Shown here one piece after another: positions 1 through 34,185 of a stretch of 34,185 nt of DNA. Each line of letters starts with the position of its first letter. Within the stretch, counting starts at the first letter, position 1. The position numbers and the translations under genes are program-made. Location of the stretch: assembly GCA_905479095.1 (NCBI GenBank), contig CAJQLD010000084.1, positions 1-34,185 on the forward strand, in the 5' to 3' direction. A model generated the notes under the pieces. The model saw only the letters and a program-made list of their open reading frames with translations, had not been told where the DNA came from and ran no database searches. This stretch comes from an uncultured Flavobacteriaceae bacterium. Lineage in GTDB: Bacteria; Bacteroidota; Bacteroidia; Flavobacteriales; Flavobacteriaceae.

Positions 1-552
1 TATGACGAAGCCAAGCGCTTTCAAGAAGCCATCACCATGGCCTATCATCGGTTTCATGGCGTAGAAACCCGCATTGCCCGTATATTTAACACCTACGGCC
101 CTCGAATGCGTCTTAATGATGGCCGTGCGATCCCTGCATTTATGGGACAAGCGCTTAGAGGCGAAGATTTGACCGTGTTTGGAGACGGCTCACAAACCCG
201 TTCGTTCTGTTATGTAGACGATTTAATTGAAGGCATTTACCGATTACTATTTAGTGATTTTAGCAATCCAGTAAATTTAGGAAACCCTGACGAAATTTCA
301 ATCCAAGATTTTGCACTCGAAATATTAAAGCTTACGAACTCAAATCAAAAAATATGTTTTAAACCGCTTCCCAAGGATGATCCATTAAAACGCCAACCAG
401 ACATCAAATTAGCCAAAAAAGTGTTAAATTGGCAACCTAAAACATCAAGAGAAGAAGGGATGAAAATGACATTTGCATTTTTTCAGAACGTATCGGATAA
501 ACAATTATATAAGATAGATCATAAAGATTTTTCGAAACACATAAAACACTAA
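1..552 (+). CDS. UDP-glucuronate decarboxylase-like NAD-dependent epimerase (3' part)
   Basis: This is the C-terminal part of an extended short-chain dehydrogenase. The reading frame is open from base 1 and the first five codons read YDEAK, which is the catalytic YxxxK motif, so the NAD-binding N-terminal half lies outside the window. The stretch [13 protein letters not shown] and the later [14 protein letters not shown] are characteristic of UDP-glucuronic acid decarboxylases (UDP-xylose synthases) and close dTDP-glucose 4,6-dehydratase relatives. The family makes nucleotide-sugar precursors in the cytoplasm for capsule or exopolysaccharide. The stop codon directly abuts the GTG start of a polyprenyl sugar-phosphate transferase, so the two are very probably co-transcribed in a polysaccharide locus. 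The internal ATG at 37 is not the true start. The exact substrate cannot be decided from this fragment. Confidence 0.85.
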
Positions 553-1911
553 GTGAGCTTATTTAAACAAGGACGATATTCAGGGTTCATAAAACCAATT
601 TCATATACCACCGATTTGGTGCTTATAAACGCTTTGGGGCTTTTCTGTTTTTTTAAAGAAATCCCCCCTTTAAATTTTATAATCTCTATTTCATTGGGAT
701 GGGTCGTAATGGCAATCGTGTCTGGGTTTTATGAGGTCCATAGGTACTCCAGTGTGATCAGAATTTTCAAACTTTTGTTTAGACAATTTCTATTCTTCAT
801 TTTATTAATATTTGCATATTCAGGGGTTAATTTCAAGCTAAACCTGCATCCAATTCATATTATTAAATATGTACTGATCGTTTTTCTATGTATTACGTTT
901 TTCAAATACTTGATGTTTTTTTTACTGAAAAGATATCGAGCGTATTTTAAAGGCAATATTCGTAAAACCATTATTTTAGGGAAAACTAAAGAATCAGAAG
1001 TGTTAGAGCGTTTTTTCAATGACAGCCCTCAACTTGGGTTCATTAACAACAAAATAGTCTGTTTTAAAGACCGCAAAAAGTTAGATCTTGAAGCTGTTTT
1101 TGAATACATCTTAAGAGAAGACATTGATGAATTATTTTGTTCTATTAAAGAGCTTAAAAATCAAGATATAGCTCAAGTAATCAGTTTTGCCGACAACAAC
1201 TTAAAGGTCGTTAAGTTCATCCCAGATAATAAGCAAGTGTTGTCAAAAAAATTACAACATGATTATTATGGACTTATTCCAATTCTTACGTTTAGAACAA
1301 TTCCTTTAGACGACCCACTTAGTCTTTTATTGAAACGGGCTTTTGACATCGTTTTTTCATTATTAGTAATTGTGACTATATTATCTTGGTTAACGCCTTT
1401 GGTTGCCCTCATAATTAAAATAGAATCCAAAGGCAATGTGTTTTTCACTCAGTTACGAAATGGGTACAACTACAAGTCTTTTAGGTGTTTTAAGTTTAGG
1501 TCCATGGTTCAAAATCCTAATGCAGATTTAATTCAAGTCACGAGGGGTGATGCGCGCATTACTAATTTTGGAAAAATACTTCGCAAAACCAGTCTTGATG
1601 AAATGCCACAGTTTTTCAATGTACTTTTGGGAGACATGTCTGTTGTAGGGCCACGCCCTCATATGTTGAGTCATACAGAAATGTATGCTAAAAAAATAGA
1701 CAAATTTATGGTACGCCATTTTGTAAAACCAGGCATTACGGGCCTCGCACAAGTCAGTGGTTTTAGAGGCGAAGTCGAATCGGATAAAGATATCATAGGA
1801 CGTGTAAAACACGATATTTTTTATATTGAAAATTGGTCCTTCTTTTTAGACATCAAAATCATTTTTCAAACGTTTTTTAATACCATCAACGGGGAAGAAA
1901 AAGCGTATTAA
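553..1911 (+). CDS. Exopolysaccharide polyprenyl-phosphate sugar-1-phosphate transferase
   Basis: A membrane enzyme that transfers a sugar-1-phosphate from a nucleotide sugar to undecaprenyl phosphate, the first step of capsule, O-antigen or EPS repeat assembly. The N-terminal 130 residues contain several hydrophobic segments, the middle has a CoA-binding-like fold region (RKTIILGK near residue 138), and the C-terminal third is a bacterial sugar transferase domain. That domain begins with the membrane helix after KRAFDIVFSLL and contains KFRSM, LRKTSLDEMPQ, GDMSVVGPRPHM (from about residue 360) and KPGITGLAQVSG. At 452 residues it has the usual length of the WbaP/WcaJ-type long form. It starts with GTG immediately after the upstream stop codon, and purD follows after 14 bases. 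Which sugar it uses cannot be read from the sequence. Confidence 0.9.
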   Translation: MSLFKQGRYSGFIKPISYTTDLVLINALGLFCFFKEIPPLNFIISISLGWVVMAIVSGFYEVHRYSSVIRIFKLLFRQFLFFILLIFAYSGVNFKLNLHPIHIIKYVLIVFLCITFFKYLMFFLLKRYRAYFKGNIRKTIILGKTKESEVLERFFNDSPQLGFINNKIVCFKDRKKLDLEAVFEYILREDIDELFCSIKELKNQDIAQVISFADNNLKVVKFIPDNKQVLSKKLQHDYYGLIPILTFRTIPLDDPLSLLLKRAFDIVFSLLVIVTILSWLTPLVALIIKIESKGNVFFTQLRNGYNYKSFRCFKFRSMVQNPNADLIQVTRGDARITNFGKILRKTSLDEMPQFFNVLLGDMSVVGPRPHMLSHTEMYAKKIDKFMVRHFVKPGITGLAQVSGFRGEVESDKDIIGRVKHDIFYIENWSFFLDIKIIFQTFFNTINGEEKAY

Positions 1912-1925
1912 TTCAAAATTTTAGC

Positions 1926-3197
1926 ATGAATATTTTAATATTAGGCGCCGGAGGTAGAGAGCATACGTTTGCTTGGAAAATCGCTCAAAGCCCTTTGTGT
2001 AAGGCACTTTTTGTCGCTCCAGGAAATTCTGGAACCGCATCCATAGCGACCAACCTCGCTATTTCCGTTACAGATTTTGAGGGCATTAAAAAACAGGTGC
2101 TCGCACATTCAATCAACATGGTTGTTGTAGGGCCAGAAGACCCTTTAGTCAATGGTATTTACGACTTCTTTTTAGAGGATTCTGACCTCCAACATGTGGC
2201 TGTTATTGGCCCTCAAAAAGCTGCAGCCCAACTCGAAGGTAGTAAAGAATTTGCAAAAAAATTTCTGTTCCGTCACAACATTCCAACAGCCGCCTATGAG
2301 AGCTTCACCAAAGCTAATTTAGAAGCTGGATATGCATTTTTAGGAACGTTAAAACCGCCATATGTCTTGAAGGCCGATGGATTAGCCGCTGGAAAAGGCG
2401 TACTCATAATCTCAGATATAAAAGAAGCCAAGCAGGAATTAAAAAACATGCTTGTAGACTCAAAATTTGGAGCGGCAAGCACGAAAGTTGTTATTGAGGA
2501 GTTTTTGGACGGCATTGAACTCAGCTGTTTTGTGTTAACTGATGGCAAACATTATAAACTACTTCCAACCGCCAAAGATTATAAACGCATCGGTGAAGGA
2601 GACACAGGGCTAAACACCGGCGGTATGGGGGCTATTTCACCCGTTCCGTTTGCAGATGCTGTTTTACTAAAGAAGATAGAAGATAGAATCGTCAAACCAA
2701 CCGTTGAGGGCCTTATCACAGATCAATTACCTTATAAAGGGTTTATATTTATTGGACTCATTGTTGTGGATAACGAACCGATGGTGATCGAGTATAACGT
2801 TCGTATGGGGGATCCTGAAACCGAAGCAGTTTTACCAAGATTAAAAACAGACCTAGTTGAAATTTTTCAAGCGATTGACCAGCAATGCTTGAATGAAATC
2901 GACATCGAGATTGATCCAAAAACGGCAGTTACGGTTATGTTAGTTTCGGGAGGGTATCCAGAAGCGTATGAAAAAGGGAAAGAAATTACTGGATTCGAAT
3001 CAATTGAAAATTCAATTGTATTTCATGCAGGTGCGGACCGCAAAGAGGGTAAAGTCGTAACGTCTGGAGGTCGTGTGATGGCGGTAACCTCGTTTGGAGC
3101 GGATATTAAATCTGCTTTAAACACATCTTATGAGTCCATCAAACACATCAAGTTTGAAAACATGAACTTCCGAAAAGATATCGGATTTGATTTATAG
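1926..3197 (+). CDS. purD: Phosphoribosylamine--glycine ligase (GARS)
   Basis: Catalyses ATP-dependent ligation of glycine to 5-phosphoribosylamine, the second step of de novo purine synthesis, in the cytoplasm. The N-terminal motif LILGAGGREHTFAWK is the PurD signature, and VVVGPEDPLVNGI, the ATP-grasp segment KADGLAAGKGVLI, GLNTGGMGAISP and the metal-site region EYNVRMGDPETEAVLPRL follow in order. The 423 residues match the family. It starts 14 bases after a polysaccharide gene and could be read through from it, although the functions are unrelated. Its final codons overlap, tail to tail, the last codons of a small minus-strand gene by 6 bases. Confidence 0.97.
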   Translation: MNILILGAGGREHTFAWKIAQSPLCKALFVAPGNSGTASIATNLAISVTDFEGIKKQVLAHSINMVVVGPEDPLVNGIYDFFLEDSDLQHVAVIGPQKAAAQLEGSKEFAKKFLFRHNIPTAAYESFTKANLEAGYAFLGTLKPPYVLKADGLAAGKGVLIISDIKEAKQELKNMLVDSKFGAASTKVVIEEFLDGIELSCFVLTDGKHYKLLPTAKDYKRIGEGDTGLNTGGMGAISPVPFADAVLLKKIEDRIVKPTVEGLITDQLPYKGFIFIGLIVVDNEPMVIEYNVRMGDPETEAVLPRLKTDLVEIFQAIDQQCLNEIDIEIDPKTAVTVMLVSGGYPEAYEKGKEITGFESIENSIVFHAGADRKEGKVVTSGGRVMAVTSFGADIKSALNTSYESIKHIKFENMNFRKDIGFDL

Positions 3198-3419
3198 GTA
3201 AGAGTGTGAAGAAATGCTTTTATCTTCTTCGTTATTGTCGCTGAATGATTTTAATTGTAACATCCAATACACAAAAGCAATCAGTCCAATCCCCATAAAC
3301 ATCCAAGAAACGATGTTGGCACCGAACCAGTTTTCTAGCTCAAGAGCTCTTAAAGCATCATAGGGCGCTAACAATACAGTTTCGAAAAGGTCTTGAATGG
3401 CATTAAAAAAATCTTTCAT
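3192..3419 (-). CDS. Small single-pass membrane protein, DUF6341-like
   Basis: A 75-residue protein with an amphipathic N-terminal half (MKDFFNAIQDLFE...), one central transmembrane segment (IVSWMFMGIGLIAFVYWML) and a short acidic, Ser-rich tail. It resembles the short flavobacterial family I remember as DUF6341, which sits beside purD and a multi-pass protein (DUF6427) in many Flavobacteriaceae. The assignment is from memory of sequence and neighbourhood, not from a search. The gene is divergent from the next membrane protein (3541) with 121 bases between their starts, and its 3' end overlaps purD by 6 bases. No biochemical role is known to me. The conserved position and the ordinary codon use argue that it is a real gene. 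Confidence 0.7.
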   Translation of the reverse strand: MKDFFNAIQDLFETVLLAPYDALRALELENWFGANIVSWMFMGIGLIAFVYWMLQLKSFSDNNEEDKSISSHSYL

Positions 3420-3540
3420 GGGTCTTTAATTTAAAGTTTTAGGCTTATAATAGGTCTAATTATAGTGTTGACGGTTAAAATTGACGTGACATTTTTATAT
3501 TAACCCTATATTTACATGGCAAATATAGTCAACACTTTAT

Positions 3541-4485
3541 ATGATTACAAGCTTTTTTAAGACATCTAAACCAATTCACTATATAATTTTCATAGTTGTA
3601 TTGATTCTTGTGTTTGTATATCAACGAATTATTGTGGGTGATTTTGAAGGAAACTTCATTAAATCAATAGAAGAAGTCGGATATCTTTTAGCCCTAATGG
3701 CGTCTTTTTTCATCTTGATATTTATAGTTGCTAAAAACAATTTAACCCATAATAATAGTTATGCGGAGCTGTACTTTTGCTTATTTATTGCACTCATACC
3801 TTATAGCTTAGAAACAAATTCAATCCTCATTTCCAATCTATTTATTCTTCTTGCACTTCGAAGAATAGTGAGTTTAAAAACCAAAACAAACATTAAAAAA
3901 AAGCTATTAGATGCCTCGATGTGGATTTGTCTTGCTGCTGTTTTCGAACCCTGGTCGATTTTGTTTTTAGGACTCTTATTTCTCGCAATGGCAGTTTATT
4001 CTGTTTCTCAAATTAAAAATCTTGTGATTCCTTTTTGCGGAATTTTAATCGTTGGAATACTAATGGCATGTCATCGTTTATTAACAGATAATGTCTTTCC
4101 AAATTTTTTCAAATATATTCCCGAAATTAGTTTTGACACCCTGTCGATTAACGATCTAACAATTCAGAAATCAACGCTATTATTTTTTGCAATTATTTTA
4201 TTTTCGGTTGTCATTTTTCTAGTAAATGGGCTTCAAAAAAACCGTCTTAATAGGCCCAGTTTTACCGTACTTATCTTTGCTGTTTTTATTGGAGTTTCTA
4301 TTGCATTGCTAAGTCCAATCCACAACCTAGGAGGCTGTTTATTCGCGATTGGTCCAGCGGCCATAATTCTCGCAAATTTTTCTGAAATAACCAAGTTTCG
4401 TTGGTTATCGGAGTTAATTATTGGGTTGTTATTTATAGCTGTGGTTCTTCAAATGACCCTGAATAGTTCTTTTCCGATTCATTAA
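3541..4485 (+). CDS. Polytopic inner-membrane protein, DUF6427-like
   Basis: A 314-residue hydrophobic protein with about nine predicted transmembrane segments and short polar loops; there is no recognisable catalytic motif. The opening MITSFFKTSKPIHYIIF and the gene order (purD, small DUF6341-like protein, this protein, DUF4254-like protein) match a flavobacterial family I remember as DUF6427. It starts with ATG and is divergent from the small membrane protein at 3192-3419, suggesting that the 121 bases between them carry promoters for both. A role in envelope or nucleotide metabolism would be guesswork. Confidence 0.7.
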   Translation: MITSFFKTSKPIHYIIFIVVLILVFVYQRIIVGDFEGNFIKSIEEVGYLLALMASFFILIFIVAKNNLTHNNSYAELYFCLFIALIPYSLETNSILISNLFILLALRRIVSLKTKTNIKKKLLDASMWICLAAVFEPWSILFLGLLFLAMAVYSVSQIKNLVIPFCGILIVGILMACHRLLTDNVFPNFFKYIPEISFDTLSINDLTIQKSTLLFFAIILFSVVIFLVNGLQKNRLNRPSFTVLIFAVFIGVSIALLSPIHNLGGCLFAIGPAAIILANFSEITKFRWLSELIIGLLFIAVVLQMTLNSSFPIH

Positions 4486-4501
4486 ACTAAAGAAATACAC
4501 T

Positions 4502-4509
4502 TATATTTG
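4502..4509 (+). promoter_or_regulatory. Probable -7 element (TATATTTG) ahead of the DUF4254-like gene
   Basis: The octamer fits the Bacteroidota -7 consensus TAnnTTTG exactly and lies 19 bases before the ATG at 4529. No good TTG is found at the expected upstream position, so only half of the promoter is supported. Confidence 0.4.
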
Positions 4510-4528
4510 TCACTTAAAAATCAATTGC

Positions 4529-5137
4529 ATGTTTTCTGAAAAAGCCAATTCTATATTCCAAGACGTTATTTCAACCTATAAAGTTTTAAATTCTGTCGAT
4601 CAACAGTTTCACAATAAATACGATAACGTTGAAGACCTTATTGCACATCTACTCTACAGAAAATGCTGGATAGATACGGTACAATGGGCGTACGAAGACA
4701 TCATTAGAGATCCAAATATTGACCCAGTAGCCGCCTTAAAATTAAAACGAAAAATTGACGCATCTAACCAAGATCGGACGGATACCGTTGAGTTTATTGA
4801 TAGTTATTTTTTAGAAATCTACAAAGATATTCAAGCAAAACCAACCGCCAAAATTAACTCTGAAAGTCCAGCTTGGGTTATTGACAGACTCTCAATTCTT
4901 GCTTTAAAAATCTATCACATGCAGCTCGAAACCGTTCGTGAGGATGCTTCTGATAGTCATAAGCAAAGCTGTCAAAAAAAGCTAGACACCCTGTTAGAAC
5001 AGCGCAAGGATTTATCTACAGCCATTGACGATTTATTGGAAGCCATTGAAAGTGGTGACAAATACATGAAAGTGTATAAGCAAATGAAAATGTATAATGA
5101 CGATGAGTTAAACCCTGTTTTAAGAGGCGTCAAATAA
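4529..5137 (+). CDS. DUF4254 family protein
   Basis: A 202-residue soluble, mostly helical protein without a signal peptide or membrane segment. Its length, the conserved-looking segment LLYRKCWIDTVQWAYEDIIRD (about residues 41-61) and its place directly ahead of a GT9 glycosyltransferase fit the DUF4254 family of Bacteroidota; the name is from memory. Only 12 bases separate it from the glycosyltransferase, so they are probably one operon. The partnership hints at a role in envelope glycan assembly, but this is inference. No catalytic residues can be pointed out. Confidence 0.75.
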   Translation: MFSEKANSIFQDVISTYKVLNSVDQQFHNKYDNVEDLIAHLLYRKCWIDTVQWAYEDIIRDPNIDPVAALKLKRKIDASNQDRTDTVEFIDSYFLEIYKDIQAKPTAKINSESPAWVIDRLSILALKIYHMQLETVREDASDSHKQSCQKKLDTLLEQRKDLSTAIDDLLEAIESGDKYMKVYKQMKMYNDDELNPVLRGVK

Positions 5138-5149
5138 ATCAGTTAAGAG

Positions 5150-6166
5150 GTGTCGGAAATCAAACACATACTTGTCATAAGACTCTCTTCAATGGGGGAT
5201 GTTGCAATGACGGTTCCGGTGCTTTCTGCATTTTCAAACTCCTATCCAGATATTAAACTAACAGTTTTGACCAAAAAACAGTTTGCACCACTGTTTAGAG
5301 ATTTAGATTCAGTTTCGGTTATTTTAGTAGATTTTAAAAAAGACCACAAAGGGGTTTTTGGACTGTATCAACTGTCAAAGCTAGTTCGAAACCTCCAAAT
5401 AGACACCGTTGCAGATCTTCACAATGTGTTGCGGACAAAGATTTTAAAATTCTTTTTATCCGGAGTCAAGGTTGCGCAAATTGATAAAGGTCGCTCAGAA
5501 AAAAAAGCATTAGTTTCTGGTAGAATATCTGAGGCTTTGCGCTCAACACCCCAGCGCTATGCGGATGTTTTTAGAGGCTTAGGGTTTGGTTTTGAAATAG
5601 ATCCCCCAATTTTTTTGGCACCCGAACCTTTAGATCCAACCATTACAAAAATACTTGGAGATTTTTCAAAGGCAACCGTAGGAATCGCACCCTTTGCGGC
5701 CTACGCCTCCAAAACATATCCGCTTTCACAAATGGAGACAGTGATAACTGAACTCCAAAAGGAATCGAAAGTTTTACTATTTGGAGGGGGATCAGAGGAA
5801 ACCAAACAACTTGAAATCCTAGCGTCTAAATATGCAAACGTATGTTGTGTGGCTGGAAAGTTCAATTTAACTCAAGAGTTAGACATCATCTCTAATTTAA
5901 AAGTGATGTTATCTATGGATTCTAGTAATGGTCATATGGCTGCAATGTTTGGGGTCAAAGTGGTCACACTCTGGGGCGTGACACATCCGTTTGCTGGATT
6001 TGCACCCTTTAATCAGATTAATGGAAACAACTTGCTGGCAGATCAAAAACAATATCCTAAAATCCCAACATCCATTTATGGAAACCGATTTCCTGAAGGC
6101 TATGAATTAGCCATTCAAACAATTCCGGTTGAACGCATTGTTAAAACAGTTAAAGAGAACCTCTAA
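5150..6166 (+). CDS. Glycosyltransferase family 9 (heptosyltransferase-like)
   Basis: A GT-B fold transferase of the ADP-heptose:LPS heptosyltransferase family (GT9), expected to add a sugar to lipid A core or a related surface glycan on the cytoplasmic face of the inner membrane. The N-terminus ILVIRLSSMGDVAMTVPVL is the classic GT9 opening, and the C-terminal half has VGIAPFAAYASKTYP and the nucleotide-sugar segment MLSMDSSNGHMAAMFG followed by VTLWGVTHPFAGF. The start is GTG at 5150; an AAGAGG run directly abuts it, too close for a normal ribosome site, but no other start preserves the N-terminal motif. Its 3' end overlaps the convergent reductase gene by 4 bases. Confidence 0.9.
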   Translation: MSEIKHILVIRLSSMGDVAMTVPVLSAFSNSYPDIKLTVLTKKQFAPLFRDLDSVSVILVDFKKDHKGVFGLYQLSKLVRNLQIDTVADLHNVLRTKILKFFLSGVKVAQIDKGRSEKKALVSGRISEALRSTPQRYADVFRGLGFGFEIDPPIFLAPEPLDPTITKILGDFSKATVGIAPFAAYASKTYPLSQMETVITELQKESKVLLFGGGSEETKQLEILASKYANVCCVAGKFNLTQELDIISNLKVMLSMDSSNGHMAAMFGVKVVTLWGVTHPFAGFAPFNQINGNNLLADQKQYPKIPTSIYGNRFPEGYELAIQTIPVERIVKTVKENL

Positions 6167-7218
6167 ATATCGTCAAAATCAACTTTGATCGTTGCAGAGG
6201 TGGGTTCTGCTTGACAGCTCAAAACCAAGCCTTCTGCCACTTCATTGTCCGTTAATATATTGTTTTGTCGCATGCTAGCAGATCCTTCGGTGACTCGACA
6301 GATACAGCTACTACAAACACCTCCTTGACAGGAGTAGGGCGCATCGATATCTTTAGACAGGGCTGCTTCTAGAATAGTTTGTTTTTGAGGCATTGTAAAG
6401 GTCGTTTCCTCTTCATCTACAAGAATTGTAATTTCAGAGTCGCCCTCTTTAGTTGAGGTACTTGAAGTTGATTCTACTGCGGAAGTCGTAAATAATTCAA
6501 ACAAAATCTGAGAAGTTTCAACTCCTTTTTCGATTAAAACCGTATTGACAGTCGTAATCATTCCTTCTGGCCCACATAAATAAAATTTCTGAGACCCACC
6601 GAGATCTACTAAATTTTTAAGAGCATAATTAACCACTCCTGCATCAATTCGTCCAAATAGAGCAGCCGTTTCATCGGATTCGCTATATACAAATTGAACG
6701 TTAAAACGATTCGAATAACGCGTTTGTAATTCTAATAGTTCTTGATGGAAAATAGTCTCCTTAGGGCTTTTGTTTCCATAAATCAATACAAATTTGCTGT
6801 TCGTCTCGGATTCTAAGACGGTTCTAGCAATGCTCATTATTGGCGTGATGCCACTGCCTGCAGCAAAAGCGACAACGGAATTTGTATTTTCCTTTTTAGT
6901 TTCATAAAGAAAACGCCCATTTGGTGCGCCCACTTCAAGAGTCTCTCCAGTTTTTAAGTGTGTATTGGCATAGGAAGAAAACAATCCGCCCTCAATTTCC
7001 TTAACCGTCACTGTTAGTGATCCACTCGCTGGACTTGAACTTAAAGAGTAGTCCCGACGAACCTCTTGGTCGTTGATGACTGTTTTAAGTGTAATGTATT
7101 GTCCAGCTTTAAAAGTAAATTCAGATTTTAAAGATTTTGGAACCTCAAAAGTAATACTAACTGCTTTGTCCGTTTGCCTTATAATCGATTGAATTTTCAA
7201 TGCGTGAAATTGAGCCAT
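6163..7218 (-). CDS. FAD/2Fe-2S oxidoreductase, PaaE/PaaK-like ferredoxin reductase
   Basis: A cytoplasmic electron-transfer flavoprotein that passes electrons from NAD(P)H through FAD to a plant-type 2Fe-2S cluster. Domains in order are an FAD-binding barrel (RRDYSLSSSP, about residues 54-63), an NAD(P)-binding domain (FAAGSGITPIMSI and YLCGPEGMI), and a C-terminal ferredoxin domain with CQGGVCSSC (the C-x4-C-x2-C cluster ligands) and the fourth Cys in LSCQAEP. This order matches the phenylacetyl-CoA epoxidase reductase PaaE and related reductases. None of the paaABCD genes are nearby, so a role in phenylacetate breakdown is not supported here; a general reductase for an oxygenase or desaturase is equally possible. 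Monocistronic by context, and divergent from the sprE-like gene. Confidence 0.88.
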   Translation of the reverse strand: MAQFHALKIQSIIRQTDKAVSITFEVPKSLKSEFTFKAGQYITLKTVINDQEVRRDYSLSSSPASGSLTVTVKEIEGGLFSSYANTHLKTGETLEVGAPNGRFLYETKKENTNSVVAFAAGSGITPIMSIARTVLESETNSKFVLIYGNKSPKETIFHQELLELQTRYSNRFNVQFVYSESDETAALFGRIDAGVVNYALKNLVDLGGSQKFYLCGPEGMITTVNTVLIEKGVETSQILFELFTTSAVESTSSTSTKEGDSEITILVDEEETTFTMPQKQTILEAALSKDIDAPYSCQGGVCSSCICRVTEGSASMRQNNILTDNEVAEGLVLSCQAEPTSATIKVDFDDI

Positions 7219-7232
7219 AAAATTTTTTTAAG

Positions 7233-7240
7233 CAAAAATA
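7233..7240 (-). promoter_or_regulatory. Possible -7 element (minus strand TATTTTTG) for the reductase gene
   Basis: Read on the minus strand, the octamer matches TAnnTTTG 14 bases upstream of the reductase ATG. No TTG occurs at the expected upstream distance, so support is partial. Confidence 0.3.
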
Positions 7241-7365
7241 AGAAAGATTTAATAGAATCATCTGTTAAGACTTCCCCAAAATTATCGTTAAAGTCACGTA
7301 TAATTTAGGGCAAAAGACACTATTTTACTAGTTTTATACAAAAAGATGATTATTTTTACAAACTT

Positions 7366-7379
7366 GCATACGAATATGC
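7366..7379. repeat. Small inverted repeat GCATA-cgaa-TATGC
   Basis: A perfect 5-base-pair inverted repeat with a CGAA loop, about 37 bases upstream of the TTG start of the sprE-like gene, in the 198-base gap between two divergent genes. It could be a small RNA hairpin in the leader or a protein-binding site. No clear promoter for the sprE-like gene was found in this gap. Confidence 0.35.
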
Positions 7380-7416
7380 GGGTTCTTTTAGTTATCAATA
7401 AATAAAGACATCACTG

Positions 7417-9933
7417 TTGAAAAACGTTTTTAATTACATAGTAGTTGGGGCTTTAATCGTCCTCACCGTTACAAGTTGTTCTAGGAAAAAAGATAAATTC
7501 CTTAACCGCTCTTGGCATTCTTTAAACACGAAGTATAATGTACTCTTCAATGGAAATGTCGCTTTAGAATCGGGCACGACCTCTGTCAATGCGTCCTTCA
7601 AAGATAATTATTGGGATATTTTACCTGTTGAGCGTTTGCAAATTTCAGATGAATTCCAGTCTGATACAGATGCCAAAGACCCTAATTTTGAACGTGCGGA
7701 AGAAAAAGCAGTCAAAGCCATCCAAAAACACGGGATGAACATTAAGGGAAAAGAAAAAAACCCACAAATAGACGAAGTGTTTGTTTTGCTTGGAAAAGCA
7801 CGTTATTTTGACAACCGATTCATTCCTGCATTAGAAGCATTCAACTATATTTTATTCAAATATCCCGCTAGTAGCAATATTAATTTAGCCAAAATTTGGC
7901 GAGCGAAAACCAACCTTCGCCTCCAAAACGAAGATATAGTAATTAAAAATCTTAAACGACTGATTGAAAACTATCAACTTTCAAACGAAGATAGGGCAGA
8001 AGCCTCCTCTACCTTGGCGCAGGCATACATTAACACCAAATCACTGGACAGTGCCATTACACAACTACAATCCGCCTCACAACTAACAAAAAACAAGAAT
8101 TTCCGAGGAAGGCTTCATTTTATTGAAGGGCAACTTTATTCTGTTTTAGGCAAAAAAGACAGCGCCAACCTGGCATTTGATAAAGTGATCGCCCTTAAAC
8201 GTAAAACGTCTCGTGCCTACATGATTGCTGCGCATTTAGAAAAAGTTAAAAACTTTGAATTCAATAATGGCGACAAAATAGCCCTTGAAGATTTTTTAGA
8301 ATCTCTAGAAACAAACAGAGAAAACAGACCTTTTCTAGATAAAATACACCATCAAATTGCAAACTATCACCTTCAAAACAAGTCCGATTCCTTAGCGATT
8401 GTATATTACAATAAATCTTTGCGCACCAATTCAGAAGATGACCAATTGACCGCCTTAAATTATCAGTCTTTAGGCGATCTAAATTTTGATTATTCGGAGT
8501 ATAGTTTAGCTGGATCGTATTATGACAGTACGTTATTAAGTCTAAAAGAAAACAGTAAATCGTTTCGCGCCATCAAACGAAAACGAGATAACTTGGAAGA
8601 TGTGATTTATTTTGAATCCATAGCCCAAGAAAATGACAGTATTTTAGGGATTATAGCACTTTCTGATGTTGATAAGGAAGCGTATTTTCAGTCTTATATT
8701 GAGACCTTAAAGTCAGAGGAAGACGCTCTTAAAAAAGGGACAATATCTACAGGAAGTTCGTTTGGAGCGACCCAAAATCCAATTACAAAAAAGGGAAAAA
8801 CATTCTATTTCTATAACCCAACCACGGTTGCATTTGGTAAAAATGAATTTGCAAGAATCTGGGGCAATCGTGCCTTAGAATCCAATTGGCGATGGTCCAG
8901 TAAAACCTCACAGTCAGATTCAGAAATACCGACCGAAATAGCTGAAACCTCTGTTGAAACAGATCAAATTCGCTATAAGGTTGATTATTATTTGGCGCAA
9001 ATTCCTACCGAGCAAACCGCTTTAGATAGTATTGCTAAAGAACGCAACTTCGCTTATTACCAATTGGGACTTATTTACAAAGATAAATTTAACGATTACA
9101 GCCGTGCCCAAAACAAACTCGAACAACTTCTAAAACAAAACCCCGAAGAACGCCTTGTTTTACCAGCGAAATATAATTTATACAAAATCTATTCGCAGTT
9201 AGACCTGAGTCGCTTGCAGGCTCAGACCAAAGGAGATATTATTAAAAATTATCCAGACTCAAGATATGCAGAGATTTTATTAAACCCAGAATCGGCGCTA
9301 TTAAATAACGAGAACAGCCCAGAAACCCTGTACAATAATTTGTATGCGCAGTTTGAAAAAGGGGATTACCAACAAGTTATTGATGGTTGTGACTTGCAGA
9401 TTACTCGACTTGACGGTGATAGAATTGTTCCTAAACTCGAACTTTTAAAGGTAACGTCTAAGGCTCGATTATTTGGCTTTGAAGCCTACAAAGAGGGGTT
9501 GAATTTTGTAGCGTTAAATTATCCAAGTAGCATTGAAGGTAAAAAAGCAGCTCAGATGTACACAACCGTCATTCCTGCCTTAGAAAATCAGGCCTTTGTT
9601 CAGGACTCAACTCAAACTAAATTTAAAGCTATTTTTAAATTTGAAGCTTCGGAAACAGAAGGGTTGAAAATATTTAAAGAGTCGTTAAGCGCTGCTATTG
9701 AAGAAGTTGAAGGTTTTAATTGGAGCATTTCTAAAGATCGTTACGATACAAACACTATCTTTGTCGTGGTTCATGGACTAAAAAGCGTTCAAAGTGCCAC
9801 AGGATTCGCAGAAATCCTAAAAACGAAAAATGATCTTATAAAATCTAAACCACCTTTAGGGATTTCTTCCAAAAATTATCAAACGGTTCAAATTCATAAA
9901 AATTTAGAAGCTTACATAAATTCAATCAAATAA
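7417..9933 (+). CDS. sprE: SprE/PorW-like TPR lipoprotein of the type IX secretion and gliding machinery
   Basis: An 838-residue outer-membrane-type lipoprotein with a signal peptide ending in a lipobox (IVLTVTSC, Cys at residue 21), followed by SRKKDKFLNRSWHSLNTKYN, which resembles the start of SprE of Flavobacterium johnsoniae and PorW of Porphyromonas gingivalis. The body is rich in tetratricopeptide-like helices. SprE/PorW is required for T9SS secretion and gliding and is thought to link outer-membrane parts to the motor complex. The start is TTG at 7417, the only one that yields the full lipoprotein signal. A bactofilin gene follows after 12 bases, then AtpZ-like and atp genes, an order I recall from other Flavobacteriaceae. 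T9SS substrates at 16830 and 26763 are consistent with a working system. The family assignment comes from the N-terminus, length and neighbours. Confidence 0.82.
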   Translation: MKNVFNYIVVGALIVLTVTSCSRKKDKFLNRSWHSLNTKYNVLFNGNVALESGTTSVNASFKDNYWDILPVERLQISDEFQSDTDAKDPNFERAEEKAVKAIQKHGMNIKGKEKNPQIDEVFVLLGKARYFDNRFIPALEAFNYILFKYPASSNINLAKIWRAKTNLRLQNEDIVIKNLKRLIENYQLSNEDRAEASSTLAQAYINTKSLDSAITQLQSASQLTKNKNFRGRLHFIEGQLYSVLGKKDSANLAFDKVIALKRKTSRAYMIAAHLEKVKNFEFNNGDKIALEDFLESLETNRENRPFLDKIHHQIANYHLQNKSDSLAIVYYNKSLRTNSEDDQLTALNYQSLGDLNFDYSEYSLAGSYYDSTLLSLKENSKSFRAIKRKRDNLEDVIYFESIAQENDSILGIIALSDVDKEAYFQSYIETLKSEEDALKKGTISTGSSFGATQNPITKKGKTFYFYNPTTVAFGKNEFARIWGNRALESNWRWSSKTSQSDSEIPTEIAETSVETDQIRYKVDYYLAQIPTEQTALDSIAKERNFAYYQLGLIYKDKFNDYSRAQNKLEQLLKQNPEERLVLPAKYNLYKIYSQLDLSRLQAQTKGDIIKNYPDSRYAEILLNPESALLNNENSPETLYNNLYAQFEKGDYQQVIDGCDLQITRLDGDRIVPKLELLKVTSKARLFGFEAYKEGLNFVALNYPSSIEGKKAAQMYTTVIPALENQAFVQDSTQTKFKAIFKFEASETEGLKIFKESLSAAIEEVEGFNWSISKDRYDTNTIFVVVHGLKSVQSATGFAEILKTKNDLIKSKPPLGISSKNYQTVQIHKNLEAYINSIK

Positions 9934-9945
9934 AACAAGACTCTT

Positions 9946-10377
9946 ATGTTTACAGATAACAAAAATTCAAAATCTAATCTGAATTCATTTTCACAACAAA
10001 ATACCATTGCTCAGGGAACCACTTTTAATGGTGATTTAACTAGCGAAGGCGATTTTAGAGTCGAAGGTGCTATTACTGGATCATTGAAAACTTCAGGAAA
10101 AGTTGTCATCGGAAAAACAGGTGAAATAGACGGTGTTTTAACTTGTAACAATGCAGATATCGAAGGGAAGTTTAAAGGAACTTTAAGTGTTTCGGACACA
10201 CTTAGTTTACGTTCATCAGCACAGGTAGAGGGGGAGGTTCAAATAGGGAAACTGTCCGTAGAGCCAGGGGCCTCATTTAACGCTAACTGCTCGATGAAGG
10301 GCTCTGTGAAAGAATTGAAAAACGAGGCGGCATCTGTAACCCCTCAAAACACTTCCAAAACTGGACAATCCGCTTAA
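9946..10377 (+). CDS. Bactofilin (polymer-forming cytoskeletal protein)
   Basis: A 143-residue protein with disordered ends and a central right-handed beta-helix of short repeats: IAQGTTFNGDLTSEGDFRVE, GSLKTSGKVVIGKTGEIDG, VEGEVQIGKLSVEPGA. This is the bactofilin fold, which polymerises into nucleotide-free filaments that mark membrane sites for envelope enzymes or appendages. It lies 12 bases behind the sprE-like gene, suggesting one transcript and perhaps a role in placing the secretion or gliding apparatus. The last 17 bases overlap the probable start of the AtpZ-like gene. Confidence 0.92.
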   Translation: MFTDNKNSKSNLNSFSQQNTIAQGTTFNGDLTSEGDFRVEGAITGSLKTSGKVVIGKTGEIDGVLTCNNADIEGKFKGTLSVSDTLSLRSSAQVEGEVQIGKLSVEPGASFNANCSMKGSVKELKNEAASVTPQNTSKTGQSA

Positions 10378-10576
10378 ACAACTCGCCGTACTCTCTGGAA
10401 TTGGGATTCAGATGGTTGCCATAATTGCAGTCGGTACATTTATAGGGGTTAAGTTGGACGAAACCTATCCTAACAAAAACAACCTTTTTACATTAATTAT
10501 AACGTTGACATCAGTTGTCACATCAATTTATTACGTCATAAGACGTGTTATTTCAGTTTCAAAAGACGATAAATAA
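10361..10576 (+). CDS. atpZ: AtpZ-like small membrane protein with a non-standard start
   Basis: The frame from 10340 to the stop at 10574-10576 encodes a two-helix membrane hairpin. It contains GIGIQMVAIIAVGTFIGVKL, then DETYPNKNNLFTLIITLTSV and a basic C-terminus, as in the AtpZ/AtpI family that precedes F-type ATP synthase genes. The frame has no ATG, GTG or TTG before the first helix; the first ATG (10412) lies inside that helix. CTG at 10361 gives 71 residues beginning MDNPLKQLAVLSG, close to the family's usual length, so I place the start there. It overlaps the bactofilin gene by 17 bases, and translational coupling may supply initiation. The family is thought to assist ATP synthase assembly or Mg2+/Ca2+ transport. 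The coding assignment is secure; the start is not. Confidence 0.75.
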   Translation: MDNPLKQLAVLSGIGIQMVAIIAVGTFIGVKLDETYPNKNNLFTLIITLTSVVTSIYYVIRRVISVSKDDK

Positions 10577-11008
10577 ATGAATGATCTTTTCATAAAGCGA
10601 CAACTAAATTTCCTTATTCAACTTCTGGGCCTATGCACGTTGCTTTTTGGAGCCCATAGCTATTTAAACTATCATTTTGCTAAAGACATCCTTTTGTTTT
10701 TCCCTTTATGGCACATATACTTATTTCATATAGTGACAGTGTTAATGATTTACTCCTTAATAAATTATCGCGATTCTACAGGAAAAACGGACGTATTTAA
10801 TGTTTTTATGTTAGGGATGCTTCTCAAAATGATATTAGTGATTCTTTTTCTTTTGCCGTGGCTTTTATCGGAGGCTGACCAAAAAGGGTTTGACTTAACC
10901 AATTTTTTTGTTCCATACTTTGTTTTATTGGCTTTTGAAGTGTATTCTGTAACGAAATTTCTTCAAAAAAAGCAACAACACGACTCCACCCTCAAAGAGA
11001 GCAAATAA
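10577..11008 (+). CDS. Small multi-pass membrane protein at the AtpI position
   Basis: A 143-residue protein with four hydrophobic segments (near residues 12-30, 42-60, 74-94 and 104-123) and a polar, Lys-rich C-terminus. Its ATG directly follows the stop of the AtpZ-like gene, so the two are co-translated neighbours, and atpB is downstream. Topology and position are those of AtpI (UncI), a small four-helix protein encoded at the head of many atp operons, but I see no sequence motif that proves the relationship. I do not recognise the family with confidence. Confidence 0.7.
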   Translation: MNDLFIKRQLNFLIQLLGLCTLLFGAHSYLNYHFAKDILLFFPLWHIYLFHIVTVLMIYSLINYRDSTGKTDVFNVFMLGMLLKMILVILFLLPWLLSEADQKGFDLTNFFVPYFVLLAFEVYSVTKFLQKKQQHDSTLKESK

Positions 11009-11023
11009 TCATTATAATATTGT

Positions 11024-11053
11024 TTGTCATTTAATTAAATGTGTGTACATTTG
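11024..11053 (+). promoter_or_regulatory. Bacteroidota-type promoter driving the ATP synthase genes
   Basis: TTG at 11024-11026 (within TGTTTGTC) is followed after 19 bases by TACATTTG at 11046-11053, an exact match to TAnnTTTG. Transcription should begin near 11060. This places the start site downstream of the GTG at 11041, so that GTG cannot begin atpB on this transcript; the TTG at 11095 can. Confidence 0.7.
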
Positions 11054-11094
11054 CAGCAAAATTAATCAAGGTATTTTTAATTAAAAGCAGCATA

Positions 11095-12171
11095 TTGAAC
11101 ACCTTTAGAACCGTATTATTTACAACATTATTTTTAGCACTATCATTTATAGGTTTTGCTACTGACAAAGAACCATCTAAAGACGATGCGCCTTTTGATC
11201 CAAAAGCGATGATTTTACATCACGTAAAAGATGCACATGAGTTTCATTTATGGGATTGGAAAGGGAGTCCGGTTTCATTGTCATTACCTATTATAGTGTG
11301 GACCGATAATGGATTGACAAGCTTTTCCTCAAGTGAATTTCACCATGATGATGAAGGCCAAACGATTGTGGAAGCAAATGGAGGACGCTTTGTTAAATTG
11401 CACGAAAAAATTTATCAGTTAGATTCAGGTGCTACCGCTGTGGCTTACGATGCAGAGCATCACCCTACAAACGCTAATAAACCTCTAGATTTTTCAATTA
11501 CAAGAAACGTGTTTATGATGTGGGTTTCTGTCGCGCTATTGTTATTTATATTCTTAACAACGGCAAGAAGCTATAAAAATTCTAAAGATGGTGTGCCAAC
11601 TGGAATTGCTGGGTTCATGGAGCCCTTAATAATATTTGTTAGAGATGAAATTGGGAAGCCAATGATTGGTGAGCATAAGTATAAAAGGTACATGCCTTAC
11701 CTGCTAACGATCTTTTTCTTTATTTGGATTAATAATATATTCGGTTTAATTCCGATTTTAAATGGGGCTAACTTAAGTGGTAACATTGCGTTTACATTTA
11801 CACTGGCTGTTTTCACCTTTATAATTACAACATTTAGTGGTAACAAAAACTACTGGAAACACATCTTTTGGATGCCAGGTGTTCCTGTACCAATGAAACT
11901 ATTTTTAATGCCTATCGAGATTATTGGAATGTTTGTAAAGCCAATCTCGTTAATGATTCGGTTGTTTGCTAACATTACAGCAGGACACGTTATCATATTA
12001 GCATTAATGTCATTAATATTTGTATTCAAGTCCGTTGCAATTGCCCCCGTATCTGTAGCATTTTCATTATTTATTACAGTGATCGAAATTATCGTAACAG
12101 CAATACAAGCCTATATATTTACAATATTGTCAGCGCTCTATTTTGGGATGGCAACAGAAGAAGAACATTAA
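11095..12171 (+). CDS. atpB: F-type ATP synthase subunit a
   Basis: The integral membrane stator subunit that forms the proton half-channels against the c-ring. I start it at TTG 11095, giving 358 residues. The frame is open further upstream to a GTG at 11041, but a promoter overlaps that position, and TTG 11095 opens directly into a signal-peptide-like segment (NTFRTVLFTTLFLALSFIGFA). A roughly 100-residue non-membrane stretch follows, as in other Bacteroidota a-subunits, then five to six helices. The essential Arg lies in MIRLFANITAGH (about residue 289), and the last helix ends FTILSALYFGMATEEEH. It heads the atpB-E-F-H-A-G series, with atpE 19 bases downstream. Confidence 0.93.
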   Translation: MNTFRTVLFTTLFLALSFIGFATDKEPSKDDAPFDPKAMILHHVKDAHEFHLWDWKGSPVSLSLPIIVWTDNGLTSFSSSEFHHDDEGQTIVEANGGRFVKLHEKIYQLDSGATAVAYDAEHHPTNANKPLDFSITRNVFMMWVSVALLLFIFLTTARSYKNSKDGVPTGIAGFMEPLIIFVRDEIGKPMIGEHKYKRYMPYLLTIFFFIWINNIFGLIPILNGANLSGNIAFTFTLAVFTFIITTFSGNKNYWKHIFWMPGVPVPMKLFLMPIEIIGMFVKPISLMIRLFANITAGHVIILALMSLIFVFKSVAIAPVSVAFSLFITVIEIIVTAIQAYIFTILSALYFGMATEEEH

Positions 12172-12175
12172 TTAA

Positions 12176-12400
<225 letters not shown>

Positions 12401-12405
12401 AACAC

Positions 12406-12446
12406 AAAAAATACTGAAGTGACGGTTGGTTACTTCAGTATTTTTT
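12406..12446 (+). terminator. Intrinsic terminator or attenuator between atpE and atpF
   Basis: Bases 12406-12420 and 12432-12446 are perfectly complementary over 15 bases around an 11-base loop, with the core ACTGAAGT/ACTTCAGT, and the 3' arm ends in a six-base T-run. The left arm begins 5 bases after the atpE stop codon. It probably stops part of the transcription. Confidence 0.75.
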
Positions 12447-12478
12447 AAATTTAAGTTATTTAAAAAAACAACAAAGAA

Positions 12479-12973
12479 ATGGATTTAATTACACCAGGAT
12501 TTGGATTGGTATTTTGGACGGCAGTAACGTTCATCTTCCTATTAGTGATATTAAGAAAATTTGCTTGGAATCCAATTTTAGGCGCCGTTAGCGATCGTGA
12601 AGAAGGGATTAAAACTGCTTTAGCATCTGCAGAGAATGCACGCAAAGAAATGGAAAACCTCACAGCCGATAACGACCGTATTTTAAAAGAAGCTCGTGCA
12701 GAGCGTCAAGCGATGCTTAAAGAGGCTCGTGAGTTAAAAAGTAACATGATTGAAACTGCTAAAACTGAAGCTAAAGAAGAAGCTAATAAATTAGTAGCGC
12801 AAGCGCAAGCAGCGATTGCATCTGAAAAGAAAGCCGCTATTGCAGATTTAAAATCAGTGGTTGCCGAACTTTCAATTTCGATTGCAGAAAAAGTGGTTCG
12901 AGCAGAGCTTTCGGACCAATCAAAACAAGAAAAATTAGTGGAATCAATGTTGGAAAACGCTACACTAAACTAA
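12479..12973 (+). CDS. atpF: F-type ATP synthase subunit b
   Basis: The peripheral-stalk subunit that ties F1 to the membrane. It has one N-terminal helix (FGLVFWTAVTFIFLLVIL), then KFAWNPILGAVSDREEGIK, and a long charged Ala/Glu/Lys helix for dimerisation, 164 residues in all. It lies between the hairpin after atpE and atpH, whose ATG comes 6 bases after the atpF stop. Confidence 0.95.
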   Translation: MDLITPGFGLVFWTAVTFIFLLVILRKFAWNPILGAVSDREEGIKTALASAENARKEMENLTADNDRILKEARAERQAMLKEARELKSNMIETAKTEAKEEANKLVAQAQAAIASEKKAAIADLKSVVAELSISIAEKVVRAELSDQSKQEKLVESMLENATLN

Positions 12974-12979
12974 TTAATC

Positions 12980-13516
12980 ATGGCAGGAACACGAGCAGCA
13001 ATAAGATATGCAAAAGCTGTATTAAGCTTAGCATCAGATAACAAACAAGCAGCGGCAGTCCAGGCAGATATGACCCTGATCGGTCAAGCAATTGCAAACA
13101 ATGCTTCTTTGGAAGAGGCCCTTAAAAGCCCTGTCGTAAAACTGTCAGAAAAGGCCAATGTATTAAACGCCTTATTTCCTTCTGTGAGCTCAGAAAGCAA
13201 ATCATTGTTTAATATTTTAGTAAGTAATAAACGAGTTAATATCCTTGGACAAGTAGCCACCCAATATGGGATTCTATATGACCAAGTTAATAATAAAGCA
13301 CACGCTTTTGTAACCACAGCAGTTCCAATGACTCCAGAATTAGAAGTCAAAGTCATGGCGAAGCTTAAAACCTTAACTACAAAAGAAGTAACACTTAATA
13401 AAACAGTAGATGAAAACATCCTTGGAGGTTTCATTTTACGCGTTGGAGATCAGCAATATGATGCAAGTGTCTCGAACCAATTAAATACATTAAAAAGTAA
13501 ATTTACAATAAACTAA
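12980..13516 (+). CDS. atpH: F-type ATP synthase subunit delta
   Basis: The stator subunit that joins the b-stalk to the top of F1. The N-terminal segment TRAAIRYAKAVLSLA and the C-terminal ILGGFILRVGDQQYDASVSNQL are the typical OSCP/delta signatures; 178 residues is the usual length. It is flanked by atpF and atpA in the standard order, with a 41-base gap before atpA. Confidence 0.95.
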   Translation: MAGTRAAIRYAKAVLSLASDNKQAAAVQADMTLIGQAIANNASLEEALKSPVVKLSEKANVLNALFPSVSSESKSLFNILVSNKRVNILGQVATQYGILYDQVNNKAHAFVTTAVPMTPELEVKVMAKLKTLTTKEVTLNKTVDENILGGFILRVGDQQYDASVSNQLNTLKSKFTIN

Positions 13517-13557
13517 AACTATACTGAGATTCAATCAGAGGTATAAAATAAATTAAG

Positions 13558-15138
13558 ATGGCAGAAGTAAAAGCAGCTGAAATATCAGCAATTTTAAAAC
13601 AACAACTTTCAGGTTTCGAATCAACAGCTTCTCTAGATGAGGTTGGAACCGTATTAACTGTAGGGGATGGTATTGTTCGTGCATACGGGCTTTCGAATGC
13701 TGAATATGGCGAACTTGTACAATTTGAAGGCGATCTTGAAGGGATTGTATTAAACCTTGAAGAAGACAATGTTGGAATCGTACTTTTAGGAGCTTCTAAT
13801 GTAATAAAGGAAGGTTCAATTGTAAAACGTACAGGACGTATTGCTTCGATCAACGTTGGGGAAGGAATTGTTGGTCGGGTGGTTGATACACTTGGCGCAC
13901 CTATTGACGGTAAAGGTCCTATTGAAGGAAAACTTTACGAAATGCCTTTAGAGCGTAAAGCACCAGGGGTTATTTTTCGTGAGCCTGTAACAGAGCCCTT
14001 ACAAACAGGGATCAAGTCGATTGATGCCATGATCCCAGTAGGACGTGGACAACGTGAGTTGGTCATTGGTGACAGACAAACGGGTAAAACAGCCGTTTGT
14101 ATTGATACCATTTTAAATCAAAAAGAATTTTACGATGCTGGGGAACCAGTCTATTGTATCTATGTTGCAGTTGGACAAAAAGCATCTACAGTCGCATTGA
14201 TCGCTAAAACATTAGAAGAAAAAGGCGCCTTAGCGTACACGACAATCGTCGCAGCGAATGCTTCGGATCCTGCACCAATGCAAGTGTATGCACCCTTTGC
14301 AGGTGCCGCTATTGGTGAGTTTTTCAGAGACACTGGTCGTCCAGCACTTATAGTATATGACGATTTATCAAAACAAGCGGTTGCTTACCGTGAAGTTTCT
14401 CTTTTATTACGTCGTCCACCAGGACGTGAGGCGTATCCAGGTGATGTATTTTACTTACATTCCCGTTTATTAGAGCGTGCAGCAAAAGTCATCAACAACG
14501 ATGAAATTGCAAAAGACATGAACGATTTACCAGATTCATTAAAGCCGATTGTAAAAGGTGGTGGTTCTTTAACAGCCCTTCCAATTATTGAGACACAAGC
14601 AGGAGATGTATCTGCCTATATTCCTACCAATGTAATTTCGATTACAGACGGTCAAATATTCTTAGATGGTGATTTGTTTAATTCAGGTGTTCGTCCAGCA
14701 ATTAACGTGGGTATTTCGGTATCTCGTGTGGGTGGAAATGCACAGATCAAAGCAATGAAAAAAGTATCTGGAACCTTAAAATTAGACCAGGCACAATTCC
14801 GTGAATTGGAAGCCTTTGCTAAGTTTGGATCTGATTTAGATGCAGTAACACTTAACGTGATTGAAAAAGGAAGACGTAACGTTGAAATTTTAAAGCAAGC
14901 ACAAAACGATCCTTTCAAAGTAGAAGATCAAGTTGCAATTATTTTTGCAGGATCTAAAAACTTGTTAAGAGCCGTGCCTGTCAACAAAGTAAAAGAATTT
15001 GAAACCGAATACATCGAGTTTTTAAAAGCCAAGCACAGCGATGTGTTAGCCACTTTAAAATCTGGTAAATTAACGGATGAAGTGACGGATACCTTAACAG
15101 CAGTTGCGAAAGAGTTATCAGGAAAGTATAAAGATTAA
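13558..15138 (+). CDS. atpA: F-type ATP synthase subunit alpha
   Basis: The non-catalytic nucleotide-binding subunit of F1. The 526 residues contain the beta-barrel N-domain, the Walker A motif GDRQTGKTA (from about residue 171), [15 protein letters not shown] with the Walker B region, and the alpha signature [14 protein letters not shown]. In most relatives atpG follows directly; here 436 bases carrying a four-helix-bundle gene with repeat ends intervene. Confidence 0.97.
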
Positions 15139-15139
15139 C

Positions 15140-15193
15140 AAGTTAGGAGTTTAGAGTGATGAGTTCAGAGTTATAAGCTCATTTCTCTAACTT
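15140..15193. repeat. Left end of the IVP cassette: nested hairpin of 14-base repeats
   Basis: Directly after atpA, AAGTTAG (15140-15146) can pair with CTAACTT (15187-15193), and within it ATGAG (15159-15163) with CTCAT, making a nested stem-loop. The left arm also holds two imperfect copies of a 14-base-period motif (15146-15163 and 15160-15177, 14 of 18 bases alike). Positions 15154-15177 match the reverse complement of the right end at 15546-15569 in 20 of 24 bases. Confidence 0.65.
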
Positions 15194-15216
15194 CATACTA
15201 TAATAGCTTAAAAAAA

Positions 15217-15552
15217 ATGTCTTTAAATAACAGTCCAATTCGAGTAAAGAGTTTTCAGTTTGCTTGCGAGATTGTTCATTTTACGGATAAATTAAAAGAA
15301 AATAAGGATTTTGAGTTAGCTTCTCAATTGCTAAAAAGTGGAACGAGTATTGGAGCTAATACAAGAGAAGCTCAAAGAGGAGTTAGTAAAAAAGACTTTA
15401 AAAATAAATTTGGAATTGCTTTAAAGGAAGCTGATGAGACCAAATATTGGTTAGAAATTCTTGAAGCTACAGGAAGAGAAGTTCCAACAGAAATGATGAA
15501 TAAGTGTGAAGAGTTAATAAGAATTTTAGTAGCAATCATTAAAAACTCATAA
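15217..15552 (+). CDS. Four-helix bundle protein (23S rRNA intervening-sequence protein family)
   Basis: A 111-residue, all-helical, basic protein. The segment ELASQLLKSGTSIGANTREA, then SKKDFKNKFGIALKEADETKYWLEIL, is typical of the IVP/four-helix bundle family (TIGR02436 type) first known from intervening sequences in 23S rRNA genes and related to the Avd accessory proteins of diversity-generating retroelements. Its cellular role is not established; a nucleic-acid-binding barrel is known for Avd relatives. Here it lies in the same direction between atpA and atpG, bracketed by inverted repeats (15154-15177 and 15546-15569), and its stop codon lies inside the right repeat. This suggests insertion as a cassette into the atp operon. 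The start is ATG at 15217. Confidence 0.9.
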   Translation: MSLNNSPIRVKSFQFACEIVHFTDKLKENKDFELASQLLKSGTSIGANTREAQRGVSKKDFKNKFGIALKEADETKYWLEILEATGREVPTEMMNKCEELIRILVAIIKNS

Positions 15553-15569
15553 CTCTGCACTCATAACTT
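15546..15569. repeat. Right end of the IVP cassette: inverted partner of the left repeat
   Basis: CTCATAACT occurs twice here with a period of 14 bases (15546-15554 and 15560-15568). The block is the inverse of 15154-15177 in 20 of 24 positions. It starts inside the last codons of the IVP gene and ends 5 bases before the atpG start codon. Confidence 0.65.
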
Positions 15570-15574
15570 GAAAC

Positions 15575-16429
15575 ATGGCAAATTTAAAAGAAATCCGAAA
15601 TAGAATAGCATCCGTATCTTCAACGATGCAGATTACAAGTGCCATGAAAATGGTATCGGCTGCTAAGTTGAAAAAAGCACAAGATGCCATCACAGCGATG
15701 CGTCCTTATGCTAATAAATTAACGGAGCTTTTACAAAACCTAAGTGCCACTTTGGACGCTGATTCTGGAAGTAAATATTCAGAACATCGCGAAATCAAAA
15801 ACGTACTTATTGTAGCCATTACTTCCAACAGAGGGTTGTGTGGTGCATTCAATTCTAATATTATCAAGAGAGCAACGGCAGTAGCGGAAAGTTACGATGC
15901 CAATGTATCTGTTGTAGCCATTGGAAAAAAAGCGAATGACGCCCTCTCAAAAAACTTTGAGATCATTTCCAATCAGAGTCCTGTTTATGACGATTTAACA
16001 TTTGACAATGTTGCTGCAATTGCAGAGATGCTCATGGAGCAATTTGAATCCAAAGCATTTGACAAAATTGAAGTTATTTATAATAAATTCAAAAATGCGG
16101 CGACTCAAGAAATCATGACCGAGCAGTTTTTGCCAATTGAGCCCTTAGAAGGGGATACCAATGGAAACCTCGATTATATTTTTGAACCGTCTAAAGAAGA
16201 GATTGTGGAAACCTTGATTCCAAAGTCGTTAAAGACACAATTGTACAAGTCCATACGTGACAGTTTTGCAAGCGAGCACGGCGCTCGAATGACGGCGATG
16301 CACAAAGCAACAGACAACGCCACGGAACTCAGAGATCAGCTTAAATTGACGTATAACAAAGCACGTCAAGCATCCATTACCAATGAGATTTTAGAAATTG
16401 TTGGTGGGGCAGAAGCTTTGAATGGCTAG
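15575..16429 (+). CDS. atpG: F-type ATP synthase subunit gamma
   Basis: The central rotor shaft of F1. The N-terminus ANLKEIRNRIASVSSTMQIT and the C-terminus LTYNKARQASITNEILEIVGG are the conserved coiled-coil ends of gamma, and SNRGLCGAFNSNI is the standard central motif. It has 284 residues. It starts 5 bases after the right repeat of the IVP cassette, so any hairpin formed by the cassette ends could affect its translation. It is the last atp gene here; beta (atpD) and epsilon (atpC) are not in the window, as usual in Bacteroidota. Codons 157-168 are duplicated as a scrap after the chitinase gene (18544-18580). Confidence 0.97.
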   Translation: MANLKEIRNRIASVSSTMQITSAMKMVSAAKLKKAQDAITAMRPYANKLTELLQNLSATLDADSGSKYSEHREIKNVLIVAITSNRGLCGAFNSNIIKRATAVAESYDANVSVVAIGKKANDALSKNFEIISNQSPVYDDLTFDNVAAIAEMLMEQFESKAFDKIEVIYNKFKNAATQEIMTEQFLPIEPLEGDTNGNLDYIFEPSKEEIVETLIPKSLKTQLYKSIRDSFASEHGARMTAMHKATDNATELRDQLKLTYNKARQASITNEILEIVGGAEALNG

Positions 16430-16454
16430 TGATTCGTTTTAAAATCATAACATT

Positions 16455-16483
16455 AAGAGCCTTGCATTTGTAAGGCTTTTTTT
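16455..16483 (+). terminator. Intrinsic terminator after atpG
   Basis: AGCCTT (16458-16463) pairs with AAGGCT (16472-16477), with possible extension inward, and a run of seven T follows. It lies 25 bases past the atpG stop. A near copy, with the same following bases TTATGGCATAAA, lies at 18588-18617. Confidence 0.85.
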
Positions 16484-16529
16484 ATGGCATAAATTTTGAT
16501 TATTATTTAGTTTAAATAAACCAAATCCA

Positions 16530-16607
16530 ATGACCTACCCAAAACAACATTATCACGAAGTATCCGCCTCAATCTTGGTAGTATTCCGAAGTTTTAAACT
16601 CAATTAA
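16530..16607 (+). pseudogene. Shrunken remnant of the outer-membrane barrel gene found intact at 18662
   Basis: The 400 bases between atpG and the chitinase contain no intact recognisable gene, but several pieces echo the region downstream of the chitinase. ATGACC at 16530 lies 47 bases past the atpG terminator, just as ATGACC of the intact barrel gene lies 45 bases past the second terminator. Bases 16592-16609 are identical to 19198-19215, the last codons (FKLN, stop) of the intact gene and the bases after it. The frame between them is open but only 26 codons long, so about 470 bases of the barrel would have been lost. A short functional peptide cannot be ruled out, but decay of a duplicate is the simplest reading. 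Confidence 0.6.
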
Positions 16608-16618
16608 AACCCACCAAT

Positions 16619-16661
16619 ATGTCGCTAACTTCAAATCAAAGACCTCTTTTAGTAGCGACAT
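16619..16661. repeat. Inverted repeat ATGTCGCTA / TAGCGACAT
   Basis: A perfect 9-base inverted repeat (16619-16627 and 16653-16661) around 25 bases, in the gene-free stretch ahead of the chitinase. It is followed by TTTTAAG, which gives no proper T-run. It could be a regulator-binding site, a leader hairpin or a scar of the rearrangement. Confidence 0.45.
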
Positions 16662-16690
16662 TTTAAGCATTCACAGTTGTAAGGATTTAT
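16658..16690 (+). pseudogene. Possible remnant of the lipoprotein gene found intact at 19254
   Basis: Bases 16661-16683 match 19291-19313, the lipobox region of the intact lipoprotein gene, in 19 of 23 positions (TTTTAAG-ATT--CAGTTGTAA). The piece lies in the same order after the barrel remnant as the intact genes do downstream. The match is short and the DNA AT-rich, so this is suggestive only. Confidence 0.35.
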
Positions 16691-16773
16691 ATGGATTCGT
16701 GTTTCAATACACTAAATTTTCTAAATTTTCAAAAACTGTTTATCCTTAAAATCAAGTTGTTTGTCTAAGTTTC

Positions 16774-16804
16774 TTGAATTCAAAACCAATTTAATATAAA
16801 TTCC
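16774..16804 (+). promoter_or_regulatory. Possible promoter of the chitinase gene
   Basis: TTG at 16774-16776 and TAAATTCC at 16797-16804 are 20 bases apart, the correct spacing, but the -7 box matches only the TAnnTT part of the consensus. It would give a leader of about 20 bases before the ATG at 16830. Confidence 0.3.
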
Positions 16805-16829
16805 AAATCAAACCCAAATTTTTATTAAA

Positions 16830-18548
16830 ATGAAATATTCTTTATTATTTTTTATTGTTTTTTTCTCTTTAAACAAAGTAGTTGCCCAATATGTTTTCCC
16901 TGATTGTTACAGCCCGTATGAATCTAGAGTATATACAGGAGGTGAAAAAGCGTCACTAAGTGGAATCAATTATACCGCCAGCAATTGGCTTAACACTCCA
17001 CCTCCAGGAACTGGTTGGACAAGCGACGGCCCATGTGGAAACCCAGACGATGCACTTGGGCCTAAGTATGCGGGTGATAAAAAAATCATAGGATATATGC
17101 CTACTTGGCAATCTGAATATGACTTTGATAAGTATGACCCATCAAAACTTACGCATGTAATCGTTTCTTTTTTAGAATTTAAAGGTATCGATGTTGGCGT
17201 TACTCATGACAATATGGATTATACTAGTAATGATTTTGTTAGCTCAATAGCATTCAATGAAAAATCTGTTCAAAGTGTCGATTCCATATTGACCCATTCA
17301 ACAACCAATTTACTTCAAAAATCAAGAGATGCAGATATTAAAGTATTAGTGGCTGTAGGTGGAGCTATTGATTATGGCTTTTTATGGTTAATGAATAAGT
17401 ATTATAACAATGATACTAAAATCACTGAAATTGCCCAACTAATGGTCGACTATGTTAACTCAAGTAACATTGATGGTGTTGATTTAGATATGGAGTGCTG
17501 GTGGGCAGACCATACAATAAATAAGATAACCGATCAAGGGGGTAGATCAAGAGGTAATAAGTGGGGTGGTTTAGATTCTGGTCCTGAAAATGCGGCTATT
17601 GGGATTACAAGATTAGCAAAAAAAATAAAAGAATTAAGCCCAGGTATAATTGTCTCTACGGTAGTTTTTGGAACAGGCTGGTATGGAAACAATTATGATG
17701 AGCAAATGGCAGATTATGTAGATTGGATAGGTATTTTCACTTATGATTTTACAGGTTCTTGGGATGCAACCCCTTTTGGTCCTCACGGAGCTCTATACAA
17801 GTTGCCTTTAGATAGTTATGAAAAACAAACTTTAGATAATCCAATCTACTCTACTGAAGAAGTCTGTGAGTTTTGGGTAGGAATAGCAGAGCCCGCTTGG
17901 AATCACGATGGGGGTTTTGATATAGAACGAAATAAACTCTGTATTGGTGCTCCGTTTTATGGGTATGACTTTTCAACCCATAAACCTAACGGCGGTAATG
18001 GTTATGAGTTCGAAAAATACGCTGATATTGTTGCAAAATACCCTAATGCACCGACATCTTATGATAGCAATACTCCTGGACAATTTAATGGAAATATTAA
18101 TGAAAACGGAGAAAATATTTTTTATGAAACACCTCTAAGAGCCAAGGCAAAAGTAGATTTTATTTATGATTATGGTCAACAAGGAATCATTATGTGGGAA
18201 CTAACGAATGACTTACCTTCAGATAATGAAAATAGTTTATTAAAGAGTATTCACGACCAAAAACAAAAACGTTCAGGAACCCTATCCGATGAAAATTTGA
18301 CAAACAATAAGTATAATAATACGCTTAAAGTAAGTTATTCTAATGGAACAATTAATTATTGGTACTCTAAGACCACGACCGAGCCCAGCTTGCATAATAA
18401 CTCCATAAGTATTTATGATATAATTGGTAGAGAGATAACGTCATTTAAAACGAATACTTCTAGGGGAGAATATTTTTTCCCGTTACCAAACGGAATACAC
18501 ATAGTAAAAGATAAATTTAACCAAACAGTTAAAATAATATCTTTTTGA
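16830..18548 (+). CDS. Secreted GH18 chitinase with chitin-binding module and T9SS sorting domain
   Basis: A 572-residue enzyme predicted to cut chitin outside the cell. A signal peptide (to about residue 19) precedes a small CBM5/12-like chitin-binding module (YTGGEKASLSG, NWLNTPPPG, residues about 25-75). The GH18 barrel follows from about residue 85 to 470 with the catalytic motif DGVDLDME, Glu222 being the expected proton donor. Residues from about 505 form a T9SS type A C-terminal domain (ISIYDIIGREI, LPNGIHIVKD, KIISF), so export should use the type IX system. It is monocistronic and lies between duplicated fragments of atpG, its terminator and the barrel gene, and its last codon and stop lie in the atpG-derived scrap. 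These facts suggest acquisition by transfer. The activity could be endo-beta-N-acetylglucosaminidase instead of chitinase. Confidence 0.88.
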   Translation: MKYSLLFFIVFFSLNKVVAQYVFPDCYSPYESRVYTGGEKASLSGINYTASNWLNTPPPGTGWTSDGPCGNPDDALGPKYAGDKKIIGYMPTWQSEYDFDKYDPSKLTHVIVSFLEFKGIDVGVTHDNMDYTSNDFVSSIAFNEKSVQSVDSILTHSTTNLLQKSRDADIKVLVAVGGAIDYGFLWLMNKYYNNDTKITEIAQLMVDYVNSSNIDGVDLDMECWWADHTINKITDQGGRSRGNKWGGLDSGPENAAIGITRLAKKIKELSPGIIVSTVVFGTGWYGNNYDEQMADYVDWIGIFTYDFTGSWDATPFGPHGALYKLPLDSYEKQTLDNPIYSTEEVCEFWVGIAEPAWNHDGGFDIERNKLCIGAPFYGYDFSTHKPNGGNGYEFEKYADIVAKYPNAPTSYDSNTPGQFNGNINENGENIFYETPLRAKAKVDFIYDYGQQGIIMWELTNDLPSDNENSLLKSIHDQKQKRSGTLSDENLTNNKYNNTLKVSYSNGTINYWYSKTTTEPSLHNNSISIYDIIGREITSFKTNTSRGEYFFPLPNGIHIVKDKFNQTVKIISF

Positions 18549-18580
18549 ATCGAAAGTATTCGATAAAATTGAAGTTATTC
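18544..18580 (+). pseudogene. Fragment of a duplicate atpG
   Basis: These 37 bases match atpG 16043-16079 with 5 differences and would encode FESKVFDKIEVIH against FESKAFDKIEVIY in the intact gene. Three of the differences fall at silent codon positions, which points to divergence as functioning coding sequence, for example in a related strain, before it was broken. About 370 bases of the atpG tail are missing before the second terminator. The chitinase stop codon (18546-18548) lies inside the fragment. Confidence 0.75.
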
Positions 18581-18587
18581 ACACAAA

Positions 18588-18617
18588 TAAGAGCCTTACA
18601 GATGTAGGGCTTTTTTT
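18588..18617 (+). terminator. Intrinsic terminator after the chitinase, copy of the atpG terminator
   Basis: AGCCTTACA and TGTAGGGCT pair with one G-T wobble, followed by seven T. The sequence and its downstream bases TTATGGCATAAA correspond to the atpG terminator at 16455-16483. Confidence 0.8.
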
Positions 18618-18661
18618 ATGGCATAAAGTTTGATCCATTTGTAAAATCAAAATCATTTTTT

Positions 18662-19213
18662 ATGACCTTCAAAAAACACGTATTGACCCTTCTTTTGGTA
18701 GTGGCAACCCTCACTAGTTTTGCTCAAAATAAAAAAGGCGATATTTCACTCTCCATAACCGCCTCTCCGTTTCCAACGACCTTGTCCGGCAAACACGATT
18801 TTGGCATTATAGCCAAGGCAGGCTTAGAATTTCATGTCTCACAAAAAGTTTCGTTTCAAGGCAGTTTTTTTACATCCAATAACGTGCTTTTTAAGAATGA
18901 TAGTGGCGTTAGCATCAGCTCTTATGGGTTTGTGCCAACCGTTCAATATTATTTCATCAATAAACCAAAGCTTACTCTTTTTGGGCAATTGGGCTACGGT
19001 TTTGGTTTTGAAGATTTGACCCGAAATTTTGGTACTATCGAGAATAGCGCATTGACTATTTTTAGCGTGGGTGTGGGTGTTAATTATAAATTAAATAACA
19101 AGTTACATTTACAGCTCCATTTGCCATATTTCAATGCTCAAAACATCACCATCAACGAAACCTCTTCTGCAGGTGTTGCTGTATTTTTAGGCTTTAATTT
19201 TAAACTCAATTAA
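18662..19213 (+). CDS. Small outer-membrane beta-barrel protein
   Basis: A 183-residue exported protein. The signal peptide (MTFKKHVLTLLLVVATLTSFA) is followed by alternating hydrophobic strands, for example FVPTVQYYFINKPKLTLFGQLGYGFGFED and VGVGVNYKLNNKLHLQLHLPY, and a final strand GVAVFLGFNFKLN. This is the form of the OMP_b-brl/porin-like eight-strand barrels common in Bacteroidota. Its function is unknown. A decayed duplicate of its two ends lies upstream of the chitinase (16530-16607). A lipoprotein gene follows after 40 bases. Confidence 0.8.
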   Translation: MTFKKHVLTLLLVVATLTSFAQNKKGDISLSITASPFPTTLSGKHDFGIIAKAGLEFHVSQKVSFQGSFFTSNNVLFKNDSGVSISSYGFVPTVQYYFINKPKLTLFGQLGYGFGFEDLTRNFGTIENSALTIFSVGVGVNYKLNNKLHLQLHLPYFNAQNITINETSSAGVAVFLGFNFKLN

Positions 19214-19253
19214 AAAATACGTAAGTTTATACTTAAATAAAACACATCTCCAA

Positions 19254-19760
19254 ATGAAGCAAAACCACCTTTTTATTTTAGGAATTATATTTTTAAGTAT
19301 TTTCAGTTGTAAAAGCGCCAAAGAATCAGTTTTACAGTTTCAAACGACCGCTCCATTCGAAATGGTCGAACCGTATTACAACGCATGGGTTGGAGGGATT
19401 GAAAGTGCAGGTTCTGGAGTCAATGTGTTTTTACCTTTAAAAGAGGATCTCGGACGCGTGACGGTTGATAGCATTCATTTTAGGGGCGAAAAATCGGCGG
19501 TTGTTAAAAGAGACCAACTGCTTATTGGACGCTTTAAATATTCAAGGGTTCACCCAAAAAAGCTAATTATGAGCTCCAATCCACACGAAGAATATGGCAA
19601 TACACTGCCATCAAAAACGGACCGATCTCCCTTTAAGTTGGTAAACAACCAGTGTGTGATTAGCTATAGAGTCAATGACAAACGGCTCTATTATAAAGTA
19701 CTAAATCTTAAAAGTCTTCGAGAGATTGCCTATCCCTCAGCGCCCCCCCAAAAGCAATAA
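19254..19760 (+). CDS. Lipoprotein of unknown function
   Basis: A 168-residue protein with a clear lipoprotein signal (MKQNHLFILGIIFLSIFSCKS, Cys19) and a soluble domain rich in beta strands and charged residues (PYYNAWVGGIESAGSGVNVF, GRVTVDSIHFRGEKS). It is likely anchored in the outer membrane or periplasm. I do not recognise the domain. It follows the barrel gene closely and may share its transcript. The C-terminus AYPSAPPQKQ looks unstructured. Confidence 0.75.
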   Translation: MKQNHLFILGIIFLSIFSCKSAKESVLQFQTTAPFEMVEPYYNAWVGGIESAGSGVNVFLPLKEDLGRVTVDSIHFRGEKSAVVKRDQLLIGRFKYSRVHPKKLIMSSNPHEEYGNTLPSKTDRSPFKLVNNQCVISYRVNDKRLYYKVLNLKSLREIAYPSAPPQKQ

Positions 19761-19818
19761 ACTTCAATTATAGTTTGTTCGTTAAAATGTGTATTTTTAT
19801 AAGATAAAAGAGATTCAA

Positions 19819-21291
19819 TTGAGCGTCCTAAAAACACTATACAAACAAACTTTCATTTACGGCTTGGCAACAGTGGTTCCCCGCATGTTAAGTTTCCTTT
19901 TGGTGCGTTTACATACGGATAAATCAGTGCTTGAAAACGTATCGGATTATGGAGATGTGTCTCTAGTTTACTCTTATTTTGTACTCTTTAATGTCGTGAT
20001 TGCTTACGGCATGGAAACTGCCTTTTTTCGTTTTTTCAATAAAGATTCGGACCAAACAAAAGTTCTGAGTACTGCTGCCATGTCTATTTTAGGAACCTCC
20101 TTAGGGTTTTTAGGACTTGGGTTGGTGTTTCAGCAACAGATAGCGGAAGTTACCCACATCAATGTTAATTATGTTGGCTTAGTTATTTGGACCTTGTTTT
20201 TAGATGCCTTGGTCATTATTCCGTTTGCCTTCTTGAGAGCACAAGGGAAGCCTGTTAAATACACCGTTGTTAAACTTACCAATGTGATTGTTAACCTTGG
20301 TCTAAATCTCTTTTTATTACTTTATTTAAAATCACTGTCGGAACACAACAGCATTTGGGATTCAATTTATATCCCCAATTTTGAAGTGAATTATATCTTT
20401 ATTGCCAATCTAATTGCGAGTGGAATAACTCTGATATTGCTTTTTCCTTTTTACTTTAAAATCAAGTACAAGATTGATATTATTCTTTGGAATAAAATGC
20501 TGAGGTATGCATTACCAGTCTTAGTCGCAGGGATTGCATTTTCCATCAATGAAACCTTTGACCGGGTGTTGTTAGAGCGATTACTTCCAGAGTCTATTGC
20601 CAAAACGTCCATTGGTATGTATTCGGCCTGTTATAAATTAGCTCTTTTTATGATGTTGTTTGCAACGGCGTATCGTTTGGGAATTGAGCCCTTCTTTTTC
20701 AGTCAATCCAAAACTAAAGATGCCACCAAAAATTATGCAAAAATCCTTGAATTTTTTGTGATCTGTGGCGCCCTTATTTTGTTGGTTGTAGTTGTCTTTA
20801 TTGATGTTTTAAAACTAATTCTCATTCCAAATGAAGCCTATTGGGAAGCCATGAAAGTCGTGCCAATACTATTATTAGCGTACCTTTTTCTGGGGATCTA
20901 TCACAACTTATCCGTTTGGTATAAAATCACTGATCGCACCAAATATGGAGCCTATATCTCGGTTGTTGGCGCTACAATTACGCTTTTAATAAACCTGATT
21001 TTCATCCCATCGTTCAGTTATATGGCGTCTGCTGTAGCCACCTTAGCAGCCTATTTTTCAATGACCTTACTATCGTATTATTTTGGTCGAAAACACTACC
21101 CAATTCCGTACAACCTAAAAAAAATAGGACTGTATTTAGTGCTCGCTATTTCCTTATCAGTGCTTTCATTTTATCATTTTAGAGCGCAGTATTTAATAGG
21201 ATCTGGGATGGTTATAACCCTAGTATTGATTATTTGGACGAATGAAAAAGCAACGATTAAACAATTTTTAAAACCCTCTCATGACCATTAA
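19819..21291 (+). CDS. Polysaccharide flippase (Wzx-like, MATE/MOP superfamily)
   Basis: A 490-residue integral membrane protein with about 12-14 hydrophobic segments. The N-terminus [23 protein letters not shown] and ETAFFRFF near residue 70 are typical of flavobacterial lipopolysaccharide or oligosaccharide flippases, which move undecaprenyl-linked glycans across the inner membrane. The frame is open to a GTG at 19789, but I prefer TTG at 19819 because it begins directly at the conserved SVLKTLYKQ and because the upstream stretch looks like promoter DNA (TTTG at 19773, TATTTTTA at 19792). The 3' end overlaps dut by 11 bases. It is distant from the polysaccharide genes at the start of the window and belongs to a conserved housekeeping cluster. 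Confidence 0.85.
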
Positions 21292-21712
21292 TATTATCAA
21301 TAAATCAAGTCATCAACTTCCTGAATATGAAACAATAGCATCTGCTGGCATGGACCTTAGAGCGAATATTTCGGAGGCCGTTATTTTAAAACCATTAGCC
21401 CGTGCAATCATTAAAACCGGTTTGTTTATAGAACTCCCAGTAGGATTTGAAGCTCAGGTTCGTCCACGAAGTGGTTTGGCCGCTAAACATGGTCTTACCG
21501 TTTTGAACAGTCCTGGCACGGTTGATGCGGATTATCGCGGTGAAATAGGGGTCATTTTAGTGAACCTATCTAATACAGATTTTAAAATTGAAAATGGAGA
21601 ACGGATCGCTCAGTTAGTCATTGCGAAACACGAACGAGCTGCATGGAATGAAGTTGAGCAACTTAACGAAACCTCAAGAGGGGAAAGCGGCTTTGGTAGC
21701 ACTGGAAAATAA
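21281..21712 (+). CDS. dut: dUTP diphosphatase
   Basis: The homotrimeric dUTPase that hydrolyses dUTP to dUMP and pyrophosphate, keeping uracil out of DNA. All five motifs are present: [32 protein letters not shown] with the uracil-stacking Tyr, GERIAQLVI, and the flexible C-terminal [11 protein letters not shown]. Its 143 residues match the family. It overlaps the flippase gene by 11 bases, and its stop shares a base with the ATG of the TPR gene, so the three are co-transcribed. Confidence 0.97.
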
Positions 21713-23070
21713 TGAAAAAAGAACCATACCATTTTGTGATTATTTGCTTTCTTATCAGTTCGATTTGGGGACAAGCGCAAGTTGAAACTGATTCTTTAGG
21801 ATTGGTTTCGAATGACTCAACGCATGTCAAATTTCAAACTCATTTTTACGAAGCAATAAAACAAAAAACGCTTGAGAATTATTCAAAAGCTATCGAAGAA
21901 TTAGAAAGCTGTAAGGTATTACGTCCATTGGAATCTGTTGTTTTTCATGAGTTAGGAATTAATTACTTCAATCAAAAGCAATTGGACTCGGCCGAATTTA
22001 ATTTTCAGAACGCCATTTCATTAGATGAAACTAATTTTTGGTATAAAGAAAGTCTGTATCATTTATATGTGGATCAAGATCGCTATGAAGATGCTATTTT
22101 AGCCGTTGAACCTTTGCTTTCCAGACACCCCAATTATAAACAAGATTTAGCAAATCTATACCTAAAAGCGAAGCGATATAGCGAAGCCTTAACGGTTCTT
22201 GACGACTTGGATACCACCCTTGGATACGATGCGTTAAGAGATCGTATTCGTAATGAAGTATACGACCAAAGTGGCAATAACGACCATCGAATTATGCACC
22301 TTAAACGACGCTTATTGGAAGCGCCTGAGCTGCCTACTAATTTTTTAAATTTAGTGTATGCGCACAGTCAATTAAATCAAAAAAAAGAAGCGCTTGAAAC
22401 GGCACAATCATTTCTAAAACAACACCCAAAATCTCATTTGGTGCACGTGGCTTTATATAAGTTTTATTTAGATGACAAGGCGTATGATAAGGCCATCGAG
22501 TCAATGAAAATTGTGACAACGAGCACAGTCGTCTCTCCAGACATCAAAGTAAAAGTTTTGAATGATTTTATGAGTTTTGTTGTCCAGTTTCCAGAATATA
22601 AATCCGCGTTATTAGAGGTCACAAACACAGTGACTCAAACGACTCCCAGCCGTTCTGACGTAGAGTGGGGGGATTATTATTACAATCAAAAAGCATATTC
22701 AAAAGCACTGTCTTACTACACCAAAGCTTTGAAGTTTAATCCGGATGATTTTAAAATTATTAAAAATAGTGCGCTCTTATATTTAGAAACAAATCAATTT
22801 GAAAAGGCTGCCGAATTTACTAATAATCAACTTGAGTTATACCCCACACAACCTCTTTTATACTTAGTCAACGGCACCGCCAATAAGCACTTAAACAAGC
22901 TCGATGTCGCCATTGAATTTTTATCAATGGGCTTAGACTATGTAATTGATAACAAAACACTTCAAATCGATTTTTACAAACAGCTTAGCAGTGCTTACAT
23001 GCTAAAAGGTAATATTCAAGAGTCTAAAGCGTTTACTAAAAAAGCCACCTTATTAGAACAAAAACCATGA
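21712..23070 (+). CDS. Exported tetratricopeptide-repeat protein
   Basis: A 452-residue protein with a signal peptide (FVIICFLISSIWGQAQ) and many TPR-like helical pairs such as VVFHELGINYFNQKQLDSAE and YYNQKAYSKALSYYTKALKF. It is presumably a periplasmic protein-protein scaffold. Its start overlaps the dut stop (TAATG) and its end overlaps the DUF4292 gene by 4 bases. The conserved cluster with a DUF4292 lipoprotein and an EnvC-like factor suggests an envelope role, but the partner is unknown. Confidence 0.85.
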   Translation: MKKEPYHFVIICFLISSIWGQAQVETDSLGLVSNDSTHVKFQTHFYEAIKQKTLENYSKAIEELESCKVLRPLESVVFHELGINYFNQKQLDSAEFNFQNAISLDETNFWYKESLYHLYVDQDRYEDAILAVEPLLSRHPNYKQDLANLYLKAKRYSEALTVLDDLDTTLGYDALRDRIRNEVYDQSGNNDHRIMHLKRRLLEAPELPTNFLNLVYAHSQLNQKKEALETAQSFLKQHPKSHLVHVALYKFYLDDKAYDKAIESMKIVTTSTVVSPDIKVKVLNDFMSFVVQFPEYKSALLEVTNTVTQTTPSRSDVEWGDYYYNQKAYSKALSYYTKALKFNPDDFKIIKNSALLYLETNQFEKAAEFTNNQLELYPTQPLLYLVNGTANKHLNKLDVAIEFLSMGLDYVIDNKTLQIDFYKQLSSAYMLKGNIQESKAFTKKATLLEQKP

Positions 23071-23834
23071 AAAAATTTATACTTAGCCTCGTTATCAGTC
23101 TTCTTTTTTTAGGATGTAAAAGTGTACAAAATGTTCGTACTTCCGAAGCTTTCGACGCCAAGATGTCCGTGAAGCAGATCGTTAAAAACCACACTGAATT
23201 TCAATCTAAATTTAACACCCTCCAGGGGCGACTTAAAGTAGAGCTCATACGTGGCGACCGTTCTGAATCACACACTTTAACGCTTCGAATGGGTTATGAC
23301 AACACCATTTGGGTGAATGCCTTTCTGAATATGGTACGGGTTAAAATTACGCCAGATCGCGTGCGTTTTTACAACAAGTTAGACAATACCTATTTTGATG
23401 GAGACTACGCACTAATTAGTAAGTTTTTAGGGACGGACCTTCAATTTGAAAACCTTCAAAATTTATTGTTAGGGGAAGCTCTTTTTGATTTAAAACCTGC
23501 CGGGCTCAAAAAAATCGATCACCCGAGTTCATATCAGATAACACCCAAACGTCCCAATGCTCTTTTTGATCTTTTGTATTTTATCAATCCAATCAGCTTT
23601 AAGTTAGATGCTCAGGAAATCTCTCAATCACTGAAGCAAAACACCCTAAAAATCAAGTATCAATCCTATCAGAAAGCAACCGGATTAGTGCTTCCTGAAA
23701 ACATGACCATTACAGCAATCAATGCGAATGAATTAACCACATTAAATTTGAATTTAAAATCCGTAAATTTGGATCAACCAATACGATTTCCTTTTAGCAT
23801 TCCAAAAGGGTTTAAAGCAATTGAATTAAAATGA
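23067..23834 (+). CDS. DUF4292 lipoprotein (LolA/LolB-like fold suspected)
   Basis: A 255-residue lipoprotein (lipobox SLLFLGCKS, Cys17). After it come FNTLQGRLKVELIRGDRSES and LTLRMGYDNTIWVNAFLNMVRVKITPDRVRFYNKL, an antiparallel strand pattern of the DUF4292 family. Members resemble the open beta-barrel of the lipoprotein carriers LolA and LolB, so a role in lipoprotein or lipid handling at the outer membrane is a reasonable inference, not proven here. It overlaps both neighbours by 4 bases (TPR protein upstream, EnvC-like downstream), so the three proteins are made together. Confidence 0.82.
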   Translation: MKKFILSLVISLLFLGCKSVQNVRTSEAFDAKMSVKQIVKNHTEFQSKFNTLQGRLKVELIRGDRSESHTLTLRMGYDNTIWVNAFLNMVRVKITPDRVRFYNKLDNTYFDGDYALISKFLGTDLQFENLQNLLLGEALFDLKPAGLKKIDHPSSYQITPKRPNALFDLLYFINPISFKLDAQEISQSLKQNTLKIKYQSYQKATGLVLPENMTITAINANELTTLNLNLKSVNLDQPIRFPFSIPKGFKAIELK

Positions 23835-25060
23835 AATTAAGCAACTCTCGTTTCACCTTTGGTGTACTCCTTTTGATGTTAATGTTGCATATAAGCAGCT
23901 TTTCTCAAAGTAAGAAGCAGCAGGAATTGGAGGAACGTCGCCGTGAATTACAACGCGAAATACAACAAATAGGAAGCTTGCTGTTCGAAGGAAAAAAAGA
24001 ACAAAAATCGGTTGTATCCGTTGTGGAAGATTTGAATTTTAAGATTAAGGTCAGAAAAAACCTCATTGGAATTACCAATCAACAAACCAATCTTTTAACG
24101 CGTGAAATTAATAGTAATCAAACCAAAATTTCAAAACTAAGAGAAAAACTCAAAGCATTGAAAACCGATTATGCGAAGATGATTGTAAAGTCTTACAAGA
24201 GCCGAGCGGACCAGAGTAAGCTCATGTTTTTACTGTCGTCCACTAATTTTCAACAAGCCTATAAGCGTCTGCAATATATTAAGCAATATGCAAATTATCA
24301 AAAGTTGCAAGCCGAACTTATTAAAACAGAAACCACCAAAATGCAACAGCTAAACAGTGCGTTGGTGATTCAAAAAAAGAACAAGCAGGCGCTAATTGAT
24401 GCCAATAAAACAGCGAAATCTATTTTAGACAAAGAACGTGTTCAACAAGAATCTTTGATAAAAGAAATTAAAAATAATTTATCGCAGTTTACGGCTCAAA
24501 TAAAAACCAAACAACGCGAATCGAATAAGATTGATAAAGAAATCAAAAAGATTATTCAGGCTGCGATTGCTGCTTCGAATAAAAAAGCAGGAAAATCGAC
24601 GACTCGTAAAGTGTTTTCATTAACTCCAGAGCAGAAAGTTTTGGCAGCTAATTTCACATCCAATAAAGGAAAACTTCCATGGCCAGTTACTAATGGTGTT
24701 GTGAAGTTGCGGTATGGAAACAATCCGTCTCCAATCGATCCGTCGTTAACAATTAAAAGTAACGGTGTTCGTATTGCCACGAGCAAAGGGGGGCAAGTTC
24801 GGGCTGTTTTCGAAGGGGTGGTACAAGGGATTATGACGCCTAAAAACGGGAACAATACCATCATGATTCGGCATGGAAATTATATCACGATTTACAAAAA
24901 CCTCTCTAAGTTTTATGTCAATAAAGGGGATACCGTGACTACAAAACAAGCGATCGGCGAAGTCATTACCAACAAAGCATCTGGCGAGTCGATTCTAAGT
25001 TTTGGAATTTACAAAGACAGCTCTACACAAGATCCTTCGACCTGGATCTATCGATTGTAA
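23831..25060 (+). CDS. EnvC-like murein hydrolase activator (degenerate M23/LytM)
   Basis: A 409-residue exported protein with a signal peptide, a long coiled coil rich in Lys/Gln/Glu (about residues 25-240) and a C-terminal LytM/M23 domain (from about residue 280; GVRIATSKGGQVRAVFEGVV, IMIRHGNYITIYKNLS). In active M23 enzymes the last motif carries HxH or YAHLS-type zinc ligands; here the corresponding segment reads YKNLS, and the first zinc His is not evident either, so it is probably not an enzyme. This is the state of E. coli EnvC, which activates amidases at the division site. The 4-base overlap with the DUF4292 gene indicates a common operon. An amidase partner is not encoded in the window. 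Confidence 0.85.
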   Translation: MKLSNSRFTFGVLLLMLMLHISSFSQSKKQQELEERRRELQREIQQIGSLLFEGKKEQKSVVSVVEDLNFKIKVRKNLIGITNQQTNLLTREINSNQTKISKLREKLKALKTDYAKMIVKSYKSRADQSKLMFLLSSTNFQQAYKRLQYIKQYANYQKLQAELIKTETTKMQQLNSALVIQKKNKQALIDANKTAKSILDKERVQQESLIKEIKNNLSQFTAQIKTKQRESNKIDKEIKKIIQAAIAASNKKAGKSTTRKVFSLTPEQKVLAANFTSNKGKLPWPVTNGVVKLRYGNNPSPIDPSLTIKSNGVRIATSKGGQVRAVFEGVVQGIMTPKNGNNTIMIRHGNYITIYKNLSKFYVNKGDTVTTKQAIGEVITNKASGESILSFGIYKDSSTQDPSTWIYRL

Positions 25061-25063
25061 AAG

Positions 25064-25573
25064 TTAATTAAAAAGCGCTTTTAATTCCGTAGCATCTTGA
25101 GCCTTCATTTTCCCAGCCAATACTAAACTTAATTGTTTGCGACGTAAAGCGCCTTCAAAACGTTTAATCTCTTCGTCTGTTTCAGGCACTAATTGTGGAA
25201 TGACTACAGGAGACCCAGTGTTGTCAACCGCCACGAAAGTGTAAATGGCTTCGTTAACCTTAATAGACTCTTTAGAGGTCTTATTGTCGACCCAAACATC
25301 AATATAAACTTCCATTGAACTTTTAAAAGCACGAGATACTTTTGCTTCTACAGTAACGATGCTTCCTAAAGGAACAGGATGTTTAAATGCCACATGATTC
25401 ACAGAGGCAGTGACTACGATTTTTCCCGAATGACGTTGGGCAGCGATACTCGCAGCACGATCCATTCGCGCTAATAACTCACCACCAAATAATGTATGAA
25501 TGGCGTTGGTTTCACTTGGAAGAACCGAGTCGGTCATCGTAGTTTTTGAGTCTTGAGGGTGTTTGGATTCCAT
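25064..25573 (-). CDS. Acyl-CoA thioesterase (hotdog fold, YciA/BACH-like)
   Basis: A 169-residue cytoplasmic hotdog-fold protein that hydrolyses acyl-CoA to free acid and CoA. The segment HTLFGGELLARMDRAASIAA carries the hotdog helix with the Asp expected of the YciA/BACH group, and KIVVTASVNHVAFKHPVP and TFVAVDNTGSPVVIP fit the same family. It is convergent with the EnvC-like gene, 3 bases apart; a short palindrome AAAAGCGCTTTT (25071-25082) in its final codons might aid termination. The 73 bases to the upstream SPOR gene contain a perfect hairpin. The substrate chain length cannot be inferred. Confidence 0.9.
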   Translation of the reverse strand: MESKHPQDSKTTMTDSVLPSETNAIHTLFGGELLARMDRAASIAAQRHSGKIVVTASVNHVAFKHPVPLGSIVTVEAKVSRAFKSSMEVYIDVWVDNKTSKESIKVNEAIYTFVAVDNTGSPVVIPQLVPETDEEIKRFEGALRRKQLSLVLAGKMKAQDATELKALFN

Positions 25574-25600
25574 AAATTTAGAATGTATAATGAGGGATAG

Positions 25601-25618
25601 AGTACAGAAACCTGTACT
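25601..25618. repeat. Perfect hairpin AGTACAG-aaac-CTGTACT
   Basis: A 7-base-pair perfect inverted repeat with a 4-base loop, between the SPOR-domain gene and the thioesterase gene, both on the minus strand. No T-run follows on either strand, so it is not a standard terminator; a processing hairpin or dimeric operator is possible. Confidence 0.45.
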
Positions 25619-25646
25619 AAGTTGTTAGTATAAAGGCTGAAGTGAA

Positions 25647-26585
25647 TTACGGAATATTTTTGATCAACATCCATGCAGCACGATCCTGTGCTTTTCTGAT
25701 TTTAAAAAGGGCTTTTTCTGCTTCTTTACGAGTTTCGAAACTCTCGTAAACAACTTGGTGTAGTCCAAATCTGTTTTTACCGATTTTTCGCGCATTAAAC
25801 CCTAACGCTTTTAGCTGATTTAGTTTTTTGTTACAGTTGGCTTCAATTCTAAAAGCACCCGCAACAACGTGAAAATTTCCGCTTTGCTTTTTTAAATTAA
25901 CCATGACCGCAGGCAATGGGTTTTCAATGACAAAGGTTGCTTCTTGTATTTTGTTATCTAAGGTTGCAGTTGCGGTATCAATGGCTAAATTATTCTGACG
26001 CTCAATTTGAGTCAGGTACAAATTAGATCCAATTGAACCACTCAACCCAAGGGCAAGTACCGCAATAGCGGCATATTTCATGTATTGATTGAATTTAGAT
26101 CGCGTTGGAGACAAGGCGATAGCACCAGTGGCTTCTAGTTTTTCAACAATTGCTTGATGTGCTTGTCGTTCAATTGATGGCGATACAAAACCAGCTAACC
26201 CAAAAGATTCAGTCAAGTAATTAAGAGTTTCCGACGGAGCAAACATCACTTTTCCTTCTTTAGAAGTGGATAATTCGCCAATATTTTTGAATTCAATAGT
26301 TTCCCCTTTTTCTAAACTCGATTTAAGTTGTGAAACTTGTGTTTCAATTTTGCGAGTCGCTGCTTCGTATGGAATGTTTTCAACCTCTGAAATATAGGAG
26401 GCTAAAAGACCATCGTTAGATTGCAGCTGTGCATTAAATGACAACCGTTTTTGTGGCGGATAAAAATCATTGGTGGCCTCATTAATCTTTGCCGAAACAG
26501 GATGCGATAAAAAGGCTCCGAAATTTGGAAGTGTTACGCATTCATAACGGTAAAGTAAATCGCTTATGTACTGATTTAGTTGCAT
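25647..26585 (-). CDS. HU-CCDC81 and SPOR domain protein
   Basis: A 312-residue bitopic inner-membrane protein. The N-terminus has two tandem prokaryotic HU-CCDC81-type domains (LNQYISDLLYRYECVTLPNFG, and about residues 60-130 with IEFKNIGELSTSKEGKVMF). A transmembrane helix (YAAIAVLALGLSGSIGSNLYL, about residues 170-190) and a C-terminal periplasmic SPOR domain (FHVVAGAFRIEANCNKKLNQ) follow. SPOR domains bind denuded septal peptidoglycan; HU-type domains may bind DNA or act in assembly, so the protein could link the nucleoid or cytoplasmic partners to the division wall. This is inference from the family architecture, which is common in Bacteroidota. It is divergent from the surface operon at 26763. 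Confidence 0.88.
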   Translation of the reverse strand: MQLNQYISDLLYRYECVTLPNFGAFLSHPVSAKINEATNDFYPPQKRLSFNAQLQSNDGLLASYISEVENIPYEAATRKIETQVSQLKSSLEKGETIEFKNIGELSTSKEGKVMFAPSETLNYLTESFGLAGFVSPSIERQAHQAIVEKLEATGAIALSPTRSKFNQYMKYAAIAVLALGLSGSIGSNLYLTQIERQNNLAIDTATATLDNKIQEATFVIENPLPAVMVNLKKQSGNFHVVAGAFRIEANCNKKLNQLKALGFNARKIGKNRFGLHQVVYESFETRKEAEKALFKIRKAQDRAAWMLIKNIP

Positions 26586-26605
26586 AAACCAAAGTTATAA
26601 TTTTT

Positions 26606-26637
26606 TTTGTAAAAACAATTATATTTCTCTACTTTTG
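26606..26637 (+). promoter_or_regulatory. Strong Bacteroidota-type promoter of the three-gene surface operon
   Basis: TTTG (26606-26609) and TACTTTTG (26630-26637) are separated by exactly 20 bases, matching the consensus TTTG-N19-21-TAnnTTTG. The start should be near 26644, giving a leader of about 120 bases before the ATG at 26763, long enough for regulation. Confidence 0.7.
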
Positions 26638-26762
26638 TGTAGTTAGAGTTTTTATTGTGTTAAACTTCAACTTTCACCTTCCTAAGTATACTCTTTGTTA
26701 ATTTATTTATGCGAATGTGTTAAGCGCTTTATACAAGTGTTTTTTCAGTTTTCAATAATTAA

Positions 26763-27287
26763 ATGAATTTACGAATGCGCATTAAAGAGAAGTTTTTATC
26801 CAGCACCAGAAATCTGCTATTCATTTTAGCGCTGTTTTTGTTTACCACTTCCGTCTATGCCCAGTTACACCATCAATCCATTGGAGCGTTAGGAAGCAGC
26901 CAAGTCCGTGGTAATTATTCAATCTCTCAAACAGTCGGGCAATCGTCTGTCATTGGATCCTCTGAATTAACTTCAACATCTGTTATACAAGGGTATCAAC
27001 ATCCCATGTTTAATAACTATACAGTACAATCTATTTCAAATTTAGAGGGGATTAAATTTTATCCAAATCCATTTTCAACCCAACTCAACTTTGAGTTTCA
27101 GTCGGAGTATGATCCCATTCAAATTACAATTATAGATATCCTGGGTCGAAACGTATTGACAACCACAGTGCAAACCTCAAATAAATCTATTTTATTAGAC
27201 CTCCCTTTTCTTTCTGACAGTGAATATATCATTTCGCTGATTGGTCAAAACCTTAATTTCCAAACTAAAATCATAAAGAAACTTTGA
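26763..27287 (+). CDS. Small T9SS-sorted surface protein
   Basis: A 174-residue exported protein. The signal peptide ends near residue 37 (TTSVYAQ), followed by a Ser/Gly/Gln-rich segment (GNYSISQTVGQSSVIGSS, VIQGYQHP) common at the front of small flavobacterial sorted proteins. A full T9SS type A sorting domain (about 95-174) follows, with GIKFYPNPFSTQLNF, ITIIDILGRNVL and the final TKIIKKL. About half of the mature protein is therefore the sorting signal, leaving little room for an enzyme. It heads an operon; its stop overlaps the TTG start of the next gene. Function unknown; a scaffold or anchor for the large protein downstream is possible. Confidence 0.82.
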   Translation: MNLRMRIKEKFLSSTRNLLFILALFLFTTSVYAQLHHQSIGALGSSQVRGNYSISQTVGQSSVIGSSELTSTSVIQGYQHPMFNNYTVQSISNLEGIKFYPNPFSTQLNFEFQSEYDPIQITIIDILGRNVLTTTVQTSNKSILLDLPFLSDSEYIISLIGQNLNFQTKIIKKL

Positions 27288-28342
27288 AAAATTTAATCAC
27301 AATTATTAGTGTTTTACTTATTTGGACAACAGGGTCAGCACAAGAAATTTCTCTTGAAACAGGACTCAATTTTACTTCATACGACTATGAAAACTCTATG
27401 GGGGTCTCCAACGAAAATGTGACCTCCTCTTCGGGGCTTTATTCTCGTTTAGGACTGGCGTCTTTCCGATTGCTCAAACAAAAAATTAACTACGGAATTA
27501 GCTTTCAACAGTTTAATGCAACCGGAGGAGATGGCTATGAAAATTATGATTGGAAAACGAATTATCTAGGAGGGTTTCTTCAGTATCAAAAACCAATTTA
27601 TAAAAACCTATTAGCGATTCAAGCAAGTGCAGACTTCCTTTATTTAGCGTCGGGGAAACAAAAAATTGGAGGCGAAACATTTAGCCTAAATGATGAAAAA
27701 GAAGTCAATGGATTTTGGCTTAACCCCAGTATAGGGCTTTTCACCAAAATCATTGATTCAAATACTTTTGGGCTGGACCTTGGTTATAATTTTTCGATGG
27801 CGATAAAACCGAACGATCAAGGATCGGAATCCCTTTCGTATGTATCCAATCAACTCTATTTTAGAATTCATTTGAAAACAAACAAACAAGACGCTCAAGA
27901 TCATGAACACAACAACTCTAACGTTGGTGCTCCAGGGAATCAAGTAAACATGGCCCAAGAAATCCAAACTTTAAAATTGGCCATAAATTCACTTAAACAA
28001 CCTTCCAAACAAATACCAGAAGTCACGGTCTTTTTTAATCTAGATTCTTATAAAATTGATAAAGATCAATATCAAAAACTGGAAGCTCTCGCCGATTATT
28101 TACGAAACAATACAGCGACAGCAGCAACCCTTGTTGGGTATGCCGATGACACGACAGGAAATACAGAGTCCAATCAAACACTCTCTGACAACAGGGCGCT
28201 AAGTGTTCGGGAATTTTTAATTTCTAAGCAAGTAAACCCAACACAATGTACCGTCAAAGGGGCAGGTGAAACCAGTCAGTTCAATCAAAAAATTTATGAT
28301 TCTAATCGAAGGGTTCTAATCGTTTTAACGCAAAAACAGTAA
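27284..28342 (+). CDS. Outer-membrane barrel with C-terminal OmpA peptidoglycan-binding domain
   Basis: A 352-residue protein starting at a TTG that overlaps the previous stop (TTGA). The signal peptide (LITIISVLLIWTTGSAQ) leads to a roughly 200-residue beta-barrel (EISLETGLNFTSYDYEN, INYGISFQQF, FGLDLGYNFSM), a linker (HEHNNSNVGAPGNQ) and an OmpA-like domain from about residue 245. That domain has TVFFNLDSYKIDKDQYQKLE and SDNRALSVREFL, where the conserved Asp and Arg bind peptidoglycan, and ends RRVLIVL. It should tie the outer membrane to the cell wall. It lies between a T9SS-sorted protein and a giant adhesin-like protein, with gaps of -4 and 2 bases, which suggests all three work together at the surface. 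Confidence 0.87.
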   Translation: MKNLITIISVLLIWTTGSAQEISLETGLNFTSYDYENSMGVSNENVTSSSGLYSRLGLASFRLLKQKINYGISFQQFNATGGDGYENYDWKTNYLGGFLQYQKPIYKNLLAIQASADFLYLASGKQKIGGETFSLNDEKEVNGFWLNPSIGLFTKIIDSNTFGLDLGYNFSMAIKPNDQGSESLSYVSNQLYFRIHLKTNKQDAQDHEHNNSNVGAPGNQVNMAQEIQTLKLAINSLKQPSKQIPEVTVFFNLDSYKIDKDQYQKLEALADYLRNNTATAATLVGYADDTTGNTESNQTLSDNRALSVREFLISKQVNPTQCTVKGAGETSQFNQKIYDSNRRVLIVLTQKQ

Positions 28343-28344
28343 GT

Positions 28345-31300
28345 ATGCAAAATATATTTCAACCTCTAAAATTCGTTCTATTTTTATGTCTTTTCAATGC
28401 TACATTTATAGCGGCTCAAGACCAACGCAGCGGAATTAGTTATCAGGCCCTGATCTTAAATACAAGCGAAGTAGAACTTCCGGGCGCCAATCAAAAAGAC
28501 AGTCCATTAAGAAATAAGGAGATCTGTCTTCAATTTTCACTCATTGACGAAACAGGGAATTATGAATATATAGAGCATGTCAGAACCACTACTGATTCTC
28601 AAGGAATGGTTAATTTGGTAATTGGTACAGGCACTCCAGTTGGCGGTAGTCAGTGGAGTGATATCGAATGGTCTGCTGCGATGAAATCCCTAAAAGTCGA
28701 TTTTGATATTACGGGACAGTGCAACGCTTTCGAAGCATTAAGCTTACAACAACTCACAGCCGTTCCGTTTGCATTATATGCGCCAGGAGCTGGAACTGAA
28801 GGGCCTCAAGGCGAAGCTGGCGAGCCAGGTGAAGATGGTGAAGCAGGTGAAGACGGTGAAGACGGTGAAGCAGGTGTTTCAGGCGAGGAAGGACCATCGG
28901 CCTATGAGATATGGCTAGATCTTGGCAACACAGGAACAGAACAAGAATTTATAGACTCACTTAAAGGAGCTGATGGTGAAGATGGTGATGACTTTGCCTT
29001 TGAACTTCCTGACGGAGTTGAAAATGGAGACTACCTACAATGGATATGGAATGGCACAAGCTGGGACATTACTGTTATTACACCCGATGATACTAGCATT
29101 ATTCTAATTTCATCCACTGGAACCAATAATCAATCGGTTTGTGCCAATGTTGAGATTGAACCAATTTTTTATTCATTTTCTGAAGTAGTTTCTGGAATAA
29201 CGGTGATTGGACTGCCATCAGGACTCACTTTTGAACTTACAAACAATGAATTGGTCATCTCTGGAAAAATTACCCAGCAACTATTGCAAACAAGTACTTT
29301 TGAGTACCAAGTCCAAGTGCCACAGTCGAATGGTCCGAATAGAGTTGCCTATGGAAAAATCACATTCGAACCAGCTCCTCAAATTCTGCTAGATCTTGGC
29401 GAGCAAAACGTAAGCTCATGCCTTCTCGAGCCCATAGAACCCATAGAGTACCTTATCGAAAATTCTCAATCAAGCGCAACGATTACAGGCTTGCCCTCTG
29501 GAATTACCTCGTCGATTGTTGGGAATCGGATCATCATTCAAGGCATCCCCGACAGCACTCTAATCGACGGTTCCTCGTACATTTACACTATCGAGACCGA
29601 TCCAGGAACTTGTGCTGCCGTTTCAATCACTGGAACCCTAAGTTTTACTGATTGTAGTACATGTTATCCAACTGCTGAAGCTGGAGCTGATGCAACAATT
29701 TGTTCTGGTGAGATCTTTCAAATAGCAGGAAACGTGGGGAATGCAACCAATATTTTTTGGACAACTAGTGGAAATGGAACTTTTGATAATTCCAACTCCC
29801 CTAATCCTAAATATGTCCCAACAAATGAAGATTTTAATTCTGGTTCAGTAACCCTTACTGTAAAAGCTCAAAATGACTCATGTGGGAGTCTTGAAGAGCT
29901 AGAGGATTCTATGGTATTAAGTATTTCTGATTGTTCTTCAATTGATGTAACCTTAATTAACAATATTGAAGCCATAGTTTTTGCAAATGCTGTAACCTTT
30001 GGCGCAGAAATAGTAACTGATAATATTCAAAATATAGCTTCAGCGGGGCTTTGTTATAATACTACTGGTGGACCGACAACCTTAGATCCAAAAGTAGAGC
30101 AAGCCTATTATGATGGCGGATTCTGGAAAGAAGTCCCTCCTATTTTTGAGCTGGATTTGGTTGGAGTTCCTGTAGACTCATTATTTGTAAGGCCTTTTGT
30201 GACCACAATTGGTGGGGATACCGTTTATGGTAATCAAATTGCAATAGCTAACGAAGACCCAAACCGAAATCATATTTATAATTTTTCTACGGATTCAGGA
30301 GATTTTAGCCCTGAAAACTATACAATCACTACTACTTCTGAAATCACATTTCAAAATATAATCTCTTTAAGAAATTTAAATTGGGAATATGGCTCTCCAA
30401 ACTACAGTAATATAGTGATTGTTAACTTTCCTAGTTTGGATAGGATTCAGGGAAATTTGATTTTAAATTATGAATACTCACTAAGGGAATTCAACGCACC
30501 TAAACTAAGGGAAATTTCAAATAGGCTAAATGTGGGTTTTAATAATATTGAAAATTTTTTATTGCCAAATTTATTGTCCATTGCAGGTGGGGGTTCTATT
30601 TCTCGAAATGAAAATTTAGAGGAGATAGATTTAGATAGTTTGGAAGAAATAGGGAGCAGTTTTGCGATAAATTACAATAATCTTCTTTCTGTTATTAACC
30701 TAAATAATTTTTACAAAGGTAGACGGTATGATGGATATCATGGTGGAGATTTAACAATCAACAATAATTCAAATTTGAAAACTATTAATTTAGGGACTGG
30801 CTTGGATTTAGAAACTAAAATACAAATTTTCAATAATGAAAAATTAGAAGAAATAAATGTTAATAATATTACAAATGTAGTGTCAGGTGAAATAAATATT
30901 CAAAATAATGAGACATTAAAAAGCGTTAGTTTTAATAGTTTAAAATCTTCAAATGATGTTAAAGATAAAGATTATTGGCATGAACCTTACATTTTAATTA
31001 GTAACAATAAATTGTTAGAGGAAATTAATGCGCCAAGTCTAGAAGATTTTTATAAAATAACCATAAATAATAATGACTCTCTTTCTGAAGTAATTTTCCC
31101 TGAACTTACAACTGTTCATAAAAACTTAAGTGTTCAAAATAATGGCAGCCTTTCTAAGATTCACATGCCAAAATTAGAGACAACGGGTGATAAAGTCTAC
31201 AATCAAAATTCTTTTTATTTAAATTCTAATCAAACTCTAAATGACATTAATTTTGAATCATTACTTAAGGTGTATACAAGTCTAACAGTTCAAAACAACC

Positions 31301-31734
31301 AACAATTAGATTTAAATGACTTCCCTTGTAAGCTCTTTGTGCTAGAGAATGATGGACTTGATTGTACGTTTGGAGATATTAATGTGTCAAATAATTTAGA
31401 TGATACCTATTGTTTCCAAGACCCTAGTTTGATTCCACCAATTGACATACAAACCGTTGCTGCATTTAATATCAGCTCTGACCAAGCACAAACAGCTACT
31501 AACATCACCTCATACACTAAAATGAAATCTAGAGGTATTGTTTGGAGTACATCCGCGAACCCTACAATTGATGATGTTAATGATTTTTCATCTGAAAATG
31601 GAAGTCTAAACGGACCATATGATTCTTATATGTATAATCTTCAACCTAACACAACCTATTATTTTAGAGCTTATGGTGAGGATTGTAATGGAGTGTTTTA
31701 TGGAAATGAGTTAGAGTTTATTACGTTACCATAA
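28345..31734 (+). CDS. Large multidomain surface protein with collagen-like and leucine-rich-like repeats
   Basis: A 1129-residue exported, probably surface or secreted protein. In order: signal peptide (to about residue 24); a conserved N-domain (GISYQALILNTSEVELPGAN) typical of flavobacterial tail-fibre-like proteins; collagen-like GXY triplets (residues 153-185) with SAYEIWLDLGNTGTEQEF, a motif shared by bacterial collagen-like proteins; Ig-like or PKD-like modules (about 250-540); repeats of about 22-27 residues with the form I-NN--L--I--P-L (about 680-1010), like receptor L-domain or Ecm33 leucine-rich repeats; and a final fibronectin-like domain ending EFITLP. No T9SS sorting domain is evident, unlike its operon partner at 26763. 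An adhesin or matrix protein is most likely. The leucine-rich part appears more AT-rich than the N-terminal half. Confidence 0.8.
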   Translation: MQNIFQPLKFVLFLCLFNATFIAAQDQRSGISYQALILNTSEVELPGANQKDSPLRNKEICLQFSLIDETGNYEYIEHVRTTTDSQGMVNLVIGTGTPVGGSQWSDIEWSAAMKSLKVDFDITGQCNAFEALSLQQLTAVPFALYAPGAGTEGPQGEAGEPGEDGEAGEDGEDGEAGVSGEEGPSAYEIWLDLGNTGTEQEFIDSLKGADGEDGDDFAFELPDGVENGDYLQWIWNGTSWDITVITPDDTSIILISSTGTNNQSVCANVEIEPIFYSFSEVVSGITVIGLPSGLTFELTNNELVISGKITQQLLQTSTFEYQVQVPQSNGPNRVAYGKITFEPAPQILLDLGEQNVSSCLLEPIEPIEYLIENSQSSATITGLPSGITSSIVGNRIIIQGIPDSTLIDGSSYIYTIETDPGTCAAVSITGTLSFTDCSTCYPTAEAGADATICSGEIFQIAGNVGNATNIFWTTSGNGTFDNSNSPNPKYVPTNEDFNSGSVTLTVKAQNDSCGSLEELEDSMVLSISDCSSIDVTLINNIEAIVFANAVTFGAEIVTDNIQNIASAGLCYNTTGGPTTLDPKVEQAYYDGGFWKEVPPIFELDLVGVPVDSLFVRPFVTTIGGDTVYGNQIAIANEDPNRNHIYNFSTDSGDFSPENYTITTTSEITFQNIISLRNLNWEYGSPNYSNIVIVNFPSLDRIQGNLILNYEYSLREFNAPKLREISNRLNVGFNNIENFLLPNLLSIAGGGSISRNENLEEIDLDSLEEIGSSFAINYNNLLSVINLNNFYKGRRYDGYHGGDLTINNNSNLKTINLGTGLDLETKIQIFNNEKLEEINVNNITNVVSGEINIQNNETLKSVSFNSLKSSNDVKDKDYWHEPYILISNNKLLEEINAPSLEDFYKITINNNDSLSEVIFPELTTVHKNLSVQNNGSLSKIHMPKLETTGDKVYNQNSFYLNSNQTLNDINFESLLKVYTSLTVQNNQQLDLNDFPCKLFVLENDGLDCTFGDINVSNNLDDTYCFQDPSLIPPIDIQTVAAFNISSDQAQTATNITSYTKMKSRGIVWSTSANPTIDDVNDFSSENGSLNGPYDSYMYNLQPNTTYYFRAYGEDCNGVFYGNELEFITLP
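28801..28899 (+). repeat. Collagen-like GXY triplets, 9-base coding repeats
   Basis: Eleven consecutive GXY triplets are encoded, with near-identical units based on GGTGAAGAC/GATGGTGAA and GGTGAAGCA, so the DNA is a tandem 9-base array. Such arrays may change length by slippage without breaking the frame. Confidence 0.8.
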
Positions 31735-31787
31735 ATTTAGGGATATGTTTGTAGGGTTGCTTATATTTACAGCAAACATAGCCCCCT

Positions 31788-32888
31788 ATGAACTCATCTC
31801 AACTCCTATATGCGCTTGCATTGCAGGCCGTGCCTAATATTGGCGACATCACGGCGAAAAAACTAATTCACCACTGTGGCAGCTCCGAGGCTGTTTTTAA
31901 AGAAACCAAAACCAACCTTTCAAAAATAGAAGGGATTGGCACACAGACCATCAAACATCTACATGAAACAAAACATCTTAAAGCGGCCGAAAAAGAGCTT
32001 AGTTTTATGGAAAAACACAAGATTCAAGGGCTTTATTTTGAAGATACCCAGTATCCATTTAAATTAAAACACTGTATTGATGGCCCCATTGTATTGTTTC
32101 AAAAAGGGAACATTAAATGGGACCATACACCCATTATTAGTATTGTTGGCACCCGAAAAATTACGACCTACGGCACCTCGCAATGTGAGAAAATCGTAGA
32201 AACGCTTGCCGAGTTCAATCCCATTGTTGTGTCTGGATTTGCTTATGGAACTGATATTGTGGCTCATAAATCGGCTTTAAAATATCAGCTTCAAACCGTG
32301 GGTTGCATGGCGCAAGGCCTTCAAAACACCTATCCAAAACAACATCTCAAATTTCGACACTTAATAGAAAACCAAGGTGGTTTTGTGACTGATTTTTGGA
32401 GTACTGCTGTGATGGATCCTTCAAATTTTTTAAGACGGAATCGGCTTATCGCAGGATTGAGCGAAGCCACAATTGTCATTGAATCTGCCGAAAAAGGTGG
32501 AAGCTTGGTAACGGCTTCCATGGCCCTTGATTACAACAGAGAGGTGTTTGCACTTCCCGGTCGAAGTACCGACAGCCAAAGTCAAGGGTGTAATAATTTA
32601 ATTAAAACAAAAAGTGCGCACTTGGTTTCTACGCCGGCCGACATTCCGTATATTTTAAATTGGTCGCTCGAAACAACCAAAAAAGTGGTGCAAAAAAAGT
32701 TGTTTGTTGAACTTGATACCGATGAAAAAATTATTTTCAACTATTTAAAGAAAGAAGGAAAATCTGTTTTAGATACCATTGCCATCGCTTGTGAATTCCC
32801 AACGTCCAAAGCGGCTTATTTATTATTAAATCTGGAACTGAAAGGGGTTACAAGACCACTTCCCGGAAAACAATTTGAGCTAATTTAA
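31788..32888 (+). CDS. dprA: DNA-processing protein DprA (Smf)
   Basis: Protects incoming single-stranded DNA during natural transformation and loads RecA on it. The 366 residues have an N-terminal helix-hairpin-helix region (AVPNIGDITAKKLIHH and IEGIGTQTIKHL), the Rossmann-like DprA core with VGTRKITTYG, VVSGFAYGTDIVAHKSAL, NFLRRNRLIAGLSEATIVIE and KGGSLVTASMALDYNREVFALPG (long segments cited by their key parts), and a C-terminal winged-helix. All core residues appear intact. It is convergent with trpS, overlapping by 4 bases. Its presence is consistent with uptake of foreign DNA, but it is also widely conserved in non-competent species. Confidence 0.95.
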   Translation: MNSSQLLYALALQAVPNIGDITAKKLIHHCGSSEAVFKETKTNLSKIEGIGTQTIKHLHETKHLKAAEKELSFMEKHKIQGLYFEDTQYPFKLKHCIDGPIVLFQKGNIKWDHTPIISIVGTRKITTYGTSQCEKIVETLAEFNPIVVSGFAYGTDIVAHKSALKYQLQTVGCMAQGLQNTYPKQHLKFRHLIENQGGFVTDFWSTAVMDPSNFLRRNRLIAGLSEATIVIESAEKGGSLVTASMALDYNREVFALPGRSTDSQSQGCNNLIKTKSAHLVSTPADIPYILNWSLETTKKVVQKKLFVELDTDEKIIFNYLKKEGKSVLDTIAIACEFPTSKAAYLLLNLELKGVTRPLPGKQFELI

Positions 32889-33853
32889 TAGCCTAGTTTT
32901 TCACGAACACGTCCTAATACCGCATCGGCGATTGTAGCCGCTTTTTTAGCGCCTACTGCCAAGGCGTAGTCTATTTCTTCAAGGTTTGACATATAGTAAG
33001 AGTAACGCTCTCGCTGTTCGGAAAACAATTCACAAACCAATTCAAATAACGCTTGTTTAGCATGGCCATAACCATAGCTACCAGCTTCATAGTTTTGTTT
33101 CATCTCTGTTATTTGAGCTTCTGAAGCCAACAGTTTGTAAAGTGCAAAACAGTTACAACTCGCCCAATCTTTCGGATCTTCTAGTGGTGTACTGTCGGTT
33201 TGAATGGACATGATTTGTTTTCGCAATGCCTTATCGGTTTGAAATATATCAATCACATTGCCTTTACTCTTGCTCATTTTTTGACCATCGAGCCCAGGAA
33301 TTAACATGTTTTCTTTTTGAATTTTAGCCTCTGGAATCACAAAAACATCCCCCAGTTTCGCATGCACTCTGGAAGCAACATCACGCGTCATTTCGATATG
33401 CTGAAGTTGATCTTTTCCAACAGGAATAATGTCGGCATCGTACAGTAAGATATCTGCGGCCATTAACATTGGATACGTAAATAAACCCCCATTGACATCC
33501 TCTAACCGGTCTGCCTTGTCTTTGAAACTGTGGGCTAATTCCAATCGAGAAAACGGAAAAAAGCAACTTAAATACCAAGATAATTCGGTGACCTGTGGCA
33601 CATCGCTTTGACGGTAAAAGACTGTTTTTTCGATGTCTAAACCAAACGCCAACCAAGTAGCCGCAGTCGCATAGGTGTTTTGACGAAGTGTTTTTGCGTC
33701 TTTAATTTGAGTCAATGAATGCATATCGGCAATAAATAGATAAGAATCATTTTTTGGGTCATTACTCATTTCAATTGCAGGGACAATTGCCCCTAAAATA
33801 TTTCCGAGGTGTGGAGTACCAGTACTCTGTACGCCTGTTAAAATTCTTGCCAT
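32885..33853 (-). CDS. trpS: Tryptophan--tRNA ligase
   Basis: A class I aminoacyl-tRNA synthetase that charges tRNA-Trp. ILTGVQSTGTPHLGN carries the HIGH-equivalent (PHLGN, residues 14-18), and GQKMSKSKGN the KMSKS loop (192-196). With the ATG at 33853 it has 322 residues, the normal family size, and begins MARILTGVQS. A frame extension of 19 codons to 33910 exists but is overlapped by a promoter (33880-33910), so I reject it. It is convergent with dprA (4-base overlap). Confidence 0.96.
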   Translation of the reverse strand: MARILTGVQSTGTPHLGNILGAIVPAIEMSNDPKNDSYLFIADMHSLTQIKDAKTLRQNTYATAATWLAFGLDIEKTVFYRQSDVPQVTELSWYLSCFFPFSRLELAHSFKDKADRLEDVNGGLFTYPMLMAADILLYDADIIPVGKDQLQHIEMTRDVASRVHAKLGDVFVIPEAKIQKENMLIPGLDGQKMSKSKGNVIDIFQTDKALRKQIMSIQTDSTPLEDPKDWASCNCFALYKLLASEAQITEMKQNYEAGSYGYGHAKQALFELVCELFSEQRERYSYYMSNLEEIDYALAVGAKKAATIADAVLGRVREKLGY

Positions 33854-33879
33854 TTTTAATTTTATTTCCGAATGAATAG

Positions 33880-33910
33880 CAAAGGTACTTTTTTTGAGGC
33901 AATCACTCAA
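33880..33910 (-). promoter_or_regulatory. Bacteroidota-type promoter of trpS
   Basis: On the minus strand, TTG (33910-33908) is followed after 20 bases by TACCTTTG (33887-33880), an exact TAnnTTTG. Transcription should start near 33873, about 20 bases before the trpS ATG. Confidence 0.7.
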
Positions 33911-34102
33911 TTTTTTTAGGAGTTTTGAATGTGAAGGCTCGGTTTCTATTGATACGCTTTAAGATCGAAGTCATAGGAAAGGGTTGGTGGGGGAAAAGAA
34001 TTTTCAATGTTTTCCGTTCAAAATTCAATTTTTATGTTTCGCTACGTTATAGAATACGCAATGAGAATTAAAAACAACGCATACACGCACACTGCCGTGT
34101 AA

Positions 34103-34185
34103 TTACAGAGTCTTAACATCTAACTTTAAAGTTGAATTGATTTGTGAAGAATCAGATTTGGGATCTAAATCTTTTATAAAAGTAA
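34103..34185 (-). CDS. C-terminal end of an unidentified minus-strand gene
   Basis: One minus-strand frame is open from the window edge to a TAA at 34105-34103 and would end TFIKDLDPKSDSSQIN followed by STLKLDVKTL. The composition is protein-like, but only 26 residues are visible and nothing identifies the family. The 190 bases between it and the trpS promoter hold two weak inverted repeats (GAATTTT/AAAATTC at 33998-34026, ACACG/CGTGT at 34083-34100) and otherwise nothing I can name. Confidence 0.35.
   Translation of the reverse strand, partial: TFIKDLDPKSDSSQINSTLKLDVKTL

Follow-up and report, generated by a model that had tools for sequence, protein, structure and literature searches.

According to the portion of a 2017 report considered here (PMC5635113), genes are known to be gained through recombination at the core genes that flank them. 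For E. coli conjugation, the cited part of another report describes single crossovers of circles leading to lacZ duplications of 109–950 bp; 56 of 60 clones gave a PCR product diagnostic of a partial duplication, and 14 were sequenced (PMC3240628). In the same account the linear, one-sided process is usually paired with deletions and rare, and partial duplications are attributed to circles. The linear process has been proposed, in the section cited from a third report, for the shifted 3′ ends of Type VI effector genes in Vibrio (PMC5361080).

The locus described here lies in a window (the whole stretch of DNA analysed) of 34,185 nt from a marine flavobacterium, and consists of a GH18 chitinase gene flanked on both sides by partial copies of its own neighbours. 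It shares with the E. coli single-crossover duplications, as the cited part presents them (PMC3240628), foreign DNA beside a partial second copy of a homologous segment; those were a laboratory event, whereas the copies here are diverged and eroded. As in the hotspots outlined in the cited part of PMC5635113, variable genes lie between conserved ones, with no recognised mobile element and with recombination in the flank, but here the flank also left duplicated gene scraps, and the comparison covers 12 genomes, of one genus, in which the interval is spanned. The likeness to the Vibrio Type VI effectors, within the cited section of PMC5361080, is in the proposed upstream homologous anchor, the entry of a new gene and the downstream movement of the old 3′ end; the difference is in the genes and the phylum, and in that the remnant here is of a core gene with an intact upstream copy. 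A direct partial duplication of one homologous segment is present on both sides of the insert, its pieces eroded, and recombination in the flanking core gene is present, with a breakpoint near 14697. The locus is a fresh instance of known recombination-driven gene gain.

Layout of the locus and its duplicate pieces

The left-hand order is intact atpG (ATP synthase gamma chain, 15575–16429), a terminator-like hairpin with the TTATGGCATAAA box (16455–16490), scraps of a beta-barrel gene and a scrap of a lipoprotein gene, all on the + strand, as are the features that follow. The barrel scraps are the post-hairpin spacer with the first ~7 barrel codons (16484–16551, ATG at 16530) and the FKLN-stop end of the gene (16592–16609), and the lipoprotein scrap is a spacer with the start of the gene up to the lipobox (16612–16683); the first and last of these are supported by the control-window test given below. 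After the chitinase gene (16830–18548, 572 aa; PF00704, 1.8e-31), the right-hand order is an atpG scrap of codons 157–168 (18544–18579), starting in the last bases of the chitinase, stop codon included, then a hairpin and spacer of G009 type by identity to that relative (18586–18640), the whole outer-membrane beta-barrel gene (18662–19213; PF13505, 7.6e-9; 94% aa identity to G009) and the whole lipoprotein gene (19254–19760; aa identity 95% to G009 and 89% to G006), for which a Pfam search gave no match. No integrase gene is listed between atpG and the barrel gene, where the longest ORF, the chitinase aside, is 64 aa and overlaps the chitinase.

The preliminary description had placed collinear duplicate pieces around the chitinase, and a repeat search recovered every piece it named. 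The hairpin block, which includes the TTATGGCATAAA box, matches between 16445–16500 and 18579–18634 (84% over 56 nt), the atpG piece between 16043–16078 and 18544–18579 (32/36), the barrel FKLN-stop piece between 16592–16609 and 19198–19215 (18/18), and the lipoprotein start with its lipobox between 16661–16682 and 19291–19312 (86%). The atpG scrap had earlier been given as 37 bases with five mismatches, three of them silent; these counts give way to those of the repeat search, but the three silent differences stand, together with one Ala-to-Val change as read from the sequence. Within its own genome, the right hairpin block found its partner at E 1.5e-11 and, as the next match, 41 nt at 83% (E 4.8e-5); a dispersed repeat was rejected, since the block is without another strong copy there. 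The atpG scrap, at E up to 0.001, matches atpG alone in the own genome (1.6e-5; 16 of 90 candidates scored).

Homologous targets for the left scraps numbered 15, namely 14 relatives plus the right copy in the window itself. As controls served 400 stretches of real DNA, drawn mostly from the same genomes; these control windows are 850 nt each, unmatched in length to the targets (267–1867 nt). For the spacer with the barrel start (16484–16585), 0/400 controls did as well for six of the 15 targets (G001, G002, G004, G005, G009 and the right copy), and for the barrel end with the lipoprotein start (16560–16700) the same held for 12 of 15. The barrel start by itself gave 0/400 only for G001 and G004, with 4/400 for G002 and G005 and 64/400 for the right copy; the lipoprotein start by itself (16612–16700) gave 0/400 only for G006 and G009, with 1/400 for G010 and the right copy. 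The FKLN-stop query (16575–16625) gave 0/400 for 9/15 targets. When shuffled sequences were used, the spacer and barrel-start piece gave 0/200 for 6/15 targets and 1/200 for the right copy, and the barrel-stop-to-lipoprotein piece gave 0/200 for 11/15. Positions 16484–16551 align to the spacer and barrel start of G001, G002, G004 and G005 with 49–54 matches over 64–72 nt (0/200 shuffles), and 16592–16683 aligns to the barrel stop, spacer and lipoprotein start of relatives. From 16690 up to the chitinase, the shuffle test gave no significant alignment to the targets.

The FKLN letters also fit an unrelated gene, antisense, in several relatives (23/23 in G016, E 3.3e-5), so that this piece counts only by its position in the order. 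Two observations would favour reading the left pieces as chance matches in AT-rich DNA: this match, and the limitation of the 0/400 result to two relatives apiece when the barrel start or the lipoprotein start is taken by itself. The collinear sets, however, beat all 400 real-DNA windows for the 6/15 and 12/15 targets given above, and chance is an extremely improbable source for them. By these tests, the individual left scraps lean on their order, and as a set they do not look like chance. Two earlier proposals are supported: that the pieces form a collinear duplicate, and that its erosion was complementary, the barrel being lost on the left and atpG on the right.

The hairpins were named terminators by appearance. 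When folded as DNA, 63 of 200 shuffles were as good as the left hairpin and 8 of 200 as good as the right. A terminator scan remained at shuffle level (2 found vs 1.9 expected) and lists the left hairpin on the minus strand only. The left stem-loop letters are identical to those of G001; the right region is 99% identical to G009 over 115 nt (18586–18700), and 95.9% over 315 nt. An RNA element was rejected, a search of 14500–20000 against Rfam at gathering score having given no match.

The interval and the chitinase in related genomes

The genus set comprised 18 genomes, the window's included. Thirteen have atpG, and 12 carry atpG and the lipoprotein gene on one contig (spanned genomes). In all 12, atpG and a lipoprotein–flippase pair bound the interval, the content of which differs within the genus: a chitinase, a TPR gene, a multi-gene insert with TPR, and a barrel gene that is present or absent. 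If the chitinase is an insertion, sister species had been predicted to show atpG, hairpin, barrel and lipoprotein genes in direct succession, and four of the 12 (G001, G002, G005 and G009) have exactly this empty order. Between atpG and the barrel gene, G000 carries the chitinase and G004 a TPR-protein gene. The G010 interval is ~5 kb long and holds TPR, CAAX-protease-like and other ORFs, together with a different barrel gene and what remains of the end of the usual one. The barrel gene is absent from five spanned genomes (G003, G007, G012, G013 and G015), all of which except G015 show an FKLN-stop-like scrap after the hairpin. The barrel protein had no match among 42 non-genus genomes. Of 17 loci in other genera, 7 have atpG followed by the lipoprotein and flippase genes, and on this basis the barrel gene too seems to have been acquired, in an earlier event. 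At 12 of the 17 loci, one or both of the lipoprotein and flippase genes are near atpG.

The nearest relative found for the chitinase is 62% identical and belongs to another genus. At E 1e-40, two of 397 family genomes match, the window's own included, and relatives at 46–52% were found at 17 loci in Aquimarina, Fulvivirga and others. The own genome has a second, stronger GH18 match on a different contig. The chitinase appears complete, as the length of its C-terminus is within one residue of that of the 62% relative; its stop codon overlaps the opening bases of the atpG scrap. The letters TTTGA are common to the chitinase end and atpG. Examination of the other 17 genus genomes, several of which are incomplete, gave no chitinase beyond a 119 nt piece in G006 (97.5%), joined to barrel codon 34 through a 4-nt overlap (GCCT). 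This piece is at a contig edge, and the atpG of G006 is on another contig. A viral origin of the chitinase was considered and rejected: a scan of viral_contigs with the chitinase, which reaches close relatives only, gave no relative.

Lineages of the two flanks

Sites informative between G010 and G009 place the best left breakpoint at 14697, the G010-like share being 19% of 227 sites before it and 85% of 155 after it. The G010-like tract (14697–16450) covers the end of atpA, a four-helix (23S_rRNA_IVP) gene and atpG, the last of which is 98% identical to G010, 91% to G001 and 88% to G009 and G006. The flippase gene is 96–97% identical to G009 and G006 and 80% to G010, and the atpG and flippase trees disagree. 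Right of the chitinase, identity to G009 is 90–99% when measured every 600 bases, beginning at 18601 and continuing until the G009 contig ends. On the other side, 12.0–13.8 kb is 98–100% identical to G009, making the G010-like tract an island; G009 is the only match on that side, and G010 is ~72–85% identical to the window over most of its length. By these identities, the flanks are alleles of different lineages, 14697–16450 being G010-like and the right side G009/G006-like.

The silent differences had earlier been read as a hint of a copy from a related strain rather than of a recent local duplication, and the G010-like atpG and G009-like right side agree with this. The related-strain idea therefore stands, but the choice of the right-hand atpG scrap as the foreign side was probably the wrong way round: because the right flank and 12.0–13.8 kb are G009-like and the intact atpG is G010-like, the donor side was probably the left, with its intact atpG, rather than the scrap on the right. 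The scrap itself is too short for typing (33/36 to G009; 32/36 to G000, G001 and G006), and the left lipoprotein scrap fits no single lineage clearly.

Other relatives contribute to the mosaic. G001 is also near (about 94%) at 14.4–15.6 kb, patches of the window are 97–100% identical to it, and beyond the contig of G009 it is the closest genome compared. At 11.8–13.0 kb, the window is closer to G010 than to G006. Judged from the G001-like patches, and from G006 not being nearest at 11.8–13.0 kb, exchange between lineages is widespread. Immediately to the right of the junction, G009, which is without the chitinase, is for the most part nearer to the window than G006, which has the chitinase piece.

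Reconstructed history and related layouts

We consider it likely that homologous recombination around a foreign chitinase produced the locus, a partial duplication with copies from two lineages. All evidence comes from assemblies, from which the integration is reconstructed. The GH18 chitinase would have entered between atpG and the lipoprotein–flippase genes by homologous exchange with a related lineage's DNA, and one segment would have been left in two allelic forms, one on each side of it. Before erosion, the duplicated segment would have measured about 1.1 kb, from codon 157 of atpG to the lipobox of the lipoprotein gene. The homologous anchor may have been in this segment or in the atp genes. 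Where the chitinase DNA met the two ends of the segment, homology was presumably slight or absent; the chitinase end and atpG have TTTGA in common. The left barrel gene and the right atpG piece, both of them mostly gone, would have been worn down by later deletions, tolerated because one working copy of each suffices; redundant copies were kept. The chitinase probably came before the G010-like atpG exchange, because G006 has a chitinase piece but G009-type atpG; the G010-like tract would then have been swapped in later in this genome, and the scar is most likely layered. As the window right of the junction is mostly nearer to G009 than to G006, the order of events is uncertain.

The duplication fits either a circular donor with a single crossover or a linear one joined illegitimately at one end. 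It is a real possibility that, as first proposed, the chitinase and a fragment running from atpG to the lipoprotein gene arrived on a circle, which may have integrated by a single crossover, with erosion afterwards. The left copy stops in the lipoprotein gene, at the lipobox, and the right copy starts in atpG, at codon 157; these are the two ends of one segment and match what a single crossover would leave, and circles in E. coli gave partial duplications in this way (PMC3240628, part cited). No vector trace is present, however, the ORFs between the copies being at most 64 aa apart from the chitinase, and the atpG allele switch requires a second recombination. The alternative is homology-facilitated illegitimate recombination in one step. 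Here linear DNA from a G010-like cell, with its atpG, the decayed remains of a barrel region and the chitinase, would have used homology in atpA as an anchor, and its other end would have been joined illegitimately within the resident atpG; the right scrap would be the tail of that resident gene. One lineage on the left and another on the right is what this would produce, the shared TTTGA is within the 3–10 bp reported for the process in the cited part of PMC3240628, and a similar model has been put forward for effector arrays in Vibrio in which displaced 3′ ends are retained (PMC5361080, section cited). We nevertheless place it on the unlikely side: experimental products are generally an insertion with a deletion of like size, and rare (PMC3240628, same part), the G006 chitinase piece with G009-type atpG needs a later reversal, and G010 itself holds different genes in the interval.

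Two further explanations were considered. A genome of 102 contigs and about 90% completeness may be a metagenome assembly, and the lineage switch falls at the chitinase, as it would if two co-occurring strains had been joined in one contig. Such a chimera is distinctly improbable, since G009-like DNA on both sides of the G010-like tract requires two switches, the scraps are left unexplained, and G006 too has a chitinase piece beside the barrel gene. The same order of pieces would result if the stretch from atpG to the lipoprotein gene had been duplicated locally in tandem and the chitinase had gone in between the copies afterwards, and in three other genera the end of atpG is found in short tandem arrays. 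Against this, the right hairpin–barrel start is 99% identical to that of G009 over 115 nt, and the hairpin block is 84–89% identical to the left copy. A simple duplication is disfavoured by the lineages of the two copies and is very unlikely, although later overwriting of the left copy could hide such a history. Returning to recombination between lineages around a foreign chitinase, the locus is a real recombination scar of a known kind.

A comparable layout was found in G042, which belongs to another family. There, intact atpG and a hairpin are followed by 2.4 kb with four ORFs and then by an atpG 3′ end and a hairpin (78% over 146 nt); in both G042 and the window, the stop codon of the last cargo ORF is within the first bases of the atpG piece. 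A family survey for atpG 3′ scraps covered 299 genomes, 297 of them with a match at E up to 1. The 63 family genomes with more than one match among the matches listed were searched again; below E 0.001, the second hits comprised five distant paralogues (38–42% identity) and no scrap. In an order survey of 137 genomes, G042 had the one clear downstream atpG scrap; other second rows were a paralogue (G018), a split gene (G478), a second contig (G447) and a weak match (G213). By these two limited surveys the atpG-scrap layout is rare, the queries being the last 70 atpG residues, which miss scraps of codons 157–168 and the tandem ends in G019, G030 and G036. The chitinase here and G042 are two unrelated cases of cargo followed by an atpG piece. 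That foreign genes in Flavobacteriales preferentially insert just after atpG, each insert retaining part of the resident atpG directly behind its last cargo gene, is nonetheless quite unlikely.

The locus is a readable fossil of the entry of a polymer-degrading gene into a small marine flavobacterium genome with no mobile element seen, the route being recombination of ordinary core genes between diverged lineages. Half-eroded scraps of neighbouring genes can orient such recombination events, and the atpG–lipoprotein interval is a place to seek strain-specific genes in this genus.

Repeats of the atpG 3′ end in other genomes

In G042, a member of another family, the extracted locus L125 carries, from atpG to 2.4 kb downstream, an intact atpG, a hairpin, four ORFs and then a second atpG 3′ end with a hairpin; the stop codon of the last of the four ORFs falls within this atpG scrap. 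The atpG 3′ end is also repeated directly after atpG in three other genera, as tandem arrays with units of 51–54 nt (L127 3032-3261, L128 3502-3668 and L126 3362-3498).

Hairpins and the G010 insert

The left lipoprotein scrap contains a hairpin at 16619-16661 with an outer stem of nine pairs. The fold of 16586-16690 has a z of -2.6, with equally good folds in 3 of 200 shuffles. The insert at the atpG hairpin of the congener G010 (L049 2850-7340) carries a palindrome (AAGCTGAACTCGTTTCAGCTT), a CAAX-protease-like gene and an ORF of 68 aa; this ORF contains a double-glycine motif and gave no match to Pfam. The right junction of the insert is similar to that of the one in G004, of the same genus.

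The four-helix gene and exchange with relatives

A 23S_rRNA_IVP four-helix gene (15217-15552) lies between atpA and atpG. Its presence is patchy within the genus, and the copy in G023, from another genus, is 94% identical to that of the window, compared with 82% for atpG; the gene therefore probably moves independently. In 600-base steps, positions 1-2400, 25801-28800 and 31201-32400 of the window show 97–100% identity to the congener G001, and these patches are further signs of exchange.
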